DNA of 64,000 nucleotides, from contig CM075103.1 of assembly GCA_037576195.1 (NCBI GenBank), forward strand, positions 21,638,001 to 21,702,000, given 5' to 3'. The DNA is from Phytoseiulus persimilis (Eukaryota > Arthropoda > Arachnida > Mesostigmata > Phytoseiidae). Positions 1 to 64,000 of this stretch are shown one piece after another. How positions within the stretch are numbered: position 1 is the first letter of the stretch; the number at the start of each line of letters is the position of its first letter. The notes beneath the pieces are model-generated. The model searched no databases, was not told where the DNA came from, and was given only the letters and a program-made list of their open reading frames with translations. The position numbers were made by a program, and so were the translations under genes.

Positions 1-1160
1 AAGGAAAATCGGAAGCAATGGAGCGATTTTCCACAGCTCATCACGGCGAACACATTCAGTCCGGGTCTTCTTCTTGAGTGCTCCCGAAACTATGAAATTT
101 GGTTGTGCGTTCAGCGGATGTGCGGATCCATCCGTGGTTCGAGCCGATCGCCAACTGATTCCGTCGGAGAAACTCTGGTACAAAAAGAAAGACAAGTTGA
201 TGAGTGCCAAGAGGGTCAGAGCTACTCGTGAGTCCCTATATCTACGTTCATGAGGGATTTCCGCCAAATAGAACTCGGGAGCGATGACTCAGATTGAGGC
301 ACCGAGGCTGATGAATTCTTAGCCTTGTGGAAGGGGCGATCGTGAGAATTCCATTTATCCTACTGAAACGCAATCGCAGCGGAAGGTCTGAGGTAAGGTT
401 CAGCTTTGAGCGGAGGGAATACGTGTTGAGCACCACTGCGTGGCCTTTGTTCAGATTTCTTCTGTGGTACTCACAGACCCAGCGAGGCTCCGTGCATAAG
501 CACTCCAAGAGGTCGCACCCGGCGTTACTCATCGTCATTCGTCCTTGTCACGGTTTTCTCGTGTTCGGAGAACTACTTATCCAGTTTGCTCGGTCGAGAG
601 ATGAAAAATTTTCAAGTCTTCGCTCCTCAATTATGGGTACTTCCGAGACGGTAACAGCCGCACAGCAACCTTGTTCCCATCTTTCGCACGACCGGGTGGA
701 CGAACTTCCCGCCATCAATGCAACCCCCAAGCAGAGTCATCTTTTGGAGGAGAAATATCTTTATCATAAGGCCAGTAATTCCTTCTACCTTGTGAAGTGG
801 TATCGCTCAACTCGCTTTCCATAATCAGGAGGGCAGTCAGAGGCTGGTTGCTGGTGGAACGGCCGCATCCAGCCTGGCAACGAATAACGTAGACCTAACA
901 CCTAGCAGATTCGAATTACAGCTTAAACTCGCGCGGGTCCTCTGAGCGGTCACCGGTTCTTTACGCTTCAGGAGTACAATACAGTTCTCGCAACCTCGTT
1001 TTGAAGCTCCGTAGGACCAAGAAGTTGACCCGTTTGCATCTACCTCATATCACTCACAGTGCAGAAAGCCGAAACTACCCCTTGAGAGGAGCTCCTCAAT
1101 CTCTGAAAGCTGGATTCATTGATTCACTGGATTCTGGGTATAATCTCGTGTGCAGAGAAT
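1..1160. other. No gene recognised
   Basis: Short open frames occur on both strands (the longest is about 165 codons, + strand 327-824) but none shows a recognisable domain, a signal peptide or convincing splice sites. A faint chromodomain-like string near 760-820 is too short to call. Confidence 0.4.
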
Positions 1161-1168
1161 CTCAGCAC

Positions 1169-1295
1169 CAGTGTTGGGCAAAATCATAATCATGATTGTG
1201 AATATGATTATGTCCCCCGGGTCCTATGCTTATGATTACGATTATAATCGTAATCGTGATCACCATCATGCCGTGATCATATCCGTAATCATGCG
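1169..1295 (+). mobile_element. hAT-type terminal fragment
   Basis: The stretch opens with CAGTGTTGGGCAAAATC, followed by repeated palindromic TCATGATT-like motifs down to about 1290. Its first 12 bases match those of the complete hAT-type element at 59513-60221 at 11 of 12 positions. That element also has palindromic repeats just inside its end, but of a different motif. Subterminal palindrome repeats after a CAG-start inverted end are typical of hAT elements. No matching right end or target duplication was found, so this is a solo end or a decayed MITE. A hAT transposase relic lies 2 kb downstream at 3380-3840; whether they belong together is unknown. Confidence 0.45.
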
Positions 1296-1326
1296 ATTCT
1301 TCTTGAGAACAAGATTTTCGGCACGG

Positions 1327-1622
1327 TTGAAACGTTGGCAGGGGTTTTCGGGGTCGCTGAGCGCGATGCAGGTGTCAGTTTTCCTCGATGCTTCCGACCT
1401 GTCGCGGAATTCATTGAGAAGGCCAGATTCATGATTGCGGTCTCGCCGTCGACATGTGCTTTTCTGAAGATGCAAGACTTTGGGGGCGCTTGACACATTG
1501 TCGGGGGCTCGTGGGGTCGCTGAACACGATACAGGTGTTAGTTCAACTCGACCTCTCCATCCTGACGAGGAATTCGTTGAGGAGGCCAGGCTCATGGTTA
1601 TGATCTTGGTCTCGTCATCCGA
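1327..1622. repeat. Diverged tandem duplication of a ~130-bp block
   Basis: The block at about 1327-1455 recurs at about 1490-1622 in the same orientation, at roughly 65-70% identity by eye. Shared strings include GGGGTCGCTGA and GGAATTC(A/G)TTGAG. Read on the minus strand, both copies translate to similar peptides with shared cores such as LTP-S-SATP and NVS--PK-L, but in two different frames. This could be an old exon duplication or part of an unrecognised repeat. Confidence 0.5.
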
Positions 1623-1699
1623 CTCCCTGGAAAACCACGATTCTGGGGGAGGTTTGAATGTGGTCAGGGGGTTTTTGGGATTGGCGATCACGATGCTAC

Positions 1700-3350
1700 T
1701 TTTGGCTTTCCGCGATTCGTCCGTCCGTCCTGGTACGGAAATCGCTCATCGCTCATGAGAAGTTAAGTTGATAATGATGTAGAACTACGATCACGTGGAC
1801 TATAGCCTTTTACGAAGTGATCTAATCTGCTCTACCCCGCTTCGCGATTACTGCTCGACGTCCGAGCAACCTGGGAAAGCAGCAAAACACGCAATCAAAG
1901 GATTATGGAGAAGCGTGCCATACTTGAACGGGCATGCGAAGACGCGGCTCCAACCCCACGCACACCTTTGTCGGATCAGGCAGTATTTTCACGAGCCGTA
2001 CACCGAGCTCAACATGCTGCTCCGTCACTAGCGCATCTCAGCCCCAGGGGCGGTTCGGGCGATTCCTTGGAAGCATTTTTCTGACAGGGTGTGCCCGAGC
2101 GCGTGTTTGTAAATGAACTAATAGTTATACACACATTCACTCACCCACTCCCACTTGGGAATAACGACTTAAAGAATCGAGCAGCCTTATCCAGGGAGTT
2201 CAATACGGCACTGCCGTCCAGCGCTTGAGTCGAACGATCATTTTCCCACGTCACCATGAAAATAACTGGAAACTAGGTTCTTCCGAATGTTTCCGTATTG
2301 GGTACACCGACTGGATAACTTTTCCTGCTGGAGAATCAATTGTCCTCCCACAGACGCTGTTGTGCTCCGGATGGTGGCGATTCCATGTCCGAAATAAGGT
2401 TCCGGAACCGCCGTCACAGCGGAAGCCCCCTTCAGATCACGCACGCCATCGATGTACCCGAGTATGAGGGCCTCTTCCGTTCGAATTTTTTTCAGGTCGC
2501 AGTGAAGGCGCAGCTTACGGCTTCGGAGTAGAAGAAGAAATGCTACCGTGCAAGGCTTGTGAGATCCCACCTAGTCGGATGGCTAACTTCGTTAATTGAG
2601 AGAAGACTCCGTATCATGCCATCATCAGTTCGAGGGCTCCCTCCCATGAGCCTGATGGTCACCGTGTAGAAGTTTCACGACCAACTCTCAGTAACGCCGG
2701 CGCCGCCTCCTCTTCCACGAGTTCGACACCTGCGAAGAACTGTCGCTCATGTTTACCTCGGGAACTTTGAGGTGGATAACCGAATCGATGCGGAAATCTT
2801 TTCGCGTGGCGATCAGAACCGTCTCCAGGGAGAAGTTGGACTTCGCTCACACGTGTGCCGACTTACACAGGAGTCAGAAACCTTCCAGGTTTGTTGCTTA
2901 CAGCAGATCCTGACCGCCAGTCCCACTGCTGGGCAAAGAGAGAAATCCGGTGGCCCACGGCGGAATCCCGGTAAGTCCTGGAACCGAGCGGTCACGAGCC
3001 GCTTCGAGTACGCAGGATACGGGAGGTGGCTCTCGAACAAATCCGGACGAGCATTCATGGCCCTCAGTTCGATTTCGTTCGCCTTTGCAAACAGCTCGAA
3101 GAGGCGGGGATCGGAGGGTGATCGTTCGAGCTCAGAGAAGCCGAACCTACCGATGTCATCATCGAGTCAGGAAACATCAAGGCTGAGCCAGACGCCATCA
3201 TTTCCCAACCCAAAGCTCTACTGCAAATGAGACTCACGTTTGACCGGGATACGCGAAACTACGAGGTGAGCTATCTCAAATTAGGATCTGCTGCTAAGCC
3301 CGGCAGTGAGCTAAGGCTGCTGCCGATGTGCCTAACTGCCCTCGGAATCA
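1700..3350. other. No gene recognised; one possible exon end near 3291
   Basis: On the + strand about 3090-3265 has protein-like composition ending in a GAG|GTGAGC donor-like site, but the frame contains a stop and no upstream exon could be tied to it. No domain is recognisable. The rest shows only short frames. Confidence 0.3.
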
Positions 3351-3379
3351 GAGCGAATGCGTCCAGGAAGCCTTAAAAA

Positions 3380-3960
3380 CTCGGATAACACTTCAGCTCG
3401 AAGCACCTCCGCTTTCTTGAAAGCCAGTGGAATTTTTCGTAGCTCGAAATTCCGAGACGAGATGAAACACAAAAATACATCTCTGATGAAGCCCTGCATG
3501 GTACAGGCGTATCAAGAAGTTCGAAGAGAGCGTTCTATCTAAGAGCTGATAGAGATTCTCGCGTCGCGTTGAACCTATCGCGGAAGACATTCAAATACAA
3601 GTTTTGACGATTGTCGGGAGAGCGTCACTCTACGCAATCCGATTAGATGAATCTATTGACGTCTCCAACGACGCTACTGCTTCGTTTTGTAAGGACAGAG
3701 TCTGGGGGGATAACGGAACTGTCCTGTTTGGCTGATATATTCTCTCAACTGAGTGACCTCAACATATGCCCGCAAGGAAAGCAAAACGATGTGTTCTCGC
3801 TTCGAGGAAAGATACGTGCCTGCCAGTCAGTAGCGTAGCCCTTCTTTTTTACGGAGCTTGCAGCTGCCGCTGGTGAGGGAGGGAAAGCGAGGCGCAGGAC
3901 GCTGAAGTTCCTCTCACACGAGGCACTTGCCACAGGAAATACAAGAGCTATTTTGAAATA
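3380..3960 (+). mobile_element. hAT transposase relic (ZBED5/SCAND3-like)
   Basis: Conceptual translation in more than one frame gives hAT transposase landmarks in the right order. A string resembling the region before the catalytic core (KHKNTSLMKPC) comes first. Next is AEDIQIQVL followed by IRLDESIDVSNDA at about 3560-3665, where LDES-DVS carries the first catalytic aspartate of the family. Then comes DIFSQLSDLNICPQGKQND-FSLRGKIRA at about 3735-3825, matching the conserved 'LN-LQGK---IF---DKI-AF' block of ZBED/SCAND3-type hATs. Stops and frame changes make it a pseudogene. Terminal repeats were not located. Confidence 0.7.
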
Positions 3961-3969
3961 CAGGACCAG

Positions 3970-5950
3970 CCCCTTGAATACTTCCTACATCGACAGCGGA
4001 CATCCGAACCACTCGCTTGCGTTCTGGATTTGGTTGGAATTTAGCCGTGCTCGAATTCGGAGGTTCCTTCACTCTCCCGCGAAACATCATGACTTTCTCA
4101 CCTCGTCCAACAAGCTGTGAGCCCCGGTTCTATCGTACACACCAAAAGTTTGGATACCAGAACAGGGTGGGACACAAAAGTTACAAAGCGTAGAGCTATG
4201 GGGAGGACAATTTCACAAATGCTGAGGTCCTTCCCCGCATAGAACGACTTCGTTCTCCATCGCACGAAAGGCCGCAGACATCGAACACATGATTGAGAAA
4301 ACCATCTAAGACCTCGCTGTACATGTGCAAGGTATATCATTCATCCTCAACGCTGACAAACGGCATTTTTTGATCCCACTCATCGTCGTTATGGAACACC
4401 TCCAGGTAAAGAAACTTTGATAGTACCGAGATCTTAAATGCGGGCACTCAGATTGAGCGGGAGTCTGGTTGAATCACCGTCACTAGTTTAAGTTTCCGGA
4501 GTGAGGAGCAGGCACGGCTGCTCTTCGCGAAAAACGAGGCATTCGCATTGCCAAAATGATGAGCCAGATTTTTAGTGAGAAATTGAGGAGCTCACGTCCC
4601 AGGGACTAATCGTGCTTTCTCTCACGATGATCGCTGTGACCTCGTGAATCTGATGCCCCTGGAAACAACAGACGAATTCACAGAAAGAAACAAACTCGTC
4701 GTAGTCCAAAATCTCCTGAGCCTAGCCTCACGGAATTTCAAAATCGAGAGGCTTTAGCTTGTGAAGCATAATGCTGGCTATGCTACTGCTACCAGTGTAA
4801 GGTATGCCAGGATCCCAAGGTATCCCCCCAAAGGCAGGACGACATAGCCAAGGACGATTTTCGAGTGTTCCCGAATCTTGAAAACTCTCCCGAAGAACAG
4901 GAAGACTACCGACGTGCGAGATGGTCCAGGAGCATCGACAATCACTTGAGGATTGTTTCAGTGATTATTTACCGGAATAACAGGATCAAAGAGAAGGAAA
5001 CCTGTGCATAATCAGTCCGTTCGTTGCTGACGTAAGAGGCACCTGTTTGAACCTGGCAGAAAGGTCAAGTATCATGGGCTCGCTGAAGACGATGGCTTGG
5101 AGTGAGAGCGGAGCATCGTGTTCTGCACCAGAAGGCAATGAAGAGACTGCTGACATAGTCAACGACATATACATGCGAGAAAACGTTCTCGGCGGTGACA
5201 GCTATCGAGACTCGATATCGCGGCTCACGCGAGAGGGGGGGGGGGAGGATGTTATGACGACGATGATGATGATGATCATAGTCGCGAGTTTTTCATGACG
5301 CAGTCTACATGGTTTCCAAACCTGCGAACATTTTCCTGATAACACGGAATCTTTGCAGAACAAATCCGTTCATCAAAGTGGTATTCAATCCACCCTTCCC
5401 AATATTATCGAATATCGTGGGTCGTGTTGGACTCAACCCGTATGTCAGGAAACGTGACCAATGGGCCGGGAGTTTTTCCGATTTTGGACCCCAGATTGAA
5501 GATCGTAGCAACGTGATCGTGCACGTCGCCACGATGGCTGAGCGGCAATTACACCGCAGCATATATGTATATGTGTACACCGATTGACACCCGGGTATCG
5601 CCAAGCGGGGAGGAGTGTCATGGTATTCTATGTCCTGAAAACTGTGACCGTTGTCCGCAGTGGTCCTTCGCATCTGAGGTAGAAGGTCACCCGCGCTTGA
5701 GATCGAATATAGCTACCGTGCTTTTCAGAAAGTGAGCCATCCCTTGAGAATGAGCCATACTTCGATATTCGAACGTTTCGGCTATGTAAGCCTTACCCCG
5801 AATAAAAGCCGTACCTGGAACTGAACTCAGCGTGGAGAATCGTCAGAATGGGTCTTAGTTCTCGAATCTGTCTGGTTTACTCAGCGCCAATAGGAGATGA
5901 CGCCTGCGAGCCGATAAGTTCGTCGCACGCTGCTGTTCCAGGTTGGGAGT
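3970..5950. other. Gene-free stretch
   Basis: No recognisable domain on either strand. A G-run followed by a GATGAT microsatellite lies at about 5231-5280. Frames are short and uncharacterised. Confidence 0.4.
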
Positions 5951-5959
5951 CGTTGAAGG

Positions 5960-6300
5960 ACTCCCGTGTTCGATTGTGAAAAGATTGAACGCATTCCCGG
6001 TGTATACTTTCTCGAATCTGAGGGAGCTTCGGCGACCCAAGATGTGATTCGAAAGTGGGCTGATTTGATGTTGCCGCAAATCGTTCGCAATGGGCAAAGA
6101 CGACTCATTTTCTGGGATTCAGCAAGCACCCACCCATCGCGCAAAGACAGTTAAGAATTGCCCCACCACGAGTGCGGTGAATCAGATCATGACACATCCT
6201 CACATGCGCGAACACCTGCGGACTTTAGACCTCGAGATCAAAGAGCCCTCTGAAGATCACTTGCGCCATGGAGTCAATGAATACATAGTCCGCCGGTTGT
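5960..6300 (+). mobile_element. pogo/Tigger-type DDE transposase relic
   Basis: The + strand translates to VIRKWADLMLPQIVRNGQRR then LIFWDSASTH, the 'W-D----H' catalytic block of CENP-B/jerky-like pogo transposases. The adjacent frame continues with APTHRAKTVKN, AVNQIM and then DHLRHGVNEYIVRRL, as in the C-terminal half of that family. At least one frameshift and several stops separate the pieces. The left boundary is not visible. About 70-100 bp downstream (6368-6398) is a CCCTCCCCTGGCTACG terminal-like motif that recurs at 23846. Confidence 0.65.
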
Positions 6301-6399
6301 AGAAAAATACACGCGGCAACTTCGTCAAACCCAGCCAGTCAGACTTGATGCTCGGGGCGGACCGCCCCACCGCCCCCCTCCCCTGGCTACGTTACTGCA

Positions 6400-9359
6400 T
6401 TGACTTATTTTGAAAATTTCGCTCGCCGTCGAAGTCCGAATGGTACGCGGAAGGAGGAAGAGGAAGAACACGGACCGCTCAAAAAGAGGGGTATATACCT
6501 GAAACTTGAAAAGTTAATTCTGCGAAAACTGAATGAGATAAAAAGTCGTGCTTCGTCGAGTTGGGAAACTGGGAGAAGATACGTTAGGCCAAGAGGTCCG
6601 AGAAAACAACTGGAACATAGTCCGGAGACCATGGACCCCGGCAGACACCACCTCCATCCTCGGCTTTCAATGACTGACCGAGATATTTCTCACCAGGACT
6701 TACCAGCTGGGCCAGTCAGTGTCGTATCTTGCTGACATAAGCGACTCTCATGGCACCATCTCAGAGAATCTATGGTATCACCGCGAGAGAAGCAACATCC
6801 TTAAACTGAAAGTTCAGTCGCGTCATAGGAATAGTGAGGAGTACCGGTGCTACATCGACTATGCGGCAGACTCAATCGGTTCCGCAGGAATCCGGCGCCA
6901 TGATTGTAAACGCCGCAGCGGGAATCGCACTGTAGGACTGTCTGACTTCACTCTTTAAAGATCGATCCATTGTTCCGGTCATCGAGGAAGACACTGATGA
7001 TAAAGATTGACAAGGGATTGCATAACCTACCGTGTTCAACCGATGCGACGGCTCCGCCAATAGAGTCGCAAAAAGCCCTTCTCAGGGCTAAAGGAACGGC
7101 CCTCCTCAGGGCCAACAATTCATATGAGATCACTTGCCTGAAACATCAACCCAGCGGAGGCTTTTCAGTGTGAAGGTCGAATGCGGTTCCCGTTATCCTG
7201 GACGCCAGTATCCTCGAAACGGGCATTCCAGTTCGAAAGAACGAGCTGTAGAGCAACGAACGATGGCAGTGGAGAACGTTTCTTGTTCGAGCAGCTCCAC
7301 ACGTCTGAGGAGGTGCCGAAAACATTTTTTAGCCCGCTTCTTCCGTCGTGCAGGTACTTTTCGAGCCAGAAGTACCCGAAAATTCCATGTTTCAGCTCTA
7401 GAATCGATTGGTTCTCATCGGCAAAAAGCTTTTTGCAATTCAAATCAATATGATTTCGTAGGGCTTCCATCCAGCTTTCGGACGCGTCGAACCGCGAGTC
7501 TCTAGCATTCTTCGTTGTTGCACAGTAAGCGTTCAAAGAAAGTCACCCATTTCGAGGATTTTCAGCGCTTCTTCTCTTTCTTTTGCATGGATCATAGGTA
7601 ATCGAGGGAGTTCTGAGAGATCCAAATAAGGCAAAATGAATCATCCTGAGGGAGGTATCGAACCATGCATCAAGATGCGGAAACCTGAAAAACCTCCTTA
7701 TTCTGCTGTACCCTTTTCATGAGCGGGGACTGCGGTGCTTAGAAATGTCCTCAAGCGTGTGATCTCTGGCTCAGTTGGTTTCATATCGACGCGGCCGCCA
7801 GAAGGCGTTACCTGGATAGCGAAGTACACCTCGCGATCTTTTGAAACTCGGCTACTACAGTCAATACACAGCCCCGCAGATCAAAGCTCCGAACCTTTCG
7901 ATGGGGAAATTCATTCGAAGCCATCATTAACCAGTCGATCTGTGAGCCTGAAAACCGGAAATTTTCTCGCATGCTCGATAAAATCGTTAATGATTCATCA
8001 TCAGGTTACCACACACCAGACGAGTATGTTGGATCGACCCCGCGGGAACGCCTACAAGACGGCCCATTTTCGGGTATTCACCATGAAATGGAAGAGAAGA
8101 GCTCAAGTAAACGTGTTGTGGGAACTGAATCTACAAAGATCGATCGGTTCCGTCGTGGCATCAACTCCCGTTTTTCTGCCGATGGCATGGCGAAGGGTGG
8201 AAATGACTCCTCCCATGAAACTTCGATTCTCTCGATCGTTTCCCTGGGGGAGGGCTTCCCATCGTGTTCCCAAATTCAAGTCAAACGGCACATGCGTTCC
8301 TCCGCTGCCCTGGAATGCCGCTGCTCCGCTACGTAAATTTCACTCTTTCTCTGGAACATTTCGCGCGCCGGAAAGTTTTGTTCTCCAGGGCTGATGATGA
8401 TGATCTCCGAGCGAAGCTGGTGCTTGAAAGCTGAGGACGGAAGGTCGGCCCGAGAATTCAGCAAACGAGAACGGCTGCCTCGGCCCCACTGACAATTTTG
8501 TCTGTACTGGAAGAGCAGTCAGGATCGAGTCCATACCCGGAACCCGAATATATTCGGCACCCCCACCTGTTTCACAGGATCTTAGGAGTTCGTTGATCAC
8601 AGCTCGAGATCATCGGAGCAAGAAAGCAGCGTGCCCAACGATGCAGAAATTTAATGACAGATATACCGAAGCTCAGGGCGAAACCAGAGTGGCGAGTATC
8701 AATCCGGTCCGATAAAAACGGAGCCCGGGAATGTTTGAAACGGTCGGAAACATGGCAGCGCTGATGATTCCCGTAGGTCTTCCAGGAGGTCTTTAGATGG
8801 GCCGATATGGAACTCGTAGAGAATGCAGAGAAGTCAAGCGGGTACCTTATGAATCATTTTCCTCTTGCTGATCCGAGCGAAAAATCCCTGTGTTCCGTCC
8901 CTCTGGCTCACTCCGCTCCCGAATTTTCGTGCCCGTCGGCGGAACAATGATGGTGGCGGGAACCAGCAAGACCGATGGTCTTTTCTGTGGCACCTATCAC
9001 ATAACCAACAGTGCACTCCCTGAAACCAACTCGCCGGGACCTAACTGGATGCAGGCAGAAGCTCGCCCCCAGTTCTATGAACATTGAATCGTTGTTCAGA
9101 CCATCCGAAGTAAGAATACAGGAGCCCAGCCTTCTCCAATGCTGTGGTACTATTTGAGGTTATTGGTACGCACCGGTGGTCTCGCCGTCCGCCGTCGTCG
9201 TTCCACTCACCACATAGCAGCCAGCAGCAGCGACCAGCAGCGATTCAGTGAGGTTCGGAGAGACAGTGTTGTCTGGGAAGGAACATAGATTTCTTCAGGT
9301 TCTGATCAGCCTGAATGGATATGTGGTTTTTCTGACTCGCTCACAAGATCACCGACCTT
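6400..9359. other. Gene-free stretch upstream of CDC27
   Basis: Several frames of 60-219 codons overlap in all phases (the longest, + 7735-8394, 219 codons), none with a recognisable domain or supported splice sites. The last 250 bases, CAG-rich around 9220-9245, probably contain the CDC27 promoter and 5' untranslated region, but no core promoter motif is clear. Confidence 0.35.
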
Positions 9360-12300
9360 ATGGCTGCCCACATCAGCGCCGAGCCCGTGCAGGTGAAGTA
9401 TTTTTTCGCAACTGGGACAGCTGCAGACCTCCATCCAACGATATATCAGAGCAACCGTCGTTCGGGTCTCAAACCTCTGCAATCGATGCATGGAGCCAGA
9501 GGAGGCAGGCAGAATAACTGCGCGAGAGGGGCCTTCAGGAACGCTGTGTTGCGTAGTTCGGTTGCGACAGCGTTTCGTATATTTTCCGCAACGCATGACG
9601 GCCGTTTTCCTTCTGATTTCGTCCTGGGTTCTGTTCGAAACGGGTTAATTTGACCATCGAGTCCACGTAGTTTGAAATATACTCGAGGTGCGAGCACATT
9701 CAATTCGTGAGTGCACCATGATTCTCGGGAGAGTGGCGAAAAACTGCATAAGAGAAGTCTGACCAACCGATTGTGATGTAGCAGCCGCTTTTTTGACAGT
9801 TGCGGAACATTCAACAGAGCTCGCTTATTACTAAAATTTCTATGCGACTTCAAGCGGAGAATCAGAGTCGGTTGATTGAACTGTTCGATTGCAAACACCC
9901 TCCCGACACCCGGCATCCGGAGTGTGCTTCGAGATTTAGGAGGCCCGAGGGCATATCCCGTGGTTGTGCTGGTTACATCTGGTCGCTTAGGTCCCTTGTG
10001 AATGTGATCGGTGATGGAATAGAATCTTCTCGGGGAAGGATTAGTGCGAAGCAGCCAGCTGAGTTTGAGAACTGTGATTGGAGATCTGCGAGATCCGGAA
10101 ACTGCTGAGTCTGACTGATTTCACCGCTTTGCAGGCTGCAATCTGGCAGTGCCTGAATAACCACAGGTTGGACGACGCTGTTTTCCTCTCGGAACGTCTG
10201 CATGCCGAGCTGAAATCGGACGAATCTCTCTATCTTCTCGGCACTTCGTACTACCGCGCTGGAAAATTCAAGGCGGTAAAACTTATTCTGAACGGTGAGT
10301 TCTTGTGTATCTTTGATTGCGTATTCAATGTCCCAACTCCATAAACATCCCATTCTCCGATCGAGTCGCTCGCGGAGCTGCAGTGTGTTACTCTCATGCC
10401 CTCCTGGGATTCAGATGAGCTGCTGGCCCCGTTTGAGCGAATCTCATTCCGTGTACGCTCGAGAGAGCAAGTACCATTCAGAACACTCACGAAGCGCTTT
10501 CAATCTTCCAGAGTCGACTCACCCCCAATGTCGGTATCTTCTGGCGAAATGTTGCGTTGATCTGAACGACTTGGTGAAAGCAGAAGCCACACTCACCGGA
10601 AACGTACCTTTTGTACCGGGTCAGAATATCGTTGATGGCATTTGCAAGGTACGTGAGCTGCACAAACCAACCAAGAACCCTCGAGCTGATTTCCGCCAGT
10701 TCAGATGGCCTCCCCCAACGAGATTTCATTCTTTCATTCTTGGTTTCCAGGCTTTCGGTGACAACGCATCTTTTGCTTTGAATCTACTCGGCGAGATCTA
10801 TAGGAACACCCGGCGTCCAGAACGAGCCGTCGAAGCTTACCAACAGAGTTTGCGTTTGAACCCTTGTTTGTGGTCCTCCTTCGAGGCTCTCGTCAACCTA
10901 GGGCAGAGACCAGAACCTTCGCGGGTCTTCGCAGTGGGAAACAATGACGTTATTCTCCACAATCTAGTCGCCACTCCTGTGGCCCCGGCTGCCGTGCAGC
11001 AGAACGTTCTGCACTGCAAGGACAACATCAAGAAAGAGGATTCCACAGAGCTAAACGTAAGCTTATCGCTCGATTCAAATCAGTAGGAGGAGCGGAAGCC
11101 GTGTTGTGTCTCTCAAAGATGTAACGTATGCTTTGCGGGACTCCCAGTGACCTCTATGTCTGTTCTTCGTCGGAGAAGGAAAGCTCTTCTCAGGGTACAA
11201 TTATTTCTCGGGCATTTCAGGCATCAGTTATCACAGGCCAGGACCTCAGCGGTATCAAAGAACTGACGCCGGATCCATCCGGCCCCTCTGGGAATTATGG
11301 CCTGTTCATCACTCCGCCGACACCTCTCATTCACATCTCTGCGCCGACTCCGATAAGGGCAGCCAGGATACGTCTCGACCCTGGAGCTCATCAGATAACT
11401 GCATCGACCCCTATGTGAGTGTCAGTTCCATGAGAAAATGAATGACCCTCGACTCTTCGGAAGAAAAATTAGTTCGGTGGATTCGAGTCGTAGATCTACT
11501 CATTGCGAAAGGATCCAGAGATGATTCGCGCCGGGAAACGCTCTCTGAGCTGTTACATCTTTCTTCGGGACAGGTTCGGATGTATGCATACTCCTGTGTC
11601 ACAGCAGCTCTTCACAAATTCTGAAAGTATGGGGCCACCTTCCACGCCTTTCGGAGTTGCTTGTGACCGTGCAGCGGTGACGCAATCGCCGGATACGGTG
11701 GAAATGGCTCCCCTGAAGAGAACGAAGAAGATCAATCAGTTCTTCGGCCAGAGCACAAGCCATTCGCAAGCTTCGTAAGTAATGTTCGGGCGGGGCGCTC
11801 GGGAAATCCAACATTGGCGTTATGAGAGGAGATAAAATGAACGATATCGATACTTATGCGAAATGTGACATGGAGGTTGCTGATGGACGATCTTTACTCA
11901 AGGTCCAACACGAATCCTCTGACTCCCCGGAGGTCGACCCGGTTGTACACATCGAACTCCATCAAGGAGAATTCCTCGAAAACGTCGCCTAGGAGCAGCA
12001 GGATACTGTCAACTTCAAACCGGACGCCAAGCAAGAAGAAGCCGTCTCCGGAAAAAGGTCCGCGATCTCCGTCGGAACTCGTCGAAGAGCTGAACAAGGT
12101 CAATGACGTCTTCAACATGCAGATGAGCGTGGTGCAGATGCAACGGAGCTCGCTGAACGGCCTGATGCAGCTTTTGCAGTGTGTTGCCAAAGCTCTGATC
12201 CAATTGAGCGATTTCAAGTGTCGTCAGGCCGTTCAAACTCTGATGATTCTACCACCGCAACAGTTCGATACAGGATACGTGTTGTCATTGCTCGGGCAGT

Positions 12301-13898
12301 CATACTTTGAACTTCGTGATTACGAGAGGTGCAATGAGACGTTTGAGCACATGATGAAACTATACCCGTATTACCTGACGGGGCTGGAGTATTACTCGAG
12401 CTCTTTGTGGCACAAAATGCAGGAAAAGAAGCTCAGCTACCTCGCACAGACTTTGGTCGAGCTAGAACCCAACGCTCCGCAAACTCTGTGTGCCCTCGGT
12501 AGGTTATGAACCCGCTCTGAGAACTCGCTGGTGGTGATCTCTTCCCTCATCCCGGTCGCCATGCTCATAACGGAAATTGATATCTCTGTGCAGATGGCAA
12601 TAACTCTGCTCTTCTCTCCGAACAGGGAATTGTTTCTCGAGGCAAAAACTGCACAACTCGGCGGTTGAATGTTTGGAGAAAGCTTGCAAGCTGCACCCTC
12701 GTTTCCAGTACGCCTTCACGTTGCTGGGTCACGAGTACGCCAATAATGAAGAGCTTGAAAAAGCCATGCAGGTTTATCGAAAAGCGATCGCTGTGAATTC
12801 AAATTCATATCTCGTTTGGGGAGGCCTAGCTAGCGTTTATATGAAACAGGTGAGATCGTCGGGGTTGTGATCGATACGAGTCCGAAAATTGAATTTGATG
12901 TTCATGCAAGGATCGGGACTTTCGGGGTCAATGATGAAATATTTCTCCGGAGATTAGGGTGCCGCTCCCAGGATAACATTCTTCATGCAACATGATTTCA
13001 GGAACAATACTCTCTTAGTGAATCCCACTGGAAGAAAGCCATTTCCTACAACCCGGAGAACCCGACGTTGCTCGTTCATTTAGGAGTGGCCCTCCATCAG
13101 CAGAGTAAAACTTCGGAAGCCATCAGAATGCTGAGTAAGGCCATACATCTGGAACCAAAGTTTGCCCTGGCCAAGTTCCACAGAGCCACTGCCTACCTCG
13201 CCATGGACAGGTGAATATTCACACAGACTCCCCAGTATTAATTCCCCAATCCTCGGCCATATCCTGACTGAGGAAAGGCACTTCGATTTGTCCCTGTGAA
13301 GAATTGTCGCGCATACATGTTCTACACTGAGTGCGGTGGAAATTCCCAGAATGGTCCGGGACACACTTTCCAGGATCAATTCGGAACTATAGAATGTTGG
13401 ATCTGTAACGGCAGGGGTCTTTGACGCGTGCTACAGCAATTATTCATCCATTCGAGTCGGAGATCTAGAACGAAATTCGCGAGAAAACTCCTAAAAAATG
13501 TGCTCGATCGTTCCAGATGTCAGGAAGCATTGTGCGACTTGAATGAGCTGCGCACGATAGCCCCTCATGAATCCATGGTCTACTATCTGCTGGGGAAAGT
13601 TTACAAGAAGCTGGGCAAAGAACATCTCGCCCTCATGAATTTGTCCCGAGCCACCGATATGGATCCCCGAGGTGCCTACACGCAAATCAAGGAGAGTCTC
13701 GATCCTGTCCGAGAAAGGGACTCGGAAGAGCGATCGACTCCCCGCTCGCCAGGAGGTTTACCTGAAATCCCGAACACACCGCACCATCATCACCACAGAA
13801 GCACGAGAGATCTCGCACGGGAGTTCGAGTTTTCGATAGGCGATCCGATCATTGCCCGTGAATCTGAGCTCACTATGGAGAGTGATGACAGTTTCTAG
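9360..13898 (+). CDS. CDC27: CDC27/APC3, anaphase-promoting complex TPR subunit
   Basis: CDC27 (APC3) is a tetratricopeptide scaffold of the anaphase-promoting complex, the ubiquitin ligase that drives mitotic exit; its TPR groove binds the C-terminal IR tails of the activators CDC20/CDH1. Ten exons fit GT-AG rules: 9360-9392, 10135-10294, 10512-10648, 10751-11056, 11221-11414, 11574-11774, 11903-12498, 12626-12849, 13002-13210, 13517-13898. They sum to 2442 nt with consistent phases, giving 813 residues (human 824). The N-terminus reads EPVQ|AAIWQCLNNHR, YLLAKCCVDL and SLRLNP-LWS-FEAL, close to human CDC27. The middle is low-complexity with an RRSTRLYTSNS motif. The C-terminal TPRs include FTLLGHEYANNEELEKAM and YYLLGKVYKKLGKEHLALMN. 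The 33-nt first exon is inferred from homology. The TAG stop is followed by AATAAA at 14311. Confidence 0.93.
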
Positions 13899-14310
13899 AA
13901 CGAGGTCCAGTGCCTCAATTTTTAATAGTGAACGCGTGTAAATACCTGAGTTCGTGACCCGGAGCTGCGGAATTGGGGAGAGAAAGCTCTGGAATGCAAG
14001 AGCGAGCGACCATGGCTGTTCGTCCTCTATCATTATGGAAGTGCAATTCGAAGCTCAGGATCGGCGAAATGTTGCGGAATTCGGGACAAATGAAGCGTCA
14101 ACCTCGCTGGAGTGGATTGACACGTGAAAACGGGAAGGAATAGCATTGAACAAAAAAAGTTCGAGTATGTGCTGCTGCTGCGTATAGTCTTCACATTTCA
14201 TATTGCAATTTTTTCTGGAAATTTCGAGGTCTTTTGAGTCGGATCCCCGCTGTACATGTAGTCGTAAGCTTAAATGACTGGGGACCCCTTCCGATCATCA
14301 TATTTATTGA

Positions 14311-14316
14311 ATAAAA
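14311..14316 (+). terminator. Polyadenylation signal of CDC27
   Basis: AATAAA lies about 410 bases after the CDC27 stop codon, on the coding strand, implying a 3' untranslated region of roughly 430 bases. Confidence 0.65.
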
Positions 14317-14339
14317 CGAAGAAGACTCTTGATTGACCC

Positions 14340-17300
14340 TATTATCTCATGAGGAGCGGGCGAACAGTTCCTGTTCTTCTCCCCTGCTCTCGAGGAATGA
14401 ATGCCTCTTCATCCGACGAGAATGGACTCGAGTTAAGTGGATACAGAGACATGCGAGCTGCGTTCCTAACCACTGGTCTGGCGGCATTGGCTCTTCGTTG
14501 CTCATATCAGGTTTCCAAAGATGACTTCTTCTTTGTTTTCCGGCTAAACCTCTCAGCCAGCCCTCAGAAGTGTCCTGGGATCACCTTTCGGTATTGCTTC
14601 AGTCGCCCTATCGCCTCGCAAATCCCATTGCGGGCGGCGGGCTTGGGTCTTAAGATGGTTCAGATTTAATTCTGATACAAATTAAATCCTCTTTTTACCA
14701 CATAAGAAATTTTTGTTGTCGGCCGGGGCCCCAGATGACTTCTGGGTCACGCAGAAAGTCACATAGGAAGTGCCGTGTGAGGAGCAGTGGAGCTTTGCAA
14801 AGTTCTGATCCTTATCTCGGATTTCAGGAATGTAAGCTCGAAAATCTTATGCGCTGTGGTGAAGCATAGTATCCTCTTCAAGGAAACCCGTATTCATGTA
14901 TCATATTTTGAGCGTTCAATACCGCGTTCCGCCTCTCATCCTCCTGCTCACGAAGATTTCAGGGCCGCGCACCGGCGAAATGCATCCATCCGCAAACGGC
15001 TCCCTCCATGTTTTGAAAGGAAGCTATCAGAAGGAGTTCGTCTATGAGGAGGCTCAGTCCATGTGATATCAATGCAGTAAGCTCCGAGATCGGGGGAGAC
15101 ATGGTCGCGAAGATACGACAGAGGGTGCACGCCAAGAGTTCCGTGGTTGAGGTACGTGTTCTGAGGGTGCACATCAGAAATGACAGCTCATTCGAAATTT
15201 ATCTGGGAACTTCTCCAATTCTATTCAAATGCCTTGCCTCTGATGTCGCCTACGGATCCGCGATCGACTCAACCGAGAAACTCCCACGGATGAGATAGGA
15301 AGCAGAATCAAATCCATCTAAGTCCTCGGCAGACTCATATTTATTTGGTTGAACGATGAAAACCTCGGAGGCTTCCGAAGTCTGAATACATAGTGGCGTC
15401 TCAGAGCAGCAATCGACGGTATATGATAGGTATGTTTTTCTGGAAGCCACGGAAAAACTTCAGAATGACCTGCTATGAGATCGACTTTCGAGGAAAAAAT
15501 CTGTTTGAGACAGCGGCGCGTTCGGTGTGTGCAGAGTTTTGGCGGAAGTCGACTCTCCACTGCATCCGTTCCTAGGACGCGACTAGGTAGAGCATGTCGT
15601 CGAGCACGGCCAAATACCATCGGATTGGCGAGCATCGTGGCGGCTGGGGAACTCTGGTAAATAGCATACACCAAGTCGCACTTTGGAGCGGAACCCTCGG
15701 TTGATTGAAAAAAACCTCTCGCTCGATTGCGAGCGCTCTTAGGGTTCCTACCACCGTAGGTTAACGTGGCGAGCTGAGGCGTAGTCGGCTCTTGTAAACA
15801 CTCTAGAAGCAATGTACCCATCCAACACTCAAGTCTTGAGTCTCTAAATATTCAAGACTTGAAACACTCGTGGATTAGAGCCTCCTTCTCGATCCACTCC
15901 ATTCAGAACTCGAGGTTTTCTCAGGTTCGCGGAAGATCCCGCTTCCTTCACCCGTATCGTCGAGCATGGCGAATCATCGGTGTGCAACCGGGAGCTCGAA
16001 AAACCGGCCGCTCGAAACCGGCCATTCTGGCATGTTCGCCATCCTATTCGGAAACTCGAAGGCTCTGCCTAGAAGGTTCGTTGGGATCGAACGGAACCTA
16101 ATTTGAGGGAGAGGGTTTTCGAGCTCCCGGGCTTTCGAGCTCCCGGGATTTTTTTCGCAGCTCCTGGCTTTTCGAGCTCCCGGGTTTTCGAGCTCCCGGC
16201 CTGTAACCGAATCATCTACGTCGAGCGTGACCCTGTCGGAAACCGCAGTTTTCGTTGGGGCAGACTCGGAGATTCCAGGTGTTAGGTCCGCGATTCGAGT
16301 ACTGCTGCCCACATCGTAGGGATCAGCGGATAGGGTCAATGATCGCAACTGGGAGAACTCGAGCGATCTCCATTTGGTAGATTGAATGACATTTTTCCGA
16401 AGTCTTTGGCGCTCAGCAGCTCCTTTCGCACGATGGTTCCGGGTCGATATTGTGGAATTCCCTGAGCTCTGCTTCGGGGAAGCAGAGGACGAGTTATCGG
16501 TTCGCCAGCATGGTTGTCTGCAAATTTTCGTTCCGAGCGTCCCTCTGCTCATCATGGCGAAGCACCGTTTATGATTCTGGTCGTCTAAAAAATCTTCGGT
16601 CGTTAAATTTATCATCGCGCAGCCGCAGCCGATGCTCGCTCTTTCCCAGCACCCTGTGACTCTCTCCTGTGACTCTGGTGTCACACTCTGCGTGCTCAGC
16701 CTGAGGCTACGAATGGCTTTGATCTGAGCTCGATGTAATTTCAATCGCATCTACAAGTTCGACGAGAAAGGCACCCGACCTGGACAAATGACCAGCACAG
16801 ACCCGGAAGTTGTCGTGAGTTGTTCCTAGAAACTTCTCGTGAGAACTTGTGAGGTCGCCGGCGCGGAGTGGACTCTGAGAAGCAGGGATCGATTGGGGAG
16901 AAATAATCGTGAGCGAGGCCTCCCTTCAAACTGAATTGCTCAAAACTTTCAAGAATATTAGCGGTATCTCGAGTCGGTCTTGAGTGGAGAGATTCCGCTT
17001 CGTGATCGAGATTCCACTACTCCCGAATGTCGTCGGCTCGGGTCCTTATAAAGCAGATCTGCGAAAAGAACTTGGATCTCAAAAGCGACCTTGCATCGTG
17101 CACCTGTTGGTTATGACTTCGAGCGAGCTGATTCAGACGAGCGCTCCCGTCCAGTCTCCGGCGGCAAAGATCCCACGAGGTCGAATTGGAGCAGCATGCG
17201 GACCTTTCAACTTAGAAGTGTTTATCGAATCCAGAATGAACCGCGGGCTTCGCAAATTCAGTTGTCGGGTGGTCGTGTGTCTCCTGATCCAGAGATCTGA

Positions 17301-17680
17301 GCTCGCCGATTGAAGCCTCGCTGGATTCAAATCGATCGAGTCAGACTGTCTCTTACATACTCTTCCTCCTTCATTTCCCTTCCGAAAGCCTCGAACAGTT
17401 CTTCCTGAACAGTCGGGCGTGCTCTGTCGTTGTGTCCCTCGGGGGTAGTGGCATCGGGAGACCACAGTGGCCTCATCCCATGACTGTTCCTGTAATAGAT
17501 TATCCAGCGCTAGTCTGCATATGTCGCCATTCTGCTTTCTGGTCAGATTGACAGTGGTGCTTCGGAGAAAGCTATAAAGAGTGTCTCGCGACTCAACGGA
17601 ATTGATCGCCGCCTCGTTCGGAGGTGTATGAGTCCCTCTCTTTGAGAGCACATTTGTATACGTACGTGGGCTTGAGAGTT
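14340..17680. other. Intergenic stretch with GAGCTCCCGGG repeats
   Basis: No recognisable gene. Around 16115-16200 the motif TTTTCGAGCTCCCGGG is repeated about five times with spacings near 17-30 bases; it combines two six-base palindromes. Long minus-strand frames (15318-15821 and 15974-16750) pass through here but show no known domain and are partly produced by the repeats. Confidence 0.4.
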
Positions 17681-17690
17681 TTTCGCGGGA

Positions 17691-20236
17691 ATGTCTGATT
17701 CGGGTCATTCATACTATCACTGGAGAACGGATGAGGTCTCCAAGGATTGTCCCGATTCGCCTGGCGAGCAACTCAGCTTTCTATTCGGGGTGATTGCAAA
17801 ATCGAAGAAGGGCCTTGTGAATTTCGCAAGTTTTGCGGGTCGAATGACATTTCTTTCCGTTTCAGGCGCCACCCCGTCGTGGACTTCGTCGACCTCTAAA
17901 TCCTAAAGCCTATTTTTTTTATGGAGCACTCCTATTGGGGATCGTCTTGACCGCGACTGTGCTCGCGTTATACTTCCTCAATGTCTTTACTCCAGCAAGG
18001 TCAGTTGAACTTCTGATATAAAGTCGACGTGATTGGTTTCCTCGGGTTGCCGGCTCGGTGATTTCCGTGAGGGTATTCTGAGGAAATCTGAACCTTCATC
18101 CTCTTTCGAAGGATGAGTGGTTGACCGTCCCTTGCCGTGCTCACACTCATCAAGTAACGAATGCCTCGTCTCCTTCTCTTCCAGATTGGCGTACGCTATC
18201 ATGTTCGACGCGGGCTCCACCGGGAGTAGGATGCATATTTTCCAGATTCGAGTCCAAAACGGAGAGTACAAACTGGACAACGAAACCTATGAGCGGGTGT
18301 CACCAGGACTCAGTGATTACGCCGCAGACCCCGGAGCCGGAGCATTGTCGCTCAAGTGGGTTGCACTTTCTAGCATCAATTCCGTTCCTTCTCAAATCGC
18401 GTTCCGCTGTGTTTGAGGCTCTCCATGTGCTCGGGCTCCACCCAGAGAGTCGCGACTTTGGGGCGGCTCAAAGTTCCGGTGGCTCGCGACATGTTGTGTA
18501 TGTTATTGTCTGGAAGATGAATTTCTAGTCTAGCACGGCTGGAATTTGACGTTTCCTGTGGCAAACAAAAGTTTACGAGCTGCGAGACGTCTCCGATGTC
18601 CTATCCTGGCATCGAGAACGCGACGTGACTCGGGTAAATTAGGTGTGTTTCCCTCGGATTGTAAAGATTTGGCGGTCGTATCAGATCTCTACTCACAATG
18701 TGTGGAATGAGCGGAATCTTTGCACTTGATGGTTCGTCTCACTGCAAAGTCCCATGAGGAAGCGTGACCCACGGAAACGTCCACATCTCGAAATCAATGT
18801 TATGAAAATAAGAGGCTGTTCTGTTATCGTTATGACCGTTATGATCGAAAACGTTGAGAACTCGAACTTTGCCCGGGCAAGATCCGTTCCCTGCTGGCCA
18901 TTAGAAATGCAGATTGGGAATGTTCGGAGATCACTCATCTTTTCATCTCTCAGGTCGCTGCTTGACAAGGCTCTGGGCATCGTTCCCGAAGCAGAATATG
19001 GTTTCACTGGACTCTCCCTGAAGGCGACAGCGGGACTGCGTTTGCTGCCCCTGCTACAGCAAACCCAGCTTATGGCTGAAGTCAGACGGTTCTTCAAACA
19101 ATATCCATTCCGGTTGGACAGCTCATCGGTGGAGATCATGGACGGCACACACGAAGGTTCGTCGACCTTGTTCTTCAGCGAAATACCTTTGTGAACCAAT
19201 CTCTTGACGAATCGTTCTGTTCCGATGGTTCGAAAATCGGGCTTTCCTCGATTGCAGGTTTTTATGCGTGGCTCACGGTGGTCTTCCTCCTGGGACGGGA
19301 TCTATTCTCAAACAACATCGCCGCACTCGACTTGGGGGGCGGATCGACCCAGATCACATTCATTCCCGAGGAAGCCACCACCTTCAACATGACTGACCAC
19401 ATGCACCGCATGAAAATGCCGGGGGGCAGTAATATTGACGTTTACTCGAACTCCTACCTTGGAGGGGGTCTGATGTACGGTCGCACAGAAGTCCTAAAAA
19501 AGAGCGAGACCTCCGAGCACAACTCAGAGATAATAATAGAGAGCCCGTGTATACATCCTGATGCCGAAGCTGGCGGTGATCTGATCTGGCAGTATTACGA
19601 CTACAATTACACGATCCGACCCCACCCAGAGGGTCACTTCAACTTTCTGCACTGTTACGAGAAGGCAAAAGAAGTGATCCGGGCAGGACGAGTGTTCAAG
19701 CCCAAAGAGCTTTACAGCCGCGATATGTTCCTTATGTCGTATTACTACGATCGCGCCGTCGACTGTGGTCTCATCGAGGACGGCGACGACGGCAAACTAC
19801 TCCAGGTCGAGGACTTCAAACATCGAGCCCAATATGGTGAGTCTCTGTTTCGGACTCCAATGATTTGAATCGTTCTCAGTCGGGACAATACTCCGAACGA
19901 TTCTTCAACACTCGTGTGATCCGATTCCAGAATGTCAACACCGAAGCCACAACCTTGTCCTAAACGAATTCCTATGCACCGATTTGACATACATCTACGC
20001 GCTGCTGCACGACGGGCTTGGACTCCCAGACTCCACGAGCATTTGGGTGCGTAGACTCGCTCCCGAGACGGTTTCCTTCGTTTGGGAGATCACACTCACA
20101 TCCACGCGCGTTTTGCAGTGCGCGACAGGACGAACACGCCGTCACAATTTCGTTTCACTTTCAGGTTGTCAAGAAACTCCGAGGCTCGGAAGTAAGCTGG
20201 GCTCTTGGTGCTGCTCTGAGCGGTATTCACCTGTGA
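17691..20236 (+). CDS. ENTPD5/6-type nucleoside diphosphatase, copy A
   Basis: GDA1/CD39 family enzymes hydrolyse nucleoside di- or triphosphates; the ENTPD5/6 branch acts on UDP/GDP in the secretory pathway. Seven exons fit: 17691-17789, 17866-17999, 18185-18355, 18954-19156, 19258-19836, 19931-20046, 20165-20236. They total 1374 nt (457 residues). A hydrophobic segment at residues ~49-71 is an N-terminal signal anchor; there is no C-terminal membrane span, as in ENTPD6. Apyrase conserved regions are present: DAGSTGSR (86-93), LKATAGLRLLP (~157-167), IMDGTHEGFYAW with the catalytic-base Glu, ALDLGGGSTQI, and SYLGGGLMYG. The SPC...HCYEK cysteines and a later C-C pair match NTPDase5 disulfides. 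The end is VSWALGA as in human ENTPD6. Exon 1 and its donor (GGG|GTGATT) are the least certain. ENTPD5 versus ENTPD6 orthology is not decided here. Confidence 0.9.
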
Positions 20237-20547
20237 TACTTGATATAAGCTATTGAAGGCCTAGTGAGGTTGGACAAGCCGTGGCACAGGGAACCGAGAC
20301 AATTGGCACCTCTCAAGATTGGTGGTATCGGGAATCGCGGTCCGCTGTTGTCATTTTGTGTGACCATGACATTCGACCTGAAATCAAGGACCGTCAGAAA
20401 TTATGATATGAGGCAGCGTAATTGATTGGAACATGACCAGAAGTTTAGAGAACTGAATGTGAAGCAAATTGTATATGCATTGATGTCTGCACTGGCCACT
20501 ATTTCAATCTGCTATTGGTACTTTATCCCAAGCTTTATTTTCCTGTA

Positions 20548-20553
20548 AATAAA
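20548..20553 (+). terminator. Polyadenylation signal of ENTPD copy A
   Basis: AATAAA about 310 bases downstream of the copy A stop codon, on the same strand. Confidence 0.55.
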
Positions 20554-20599
20554 CGCTCAGAGATTCCTCTATCCTCAGCTTCGTTCGTCTCAGCGGCTA

Positions 20600-22660
20600 C
20601 GCTCAGACCTCGAGCGATCGTTTGCCTCGCCGATCACAGCGATGAAAATATTGAACTGATTTCCGATACTTCAGAGCGGCGGGGGAGCACACGAGAAGAG
20701 TTATGTGATTAGTAACTTATACGGGAAACTTCGATGGCACTCCGAAGGCGTCAGGGCGGCGTGCCACCTCTTGAGCTGCGACGTACTAGTTCGGCACATA
20801 ATTTCCGAGTCGACTACGCGCACTCGCGTGCATCGCCATCAGTCCAAGTTGACTCATCGTACTCTGGAGCAGAATCGATCGCTATATCTTGCGATTTGTC
20901 AGCTTCAAATCTGTCTGCAGTGAATGTGAATGGGGCTATGTGATTCAATCAATCCCACCATTCCCTCATGTCAGTCCTGAACAAAAACAGGTGTGGAATC
21001 TCGACCCGGGAGGCCTTAGGGAAGTGTGAAATCGTGAAAGGTGCGGAAAAGAATCGGGAACCTATCGCACTGAGATGGATTCGCATCACGACGGCGAATC
21101 AAGCTTTGGGGAAGGTGGAGCGTTGGAGTCAACTTGAAAGCGACAAGCGGAAGGGGGTCGGCGAGATGTTGCTCGATCAGAGATCACATCCGGTTCGGCG
21201 ATCCGTTGACTCAAATTGGGTCAAAATGCTGAAGAGACGTGTACATCGAACGCGGATCATCAATCTCTCTGCGGTCGTTCCCGAAAACCTCAATAGCCTT
21301 CGTGGTTCGTGTGTGGAACCGGGCATGAGTGAACTTTCTTGCTCTCGAAAGGCTGCATCTGCATGAAGCTTGCATGAACCAAAATCGCATGAAATTCCAG
21401 ACACTTCGACACGGCATCAGCCCAACAATGAGAAAGTGTGCAGTCAGAACGATACGACCACAGCGAGATAAATCTTCGAATCCTTCAGAGCAAGAGACAG
21501 ACGCGGACTTCGTTCCTCCTTGGACATCCTCAGCTTGAATCATCGATCCGAAAAACCAGAACTCCAGCGCGGACATGATGAATATCCGTAACCCTGTTGG
21601 CTGTTGGGGACTAGCGAAACAAAACCGGACCTTTTCCGCATCTGGCATTTGCTCTTTGGGGTATGTGACGAGGCATATCGGAGGGAGTGGATAGTCAGCG
21701 CTTCCGATCTGAATCACGTTCGTTACATGCAGCCCGAGATACGCTGATGGAGAGAACACTTCAGGCGTAGAGATGGTCCAACTCTCTCGGCGGTAGGGAG
21801 TCAGAAGTAGCGGCAGTGAAGCTTGCAACATCCGGAGAATCCGAATTTCGAGTCGTTGCCGCCGTTTCGATTCCGATTCTCTTTCTCCGACCTCCGTCGA
21901 CAACTCCACCTTGAGATAGCCCCGGCTTCCACTGCCGACTTGGATCGCGTCGAGTATGCGAGTTTTCTCAACGCTTCCCGCGCTTCTTCCTTTTGTGGCT
22001 TCTGATAGAAGTCTTCATTCCGTCGATTGGAGATATCCAGGCTGACATTCTCGGATAGTCGGAAGTTCACGTCGGGTTCCGGAAGCTCCGAGTCATCCTG
22101 TCCAGCCAGTTCGGTTCCCAGGTCAGAACTCCAGGCGGTTGAGTTTAGGCTTTCAGTGAATCTGGCAGGTGTTGCCCAAGACACGTAGATGGTCCCGGGA
22201 GCACAAGTCTACTCACGGAGTGAGCTCTCCCGGACGTGCCACATTCTGCGAAATTCGAGTCTTCTCTGACCATCGTAGATACCCCCCCTCTGATATCTGC
22301 CGCGCCTCGGATCACGAGAGAACATCAATTTCACGGTTCGCCGAGGACGGGTCGAACGGGAAGGAGAGCTAAGGATATGAATAAGACACAGCAGAAAATT
22401 CTCAGCCCTGATTCGTCGTTATTCCCTGCAAGCAAATAATTCAATGATTCAGGAATGATTTCCCAACCATTTTCGAAATGCAACAGTCGAGCCTGAAAGT
22501 TATCACGCCATCAAACAGTCGCCCTAAGACTCGTCGAACAATGATGAAACCCTCCCATGAAACGGACGAAATGACTGACTCAACACGAAACCGCGACCAG
22601 ACATCATTCCCTGGAAACCGGAATGCGGCGCGAACCAACCAATCTGGAATCTGGATTTTC
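20600..22660 (-). other. Uncharacterised stretch with long minus-strand frames
   Basis: Two overlapping minus-strand frames are open: 22184-21801 (charged, Ser/Lys-rich) and 21909-21211 (232 codons, with mixed hydrophobic and polar stretches). No family was recognised and splice sites are ambiguous, although a donor-like TCC|GTGAGT lies at about 22209-22215 on the minus strand. They could be exons of an unknown minus-strand gene or chance frames. Confidence 0.25.
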
Positions 22661-22670
22661 GAATACAGTA

Positions 22671-23163
22671 CAACCTCAATTATTTCAACCTTTCCGATTT
22701 CAAACTCGATTATTTGAGCTCTGCGAAACAGGCCGAAGGATGACTATCAGACGCCAAGTTGATCAATCTGAACGCTTGCTAAATGCGCGCAGAAGCATGG
22801 GAGTCCGTGGAACCAGAGACACTGAAGATCCTTTGGAACAAGCTGATGAGAACAAACGTCGATCACGAGCCGCCGTCACCGAGCGGTACTGTGGAAGCCG
22901 GAAACATCGGGGAGACACTCCGCGGAATCGAGGGGTTCGAGGAGTGTGACACGGACAATGTCGCAGAATGGCTGGGATGCGATGCATCACTCGAAGGTTC
23001 TGAAGGTGAGATGGAAGTGGAAGAAGAGAACTCCCTTCCACCTCCATCAGCTGCGGAAGCCTACGAAATCCACGTTGAATGCTACCTTCGGATGCTTCTG
23101 AAGCCCTCCCCGTGGATTGCGTATCATCTCCTCGAATCTGACTCTGCACTGCTTCGTGTCTAG
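22671..23163 (+). mobile_element. Tigger/pogo-like DNA transposon relic
   Basis: At about 22671 the sequence reads TACAGTACAACCTCAATTAT, a TA followed by a CAGT-(N)-AACCTC end of the kind known for pogo/Tigger elements. Seventy bases further, AEAWESVEPETLKILWNKLM and later VAEWLGCD on the + strand match the C-terminal domain of Tigger/jerky-like transposases ('AW--V-PETI-NCW-K'). The catalytic DDE core is absent between end and C-terminus, so the copy appears internally deleted. The open frame ends in TAG at 23161. The right inverted end was not found. Confidence 0.6.
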
Positions 23164-23479
23164 TGGACGGTCCTCTATGCGCCTGTAGACACTCGAAGAC
23201 GGTCTTGTGGATTCTTGAAGACGGTCTCGTAGGCACATGTATAGGTCAAAACGCTCCGGGACTGTGAGCGTCACCCGTCAAAAAACCTCTGTTGTATCGT
23301 TAGAGATTGAGCACTCCCACCTTCTGACCACGCTAGGAGGAAAATCGGGAGGTTCGATTAGAAACACGTCTGAACTATTTAACGGCCGAATCTGGACTAC
23401 TTTATTCTGGTTCCACACATGCGCTCGTTGACACAGTCTTTCCTTCGTGGACTCTCCCCTGGAGCCATCTCGCTCCTCT

Positions 23480-23790
23480 GTGGGCGGTGTCACTTCGGAA
23501 ACTCCCGACCCAACAACCTCCTCAAACCCAGGAGAGTACAGTCGGATCGATGTTGGAATCACTCCCATAGACTCCGCAGAGCAGGGTCAGATCGATCCCG
23601 AAATCAGCTCGTTAGACTCCAAAAATAATGGTCGACGCCGGAATCACCTTCTCAGAACCAGAAAAGTATGGTCAGATCGATCCCGGAATCACCTCCTTAG
23701 ACCCAGGAAAGTTGGGTCAGGTCGATCCCGAAATCAGCTCCCTGAACTCCGAAAAGTATGGTCAGGTCGACCCCATTCGTTTCGGAAGCT
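23480..23790 (+). repeat. 45-bp minisatellite array, diverged (locus 1)
   Basis: About six or seven units related to GATCGATCCCGGAATCACC...(A/G)GTATGGTCA, phased at about 45 bases. Units differ a lot from one another, so this array is old. It points in the opposite direction to the array at 25213-25642; the two flank part of a Ty3/Gypsy fossil. Just after it, at 23846-23869, is the CCCTCCCCTGGCTACG end-like motif also seen at 6378. Confidence 0.75.
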
Positions 23791-23999
23791 CGACTGAGAT
23801 AGTATGAGCTCCGAAGTTCTGGGAGGGGGGCTAAAGCTTCTCAGCCCTCCCCTGGCTACGCCACCGAGGATTGATCGCTGACGATTCATGCGACACAGCT
23901 ATCTAGGTCGCTGGAAGAGTCAAGATCAAATACAGCACATCACAGAGGGGGATTACGCGCGTCACCCTCGCGGAGGACGTCACGCAGCTCATCAGCTGC

Positions 24000-26270
24000 T
24001 ACTTTTCACTTGACCGAACGAATGTTTTTTTTCTTTCAAAAAATCGAAGAAGCAATACAAGTTTTCCCTCGAGAGCATCCTCTCTCTCAGCTGCTAGAGT
24101 CTTAGTCTGGATTTCTTCGCATTTCTGAACGAGTTCATTTGCAGGGGTTACAGTTTCGAAGTGAGGGGGCTCTATGCTCATTGATCGGCGATCTTCAGGC
24201 TACTCTCTTCATTTTCCAAGTTCCATTTTAAGTTAAACATTAGATCGTTGGTCTTCGTAAGCAGATCTTTCAGTTCAGTATCATCAGCGTCAGTGATTTC
24301 TTTTTCTGACTCTTTAATGCCTCGCAGCAGATCGTCCTGGTCCTCCCGTGCAACGTTACTTTCTTGTTTTCCAACTGTTTTGAGTGTCTTAATCAGTGTT
24401 TCCAGTCTCGGGATAAACTTTGCGGTTCGTTTTGGAGTCATTCGCTCTCGAGGTTTCGGTGTTTCAGAGCGGAGAAAGTTTCATCCTCTCGATTGGTGGT
24501 GGTAGTTCGTAAGCCAGTTGAAACCCGTTGACTTTTCTATTTTGGGTTGACGTGTCCGGCCTGTAGCGTTTTCGAAGTTGATTTGCGTGCTGGCGGGTCG
24601 TTTGATCATCGACGTCAAGGGGATGAAATGCATTGTCACGTTTCTTCACGGTAACTGGCGTCCAATATTCTTCGCTCCGCCTGTGCATCCTGACATAGAC
24701 TGGTTCGTCTTCTTTCAAAAATTTCGGTCGAGCTCTATTATGTTTGTTAGAGTCCCGCTCAGTTCTTTCCTTGTAGTTCTTCACGAAAACCGAAGAAATA
24801 GTTCTTTGGTACGAGCAAATCCAGTGTTGTTCGGAATCTGCGACCGATGAACATCTCTGCTGGGGTCTTTTCTCAAGCGCTTCTGATGGAGTGGTTCTGT
24901 AAGTCTTGTGAAACTTGGCGACTATTTCATTCGTGTTGCCTCCGTTCGTCATTTTCTCCAATGATCTTTTGAATAAATCGACCATCCGTTCAGCTCGGAC
25001 CAGTTATGGGCCTCAAGGGCGGTGAAATTTTCCACAAGGGGACCATCTCTTGTCTACTGCAGAGTCAACGGGAACGTGTGGGGACGAATAAGGAGAGCTC
25101 CGGTCCTCATCAGCAAACCGCCTATGACTTCGAATTTGTCCTTACTACATATAATCCGCTTCGTCCGTCAGTTTGTTTGTCAGTTCGACCGCACTCCTTA
25201 TAGAATATATGAGGTGATTCCAGGACCAATCTGACCATACTTTTCCAAACCTGGAGGGGTGATTCCGGGATCCATCTGACCATATTCCTTGGAGTCTCTG
25301 GAGGTTATTCCCGGGTCAAATCTGACCAAACGTTCCGTAACCTAACGAGGTGATTACGGCGTCGACCTTACCACTTTTTTCGAAGTGGAGGTAATCACGG
25401 GATCGATCCGACCATACTTTTCGTAGTCCAAGGAGGTCATTCCGGTGTCGATCTGACCATACATTCCGATGTCCATGGAGGGGATTCTTGAGTCGATCTG
25501 ACAATCCTCCTCGAAGCCATGGAGCTGATTCGCGGGTCAGTCTAACCATTCTTCACAGGCTCTATGGAAGTGATTCCAGGATCGACCTGACCATACTTTT
25601 CGGATTCTAAGGAGGTGATTGCGGAGTCTTTCTGACCATAACAACATGTAGCAATCAATCGAATGAGAACACAGTTTTAGGAATGATACTGACCAAATGA
25701 AGAGAGAGAAAAGTGCCTCGATGCCAGGGAGCGCAGTCCAACCGCGCGAAGCGCTGCCGACTCTGGTCGGCCGAAGGCCGGCTGGTCCGCCATATTTTTT
25801 TCTCCCTGAGCGTTCGTTCTTCCACCGGCTTTCTGAAAATCCCGAGTCGTTCTCGTATGTCTTTGTCGATCGCTTGCGTTGTCGCCGCCGCACTGTAATC
25901 CATCGTGGACGCTCGAACCGTGCTCGTTCTCAGATCTGTAGGCAATTCCTCGATGTTTTCGTTCTCGCTTGGCGTCTCCTCAAGTGGCGACCGACACAAC
26001 GCGTCCGCATGTGCCTTTGCCGTTCCCGCTCGGTACCTGATTTCAAAGTCGCACTCCGAAATCTGATTCCACCATCGACCCAACTGCGACGATCCGGACT
26101 GCGCTTTCAACGCCAACAGCGCGTTACAATCCGACACCACCGTGAATTTTATCCCGAACAGATAATGTCTGAACCGTCCTATGCTGCGCAAGACCGGAAA
26201 TTGCTCCAACTTGGTCGAGTGATGATTCGGCTCCGACTGTGACAACTTCCTACTGATTGCGGAAATCAAC
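24000..26270 (-). mobile_element. Ty3/Gypsy LTR retrotransposon fossil, pol part
   Basis: Fossil of the Ty3/Gypsy family on the minus strand. Recognisable parts are an RNase H region (about 26270-25900), the C-terminal part of an integrase region (about 24985-24470) and short downstream frames with charged, helical composition (about 24440-24000). A block with the 45-bp minisatellite lies between the RNase H and integrase parts, consistent with a later insertion. No LTRs were recognised. The copy is broken, with more than several breaks, and looks old. Confidence 0.7.
25213..25642 (-). repeat. 45-bp minisatellite array, diverged and inverted (locus 2)
   Basis: About ten units in reverse orientation, each like GATCTGACCATACTTTTC...GGAGGTGATTCC, phased at about 45 bases with some shorter and longer units. 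Divergence between units is high. The left side (25094-25212) carries a non-repetitive end module that includes TACATATAATCCGCTTCGTC, whose reverse complement follows the array at 60062-60101 and a relative of which lies at 62354-62425. The block sits between two parts of a Ty3/Gypsy fossil. Confidence 0.8.
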
Positions 26271-26604
26271 TTCAGTTCAGATCTTTCTGAAAATCGCGAG
26301 TGGCTCTTGCCATCCTTTCACCCGCTTGCGACACGAAGTCTACTGCATTCCTGCGAGCAGCGCATAACCTCCAAGGTTGCGTTGAAGTGGAGAATCCTAC
26401 AGAGTCCGCATCAGTGTCCTCAGATCAGCATACGATTTCGGCAGACATGGTAGGGGTGGAATCGAAATCGAGTGCGCTCTGATTTAGGACGATGGGAGGG
26501 AGGAAATCATTAGATCGTTCCACGATTCATCTCGTCACGAAGGAGAGGCGCTTCCTCCCCACGAAAAGCCTCCGGTTGGAGAAGTACTTCGATATCCGGC
26601 GATG

Positions 26605-26700
26605 GACCATTACTGGTCAGTATTTGACCCATAACTAGTGGGTGGCCCAGAACTGGTAAGTGGCCCAAAACTGGTAAGCGGCCCATAACTGGTACTTTTA
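26605..26700. repeat. Short ~18-bp tandem repeat
   Basis: About five imperfect copies of GGCCCATAACTGGTAAG-like units follow one another directly. It lies between the two Ty3/Gypsy fossils. No function is suggested. Confidence 0.65.
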
Positions 26701-26879
26701 CCCTAGTATATATTGATCAATGGTCCTGCGGAATCAGCATGGATGCTCTTCCACGGTCCTTCCGGTCGTGTCCAAGTCGTGTCCGGGGTATCCTCTGCGG
26801 GGCGTTTCCAGTGATTTCGGGATCACTACTCGATTATCAAGCATGAATATGTTATCGACGGTGCTTATATTCTCTCGTC

Positions 26880-27720
26880 CCGCCTAGAGCGGGAACAGGG
26901 GATCATCTCGCGGTATCCTCGGCCATTTGGAGTACATGTATTCCATGGTTTCATGGATGATGTAATCCCTTCTGCTTTCTTCCTTGATCTTGTCCTTGGT
27001 GACTGGGAGACATGCTATGTCTTCGTCCATGGAGGCTTGCCAATCGGTTTTGATTGACGCGATCACTTTAACCGATATTTCTACGTAGTTACCGAGTTGT
27101 TGCTCTTGGATTAGCCTAGGCAGCGCGTCTGCTTCCCCGAAATCAGTTGCTCTCCGGTACTAGATCGTGAAGTTGTGGTCCAGTAGATAACTGCCTAACG
27201 CTGTAGTCGATTGGCAGCGTGTCCTGCGATGCCGTTTCTCGGTCCGAGAATGGTTAGTAGTGGTTTATGTTCAGTGTTCAGAATGAATCAGGTGCCCAAT
27301 TTTAGAGCAGATTTCACAAGTGTGTGTTTTATGTCTGCAATCTGTCACGTGATGTTCGGGTTTGTCACATCTGGAGCGAATGTAGTCGGGTCCTGCGGGT
27401 ATCTTTGAAGATTTAGCTTCCTGGTTGTACTGTTTCTTCGGTTGGTGTTGTTTAAATTTCCTACCGTGGACTTCGTTGACGTGTCTTCGGTCTGATGGAT
27501 AGAGATCTTTCGTGACGGACTCGAAGTGGCCCAAATCATCCATGATCCGTGAAAATGTTAGATCCCTTTCTTCTTCCTATGGTCGACCTGCACGCGCCCT
27601 TGTATCGATGTCTTTGTGACTTTTGAGAGAAAGCATCAGAATGAACTGCTCCATTTAATCTAGAGACAGTTTTCCCCGTTGGGCGTCTTCCGCGGCTTAA
27701 TTTATCGGGCTTGTGAGCTC
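26880..27720 (-). mobile_element. Ty3/Gypsy LTR retrotransposon fossil (K02A2.6-like)
   Basis: Fossil on the minus strand. Parts seen are a gag-type CCHC zinc-knuckle region (about 27450-27290), the end of an RNase H region and the following pol linker (about 27290-26884), which resembles K02A2.6-like Gypsy elements. Because an RNase H part also occurs in the neighbouring fossil at 24000-26270, these are two separate copies. It is broken in several places; no LTRs were recognised. Confidence 0.65.
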
Positions 27721-27814
27721 TTTGATGCTGCGTCCCTCCCTTCTAGTATTCGAGGATCTCATTCGTCTCTTGAAAATTGTAGTTTGCGTTGAGAATATTT
27801 TCTTCAAAATCGCA

Positions 27815-29110
27815 ATTGTTTGGTTGGTTGTGGAATGTGGGATACGACGACGTACTGAGAATCAGACTACCACAAGGAGCAGAAACAATCGCATATGCGG
27901 ATGACCTGGCACTCGTGACGATTAGCAGGAAGTCCATTCAGGAGCTGGAGGGAATCACGCAGGACTCCCTCGACGCCATAGCTCGATGGATGAGGGAGAA
28001 CTCCTTGGCACTTGCCCCTGAGAAGACCGAGGCCGTCATGCTACTGGAACGAAGAAAATAACGCCTGCCGCAGATCAATGTAGAGGGACACCCCGTGACC
28101 AAATCTCGATCCGCCAGATACCTTGGAGTAGAGCTACAGTCGCAGACTACAGGAGTTGAGCACATGGAGAAAGCTGCCACTAGAGCGGCAAAAGCGGCCA
28201 CGGATATCGCTAAGTTTATCCCTCGAACGCAGGAAGCGTCAGAGACGCAGCGTCGAATCCTGGCAACGGTTGCTTGATCAATTGCACTCTATGCAGCGCC
28301 CGCATGGGCCCCCGTAGCACTCACGCTACAGAAGAATAGAGATGCCCTTGAGAGAGCGCAGAGAATAACATGCATCCGCATTGCCAGATGCTACAGAACA
28401 CCATCTACAGAGGCCTTGACGGTCCTCGCTGGAACCATTTCCTGGCCTCTGGTGGCCCTGGCGCGATCTGAAACGTACGAGCAAGCGAAAATAGGGGTTG
28501 CTGCCCATGACTCAGGGGGAGAGGAGGCCCCCTATCGGACAAAAGAGGCCATTAGAGAGGACACGCTGCGGAAGTGGCAAAACCCATGGGACAACGCGAC
28601 AACAGGACGATGGACTCATCAGTGTGTACCAAATGTCCGCGCATGGTACGACAGAACACCTAGGACAAGACAGGACGATGGTACGACAGGACACGGCCTA
28701 GATCCTCAGTGGACATGGAAACTTTCAGAAATACCTGAGGTTCGGCCGCAAGAGTCGCAGTGCGGCCAGCATTCACTGCGCCAGCGGAGCTGAGGACGAT
28801 GTGGAGCATACGGTCTTCATGCTGCAAAGCAGCACAGGTGATGCTGACTGGGGGAGAGAAATGGAGAAAGATCACCCGCCTGCTCACGTGCATTCTAAAG
28901 AAAAAAGGAGCACTCGGCCGATCGATCGCGACAGCTCAAACACAGCACCAACCATCCCCCTGATCCCAGGGTTCTTCCGACCAAACAGCATGATGGAGTA
29001 TAGGAGACTCCGAAAAAAGGAAGCGGAAGATATTCACAAGAACGATCGATAAGCAACACCTCGAGTGGCCCGGGAGTATTGTCAAAGCACGTGACCGGCA
29101 ACAGACATCG
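27815..29110 (+). mobile_element. R1-clade LINE, 5'-truncated (copy 1)
   Basis: The + strand begins inside the reverse transcriptase with LWNVGYDDVLRIRLP, then AYADDLALV; the YADD catalytic motif is at about 27894-27905. It continues through the R1-type thumb region (YLGVELQ, RRILATVA, ALYAAPAWAP) to the C-terminal GRWTHQCVPN-RAWYD block and the degenerate zinc-finger region (EHTVF). Stops at about 28059-28061 and 28275-28277 and frameshifts after about 28700 make it dead. Endonuclease and early RT are missing, as expected for 5' truncation or decay. A minisatellite array starts 150 bases past its end. Confidence 0.85.
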
Positions 29111-29261
29111 GTAAGTCCCCAGCCACTGTCGGGTGCAGATACGTGTGTTTTTTAGAGGAATCACCTCAGTATCAGAGTAGCGGACGCAGGCTATCCTGGA
29201 AATCCGATCTCTGATCTCCGAAGAGATTTTTCACACCGGATTCCTAAACAAAAAAAACTCG

Positions 29262-29572
29262 GTTGGTCCCGGAATCACGCCTCCAGGCTTTGGAAATAAT
29301 GGTCAGATTGGTCCAGGAAACATCCTCCAGACTCGAAGAAGTATGTTCAGATTGGTTCCGGAATCACTTCTCCAAACTCGGGAGAGTATGCTCAGATTGG
29401 TCTCGGAATCTACACTCCAATTTTGGAAAAGTATGGGCAGATTGATCCCGGAATCACCCCTCCAGTTTTGGAAAAGTATGGGCAGATTGATCCCGGAATC
29501 ACCCCTCCAGAGTTGGAAAGTAATGGCCAGATTGGTCTCGGAGTGACCCCTCCAGACTTCGGCGAGTGATTC
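29262..29572 (+). repeat. 45-bp minisatellite array (locus 3)
   Basis: Seven units of the CAGATTGGTCCCGGAATCAC...GGAAAGTATGG type at ~45-base spacing. Units are more alike than at 23.5 and 25.4 kb, with two nearly identical neighbours (about 29435-29520), but less uniform than at 59.6 kb. Because 45 is a multiple of three, the array produces open frames that are not genes. Confidence 0.85.
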
Positions 29573-29713
29573 GATTTGGACGCAGGTTTGGAGTGACAAC
29601 AATTTTTGAACCGAATATTCGGACGAATCTATCGATATTGGATCGAATATTTGGAACGTTCAGGTTTTCGGAATTCCCCTCGCGACATGAACCTGTTGTG
29701 AATAGGCTTTCCA

Positions 29714-31551
29714 GCGGATCCGGAACCGCGGATCCAGATTCGCAGGACCCACGAGACATTCGCGGATCCGGATCCGCAAGACCAGCGCACATTTAATCGT
29801 GAAACTCCATGAGGAAATGGTCGCAGAGCAAACACGGACAACCTGTCTTTTGTTGTGGTTATCGCCTGTTGTTCCGTAGCCCGCTGGTGTCAGCCGTACA
29901 GGGTATTTTCAAGTCGGGAATTTTCGAGCCCGATTCTGTTTCGTTTGTTTTTTAGTGTGTTTGCATCGCGCCACAGCAGCTCAGAGGCAGCTGTCAATGC
30001 TTCAACAGCTGACTGTAAGCTGGCTTTGCTCGGGAGAGGGCTCGTCCGAGATGAGATCCCATCAGTATCGCACCCGGCATATTATACTGGGGTCAGAATA
30101 TAACCTCCATTCAGCCCGAACGGGAATTCAGCATCTTGCGAATGATCCTCGGCGAAAACCGCGTGAGCCTCAAACCAAAATTGAACGATATTTCCATGCT
30201 CCGGAGAGCGTTTGAATCGGCAAGAAGGAAGCCATCAAAATCCACCGATGATCCGAGCAAGAATTTGTAGATGAGAAATTCGTAATGATAGGATACAGCC
30301 CTCTCAAGAGTTCCCTAACTCGCTTTGGGATGTACGTAGTTCATTGTATGCTTGTTCTTTCACAGTAAATTAAACAATGCGTTCATTCGGCGAGATGTCA
30401 CATGAATGCAAGAGCTCATATAGTATGTACTTGGCTTTTCCTCTCTCACTGCTCCCCCATATCAAGTTATGAAGAGAAGATGCACTGAACCACGCCTAGA
30501 GGACAGCGTGTTGCGAGTCCATTTGGTAGCAATGAGCTGGAAACAGTTTGAGTCGACCGTGAAACTTTGCGGATCCGTTCTGCAGAGATCCGCGGATCCT
30601 ACCTCGCGGGATCTCAAAATTTGCGGATCTTTGCGGATCCGGAACCGCGGATCCAGATTCGCAGAACCCACGAGACATTCGCGGATCCGGATCCGCAAGA
30701 CCAGCGCACATTTAATCGTGAAACTCCATGAGGAAATGGTCGCAGAGCAAACACGGAAAACCTGTCTTTTGTTGTGGTTATCGCCTGTGGTTCCGTAGCC
30801 CGCTGGTGTCAGCCGTACAGGGTATTTTCAAGTCGGGAATTTTCGAGCCCGATTCTGTTTCGTTTGTTTTTTAGTGTGTTTGCATCGCGCCACAGTAGCT
30901 CAGAGGCAGCTGTCAATGCTCCAACAGCTGACTGTAAGCTGGCTTTGCTCGGGAGAGGGCTCGTCCGAGATGAGATCCCATCAGTATCGCACCCGGCATA
31001 TTATACTGGGGTCAGAATATGACCTCCATTCAGCCCGAACGGGAATTCAGCATCTTGCGAATGATCTTCGGCGAAAACCGCGTGAGCCTCAAACCAAAAT
31101 TGAACGATATTTCCATGCTCCGGAGAGCGTTTGAATCGGCAAGAAGGAAGCCATCAAAATCCACCGATGATCCGAGCAAGAATTTGTAGATGAGAAATTC
31201 GTAATGATAGGATACAGCCCTCTCAAGAGTTCCCTAACTCGCTTTGGGATGTACGTAGTTTATTGTATGCCTGTTCGTTCACAGTAAATTAAACAATGCG
31301 TTCATTCGGCGAGATGTCACATGAATGCAAGAGCTCATATAGTATGTACTTGGCTTTTCCTCTCTCACTGCTCCCCCATATAAAGTCACGAAGAGAAGAT
31401 GCACTGAACCACGCCTAGAGGACAGCGTGTTGCGAGTCCATTGGGTAGCAATGAGCTGGAAACAGTTTGAGTCGACCGTGAAACGTTGCGAATCCGTTCT
31501 GCAGAGATCCGCGGATCCTACCTCGCGGGATCTCAAAATTTGCGGATCTTT
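29714..31551. repeat. 919-bp tandem duplication, two copies
   Basis: Copy 1 (29714-30632) and copy 2 (30633-31551) are direct repeats with a constant offset of 919 bases and only scattered base differences by eye, so the duplication is young. The junctions lie in a cluster of GGATCC-containing palindromes such as GCGGATCCGGATCCGC. No coding domain is recognisable; equivalent 82- and 86-codon frames in both copies are by-products. The palindrome cluster may be a transposon end used for unequal exchange. Confidence 0.9.
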
Positions 31552-31687
31552 GGAAGGCCTAGTTGCGAAAAAGCATCTGCGCATTTTCCGATAAGTCGTG
31601 TGACTTCATTAATGCTTCGCGGTCCTCTTACCGATCCGCATGCATTCGGCCCAAGAGCGGAGCGGCACTTCTGAAATTCCCCTTGTC

Positions 31688-33717
31688 GGCCCCGCTCTAA
31701 GGTTATCGGGTGCGTGCGAAAGTTCTGAGCGCTAAACTTTGAAAGCTCATAACTCCGATCCCAGAAGTCGCAGAAAGATTGTAACATTCTCAAAATACGC
31801 GGGAGTCAGTCAGCTCTCAGATGCTGTTTCGTTCTGATTTAACAATCGGCCTGCCAACAACGACGGTTTCACTGAAAAAAATGGGTCTCCTCCAAGATGG
31901 CTCCATCAACCCCCAAAAACGAGCCAGTTTGAGATACTGCATAGCACATCTCACAGCCGGGTTCAAGCTTTCGAAAACATGTCATATGATCCAATTCCAG
32001 GCTTCCCAAGAGTTCCAAGGGAAAATCGCGCCGGTGTCAGCCATGGGACAGCTCAGCCAGCGAAACTGGAGTCTGTGATTCCGGCTCGCAATTCGAAGCC
32101 AGGGTGGAGAGCCAAAAATTGTATCAGATGACATGTTTTCGGAGCTTTGAGCCCGGCGATGAGATGTGCCATTCGGCATCTCAAACTGGCTCTTCTTCAG
32201 GTGAAGAGGAAGCACTTTTTGAGAAGACCCATAATTTTCCTATTCACTAAACATAGCTCGAGAGGGCTAAAAACCGAAAATCCGGAGACCGATAACTCCG
32301 CTCGGCAGCGGTCGAATCGCTCAACTTCTTCTTTGAAAGCTTAATTTTCGACGAACGTTATGATTCCGAAGAGAAAACAGAGGTCGTAATCTTTGTTCCA
32401 CCGGAATCGTGAAATCGCAAAAATTCTCGATTTTCGACCCTGTCAGTAAAACCATCGGTGTTGGCAGGCCGTTTGTTGGATCAGAACGAAATCGGAAAGC
32501 GTATTTTGAGTGTTTTGTCATCTCTCTGCGACTCCTGGGAGCGGAGTTATGCGCTGCCAAAGTTTAGCGCTCAGAACTTTTGCACGCACCCAATACCTCC
32601 TCATGCTTTTTCGGCCTCGAAACGGGTGAGAATCGGAAGTAAGATAATCGATACATTCCCGCCTGTATGCGTCACGTCGAATAACGTCATTTGGAGAAAA
32701 AGAGTTCCGATTTAGTATTCACCTGGAAAACGGAACGGATGATATGACGTGGATCCAAAGTACAAGAGCTTCATTGATGGATTCAGTGAATACAGTGTTA
32801 ATACTCAGGGAACCTATGTGAAGTCGACATCTCAGATTACGGTTCCACATAGCCCCGTGGGTTGTCTTGACTTACATCGGATGCTACGATTCTCGCTCGG
32901 CTAACTCCACTTGAGTTTCCGACTTTCTTTCCGCTGATGTCTCGTTCGGACCTGGTGTGAGCACGTCTTCAGCAAGGTCGTCAATCGTCTGCCTTCCCCC
33001 AGATGCGTGCTCTACGTGGATTCTTGGGGCGGTCTTACAGATTCCCAGTTGTATGACCTTCCTCTCAAAGAAATCATGCTCAAGATCTTCCTTAAGGGCG
33101 CAACGAGTCTGATCCAGCCCCTGGATATCTACGGCTTCATGCAGTGGAAGTACATCGCCAAACGATTGACGGCACGATGCACCTACTAGGAATACCGCGT
33201 GGATCGGCGAAACGACGTTTCGAAACTGCATTCCCTGATCTACAACCAGTTTCGGCACCCTACCTTCCGACGGATGTGGCTCTGCGGCTGTCATGGAGCG
33301 GGCTTCCTGGTTCCAATTATTACCATCCCCAAGCCTATCGGAGAAGCTACTCTCGTTTGCTGAACCATGTTCAAGTTCCGAATGCTCAATCTTCCCGTTT
33401 ATCAAATGCGTTTATTGTGAGCGGGTCCTCTGTGTTAAATGTTTCTCCGCGGATTAGATTCTAGGATCAGAAGACTTTGGTTGACCTGGAACTCTCACTG
33501 AATCCATCCATAATGCTACTTCCGCTCCACCCGCACTCATATCATCCGTTCCGTTTTCAAGGCTGTAACTAGGTGAATACTAAATCAGCACTCTCTTTCT
33601 CGAAATGACGTTTCCCGACGTGACGCATACGGTCGGGAATGTATCGATTATCTCACTTTAGATTCTCACCCACTTCGAGACCGGAGAAGCATGACAATGT
33701 AATTTTAGAGCGGGGCC
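31688..33717. mobile_element. Foldback (long inverted repeat) element, split by a DDE transposon
   Basis: The left arm starts GGCCCCGCTCTAAGGTTATC and runs to about 32020; the right arm runs from about 32110 to 32595 and finishes at 33702-33717 as TTTTAGAGCGGGGCC. Arms pair over some 330 or more bases, for example GCTAAACTTTG with CAAAGTTTAGC. Without the inserted transposon the element is about 924 bp. It carries no coding capacity and looks like a MITE or foldback element of unassigned superfamily. No target duplication was recognised. Confidence 0.8.
32596..33699 (+). mobile_element. Tc1/mariner-pogo-like DNA transposon with ~150-200-bp inverted ends
   Basis: The left end (32596-32745 or further) and the reverse complement of the right end (about 33537-33699) align closely, sharing GGGTGAGAATC, GATAATCGATACATTCCCG and TTTAGTATTCACCT. 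TA dinucleotides flank it at 32594-32595 and 33700-33701, and removing the element plus one TA rejoins the foldback arm in line with its partner arm. Inside, + strand 33007-33186 encodes LYVDSWGGLTD and IQPLDIYGFMQWKYIAKRL, DDE-type blocks with two acidic catalytic positions. The remaining coding region is too short for a full transposase, so it is a deleted non-autonomous copy. Confidence 0.85.
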
Positions 33718-33883
33718 AAGGGATGCTATGCTAATGATGCTTTTACGATTTCCATCTTCATTTTTTGAGGCCCCATGGCCGTATGGGAACAAGTCCCATT
33801 CGCCTCTATGCTACCCCCGAGGCACCTCACATACCCGTTTATGTATCATCAAAATCGGTGTGGGACAGTTATTGCACAATCCT

Positions 33884-33966
33884 GGTCAGATTGGTCCCGG
33901 AATCACCCCGCCAGACTTGGAAGAGTATGGTCAGATTGGTCCCGGAATCGCTTCGAGAAATCGATG
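33884..33966 (+). repeat. 45-bp minisatellite, two units (locus 4)
   Basis: Two consecutive units reading CAGATTGGTCCCGGAATC with 45-base spacing, followed by unique sequence. Smallest multi-unit locus of the family. Confidence 0.8.
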
Positions 33967-34282
33967 GTCGGCTATGGAACCCCTGTTGGACGACATTCCA
34001 TAAGCTCCCACGAAGTCGCTCAGGGGGTCGGTGGGTGATTGGAGTTTGAGAATCACTGATGCAGAGCATCGATGAGCGCCCCAAATGCTTGTTCATCCAG
34101 CCCAGGACGAAACTTCGAGAAGGGAAAACACGTTCTGTGAATCTCCGCAGTCTACCAGAAGGGCCAGAATATCTGCGCGTCCTTCACAGTCACCTTCTCT
34201 CTTTCAAACCCTCCACACACCGACGCACATTCCGCTGACGGCGCTAGCTTTCATTATCTCTCCTTTGGATCATACCATTTGC

Positions 34283-37200
34283 ATGACGTCAGATCTGATG
34301 GAAAGAACGGGATATTCTCCGAAACTGTGGCGTAGCAGCAGTCGTAAAGGAGTCGTGATCCCCGGACTCGGCAGAACAAGCATGAAGTTACCAGCGCACG
34401 CTGCTTCCGTCGATTTGCGTCGCCCAGAATAGCCACGCAAGATGTGATCACCGTTTCATCGAGATACTCCCTACACTTGCATGTCGTGTCCTTTCATATC
34501 CGGGTCCGGCACTCGTACGCATCATGCAGGGTCTATGTTCCCGAGAAGCGGCTGATTCCCTGTTCTTCATTCCAGACACGTCGGCCGCACGCTTCCGGTC
34601 GACAGGAACGCTGTCAAGTCGTTATCCTGCTCGCCATAGCAGCACTCCTATTCTCAATCATCGGCGTCTTCGCGATCACCGACTTAGTCATCAAAGCCAG
34701 GTGATATCCACGCTTCCTTTTGAGTGTAGGGATACGGGGGCTTGATCATCGATACGAGATGTCCGTATATATCCAGCGGATGATGCTGTGTCGTCGGAAG
34801 AAACATCGGCTCCGATGTAGCCTAGTTGTATGAGAGTTGTCTTCCCCAACTTTTCTGTCCTCGATCGCTGTCCATGGGGCCCAGGGATTGCATGCTCTCC
34901 GTGAACAGGATCCGTTGAAATGCAACAGGCGAATCTGCTCTTAAATTCAGCAGACTCGGTTCGTACTACCAGAACAAGCGCCGCTCACGGCGCCTGGATC
35001 CCCGGCTTGGAGCCGTGGTGACGAGTACCCTCGAAGTGCTCTCCGAAGATTCTATAGCTCTCTCTCTCCTGATCACACCCGATGTGAGCATCCTCGCCAC
35101 CACAAAGAACGAGTGTGCGTCGAATGACCGTCGCCATGTTGCCCCGAGGTATTTCGGCGCAATCCCGCAATAGACAACGGCTCGTGTGTACGCCGTCCGA
35201 TCTTCTCATTGCTGCCGTATCAGCGTCCGCGAAGTAGGACTGCCTGTGCATGGAGCCTTCTAGCTAGTGTGCCACTGAAGACGAATTTCTCCTTCAGCGA
35301 GTTTGTTCGAGTCAGCGAGCAACGAGGCGCACCTACCTTTGCGAGCAGCGGAGCTCAGCCGATGCCAGCACGAAGCGATCACAGATCGTAGGGTGTGGCG
35401 GCGCACGCGGGAGGCCTCCCAAGCTGAGAATCCAGTTTGGTCGGACGACTGTCTGAATGAAAGAATGATGCGGAGTTGAAGGAATGTCCCGGATCTGATT
35501 GACCACGGACAGCTGGGATCGATTGTACAGCACCCGACTTCCCAGGCTTGGAGAAGGTCTGCGACGAAGCTCCACGGCACGTAACACCCTATGGGCTGGA
35601 TTTTAGCGCAGAAATGCGCTTTTTTTCCCAATCGAATCTTTTTCACGCTTAGACCCATCGTCCCTGGTCCCCGATCCAGTTGTTTCCAACCGATGAGCTT
35701 TTCGATCCGTTGAGAGTCCGACGACACGCCTGGAATCTCGCGTGACACATTCGCATGGCTACTTGCAATTGAAGTGTTTCGACGCGGATTTCCCACTCAG
35801 CGCGAGTGCGTTCTTGCAGGATGGAGTTTTCTATCGTCATCGATGCTGGTTCAACTGGTAGTCGAATGAACGTCTTCACGTTGCATCGCGATGGAGGATT
35901 CATCAAACTGAAAGACGGTACCTACGACCAACTTGAGCCCGGACTCGGCTCTTTCGCTGAGCGACCGCGTGAAGGCGCTCTCTCCCTAAAGTGGGTCTCA
36001 GTGATATCGATGAGCGCTGCAAATACTTGCTTATCATGTGAGAGCGTGGTTCGATCGATGAATTTTACTCTCGATTACCGTCACAGTAAGTTACTGATTC
36101 TCTTCAGGCCTCTCTTGGACAAAGCACTGCTGTACGTTCCTGAATCGCAGCACGGCTCAACGACGGTTTCATTGAAGGCCACCGCAGGTCTTAGATCCCT
36201 GCCTTCGCAGGAGCAAGATCGGCTGCTGAGCGAGGTGTACTCGTTGATGAAAGAGTACCCGTTCGTTGTGAACGATCGATCTGTGGAGATCCTGGACGGC
36301 GCACTCGAAGGTACGGGACGGTTGCGTCAAACCCGCTCGTGCACAAAATCCTCATCAGTTCCTCTCCTCCTCCTTCCTGTAATCTTTATCTTTATCGAGC
36401 AGGATTCTTCAGTTGGATGACGGTGTCTTTTCTCCTGGGCAAGGACATTCTCTCGAATGACATCGCGGCCCTCGATCTTGGGGGAGGCTCAGTGCAGGTG
36501 TCTTATTTGCCTGGCAACGAAACGTTGGCCGAGAGGCCCGGCGATGTGCACAGAATGAAAACCATCGGCGGCAAGGCTCTGGATATGTTCACTCAGTCTT
36601 TCGAAGGCGCGGGGCTGATTTGGGCACGTGGAAAGCTCTCTGAACGGATATCAGAAAGCCACGAACTAACAGGACCATCCGCCAGAGCCTCCAGATTTGA
36701 TCGCATCCATGACGTCGTGAAGAGCTTCGTCCTAAGTCTCGGGATCACCCAGCTGGAAGAGCTCAAAAGGCGGGATGTGTTCCTCATGTCCTATTTCTTC
36801 GATTTGGCCGTGGAAGCGGGACTGATCGAAGAAACTGATGGCGTCAAGAGCCTGCAAGTTGAGGACTACTTCAAGAAAGCACATGAAGGTCTGTCCTTGA
36901 TGAGATAACCCAGAGGAAATTTTACTCGACCTTCGTCTCGGATGTCAGAACTGACAGCGTCGCTCCATTGTAGAATGCGAAAAACGTGACGAGATCAAAA
37001 ACGGCAACAATAATCTGTGTATGGACCTTACGTTCATCTACTGTCTGTTATCTGACGGTCTTGGCATGGATGATACTTCCGAGATACGGGTGAGAACGAA
37101 TTCTTGGAACCAATCAGTATCTCAATACGCGGGGCATATCTGAAATGGCGTTCCCTCGGACCTGAAAAGGAAGTCTACGGAGTGTAAACCCCAAATTCGT

Positions 37201-38268
37201 GTGAGTAGGTGCGCATTTTGTAGTCTATGGTTGGTCATGTTCAGGCCCGCAGTTGATCGTCTTGAATGCGCCCGTGGGTTTTTTCTAGAGAGGTCCAAAA
37301 TTTAAAAAAAAATAGGTTTCCCTGATTTCCAGCGCGGATTGTTGACTCGAGTTCTCGATTGGTGACTCGAGTTTTCGACCCTGAGTCAGTGACTGATGTA
37401 GGGAACCTTCTTGCGGTCATGATCGTGGATTAGCTCCACAATCTACCCTGGTGATAGAATTGCGCACCATCTGCTGCGCGTGCGTTAACTTGCTTCAATT
37501 TAAAAGACGATCATGACTTCGTTGCCGGATCAGACTTCATGAGATTTGAATGAGGCCAGACATGACTCGCGTCTTGTTCGAAGAACGTCTCATGAGTATG
37601 GGTTCAGACCTCCTGAGGACGACGGAAGCAACTCCTATCAAGAGAAACGACGCAAAAAACTCAATAAATTACAAGCCAACATATTCTATAGCATTGCTCT
37701 CCTACGTTTTGTTGATGACACCAAGAAAGACTTTGCATATGTGAGCGGCATGGTATGAAGTGGGCTAAACACCCGTTGAATAATATGCCTCATAGGTCAG
37801 CCAGAATCTTGCTTTCCGCTCTGACTTGGGTGAAACAAGATTCACTCGATCTCTCTGCGTTTTACTTGGTCCTAGTTACTGATTCAGAGTCGAAAACTCT
37901 GGTCCCGTATCAGAAATAAGTGGGTCAATCGGCCCTGGAAGGCCGGAAAAGGTATTTTTCTCGAATTTCGGGCTCTTTGAGAAGAAAAAAAACGGGCCCA
38001 TTCAAGACGATCAACTGGGAGCCCAAACATGGCCCAGCATTGACTACCGAACGGGCATCCTCTCATTAGAATCTGGCTGTTACACTTCGTATAGTTCCCT
38101 TGTGAGAGCACCCATCATATCCTCTCGAATCACCGAGTTCCTTCCTCCTCGCTCGGTGATAGCGTCTAACTGCGGGATTCCTCGGCTGAATTTCAGGTTG
38201 TTCGGACCATTCATGGAACTGACGTTAGCTGGACCTTGGGCGCGGCCCTGAGCAATCTGCAGCTGTGA
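34283..38268 (+). CDS. ENTPD5/6-type nucleoside diphosphatase, copy B (diverged paralogue)
   Basis: Paralogue of the gene at 17691-20236. Exons: 34283-34354 (tentative), 34576-34700, 35820-35990, 36108-36310, 36403-36888, 36974-37089, 38197-38268; 414 residues on this model. Exons 3, 4, 6 and 7 have exactly the lengths of copy A (171, 203, 116, 72 nt) and the same phases. Exon 2 encodes a signal anchor (VVILLAIAALLFSIIGVFAI). Conserved regions: IDAGSTGSRMNVF, LKATAGLRSLP, ILDGALEGFFSW with the catalytic-base Glu, and ALDLGGGSVQV. Exon 5 is 93 nt shorter; the segment holding SPC and CYEK in copy A is replaced by a cysteine-free stretch, and the fifth conserved region is altered (SFEGAG for SYLGGG). 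The later C-C pair is kept. Frames and splice sites are intact, so it is probably expressed. The last intron is 1.1 kb. Confidence 0.85.
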
Positions 38269-38279
38269 TTGTTCCGATG

Positions 38280-40690
38280 CTCCATCGAGAGGCCCTCGGA
38301 GGTTTCAAGGGCGACTGCTCTCAGACTGACGACATATTATTTGAGACTCACAGCTCTGACTGAATGAAAATCAAAACTCGTGGAAACGCGTTCTCTCTTT
38401 TTTTGACCCGCAGGACGCTCGATCTAATCCATAAAGCTACGTTCGACGCTCTAGCCCCGAGTCAAGCAATAGGATTTGGACTCCCTCCCGAACACGGTGC
38501 ACCAGGTGGGCTGAAAGAGGGTCTCACAAAGAGTAGACCCCGTGAAATACAAAAGGAACTGTGAGTGCGAAAAAAAAGACAAATTGACAGAGCGAAAAAA
38601 TGACGATGGGGGAAGATGGAAGAGCCATAGAAAAAAAATGGATTCAGGTACGACCCGGAAAAATTGGAAGATCGGGTTCAAATAGAGAATACTCACCGGG
38701 GAAAACCATGGCTAATTATCTGGAAGATGCGATAGGATAGAAGTTCAAATGAGCTTGGGATTGTACGTTGTAGATATGGCTTGAGAAGAGGAAAGGGCAT
38801 TCAAAAAACGATCTGTGCGAGGGAAGAAGATTTCGTGATCCGAGGAACAGCTCAGTCCCGTCGATTCCTTTCTTTTCCCTCACGGCTTACAGTCTGGAAT
38901 CTATCAAGAACGTGAACGCAAAGTTGAGCTCTTGAGAATCTTTTCTGCGTCGCTACTCGACCCCCATGAGGACTTCCTGCGCCTTTGTTACTTTAAGAAG
39001 TTTTCCGAGCTTTCACTATGTTTCAGCGAGCTCACCTCACCCAAGTACTTGAACCAGACTTCGCCCAAATCACTTGTGAGAGGTTGGGTCAACCAAGAAA
39101 AAGCAGTACCGTGATGGTCTGCAAAGCTGGCTGAGGAATCACTCGCCAACGGCAGCAGGTATCATCCATGGTTGTCTGGAACCAGCTACAAGTTGGCGAA
39201 CAACAGAGAGCCTCAAGCAGCGGAGAGAAATGTCCTACTGAAGAGCCACAGGCAAACTGACGAAATGGGATACTTCCGCTTTGGAGTCGTTTGATCTGAA
39301 AGCCGAGTGTCTGGTTCATACCCATAAAATATAAGAAATTGCTCCGCCTTGCATCGTTTCTCGATGATGGCTGTCTTCACAAAGGATTTTCGGTGCCTAC
39401 CCATCGAGTCCACGATCCTTCGAAGACAGAAGGCCTCACCGGAGCTCTTCCGGCATACCGTGGGACAAAGTCCTCTGTAGACAGTCTTCGACGAGTGGTC
39501 GTTCACCGCCTAGTATACGTCGAATGATTTTGTTCCACCTCGGAGCGATTCGCGGAGTGTCGCTTTGGAAGCTATCATCGGCCACGAAGCTAACAAACAC
39601 CAATGTTTCACTATCGCGCGCACGGGAGAAACACATGCATCTGTAACAAAATAGACGTGACCGGAGTTCGACGACAAGCCAAGCTCCGATTTTTTCAGGA
39701 CAACAGCGCTTGATCGATTCTGAAATTACGTAAGCATCAATGAGCTATCGTGTTATTGGCCTTCAGAGAGGAAGCTTGGGAGAAACGCGCGCTTTTGCGG
39801 GCTGAGCGGCATGAGCAAGTCTTCCATGGTCAAGCCTGTTCTCGGCCAGTGCCTGGACTTCCGAGTGTGACCGAAGGCACCACGAGTCAAGGGAGCTTGT
39901 CTAGCAAGAATGGTTCAAAACAGGCGCTTCCGGTTTTTCGCATGTATCGACAGAAGAATCATTCCTTCCATTTCAAGATGGAGCGCGCTCCGATATTTGC
40001 CATAGTTTTCGAGGAATCGTATTTTTCGTGAAACCCTCGTAGGTGTGTCTGATGGAGCCCCAGCAAATCGTGACGATTGAGACCCCAGGGATCGCTTGAT
40101 ATCCTGTAGCAAATCTGTTCACCTGAGAAGAATCTCAATCGTCCATGGATTGAGGAAGTCCATCCGTCCAACTGATAGCATTTTTGAAAGAAAAACATGT
40201 CGAGTTTCTCTCTCTCTGGCCGATCGCGAAAATGCATCCATCAGCGTCAACACAGAGTGCATCCGCGCAGCGCGCGGGAGGTTGCCCGGGGAGCTCCGTC
40301 CTTTCGGCGGAAGAGTGCTCTGCAATGAAATGTGAACCGATTCCGCCAGTAAGGAAGAAAATATTAGCGCAAACCCCGGGACCGATAAGCGCAAGGGGCT
40401 CAATCGAAGCAAGCCACAACGATTCCACGGGGACCATTTCGTTAACGTCTCTGCGAATGAGCGTCCTCCGTCGCTGGTTCTTCGTCGCGCAATGACATTA
40501 TGTTGCCATCAACGAGTCAGAGAGAACTTAATCCATCGCCGGCGAATGAAGAGGAGAGCAGTTCCAGGGCTCGATACCGCATCGTCGATCACGCTCTTCA
40601 CAACTGTAGGGCCATTCTGTCATTGTTCGTACGGAGCTCCCGTAGAAAGACGAGCTCAACATTCAAGGCCTCTATTCGGAATATATATAA
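38280..40690. other. Gene-free stretch
   Basis: Only short overlapping frames on both strands, without recognisable domains or supported exon structure. Confidence 0.35.
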
Positions 40691-40696
40691 AAATCG

Positions 40697-41351
40697 ATGA
40701 GACTTCGGCATGTTGTAGGACGGGTAACAAGGAAGGACAACAACAACAACAAGGAAATGAGTCGACGTCCGAGAGCTCTCAGTAATGAGTTGAGAAACAA
40801 GGAGTTGAGCGATGGGAAACCTCCAACATGGGAAGCAAGACTGACGGACGCCGCGACGGAGATCATTCAATTCTGGTTAAGCCATCAGAGAGAGTTCGCA
40901 TTCGCACTTGGAAATGAAGGCAGCAATCTGGGAAGTATATCATAATATCATCTGGGCTATACATTGGTGCAAATATCAATAAGCTGTGAGGGCGGGTACA
41001 GCGGATAATTTCGTGTACAGGGAACCTCGAGTAGCGCCAGCATGCATGAATGCTCGCAAGGAGATATTCGGAGACCTAACGAAAGATGAGCTCCTAACAA
41101 GATGTGTTGGGGCCTTCACCCGTAACGCCCACGAGAGTTTCCATGAGCTCGTCTGGAAGTATGCGCTGAAAACAGACCACGTCATGCGCCCTATCAGATT
41201 TCAACGAGGGTCAGAAGACCGAGGGAAGATTTGCGCCGAGTGGGGATTGCGAGCGGGGAAAAGGTTCGAGAACTGGATAGCTGCAACCGATGAGCGGCGT
41301 CTTGATCCGGCGGCAGAAGGACTCCATGCAGGGGGACGGTCGTCAAGTTGA
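40697..41351 (+). mobile_element. Mutator-like transposase relic (C-terminal part)
   Basis: In + strand 40986-41351 the translation has LTKDELLTRCVGAFTRNAHE, SFHELVWKYALK and then GLRAGKRFENWIAATDERRL. This matches the 'LL-RCL-G-TQN-NESFN--IWK--PK ... FNDG ... G--PG' arrangement common in arthropod Mutator-like (pfam20700-type) transposases, from memory. The upstream part (40697-40945) may belong to it. Catalytic regions and terminal repeats were not found, so this is a fragment. Confidence 0.45.
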
Positions 41352-41359
41352 AGACCCGG

Positions 41360-42180
41360 ATGCGAAGAGCTGCTCACTGATGAAGACTTTTACAAGCCCG
41401 GCGCGAATTAGTATCAACTCTCCTTGTACCCATTAGTGGAGTTCCTCGGAAATATGGAGCCTCCGTATCGTAGCGAATGTTTTCATTCAAAGTCGAACTT
41501 TGAAGCTCGATATCTCAGATGATGCAAACTAATGATGAAGACAAATTCTCCTTCCGAAATTTTTCTGGTCCCCCGATCGCGACCTCTGTAGTTCAGATTC
41601 GAATGGCAACGAGCAACAATAACTCCAGAAGAATTCATCCTTCTGGGTCAACCTGGGCAGCAATCGTGGTAAAGGCGCAAAATCGAGGAAGATTCCTGTC
41701 ATTTCGGAGATACCGGAGCCGGCTCGCAGATCTTTCTAGACAGACAGCTTGAAATCTCCCACAATAGGGTCTCATCAACATTCGGGCTGGTACGACCGGA
41801 GCCGTGCAGTGAGCGAGAATGACAGTCCTATATTTTTGCTAGACCAGCCCCCTTGAAGTGTTTCACGGTCTCCGTCGCCAGCAGCCGGGCACCCGGTTTG
41901 AGCTCACACTCGTCACCCCACTCGACTCCTTCCGGTGGCGTGAACCGCGGAAAACTTTGATATCGACTGAAGCCGACTCTCTCCGCCTCGAGCGGCATCG
42001 CCAAACTTGGTTTGTGGAGTCTGGAATATTTTCTTCCGATGCTTCGGTAATTCTCTCGGAATCGAGTCCATAGAAGCAAGAAAGATCACACCCAGGGGAC
42101 AGTCTCGGAATGCTCCTCAATCCGCTATTTCTGCTGTGAGTCTCACTTGTGGAGGAAGGGGATCCGTCAGACAGTTCACT
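41360..42180. other. Gene-free stretch downstream of caveolin
   Basis: Minus-strand frames at 41828-42120 are open but show no domain; they lie beyond the caveolin polyadenylation signal. Confidence 0.35.
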
Positions 42181-42191
42181 AACCGATTTCC

Positions 42192-42197
42192 TTTATT
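42192..42197 (-). terminator. Polyadenylation signal of the caveolin gene
   Basis: AATAAA on the minus strand, about 130 bases past the caveolin stop codon. Confidence 0.55.
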
Positions 42198-42325
42198 ATT
42201 TCCTGGATATGATACAGTGAATGTACAATAAATATTTCACGATGAATTCCCACAGAAGTGAGTTTAAAGTGCTCCTCACTGATATTTTTCGGTAGAATGA
42301 AGTGTTATTTTCTCTGAGGCAGTGA

Positions 42326-42776
42326 TCATATCCTCTGCATCTCCTGATAGTTCCTGTGCTCTATCCGCATCCGAGAAAAGATCAAACCAAGCTCAGATAC
42401 GCAAGGTCCGATGATCGAATCTAAGACAACGCGGAGGCACTGGCGGATGGCGAACATGTTGATACGGAACTGCAACACCACGGAAATTATATTTTAATCT
42501 CGAATCTATTCATGAGGTGGTTCTCCGTCTCCGAGACAACGGAACGGGAGCGACTTGACTCACCTGTCTCAAGCATGGATGAACAAGCCATATGTGGAAA
42601 CAGGAAAGTAGAGCGAAAGCCAGCCCCGCCAAAATAGCCACTGGCACAGCACACAACGCGGTGAGTACTTTATACGTGTACTCCTTTGTCACACTGAAAG
42701 CTTTCGTCGAAACTGACCAAACTTGTGGCACGGTCTTATACTGATCGGGCTCTGCGATGAGCTCCTCGAGAGTGAG
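42326..42776 (-). CDS. Caveolin, two 3' exons (N-terminal exon not located)
   Basis: Caveolins insert as a hairpin into the cytoplasmic leaflet and shape caveolae. Two minus-strand exons are supported: 42776-42564 (71 codons, acceptor CCTTGCAG, donor CAG|GTGAGT) and 42469-42326 (47 codons plus TGA, acceptor GTGTTGCAG). The first encodes LEELIAEPDQ, the scaffolding-like VWSVSTKAFSVTKEYTYKVL and the hydrophobic hairpin ending LLSCFHIWLVHPC; human CAV1 reads [28 protein letters not shown] and ILSFLHIWAVVPC. The second ends CLRVVLDSIIGPC...IFSRMRIEHRN, like DPLFEAVGKIFSNVRI. The first exon starts exactly where the last human CAV1 exon starts, before the IAEP motif. The 5' coding exon(s) must lie upstream (above 42777); a phase-compatible candidate ends at 46947. 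Confidence 0.88.
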
Positions 42777-42789
42777 CTGCAAGGAACGG

Positions 42790-45700
42790 CAATTTTTTCT
42801 CACATTATTCTAAAATTCCTGCTGGTCTTTTCTTCCCAGCCGTTGATTCGCGCGACAGGGCTCCTGAAAATCGTGCACACCGCTCGGAACTGCATCAATT
42901 CTGTGAAGTATTTTCGCTGACATTCGTCTCTTTCGGCCGCGTACACAAGTGGCGCGGATTCACAGAACAGCTTCCGGATCACATTGGGAAATCCCATGGG
43001 TGACAACGCCGTGTAGGATACAATTTCGTGTTCTGTTCTGCGCGGACTTATCCCGGGAGCCGCGCAGAGTGTGGCGAGAGATCCTCACGGCGCGGCCGGG
43101 TCAGCCAGCCACGCAGCCTTGACCCCGGACCAGAACGTGCTCCGTAGCCGGGAAGCAAATTTTGGGCCACTTCTATCAACACGACTAACAGAGCTCACTG
43201 CGTTGAGCAGTGCTTGTTTTACACGTTCGACACGTGCTTCCCACAAGGTCAGCTGCGAGCTCAGTACGATGAGTTGGTTGTTATGAGGTCGCTCTCAATG
43301 AAGTGGAGAACCGAGGGCGACACTGAGGTACATTCTCTCTGGGAGTTTGCGTCACCGGAAGGCTGCTAATTCTGTTTGTGAATGCATGTCAAGTAGACGT
43401 CAGCAAGCTGGCAGCTGAAAGATGACTCGCTCGTGAGAAAGCCCCAGGCGTCGCTCATATTCTGAGGTTCTTTGCTGGGTCTCGTCCCGTGGTAATGAAG
43501 TGACGAGATCAGACGAAGTGAAAAAATCGCCCAAGAACAGAGGAGCTCTCTCTGTCTATCAGTGTGCACGCCCGCTCCTCCACGCGCATTCCTCTGCAGA
43601 ACTTCTCCAGCCTCTCGGTGATTGTTGGACTCTTTTCACAGGAGGCGAGAGTAACTCGATCTCCCTCTTTGAATACTGCCTTCGTGGCACTTCTTCCCTG
43701 TTTTCTTCCTTGCTTTCCCGCTCCTCTGTGGCTCTGGCCCCAGGTCTCGAACGGTTCCACGGCGGGAACTGCCCTGGGCGAGGCAAGAAAGCTCAGGATC
43801 TGCCCACAACAGGGCAGTCTCCTCCGCTCACAGTTGAAGTCGCAGCGGGTCTAGCTCGAGTCAATAATAAAAATTCGATGAGCTGAGTTAATCCATAAAC
43901 TGCATCATTGTTGCGCGTCCAGGACACAGGACCATTCTCTTTCTCGAAGTTCGCTCGCGATCTCACTGATTCAATCTTGCAAATTCCTGCTGACCGGCGT
44001 CGCGACGCCGAGAAGCGAGAAGTTAGCGCGTACGAGTGAGAAGTCAAGAGTTAAAAGTCACAGTCGCAGCGGAGCGCGACTAGTTGTGCTTGTCAAGGGA
44101 CGAAACCGTCACTACAGGGACAACAAACAGGGGATGTGTTCCCGCCGAACGTGAAAGTCAGCGATGCGAAAGTTCTCGATATTTTGTCCGATCCAAGGCA
44201 TCGATTTCATGGGTCATAGGATTCGGGAAGTTGAACTCGAGCGTCGGCGATGGGGATCTGACCCATCTCATGGGCCGAAGTAATGAATTCGAAGTCTCTC
44301 CGATCCCGCTGGTAAGCCCCCCATGAGAAATCGCTGCGTCAAGGTCGGAGAGCGTTGCCAGCTGCGTGTTTGCGCTCATGCGAAATCGCGGGATATCCTC
44401 CGAAGCGGATTTCGGAAGATTCCGCATCGCGCACGTGATTCAACTCAAAATCAAGGAACACAACGGAGCCTTGCATCGACAAAATCATCCATGCGGGTCC
44501 GATGACCTGCTTTCAAGCGCTGGGCGAACAGGTCAGGGTCGCCGAACACTAGCCTGCGCTGGTGAGCTCAAAATTTAATTCAATTTGTATCAAGTAAAAA
44601 GACATCGCCAACGCTGCCCGAGACGTTCACGCTCAGGTGGGAATATTCGGCAGGCTAGAGTGTGGGCTAGTCATTCCAGTGGTCTTGTTCCATGGCATTC
44701 TGGCGCACCCGAACGGAACCCCTTATTTACTACTTCGGCAGGCCGGGCATCAAGGTCTCACGTACGACAGGACCCATATTCAACGGCCTGTCACAAAATG
44801 CGCAGCAAACCCGGGCGCGTTGTCAGTTCTGAACGCGGAAGTGAACCTCGGGGTCTCAGCCGTGGCGTCTTTTCGAGGCACTGTGTCAAGCTTGGATCGC
44901 GGTTGGCATATTTGAAACCGCCAGCGATTGTTTTGTTCTGAGACGGAGCTATGTGAACCATGAGGGCCGAGTCGACGACGGGTTCCTCAACGAGGTTCGG
45001 TTGGGAGCTTTTTACATCCCTGAAAGTGATTTTTAAGAAAAGTGAGGGCGTGCTGCTCCGTGTGACGCATGTCGTTGAGTAATTACGTGCCCCGTTTCGA
45101 CGGAATTCCCCGGGGTGCCACATTGGCTGGGTGGAGTCCAGTCTGAATAGCGCATCTGGCGCTCCCGCTCCCAAAAACTGATCCAGTAAGTGATAACGAA
45201 TCCAACAGGAATGCGCAGCCCCTAACTAGAACATCGGTGCCAGTTTCAAGTTCATCCATCCCTCATTTGTACTGAAGGTACCCACAGCGGCGGTACGATG
45301 GCCTTGCTCATCAGCGAGTCACCACGACACGACTGGATAAAATCAAATTTCGACATTAAGTGCTCCAGCGTTACTTCCATTTGATGCACGTCTCCCTTGC
45401 GACCGATCGAGGCAACGGCCGACGTACCGCGACACTTGAATTCATTTCATACCGTTGCGGGCTGGATTGCATCGTGGAACGATGTATGTGCGTACCCTCC
45501 CCTCCGGGATCCCGAAGTATCTTCCGAGAGAAATGATCGCCAGGAGATCTTCCCCTGCTTCCCCAGAAAGTCGATCACACCGAGCCGAGGGAGCTGCGGA
45601 GACTTTGGGGAACGTTTTACTGAAATGTCATCCGATCAGGGTTTCGGCTCCGGAGTTGTGGCCTGCGAGGTTCGCACGCCGACCTATGGGTAGACGGCGG

Positions 45701-46940
45701 GCTTGCTGTTCTGGCTGCTCTTTAATGAACAACAGTAAACGGAAATTTCACGCTCCTCTACCACAATGCTCTAAATACAACAGTGTATTAACTGCGTGTA
45801 GTCGCCCGCCTCAGCCGTGTGCTGGTCCTCGGCTCACCTCACGTGCTTGCGTTCGGTTATGCTCCCGCACTCCGCATGGTTCGAGTCCCACGTCCAAGAA
45901 CTCCAGAGGTACCAATTCAGTCTAAGCAGAATCGGATGCAAGGTCTGATAAATAGGTGGACCGCGGGAGTTTGGAAAATAGACAACCTGCCCTTTGGGCA
46001 TAAGGGCCGATGATAGAACAAAGGTATCTCATAGGCGGGCAGGTCTCAAACGCTCATAAAGTAGACGAGATGTCCTCCAGGTATGGGAAGCCATTTGAGC
46101 AAAGTCTCGCACTCCACGAGAGCAGTCTCGAGATTCGGACAGAGCTTCCGTGAATGGTTCCGATGTGATGTCTTTCCGGTTCAGAGTCTGTCTCAGAACG
46201 AGGGATGCCGCTGAATTTATGTACTGGGGCCGTTTCACCATTGAGCTTTGTGTTGTGCGTGCCCCATTGTACAGAAATCATAGCTTTGCTTCTGGTCGCT
46301 GGTTGAACCCCACCGCAGCATCGAGTGTCCGTATCTGTTCTTGTTGCGAATTTCAGAGGGACGGGGGAGTTTTGCTCACGCACTCGAGTGTTCATAATAA
46401 CACGTAGTGAATCGGATCGCTCACAGCAAATGAACCTACATGCCAAGCTGAGCACCCCGAGCCAAGTATTGAGCCGGAAGAGTTTCGCCGGAAGCGCGAA
46501 GACGGATCTGGGTTAGTAAGAGTGGAAGCTCTTTAAGTCGTACAACCAAACCGTGGACGTATACCTCGCTGATGACTGATCTGGCAACGAGGAGCTTGAT
46601 ACTTCGAAAAACTTCATTTCCGCAGTGAGTCCTCGGAGGCTGTTCTGCAAAGGGGTCGGCGCCCCATGTCTCCACGTATTGACTCTCATTCGGAGTGGAA
46701 TCAGACGCAATCACATTCATTGGTATTGTTACCATCGCGCCGAGCCTTGAATGCTAATCACGGAGCCCAATTTCGCTTTCTGAAAGCTCAGGCTGAGCCT
46801 TCGATGATCTTTGCAAGATCGTTTGAGGCCATGCTCGCCCGTTTGAAAATATTGTTTTCAAGCTTCTGAACCGTCTCCCTCGATCTCTCGACGGGTAAAA
46901 TCGAACCAACTCAGAGGCAATGTAGAAGTTCTGGTCTGGA
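42790..46940. other. Large uncharacterised stretch
   Basis: If the caveolin gene extends upstream on the minus strand this may be mostly intron. No further domain was recognised. A tRNA B-box-like GGTTCGAGTCC at 45879-45889 lacks a foldable tRNA around it. Confidence 0.3.
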
Positions 46941-46946
46941 ACTCAC

Positions 46947-47351
46947 CTTGAGGTATTCTGAACGATGAACGGGCCTTCCCAAGCTCGGCGTCGAGCGTCC
47001 GGTAGGCGCGTCTTTGGTGAGTGACATGATCGAAGTCGTCGATGAGGGTAGTCGCGGCATTTCTTCAACAATGTCTCTGGGCATGTCATACGCGGGGCTT
47101 GGCTCGGGAGCTTTTTCAATAGGCATTTTCTTTGCAACAGCGGCGGCGTTGGCAGTCACAGGTTCTCTCTTTGCGGGCGCGACTTTATTGCTGTTGTTGG
47201 ATTGTGTTTTAGCTGTGAAGGTTTTTGCAGCGCTCTTGACCGCCATAGCGGTTCTCAGCGAGGAATGGGTTGAGGTAGCATTGCTTGTCCGGTTGCCGCT
47301 CGGAGGTGGCATAGCACTCAGTGATGCCCAGCACACGTCGGCTGCACCCAA
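46947..47351 (-). CDS. Candidate low-complexity exon, minus strand
   Basis: An open minus-strand frame from 47351 (true 5' edge unknown) is rich in Ala, Lys, Ser, Thr and Pro (for example APAKREPVTANAAAVAKK) and ends RPVHRSEYLK at a consensus donor AAG|GTGAGT (exon end at 46947, phase 0). Composition and the donor favour a real exon of a disordered protein. It is on the same strand as, and phase-compatible with, the caveolin exons 4.2 kb downstream, so it could be the missing caveolin N-terminal exon, but it lacks the usual 'NRDP--LN-H' motif. The opposite strand is also open (47014-47436), which lowers confidence. Confidence 0.35.
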
Positions 47352-47359
47352 CGTTCATA

Positions 47360-50300
47360 CCTGGACCCATTCATGGAACCTCTCACTGGCACGGTCACGG
47401 TACGAAATAACGGACCGGCTCCGAGCGTTGAGCTAAGAGAACACACGGCGGCGTTGGGCGAGGGTCAATTGAACTACGGGTCGGGAGTCCGCACAAGGAC
47501 CCACCGACTGCGGTGGAGGAGGGCGGATCGGGTTATTCGGTGAAGTGGAGCCTGTTCTGAATCCAGGTGATCTCTTGCCTTGACATGTTAAGACCGGGAG
47601 CTCTTGAGCAACTGACTTCTCCACGTGCTTTCCGGTTAGAGAAAGACAGGTCAAGTTGGATTTCATTTGTCACCCCTTCCTCCTCCTCCACCTAAGAGTA
47701 TCCTCCGAGTATGTCGCGCCATCGGTACCCGCGGCCTTCTTCGGCATCTTACCAAAGCGAATCGAAGCCACGAAAACCATTTGGGGCGAAAAGCTTGGGC
47801 GGTTGGGATCGGAGCTGTCGCCAACGCTCCGACCTCGAACTCTTGCCCCCGCAAAAAATGATTGTCATCCATCTGGTGGTAAATTCTCACACTCGGTTAA
47901 CGGCACGCGGATCGAGATCGGAAGCTCTCGCTGCTAGTCGGACTTCGGGAAAAATCTCGTGATCATTTCCAGTCAGTGGTGGACAAGCTCTGCGGACGCG
48001 CGGTTGCCGCTCTTTACCAAAATGGGAAACAATTGATTTGAGGGAGAAGATTGACGTTAGCTTGGTCCAAGTTCAAGGTTGACTCGTCACTATTGGAGCA
48101 TCCGGAGACCGCCTCAGGATGACTCCTCGAACATGCGAGCGTTCGATCACGAGGAGAAAAAGCGGTGAAGGCAGCAACAAAACTTTGCAAGAAGTCGGTC
48201 GGAGGACCTCACGGGATTCCCCGTCTCCTCGACAGACTCAAGATCCAGTAGCTCGGAACAGAAGCTATGAAACCCTGGAAGACAGACGGATCCCCCTCCA
48301 TGATCCAAAACACACGTGTGACATTCGGCTGGGGCATGGAAGTATCAGTTGTTATCGTCTTTGATTGGGGTCAGTCGCTTCAGAGTGAGCGGGAGACATG
48401 GAATCAAGAGACAAGCCCAGCAGGGACGAGCCCCGCTCGATCGCGTGACGTTGACCGGCAAGTTGGCCGAGACAAGTTGAACAAGGACTCAGCGACGCAG
48501 TCCTAGTAGGCGATCGGGGGCAGGAATCAGAACAAGGCCGGAAGTCTCTTCGGCACAATCCTCATGGGTGGGTCCAGCTGGAAAATCTCTGAGCCGCGGC
48601 AGCAAACGGAAATGATTTGCTCCGAATCACAAGATTACTGTCGTCTCCGCTCCTCTGCGGAATCGATCCGATGCGGACTAGCTCGAAAACTTCAAAATTG
48701 ACAGGATCTCTCGACTCGCACAGGAATCCAAAGTAAACCGTGTGAGCCACGGAATAATTATGGCGTGTTGAAGGTAGGCTCTCGTGCCAATCTTGGAATG
48801 AGAGCCAACAGATTGCACTCGGTCCTGTTTTTGGGGCTACGTGACGCCACGCTCCACTGACCTCAACCCAGTTTGGGGAAGCAGGCCCGATTCGGGGAAG
48901 AGGGGGGTGCTTTCCGAAATCACTCAAAGCCCTCTCCAAAATGATCAGGAGGCGGCTGATCGGGCGATTTAGAGTATTTGTGCATACCATACATCCCGCT
49001 CATTGTTCACCGGTCAAGGTCTTCTAGCTCATTCGCTGTCCGCTCACGTCTCCAGTTCAGCTCGAAGATCTCCTGACGATAGACCATTCTTCCCAAAGGT
49101 GAGGATCCCCGAATCCACCGAATCCTCGAGCGCATTTCGGCGCCCCATGGATTGGATTCCACTTCCGTCGAGTCAAGCAAGGGAGAGCCATTGGTTTTGG
49201 GAGAAAATACATCGTGGATGACTTTTTCCGAAACCCACGAAGGGAAAAGGTCAGCTGAGTGAAGACTCTCTGGACCACATCGAATCGAGGGCCTGTTCCA
49301 TGCGGATAGGTTTACGCACATTACCTCCTAGAACAGGGGGTTTTTCTCATATATTTTTGAGAAAATCATCAACCCCCAACTTTCGAATCCATGCGTAGTC
49401 GATCAAATCTAATCCACCTTCTCTCGACCTTTGATATCAGGAATACTACTTTCCCAGGTTGAATGCCCCGAGAAGATCTAGTTTCAGGTGAATGACTTCG
49501 CTACGTCATGCACCGCTGAGACCTGTGAACATCCCATCGTCCTGATCCAGCGCTTGCTGCTCCACGGTGGCCTATGAATCGTGAGCTTCCTTAGGTGGCA
49601 GTCGATCTCAGCCCGGCAGTTTAACCTCGACGGCCTAGTGGAATCGGATCGAGGAAATATTTCATAGTGGTTGCAAGCTCCATGTCGAAGTTCTCCGGGA
49701 ACGTTTGAGCTATTAGCAGAGCTTTTCATTGAGTTACGAAGGAAGGATGGACTTCTCTCGAGCCACAACCAACTCCTCTCCACATATTTTCATCGCCTTC
49801 GTCTTTCAGATGCTCGAGCGTATTCTCAGATTTTCAACGTTCTTCCCCAGGCATCCCAGTGCCTCTTTGCCTGACTTTCGATGACATCGGTCTGCGAGGT
49901 ACGCGGCCATGTTGCGATGCAGGATACAGATGCTTCATTCAATCAAGGAATGATAGACCCGAAGAACGGGAGGTTATGCACACCCTGCATGAAAAGACGG
50001 TTGAGTCAATCTGTTCGGAAGCGGAGTGCTAGGAAGTGAATTTTTATGGCGAAACACGTGTCCGAGCTTGAGTCAAGATTGTTTTAAGATCGTTCTGCCA
50101 CAGGGGCGCTGCTCGACCATTTCTTAGTGATGAGCGATTCACGTGACAAGAAGAAGGTTTTGATCAATCATGGAAGCTGACTTCCGTGCGAGTATTCGGT
50201 CCCGAGTTGGGAAGGAAACTGATGCTTCATGAATAGTATTCAGTCTCTGACCTCGGAGTGTGCCAAGATGTTGGGTAAATCGCTCTCCACCCAGTGAGTC

Positions 50301-52240
50301 CGCCTCCGCTTCGAGCTCAAGAAACCCACGAATTTCGTACATCGAGGGAGCGGAAGGAGGTGATCAAGGATTCCCGCAAGGCTGGCGGAGGCGTTTGTTT
50401 CTGGCCATTGTTTCTCGAGCTCCCAGTGACATCGAAAACAGAATCTAGGATCTGAAATGAAATCGAAGTGACGCTATAGCATAAGACGACTTCCTCCGAC
50501 CTACTATCTTCCTAAGATTCAAACGAAAATATTCTGTCTCGGTCACATATATCTTCAGCGGTTTTCAAGAAAGTTATCTCGGCATCGAGGATTTTCTACC
50601 AGTCGGGCTGTTCCCGCAGGAAGACATGATTTGATGACTTTCAGAAAATGATAACCAACCCGGTGAGTGAGGATCGCGGAATGGCCTAAAAACCCACTCG
50701 TTCGAAGATCACTCAACACTCACAAAGCTCAGGACCGCGAGTGAAAGCGAGCCGTCTTCATTAAATGTCGAGCACGACAAAAAAAGTGCTTCTGTGCGCA
50801 TCAAGTGCTGGGACAACGGTCAGCAGTTAGTGGAGAAAGTCTATTCTTTCCGAGCTGCTTCCTTCACGTTTTTTCGGCCGGCCGACTGCATTCAGCTGAG
50901 AGGACTTTTTGACTCCGAAAAAACCCGACTCCGGTTTCGGCTCTCGAGACAATATGATTATGAAAGAACCGCTAGCCGTTTTTACCCTCTTTTCAGAGCA
51001 ACGACGAGGAAACTCTCAGCCTGACCGGTTTGGTGTTCGACTGAGCGAAAGCTCGGCTACAAGACAAAACGCGGAGCATCTCAGATCTGAAGGATCGGGA
51101 TATACAGAAAATCCATTTGAGCGAGCCATCGGTGCGAATACGGCGGAAAGTCTCCATCGACTGCAAGGCGATTGAAAGGCTGGCGCAGGGGCTCGAGTAA
51201 GCTGTCTGGCAACATCTATAAGGGGGTGGAACTCGACGCGAAACGGTCGACCTCGTTGAAAATACACTTCAACGATCGCGCCGATGATTTAGCGCTCTTT
51301 CCGATGAGCCGTAGTTCCCCATAAGACAGTCTTATCGATGAAGCATGGTTATACGATGAAAGATATGCACAACAGACGCGCACGCCCCTCAGTTGGCGAT
51401 GGCTCAATGGTTCTCATTTCATTGGAGAACCCAGACCCCAATTTGCCCAGCAGGCACAAGGGTAGGGTCAAATCCCTCATTCGACGTGAAAAACAGTGAA
51501 CACCGGGCTGTATCGAGGTTGGAAGCCCGTGATTCACTCGTATATTCATGAAACTTTTTCCGTGACTGCGAACTCCAGTTCAGGGAGCTGCCATGTCGCA
51601 GACGTGCTCAACGGGATTCGTCTCAAGGATTCCGAGAGAGGAGACTCTTGCGATGATGATAGGCAACAACCTTGACATTTGACGAGAGTCAACTTCGGAC
51701 TTTTTCGAGAAGTTCACGGGAGTTTGCTATGCAGTCCGAGTGATCGCAGGTCTATTCTGGGAATGATACTCCGAGCACGTACCGTCCTATAGACTATAAT
51801 TAGCAACGACCTCAGAAACTTTCGGGGGCGAGAACTGTTACCATCTGACGTGCTCAATCGGGAAGCCAGCGTCGGCAGCGGGAGTTCCGTTTTCGAACCG
51901 ATTGGACTCGTTTCCTGACACCCCTGATCCGAAGGTATCGGGTCAGGTCGAGAACACGCCTTGTGGAACCGATCAGGGGTCGGCGTGGAAGTTGGCACTT
52001 TTCGTTCTCACTGTTGCTAAGTATTGGGTCGGCAATATTTTTCCAGTTTAGAAAGTACTGACTGCGACTGCCAACGGCCGCCATAGCGATTTTTTCCTCG
52101 GTTGAGGTGAGCGTTGTCGAGCTGACCATCGGTAAAAATCTCTCACCCGCCTGGTCAGTCGTCTAGCGTTGCCCCTTCGAAACGCGCTGTCGAAGCCCTT
52201 CCTGCGTTGACTGATGGTCAGCAACAATGTAAGTACTCCG
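47360..52240. other. Gene-free stretch
   Basis: Frames of 60-142 codons in all phases, none with a recognised domain. Nothing repetitive stands out by eye. Confidence 0.3.
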
Positions 52241-52280
52241 CAGCAACCGGCGCTCAGTGTGTTCTTCGGATTCAGAGTTC

Positions 52281-55200
52281 ATGTCGCGTGTGTGTTTGCA
52301 GTTGCTGTTGGTGGAGTTCGTGCTGGTTGGTCTCTCGACCGCCAGAATAAACGGCGACAGGGACTCGATCGGGATTTCTAGGGCAGAAGAGTCAAGTGAC
52401 ACGTTCCCGATTTTCATCGCCTCCCACAAGCCCGCAGTGACTAAACGCTTCGGATTGCGGAGCTTCGTGCCGTTCCACGTCCCGCGAAGAGTGTCGGGGC
52501 TGTTCGGAGCTTCGTCAACCACTTATCCAACCAGCATCCAACACAAAATCCCGCATTTGGCGAAAGCTCTCGGAAACACCAGGTACGTCACGATAGCGCA
52601 GGACCCAACTCTGGTTCATCCGTGGAAATCTTCGTCGGACTCCTGGAACTCGCCCGAGGACAACTCGATCGCCCACGACGAGCCCGGGCCGCTCCCAACC
52701 CCGGAACTCATTCCCGAGCACCCGAGTTATCACCCGGGCCCTGAAGTCCACCATCCCCACAAACCCACGCATGCTCATCAGAACCACCACGAGAAGCCCC
52801 AAGGGATCAGCGGACACAAGACCTACTTCCCTTCACAGCGTCCTGGAAATCTCGAAGCACCGCAAGATCTCCTTCACGACCCCGGTCGGAACCCTGATTT
52901 CTCGGGTCTACCTCACGAGTACCGCTCCCCTCGCGCATCCCGGGAACATCCCCAGGACGTCGAAGCCCCAGTGGGTCGTCATGTTCACCACCTACACTAA
53001 CCACAGTCGTCATCGACACCGACAGTCAACAAGACATCCAGGATCTTCCGAAGAACAGCCAACACCGGCCAGGGTCCCCAAGGATTGGTCCATAACTTGC
53101 GCTATGGTCATAAAGCTAAAAACGGAGGATGCAGCTCCGTCGGTCAGGATGAAGCCGTGCGCAGACATGGCCGGCAGGAGAACCCTGGGTCTCAACCCCA
53201 GCAGCAGCGTCAACCAGATTCCGGCCGAGGAAACTCATCCAGATCCAGCCAGGAGAACCCGTCCAGGTCTAGCAGAGAGAACCAACGAAGCTCGAGTCAG
53301 GAGGACCCTTCAAGCGGGGGATCGAGCGGGGGAGGGGGATCGGGGGGGACAGACGAGATCGAGACAGGGAGGGCAGAGGCGGTCAATCCAGGATGACCGA
53401 GCACCGTCGGGAAACGGCTGGAGACCTAATAGTCTGTCGTGGAAAAGCTCCCCGAAACCCGACCACGATCGACGGCCTCGATACAACGACCTCCCGATCC
53501 TTCGGGCCCGATGGCATGACCAACCGTATCGATCTCAAGAAAGTCGATACGGTCCCGGATGTTCAAATGGTCCCGACCGACCGGAGTGGGAGGCGATAGA
53601 GCAGAACTTCCGCGATTATCGGGACCCCCGCGGAAGGAAACTCGTGAGGAACAACCGCACGACGATTATTGAAGAAGAGTTTGACAAATCCCCGCACCAG
53701 ATGGATTTCGCGAACCCGGTCGATCAGAATGAATATCGCTACACGGGGTTCCCGGGATACGACCACGGGGATTGGTTCCATCGACGTCATAGCGACGCTC
53801 CCCGGAAAAGCAGCGACTTCTACCCGTCCGCCCCGAAGCCACACTCTAGTGATCTCGACATCGAGGAGATCCTGTCTGAAGACGAGGAAGCCGATGTCGG
53901 CATCGTCGCTATCGGCAACAGGGCTCCGAACGCCACGACTACGACCCCAAGTCGAGGGAGCTCCAGCCAGGACTTTCTGATGAACGGGGAGCTCCGTTTC
54001 CCGAACCAGAACGCCGCAGGACTTCGGGAGCTGACCGAGTTGCTGAAACCGTCCCCGAAAAACGGGAACGACTTCGCCAACAACAAGAACGGCACCCGAG
54101 CTCAGGTGGTTCGCACCACGAAGAATATCGCCATCACCAGAGAGACTTTTGTGGACGGGCGATACGACGATGGCGGTCACGACCCAGCAAAGACCGTTTC
54201 CAAAACTATTGAGTGGAACCCTGACGCTCAAGCCGGAAGAATGGCGTCGCCATCCGCACAGGCTCCTAGGAATGGGCGCGTGCAACGCACGGCATTCGCC
54301 CTCAAGATCGAATGGAAATTTCCGGAACTCTGATGCGCACCAGACCTCCAAAGCGCCGCCACTCTCGGAACAAACGAAACTTCTGAACGAGCGCGGCCTA
54401 CCCGGGCGAAATCTCGAGGGAAGGAAACACGGCAACGACCATTCATGATGGTGCAACCTCCGTGCAGACCATGGGGAGCCGAAACCTGTTTTCCGCCGAA
54501 CGGTTTCGGCGGCGAGGAAGGACAGAGCGATGGTGATGAAGCGAATTCAGAGAATCCGGACGCAGTCGACCGTTGAAGTGTTGCCACTCGACCCGAAACG
54601 CCACGGGAATTCCGATCTACGATATTCCGGACACTTCCGAGGAGGACGATGCAGACTATTCGCGGAGTAGAGAGCATGACGCCCCGTACGAGCCAAGCGA
54701 CATACAAACAGGGCGCTCCATGGATCAGGCGCAGCGAACGCAACTTCGAAATTTCCACGGAAGAATGCCTCACCTACAACGACGCCCCGTGCAGTCATTA
54801 CAACCACATTCAAACCGGTAGCAAAATCGGCAACTACCCGTCCTCGAGCAACAGCAGTCAAGTTTACCAGAGATTCGGCGCCCTCGCCCGGACCTGGCAG
54901 GATCAACTCACGGTTCGGAGAGTTTACAGGACACAGCGGTCAACAAGAAGCTGCCGTCTTCGAAGGGATGGCGCAGCGTGGCCTCGAGCACCACACCGAA
55001 ACAACTCGAGACTTCCAGGAGATTCCTCCCTCAGAAACAGGCAAGAACCTGTGGTCATGAGAATTGCCAGTTTGGGCCCAAAACCGTTCGTCTACCAGGA
55101 ACCCGTTGGCAGAACAACGGCTGTGCCTTCGGTCTTGACGACCGCGGCCGCCGTCAACACCTACCACCATGCCAGCTCGAAGAGATTCAGTTTTCATCCG

Positions 55201-55284
55201 GGAACCGGTTCAAGCTGCGCTGCCCCACCGAAAGAGCGGAGAATTCGCCGCAAACGGAAGAAGGTGACGCCGACACCGTCCAAG
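52281..55284 (+). CDS. Long secreted low-complexity protein (probable 5' part of an RR cuticle gene), frame unstable
   Basis: ATG at 52281 starts MSRVCLQLLLVEFVLVGLST, a good signal peptide. It is followed by His/Pro-rich sequence (HPSYHPGPEVHHPHKPTHAH), then Gln/Ser/Gly/Arg-rich sequence, then acidic and Asn/Thr-rich sequence (DLDIEEILSEDEEADVG; FANPVDQNEYRYTGF). No single frame stays open: the first frame stops at 52998, a second frame is open 52771-54333, and protein-like text then appears in all three frames up to 55284, ending TPTPSK at a donor AAG|GTGAGG in phase 0. That phase fits the RR exon at 56220. Explanations are assembly indels in a repetitive GC-rich gene, very short introns, or a decaying gene. 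Function, if cuticular, rests on the RR exon. Confidence 0.5.
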
Positions 55285-55358
55285 GTGAGGCAAACAGAGC
55301 TAACGGTCGATCGACTGACTTTCCTCACGGAGCTCGGGGAAGAAACTTCCGGATGGCT

Positions 55359-55690
55359 TTTATTCTGAAACTTCCATCGAGTTGGAGAATGTATAATCCT
55401 ATCAAAAATTTACAACTTTCGAGCCATGACGGTGATTATGTCTCCAGCTAGAAGGCTCGTGAGGGCCGTTCAATTTGAGACCCCTGGCACTCATGTACAT
55501 GTGGCTCTGCTCGCCAATCGTGGTTCATGTGTGGCGCTCCCTCTGAGTCGTGGTAGTTCTGTGGATAGTTGAGGTAGCCGATGGTGCCCTGAAACTGAGC
55601 TTTCAAGGCTCCGGCTTGGTTTCGAAGCTCGATGGCTCGGAGGTCTCCAGCTTTCTTCTCGATCGGTAGCTTCCGATTCAGTGAGTTCAT
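55359..55690 (-). CDS. Candidate 80-codon gene on the opposite strand inside the cuticle-gene intron
   Basis: Minus-strand ATG at 55690 to TAG at 55448 gives MNSLNRKLPIEKKAGDLRAI followed by a Tyr/His/Asn-rich middle (GYLNYPQNYHDSEG). An AATAAA on the same strand sits at 55364-55359, about 85 bases after the stop. No signal peptide or known domain; upstream exons cannot be excluded. The combination of composition and a polyadenylation signal is suggestive only. Confidence 0.3.
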
Positions 55691-56219
55691 TTGCGGAGAA
55701 AATCAATCCAACTCATCCGGTATGAAAGTTTTTCTGAGCCATATAGGATCCATAATCGAGCTCCGCCGGCTAAGAAACGCCCTAGCCCATGAGTTCCGAA
55801 GTCTCTAGGTTCGCGGATCCAAGATCCAGCTCGACGGGATCCGGCCGAACTGTTACATTCCTTCAGCTCATATTTTCCGCGCTCTTTTACGACTCATGGG
55901 GTACATGTAGCTGATATTCGAATCGCTAAGAGAATTCACGTTGCTCTAGAGACATCTCCGATGGTGGCGTCGGTTTCGCTCAGTTTGCCCTCCGAGGAAA
56001 AGAGATCAGACCCCGGCCCGACAGTTCCGGAAAAGGAAAGCGAGCGAGGATGAGGTTCTGGATACCCCTGTCCCAGCGGCTACGGGTGACGAACATGGAG
56101 AGATGAGAGTCCAGTTCCATATGCAGGTACGGCGCTTTGGCTGACGCTTTCGCTCGGCTCCTCTCCACGATGGAATTAACGCACGCTTTGCTCCGCTTCG
56201 CTAACTTCGATTCGTTTAG

Positions 56220-56606
56220 GGCTTCTCCGGTCCTGAAAGTTACCGCTACGGATTCCACACAGCCGATCCCTACAACCCACTCGAACGTTTCGAGGAGAGG
56301 GATGGAGAAGGCCGAGTGAGAGGTCATTATAGTTACATGGATCCCACCGGTAAAAGAGTCGTCGTTAACTACATGGCAGATCAGAACGGGTTCCAAATTG
56401 TTAAGGGGAGGGGTGGCGTCCAGGGCGGATCTGGGTCTGGAGCTGTGGGCCCGGCTGTGGGAGATTCGGATGCAGATGGGAACGACAACAATAATGCTGC
56501 TGATGACGACAATGATGCGAATACTGTAAGGGATCGGTCTGGAGGAGGGGATACAGGGCCTTTCGGGGCTGACTATAACGAGAATGCTCTCGATCACGCA
56601 AATTGA
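56220..56606 (+). CDS. RR-type chitin-binding cuticle protein, terminal exon
   Basis: After an acceptor TTCGTTTAG, the exon opens in phase 0 and encodes GFSGPESYRYGFHTADPYNP, then ERFEERDGEGRVRGHYSYMD and PTGKRVVVNYMADQNGFQIV. This is the Rebers-Riddiford chitin_bind_4 consensus (Y-F-Y ... R-E--D ... G-Y-Y-DP-G-...V-Y-AD--GF). It binds chitin in arthropod exoskeleton. The tail is Gly-rich then Asp/Asn-rich and ends in TGA at 56604. AATAAA follows at 56734. The exon needs an upstream exon ending in phase 0; the donor at 55284 fits, joining it to the signal-peptide ORF from 52281, but this join is inferred. Confidence 0.85.
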   Translation, partial: GFSGPESYRYGFHTADPYNPLERFEERDGEGRVRGHYSYMDPTGKRVVVNYMADQNGFQIVKGRGGVQGGSGSGAVGPAVGDSDADGNDNNNAADDDNDANTVRDRSGGGDTGPFGADYNENALDHAN

Positions 56607-56733
56607 TTCTAGGTAGTGATTTCCACGAAGAATCTTTTCTCTGAGGTTCAATAGTCACTGTGAGCACCGGCAGAGACGTCGATTACGGAATAAACTTGAT
56701 GAAAATACGGAGTTGAACGTGAAGATCCTGTTC

Positions 56734-56739
56734 AATAAA
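56734..56739 (+). terminator. Polyadenylation signal of the cuticle gene
   Basis: AATAAA about 130 bases after the RR exon stop codon. Confidence 0.6.
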
Positions 56740-56759
56740 TATTGAAAATAGATTCCCAG

Positions 56760-58150
56760 ATGGTCGCGTGCTGTTCTTTGGGTGTTCGCCTCCAGGAATC
56801 ATATCCCCCATTCGTCTCAGTGTTTGAGAAATGTCAATGCCTTCTGGGGAACCGAATTCATTGGTTCAGCCTTTGAACGCGGGACGCGATGAGCCTGAGC
56901 CCTGTGAACGTTTCGGAGCATGCGTTTCAAATGTGGTTAACAACGCTCTCATTCCAAAGTATCGGCAGATAGATATTGGCAGTCATTCGAGACCCCACAT
57001 GGCGTCGCTAACTGAATTAGATCGAGTGAGAGAATCGCTCTAAAAGTGATTGAAGCCATCTGTATTGCCCTCGCGCGAACAAGCGCTCTCCAACAAAGGC
57101 CATCCTTGAACTAGTTCCTGTCAGAACAGCCGACAGATATGCGTTTTTGTTCGTGGCTGAATGAAATGCTGTATGGCGTGAGACGGTGCCGTGCTCACTG
57201 GAGTCGAATCATTCCATTGAGTGTAGTCTCAAATAAAAAACTAGGTTCTCACATTGTGTCGGAGTCATGTCATTACCTTGATACGCGCTCCGGGGACAAC
57301 CTACAGAGCTCGGTTTCTCCACATTATCGATCGGATGATTCTACGTGCCGCAGAAGTTTGCCATCCATTACGGTTCGAATCTGAGAGGGAATTCAACCAA
57401 CGAAGGACTTTATTCCAAACCCGCCTCGGAGCCCCGCCAGTGCGGGCTCCGGAGACAGTCCGCAGTCCGTAACAGCGAGTCGCGGCTCAGACTAACTTAC
57501 ACCGAGCTTATATCATGGACACCACGTCCTCCACATTCGGGAGAGGCTGTTCGGCGGAATACATTCACGCTGCCGATAAAAAAGAACCTAACCCAGTTTT
57601 TCAGTGTCATTGCCACCGTAGCCCTTTTCGGACAAGAGCCGTGAGATGGTTCCAGTATTCGCTCGTGGTGCATTCACCGTTGACCTTGGGTAACAGCTAT
57701 TATCCCGCGATAATTGACTCGACCAGCTGAACATGATTATTCTGGTGCCCAACTAGTCGGGATAATTCTTGCACAGACCATCCTCGAATAGAGGTGCGTC
57801 AGAAACCTCATTCGCATTCTCCCCTCGTTTTTGGGGTGGGATTACATTCGCGAGACTCTATCCCTTCTGAAATGAAAGACGCAGTTTGTGAATTTTCAGA
57901 GCGTTCGGAATCGATTTCTTCCATGGTCAACCCGATATTGGCTCTGATCGACAGCAATCATCAACCATGTCCGGAGCTCTCTGGAACGGGAGGGTATCGC
58001 GGTAATCTGCGTTCACGGAGCTGTCCAGCGACGAGTTATCCTGCTCCGCTGCGTTCATCGTCTTGGCGCGGACGGCGGGCTCACTTCCGGTTGAGGGGTC
58101 CCGTTCAGTAGGCGGAGAACCGAGAAAAAAATATTCTGAAAGGAGTCTAG
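56760..58150. other. Gene-free stretch
   Basis: Short frames only; no domain, repeat array or splice-supported exon recognised. Confidence 0.35.
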
Positions 58151-58155
58151 ATACA

Positions 58156-58690
58156 TCAAATAGGGAACCCGTAGGGATCTGGGCGTTGCAGCTCAGCTTT
58201 CATCGAGACAACTCTCGACGGCCCCTTGATGCTGAATGCTGAGAGAGCCGAGAAGCGCTCATCCTGATGTGTCCGAATGCATAACAGCTTTCCGGTATCA
58301 ATTTTCGCATACACATGAACGACGTATTGTTGAAACAGTTTTCGACATTTCAAGATGTGATTCTCTATGTTGAAGCGGACCATCAATCGATATCCATGAT
58401 AGTTCATCGCGCTAACGTTTTTCTCCGAGGATTGATTCGTACGAGGGTCCGTCATCTTGATATGGATATGATACCCATCTTGTCCTTCCCAATGAATCAA
58501 CGAATATTGTAACGCATCATGAGCGCGATGCGTTTCACATACCATCTTCAGTCCTCTGTCCGCCGGTCCCTATTTACGCTTCAGTGTAACAGGAACCAAC
58601 TTCCTAGCCTCGAGACCCTGACCTGCTGTCATTCGGCGGTCAATGTCGATCACCAAAACCAGATCTGTGTCTCGGTCGCAGCACATGAGA
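58156..58690 (-). mobile_element. Helitron Rep/helicase-like relic
   Basis: The minus strand encodes CETHRAHDALQYSLIHWEGQ then DGYHIHIKMTDP, YHGYRLMVRFNIENHILKC and RKLFQQYVVHVYAKIDTGKL. This is the block just before the Rep motifs of Helitron replicase-helicases ('ETHRSYDALQYPL-FW-G-DGYH...YYAYRLM-R....LFQQ--VDMYAKIE--RL'). A stop separates it from an upstream fragment near 58570-58620. HUH catalytic motifs, helicase domain and termini were not found. A dead fragment of a rolling-circle transposon. Confidence 0.75.
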
Positions 58691-59512
58691 ACCCTGGTTC
58701 GTCTTATTCGCGAGCACGCCATCGGCGACAGGGACATCCGGTGATTCTCGGTGTGATACGGCTCCGCTGAACGGAGATGCTGCATTCCCCTCTCCTCGCC
58801 GCTTCGAACGGTCGAAAACGGCCAGCGGCGCGGTAGTCCGGGGAAAGTTCGAGAACTTTGAGTTCTCAGTCGTCGAACAACGGGGGAGCGGAACCAACGT
58901 GACAGCCGTTTCGATACTAGGCGCCAGCTGCTTGGTCAGCGAAGTTGGTAATTTGAGGAAGTCGAGGAGCATTTGAACCGGTCGACACAGGAAGTATTTC
59001 GGGTCGCGTTTCCGGGCTTCCCGTTCCCCCATCGGTGAAAAAGAGCAGGAACAGAGACAGGACGGAGGGAGGAGAGAACGGAAAACCCGAGAATTCCGAC
59101 CACGAGGCCAACCCGAGTAGCACAACGGAAGTGCCCGAGGTATGTCAGCGTCAGCAAGGGAAGAGCGCTCGAGAATGTTATCTCAATAAAAATCGAAACA
59201 TTGAGTCAGAACGGTTGCATTGATTACTTATTGGCTCGATTGGAACTAGATATGGTTGAGAGTGAGGGTATGAACATCGTTCTGATTCAAGAGTCCCAAT
59301 CCAGCATTGGTTGAAACTTCCCATCATATGATCATTGACGAGGAAAGACTGATATGTCTGACCACAACCTAATAACTGTACAATGTAAGATGTGCGGCGA
59401 AGGGAAGCCCGCCGGGCTCTTAACATACGTGATCGCCCAACGGAGCCAGATCGACTCGACAACGGGGGCCGAAGAATGCCAATGCTCCACTTGCCTCCTA
59501 AGTTCTAATCAC

Positions 59513-60221
59513 CAGAGTTGGGCAGATTCGAATCATTTTGATTCGAATCTCTTCTGATTCGAATCATTTAAGATTGGTCTCGGAATCACCCCTCCAGAGT
59601 TGGGAAGTAATGCTCAGATTGGTCTCGGAATCACCCCTCCAGAGTTGGAAGTAATGCTCAGATTGGTCTCGGAATCACCCCTCCAGAGTTGGAAAGTAAT
59701 GCTCAGATTGGTCTCGGAATCACCCCTCCAGAGTTGGGAAGTAATGCTCAGATTGGTCTCGGAATCACCCCTCCAGAGTTGGAAGTAATGCTCAGATTGG
59801 TCTCGGAATCACCCCTCCAGAGTTGGGAAGTAATGCTCAGATTGGTCTCGGAATCACCCCTCCAGAGTTGGGAAGTAATGCTCAGATTGGTCTCGGAATC
59901 ACCCCTCCAGAGTTGGAAGTAATGCTCAGATTGGTCTCGGAATCACCCCTCCAGAGTTGGAAAGTAATGCTCAGATTGGTCTCGGAATCACCCCTCCAGA
60001 GTTGGGAAGTAATGCTCAGATTGGTCTCGGAATCACCCCTCCAGAGTTGGAAAGTATGCTCAGATTGGTCCCGGACTAAGCCGATTATATGTAGTAAGGA
60101 TTCGAATCAGAGTGATTCGAATCAGATGATCGATCCTGATTCGAATCAAAATGATTCGAATCACTTTTGATTCGATGTTTCTTGATTCGAATCAAAAGTG
60201 ATTCGAATCTGCCCAACTTTG
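59513..60221 (+). mobile_element. hAT-type non-autonomous element with minisatellite core
   Basis: Ends are CAGAGTTGGGCAGATTCGAA (left) and, reverse-complemented, CAAAGTTGGGCAGATTCGAA (right). An identical 8-bp direct repeat CTAATCAC flanks it at 59505-59512 and 60222-60229. Eight-base target duplications and CAG-type ends are hallmarks of the hAT superfamily. Inside both ends are clusters of the palindrome GATTCGAATC (59523-59568 and 60102-60212), plausible transposase-binding repeats. The centre is a 45-bp minisatellite with no coding capacity. It lies inside an R1 LINE, so it inserted after that copy. Confidence 0.92.
59571..60075 (+). repeat. 45-bp minisatellite, 11 near-identical units (locus 5)
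   Basis: Units of 44 or 45 bases start AGATTGGTCTCGGAATCACC and end in a G-run variant before AAGTAATGCTC. Eleven full units run 59571-60061, then a partial unit. They differ almost only in the number of G/A at one spot; by that marker units 7-10 repeat the order of units 1-4, a higher-order duplication. Homogeneity implies recent expansion. All frames through it open because 45 is divisible by three. Confidence 0.95.
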
Positions 60222-62353
60222 CTAATCACACATTCGGGTCTGGAGGACATTTCAGAGTGGATATGGCCATACTTCTCGGGATACATAGGGGGTAGGGTAC
60301 CACTAACCCGATTCCCCCTCACCTCAGAGCACTTCAGAGGGAAGAACCTAGCGGACTGGTGGAGTCCGACGGATAACAGACATCGCAAGAAATGCATCGC
60401 GGCCCGTAGACGGTACACCCGAACAAGGCGAAATAACAAAATCGACCCGGCAATAGTTCAAGGATACTACAAGTGCTACGTGGATATGAAGAGAGAATAT
60501 CACGAGATAATACTAGAGGCCAAGAGAAAAGGCTGGAAGGAACTGGTCGAGTCGCTTAGACAGGACGTCAGGGGTTTTCCCCACAAGATCATCCGGGGAA
60601 AGATCGGACAGAAGAGGCTAAGGAACACGAGAGACGTCACAGGTGAAGCGATGCGCGATTTCTTCCCTACTGGTACACCACCAAGAAGAGAACGCAACAG
60701 CAGCTGTCAAACATACCACCTGTCACCCCAGCGGAAGCTCAAAGAGCGGCGGAGAGGATGGCAAACAGGGGAGCTCCGGGCCCGGATGCCGTGCCGGCTG
60801 AAATACTCAAGAGCCTAATGACCGGATGGCCGAAGATCTCCGTAGGAATGATGGACAAGGTTCTACTGGAAGGAGTCTTCTCGGACAAATGGAAACGGGC
60901 AAATCTGGTCCTCATCCCAAAACCGGGAAAGCAGGATGCCTACCGTCCCATCTGCCTCCTGGATACGGGGGGAAGGCGACCGAAAGCATAATGAACCTCC
61001 GATTACAAGCGGAACTAGAGGGGGCAGGCTCTAAGGCCCCATTATGGCTTCAGAGCCGAACGCTCAACCCCTCAAGCTATCTCGAAGGGAGTGAAGCTGG
61101 CAGTCGAAGAGACAACTTTTACCATTGGCCGGCGGGGGAGTCATCCTGGACAGCCCGAAGGAAAGTGGTATTTCTGAATACCTACTACGAATACTCGAAT
61201 ATTACCTCTATAACAGGTAGATGACGAAGAAAGGCAGCACGAGAGGACGGCGGGAGTACCCCAGGGGTCGGTTCTAGGTCCCATTCAATGGACCGTCTCC
61301 TATGATGACTTACTCCATTTCCGACTCCCAGGGGGAGCAACGTCGATCACTTACGCCGATGACTTGACTCCCATCGTCAAAGGCAAAAAAAATACCAGAA
61401 GTTGAGGAGATCGCGCAGGATTCGATGTACATAATTTTGGAATGGATGGGAAGGAGCAAACTCTCGAGCCTATTGCACAACCTCGACGAAGGCCCTATTC
61501 GTGCTCGCCAGAATAGTACCATGGCCGCTCCTGGTCAAGGAAAGGACCGCACTATACACGAGGTACAACGAAGATACAGCCGAGGAATCCGAAGAAGACG
61601 ACCCACACAGAAATGAGATCGAGACTGGAACCCTCGACGCCTGGCAGGCGCAATGGGACTCATCCACGAAAGGACGGTGGACGTATGCGAGCATGCCGAA
61701 TATTAAGACCTGGGTGGGAAGAGACTTCGGAGACCTGACTCACCATACCACGCAGATGCTGACGAATCATGGAAACTTCCAGCAATACCTGTTCAGGATG
61801 AGGAAGGCAGACTCGCCCCTGTGCACAGTCTGCAGCTCGGGGGGCGAAGATGATGCCCATCACACAGTTATCACTTGTGCTGCACTAAGTCAACCGAGGG
61901 GTAATCTAGGAGCAAACTCGGTACCGCAATTAGTGGGACACCTGCTGAAATCTGAGGAAGCATGGAAGAGAACGCCAAGAAAGGTCGAATGTATACTCCG
62001 GGAGAAAGATAGCCTACAAAGGCACCGACAGGGTTGGCGAGCTGTTCCCGCGGCAAGGACCGTGAGCGGAGCAGCCTAGAAGAGAGCGTTGGGAACAAAA
62101 AGAGAGAATGACCAAGAAGCTGAGAAGAGCAAAGAACGTAGCTAGCTTACAGTTTTTCCCAAGATCGCTGGCCTCGAGTTTCCTGGGAGTAATACTAAAC
62201 GGAGGAACCTCTCTGAGCCCCCAGACACCCGAAGGCAGAGGAGAGAGTTTTGGAGGGTGCAAGCGACAGTGCGTGCGACAGGCCTTTCTCTCTCCTCTGT
62301 GAATATAAAAAAGGAACAAAATAAAAGAGCGAAGCTGGACATCGAGATTCAGA

Positions 62354-62475
62354 GAGCTCCGACATCCTCACTGTGTATAGTCCGATTCGTCTGTCAGTTT
62401 GTCCGCTCGCCTTCTGGACGACGGAGGTGGTTTCGGGATCGATCTGACCATACTTATCGGAATCGAGAGTTCGAA
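62354..62475 (-). repeat. 45-bp minisatellite unit plus end module (locus 6)
   Basis: One unit in reverse orientation (GGGATCGATCTGACCATACT at about 62434-62453), preceded by GAGCTCCGA...GTATAGTCCGATTCGTCTGT, which resembles the module left of the array at 25213. It follows the R1 LINE tail directly. Confidence 0.65.
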
Positions 62476-62489
62476 GCCAGATGGAAATG

Positions 62490-64000
62490 ATCCTATCAGG
62501 TTTGAGCTACGGCGGAAAACTTTCAAGAATTCCATATCTCTAGTTCCACAGAACTGCGAGCCCTGGGGCGAGTCGGAGTTAGCTTCGTGGACTCGAACGG
62601 TTCCGATAGTGCTCTTGATGCGACCAGCGGTATCTACTGTCTGCTGAGAACGGCTCCCCACTCTGACGCTTCATAGTGCACTGCGCTCTCAACTTTTCCA
62701 TGCATGTAGGGGAATACCCGAGGACGCTCCGCGACAAGCGGTAACGGGCCAGGAAGCTCCATCTATGCCGTGCTGTCTGACGAAAGCTCCCAAAGATTGC
62801 GGAGTGAATGTCGGGCGCGGCGCACCGAGCTGTGAGGTGGCGTCTGACTGAACGTGATTACGTGAAGCGCACTAGTGATATGTCCTCATTGTCCGTGCTG
62901 ACTCTCAGAATTGAGTACCGGTTGAATGTCTTTGGAAATTGAGCGCGCTGAGCGATATTCGTCAAGGAGGATACGATCACCATTCGCTCAACCGTATCGA
63001 TTCCATAATTTATCGGCAAGTCGATGGGATCATAGTCGCGGTTCGGAAGAATTATCGAATACGCCTTCCCGTGCCTGAGAGTGATAATCCTTCTGGCCTG
63101 TCTGTCGCTTCTCCGCGGCCGGCCGAGAAGAGGGGTGGAGCATTCGAGACTTGCCTTCAAGGTGACGGCTTGGAAATGAAGACGGAAATTCTGCCCCTGG
63201 CCCCAAGTTTCCTAGCCCGCACCTGCTGCCGAGTGAGAGGTCACCCTTGAAGCAGATGTGTCAGAGGATTGACCTGGATCTACTCCACACATCACGAAAC
63301 GTTATCGCACCCGCTGTCTGCGCCGTTGAACCGTTTCTGTCGTTCGTTCGCTTATCATTTTTGGCCTGATCGCAATGCGATCCAAGTTATCCATGGATGC
63401 TCGGGATTTCTCAAAGTCTGATCTTTCCAGTGATCAAACTGTTCATCTGCTCCTGTGGCAGCTAGAAACTATCTGAAGTGACCCCCGAGTGGAGGAGGCG
63501 TTGAGCTGCCCACAAAAATAAATTTAGACGTAACTTCGTTTTCGTTTCTTGCGGGATTGAAGTTCACATTTCGCGGTTTTACCCTGATTTTTCCTCGCCA
63601 GGACGAGGTGGAGGGCTGTTTCTTTTTTGGAACGGTGGACAATTTTGTGCCCCTCATATTGAACTAGAACCATTGCAATCCGGGTCCGAGATCTATAGAA
63701 AAAATTGAGATGCCCTAAAATCCCGCGGATCACGAGACTTTTTTTTATTTTTTTCTCAAAAAAACAGTAAATCGGAAAAAAGGGTTCGTCATCTGAGGGA
63801 TTCTAGGGTACACATACTGAGAATATCAAGGTTTGGTTGATGACGGAGTGTTCGTAGACCCGCTTGCTATCATACTGGTTCACTTCACTCCCACGGTCAT
63901 GAGCTACATTTAGAAACGAAGAGAATATCGAAATCGGTGCACCTGGCGTGGGGATATCAGGGAAATGGTGGTCGGAAATGGGCTGGAGCACGATTCCGAC
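62490..64000. other. Gene-free stretch
   Basis: A 100-codon minus-strand frame at 63160-62858 is open without a known domain. T-runs near 63735-63780 and the remaining frames look non-coding. Confidence 0.35.

Follow-up and report, generated by a model that had tools for sequence, protein, structure and literature searches.

A minisatellite-bearing element inside a decayed retrotransposon

The window, by which we mean the whole stretch of 64,000 nucleotides that was analyzed, corresponds to C3:21638001-21702000 of the 181-Mb genome of Phytoseiulus persimilis (127 contigs), and the parts of the element are given below in window positions. The element occupies 709 bp (59513-60221) and is flanked by two perfect copies of the 8-bp sequence CTAATCAC, at 59505-59512 on the left and at 60222-60229 on the right. 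Its terminal inverted repeats are CAGAGTTGGGCAG at 59513-59525 on the forward strand and, read inwards from 60221, CAAAGTTGGGCAG at 60209-60221 on the reverse strand. Clusters of the palindrome GATTCGAATC, possibly binding sites for a transposase, lie at 59525-59566 (three palindromes by motif mapping) and at 60099-60209. Between the clusters TRF reports a forward-strand minisatellite array (59571-60075) with a period of 45 bp (some units are 44 bp long), 11.3 copies and 97% matches, and motif mapping places a Helitron-like 5′ end, TCCTTACTACATATAATCGGCTTAGT, at 60075-60100 on the reverse strand, directed into the element. The sequence and the TRF result show all that the first-pass annotation had described here, namely the 8-bp duplication, the inverted ends, the palindrome clusters and eleven 45-bp units. 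Each unit also holds CAGAGTTGG(G)AAGTAATG, which is similar to the hAT tip CAGAGTTGGGCAG; this may be chance, or the unit may have been born as a transposon tip.

The host of the element is a frame-broken non-LTR retrotransposon, the reverse-transcriptase side of which extends over approximately 60230-62079 on the forward strand. A 71-aa piece of the host, located 3′ of the insertion, resembles LINE reverse transcriptases of the PDB (E 0.005-0.014), which agrees with the LINE part of the original label (R1 LINE), and is 46% identical to a reverse-transcriptase-like reading in locus L023. Pfam gave no reverse-transcriptase match on the host pieces examined, and a match to zf-RVT, at E 0.09, was below the cut-off.

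A family of hAT-type copies with common ends

Is the element a unique oddity? A 22-base end pattern, CARAGTTGGGCAGATTCGAATC, which is longer than the left terminal repeat and was searched with up to two mismatches, matches the genome 87 times on the forward and 85 times on the reverse strand, 172 in all, whereas its reversed control matches on neither strand, which rules this possibility out. We read 59 genome segments (216 kb) and obtained 49 pairs of ends lying no more than 2.5 kb apart; 11 unpaired ends in these segments, one of them spurious (C1:45484977), are excluded from the 49, and because pairs were chosen by exact or near-exact ends, old copies are under-represented among them. The terminal inverted repeats are short and common to the copies. 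The hAT reading had been made to depend on the existence of further copies with the same end points, and with 172 end matches and 49 pairs read it survived.

The 8-bp flanking repeats are perfect in 42 of the 49 pairs and have one or two mismatches in the other seven, whereas flanks swapped between copies match in none of 2352 combinations, so that chance is ruled out as the origin of the repeats. At two unpaired ends the 8-bp sequence adjoins a second end that is damaged (C1:14821881) or truncated (C2:16361519). Among the 42 perfect duplications, with orientations pooled, T occupies position 2 and A position 7 in 80% of cases each, that is, the bias nTnnnnAn that has been reported for the target duplication of Hermes (PMC2803484). 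Together with the swapped flanks, this bias and the perfect duplications uphold the proposed hAT-type insertion. The ends are modular and composed of short repeats, in a foldback-like manner, and no hAT transposase is linked to them, both of which would suit a foldback-type element of a non-hAT superfamily that is moved by a different transposase; given 8-bp duplications with the nTnnnnAn signature of Hermes, we consider such an element highly improbable. The CA(G)...-type tips fit hAT.

We joined the flanks of 46 copies and aligned them to the sequence read; five alignments crossed the junction, and two of them are gap-free: an empty site for C4:112478-113091 (97% over 193 bp) and one for C1:2575479-2576216 (75% over 216 bp), the empty relative in the latter case being the Helitron-like copy of the window. 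Of the three remaining alignments, one extends for just 18 bp to one side of the junction, and the other two are weak and contain gaps. For the window copy, the same search found the two flanks of the element itself and a single partial match at 80%, with no close empty paralogue. That the window element is a non-autonomous hAT (a MITE) is well supported by the family of ends, the perfect 8-bp duplications with their hAT bias, the absence of matches among the 2352 swaps and the empty sites of two other copies.

Core architecture and payload of the hAT copies

Motif mapping detected the 45-bp units in 41 of the 49 copies; the other eight have no core. In 37 of the 41 cored copies, the core consists of two inverted, non-identical variants of a 27-bp sequence, the Helitron-like 5′ end, flanking few units, and the order is end, palindromes, an inward Helitron-like 5′ end, units in inverted orientation (usually one or two), units in forward orientation, the opposite inward 5′ end, palindromes and end. 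The remaining four, the window copy included, have a single Helitron-like 5′ end, the window element being without the left one that is present in most cored copies. Most cored copies carry 9-41 palindromes, and none of the hAT copies read has coding capacity.

How much minisatellite do these copies carry? With a stricter counter (n = 49), there are no units in eight copies, one in seven, two in 23, three in two, four in four and eight in two, and the highest numbers, 11, 12 and 18, occur in one copy each; grouped by class, eight copies have none, 30 have one or two, six have three or four and five have eight or more. The description of the element as built around a minisatellite is therefore apt for the window copy and not for the family, with its eight unit-free copies and 30 copies of one or two units. 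Of the eight copies without units, four (95, 154, 198 and 374 bp) have perfect duplications, which shows that insertion does not require the core. Long arrays are also present at two unpaired ends, C3:36683395 and C4:1762475, each of which has a partner with a compatible duplication, 13.1 kb away in the first case (C3:36683395-36696467) and 6.9 kb away in the second (C4:1755603-1762475). These are probably large hAT copies; the reading covered some 1.7 kb per copy, and the partner pattern was degenerate in its duplication part, with one mismatch allowed. The unit query gave no match in the interior of the 13-kb copy among the 150 of 231 matches listed.

Which hAT might provide the transposase? 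The genome has at least 145 matches to the hAT dimerization domain (PF05699), from 150 of 444 candidates scored. When the hAT matches were compared with 98 of the 172 end positions, a hAT lay no more than 15 kb from an end at three places, none of them fitting, and the autonomous partner with the same ends that the first-pass annotation had suggested was thus not found in this limited search (98 of 172 ends, 150 of 444 candidates). The match at C2:5885881 is outside a complete copy, and that at C1:18123114 is on the wrong side of the end. Beside C3:23465080, the adjoining 154-bp copy is itself complete and has a duplication of its own, and the hAT has a broken frame in locus L088 and appears to start at CAGGGGTGGGCAA. 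This L088 hAT (2562-4450 of the locus, C3:23465561-23467449) is a different one that combines a hAT dimerization domain with a zinc finger (PF18658); a similar profile range occurs at five other places in 647-aa open frames, on which account its family may be intact, and may also be recent.

A Helitron-like carrier of the same arrays

The 27-bp sequence of the hAT core belongs to a Helitron-like element, of which it forms the 5′ end and which carries the same 45-bp arrays. Its 5′ end pattern, TCCTTACTAYATATAATCGGCTTMGTC (up to three mismatches), has 343 + 310 = 653 genome matches, ends inside hAT copies included, against none for the control; a related 5′ end pattern preceded by the hAT palindrome has 58 + 52 = 110, and the Helitron-like 3′ end has 206 + 183 = 389, again with none for the control. 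Two complete copies were found outside hAT ends, at 25139-25785 of the window (forward strand) and from C1:22343802 to approximately 22346061. In both, the 5′ end sequence is followed by the 45-bp array and then by a G+C-rich stretch ending GGCCGGCTGG before T, and both have the termini of Helitrons (5′ TC, 3′ CTRR) in the form TCCTTACTA... and ...GGCTGG. The array of the window copy (25211-25640, by TRF and motif scan) is a diverged version of the window minisatellite, with 64% matches. Two more diverged arrays of the 45-bp repeat lie at 23516-23774 and 29263-29558 of the window, where motif scans found no Helitron-like or hAT ends.

A T follows all four of the Helitron-like 3′ ends read, and an A precedes the 5′ end in 76 of 78 matches inside hAT copies and also at C1:22343802. 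We use the label Helitron-like because the window copy (25139) is preceded by G, because the 3′ stretch, in which hairpins are predicted, is no more stably folded than shuffled sequence (z -0.13 and 0.26), and because no coding partner (Rep/helicase) is linked to the ends. Helitron_like_N has 101 matches in the genome, one of which (C4:826651-827208) overlaps a hAT copy starting at C4:827136 and suggests a MITE inside a Helitron gene.

The 5′ and 3′ ends were paired over C1 and the initial 31.65 Mb of C2, where the matches listed include 100 exact 5′ ends (a few of them inside hAT copies) and 78 exact 3′ ends. For 40 of these 5′ ends there is a 3′ end no more than 12 kb away, and the nearest one is in the correct order and strand in 36, in the wrong order in none and on the opposite strand in four; the 36 correct pairs are spaced 0.5-11 kb apart.

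Arrays across the genome and the source of the window array

The matches listed for the same territory form 24 clusters of arrays, around which exact matches to the Helitron-like ends were counted. A correctly oriented 5′ end lies within 12 kb of eight clusters, a correctly oriented 3′ end within 12 kb of nine, and at least one of the two near 13, whereas an opposite-strand end accompanies none of the 24. In 2000 runs with clusters placed at random, a mean of 0.06 clusters per run, and never more than 3, had a 5′ end no more than 5 kb away; the observed number is eight. The 11 clusters with no listed end within 12 kb say little, as exact ends alone were listed. These 11 clusters of long arrays are what one might expect if an independent 45-bp minisatellite had entered both elements separately and been homogenized by recombination, but the units accompany Helitron-like 5′ ends in 37 of 41 cored hAT copies and the listed ends near arrays are consistently oriented (13 vs 0), and we consider this course of events unlikely. 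At the long array C1:22540540-22546150, one end also aligns to the hAT left end (query 8-571, 92%), and Helitron-like 3′ ends lie 2.7 kb beyond it.

Where did the array of the window copy come from? Ten complete units of three types can be cut from the element, and each of the ten has an identical counterpart both in the C1 Helitron-like copy and in the array C2:2530766-2537455. The 44-bp type is found in the C1 Helitron-like and C2 arrays and is absent from the other 32 hAT copies that gave complete units and from the parts read of the two large copies; the other two types also occur in some hAT copies, and a different diagnostic unit (...TAATGGCC...) is present in 16 of the 33 hAT copies with complete units. 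As a whole, the 505-bp window array is 98.6-99.0% identical to the C2 array and 98.2-98.6% identical to the C1 Helitron-like array. These common unit types and identities suggest that the window copy may have received its Helitron-type units by loading or overwriting and not by growth of the core that hAT copies usually have, although exchange in the reverse direction, from hAT to Helitron-like element, is a possible alternative. One loading route can be seen at C1:18128808: behind a hAT end there are nine units and a Helitron-like 3′ end; this copy has no second end within the 1.5 kb read.

The copies at C1:18631555 and C2:3158845 are 99.75% identical over 813 bp and have different duplications, from which we conclude that the hAT family moved recently. 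The intact duplication of the window copy is compatible with recent movement; one of its ends has a substitution, and its host is decayed. The earlier description of the element as recent is thus fair for the family and, for the window copy, which has no close empty paralogue, no more than a possibility. The uniformity of its units, which had been taken as a sign of recency, is no clock because near-identical arrays exist elsewhere (98.2-99.0% over alignments of 506-509 bp).

Origin and spread of the minisatellite

We think it likely that the window element is a non-autonomous hAT MITE with a captured, Helitron-derived minisatellite. A hAT transposase encoded elsewhere would recognize the 13-bp inverted ends, probably together with some of the adjoining GATTCGAATC palindromes, and would excise the element and reinsert it with an 8-bp duplication, the core being dispensable. 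The core would derive from the Helitron-like element, with inverted variants of its 5′ end on both sides and 45-bp units between them; most hAT copies read hold one to four units and a few, the window copy included, hold many, of types that also fill the Helitron-like and other long arrays. The minisatellite would then have been dispersed in two ways, mainly by the Helitron-like element and secondarily by the hAT. We infer that the hAT is probably the secondary carrier from the Helitron 5′ ends in its core and from the presence of the minisatellite in the more numerous Helitron-like family (653 5′ ends). The suggestion of the first-pass annotation that the element may have spread the minisatellite therefore stands as far as the hAT is a carrier, and probably not as far as it would be the main one.

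Could the hAT family instead have been the original source and main spreader, with Helitron-like elements taking the minisatellite from hAT copies? The likeness of CAGAGTTGG(G)AAGTAATG to the hAT tip and the existence of many-unit hAT copies would fit such a direction, but Helitron-like 5′ ends are far commoner (653) than those preceded by the hAT palindrome (110), the strongly diverged and older-looking array lies in a Helitron-like copy (window 25211-25640, 64% matches), and most hAT copies read have one or two units, which together make it distinctly improbable. The minisatellite may be the shared cargo of two mechanistically unrelated transposons, hAT cut-and-paste and Helitron rolling-circle, with continuing exchange of units, and we give even chances to this fuller proposal, in which Helitron insertion into hAT copies would load new arrays, the hAT would carry whole arrays, some of them several kb long, each in one piece, and both would seed many places.

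How tandem repeats reach many dispersed places is an open question, and it is testable here: each hAT copy has a marked entry point (the 8-bp duplication), countable units and diagnostic variants, and the units can be traced in the Helitron-like carrier. The hAT family is also a natural test of the payload that can be moved by a hAT transposase, as its copies carry between nothing and perhaps 13 kb.

Comparison with known systems

With the hAT MITEs of the Hermes/hobo/Ac superfamily, the family has in common short inverted ends, the 8-bp duplication nTnnnnAn, subterminal short repeats and a lack of coding capacity; it differs in its core of inverted Helitron-like 5′ ends plus minisatellite and in the 9-41 palindromes of most cored copies. 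In Hermes, BED domains are reported to bind the subterminal repeats, one pair of which is a quasi-palindrome, and the repeats further in are probably dispensable as binding sites in cells and seem unimportant for transposition (PMC10368747). Hermes thus offers both a precedent for the proposed role of the palindromes and a caution, as the seeming unimportance of its inner repeats in cells weakens the case for a role of all the GATTCGAATC palindromes. A literature search with GATTCGAATC gave matches that, by title only, were unrelated.

Tetris of Drosophila virilis, a foldback element, is likewise non-autonomous, modular and MITE-like, with internal tandem repeats that also form arrays of kb size; its repeats (TIR-220, approximately 220 bp) lie inside the inverted ends (PMC4079207), whereas here the 45-bp units lie in a Helitron-like core and are common to a second transposon class. 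Tandem repeats carried on a Helitron or a MITE that then expand are represented, in the sections consulted of a further source, by the central repeats of Helitron DINE elements, the Xenopus MITE miDNA4 and the lepidopteran (GTCY)n MITEs, with one carrier type for each repeat (PMC9659126), in contrast to the hAT MITE and Helitron-like element that both carry the repeat described here. The minisatellite, Helitron, hAT and MITE literature searched, seen in part, yielded no case of one minisatellite common to a hAT MITE and a Helitron. That tandem repeats ride on MITEs or Helitrons and then expand is known, and what stands out here is the combination of a Helitron-like origin, which we think likely, with carriage by two kinds of transposon.
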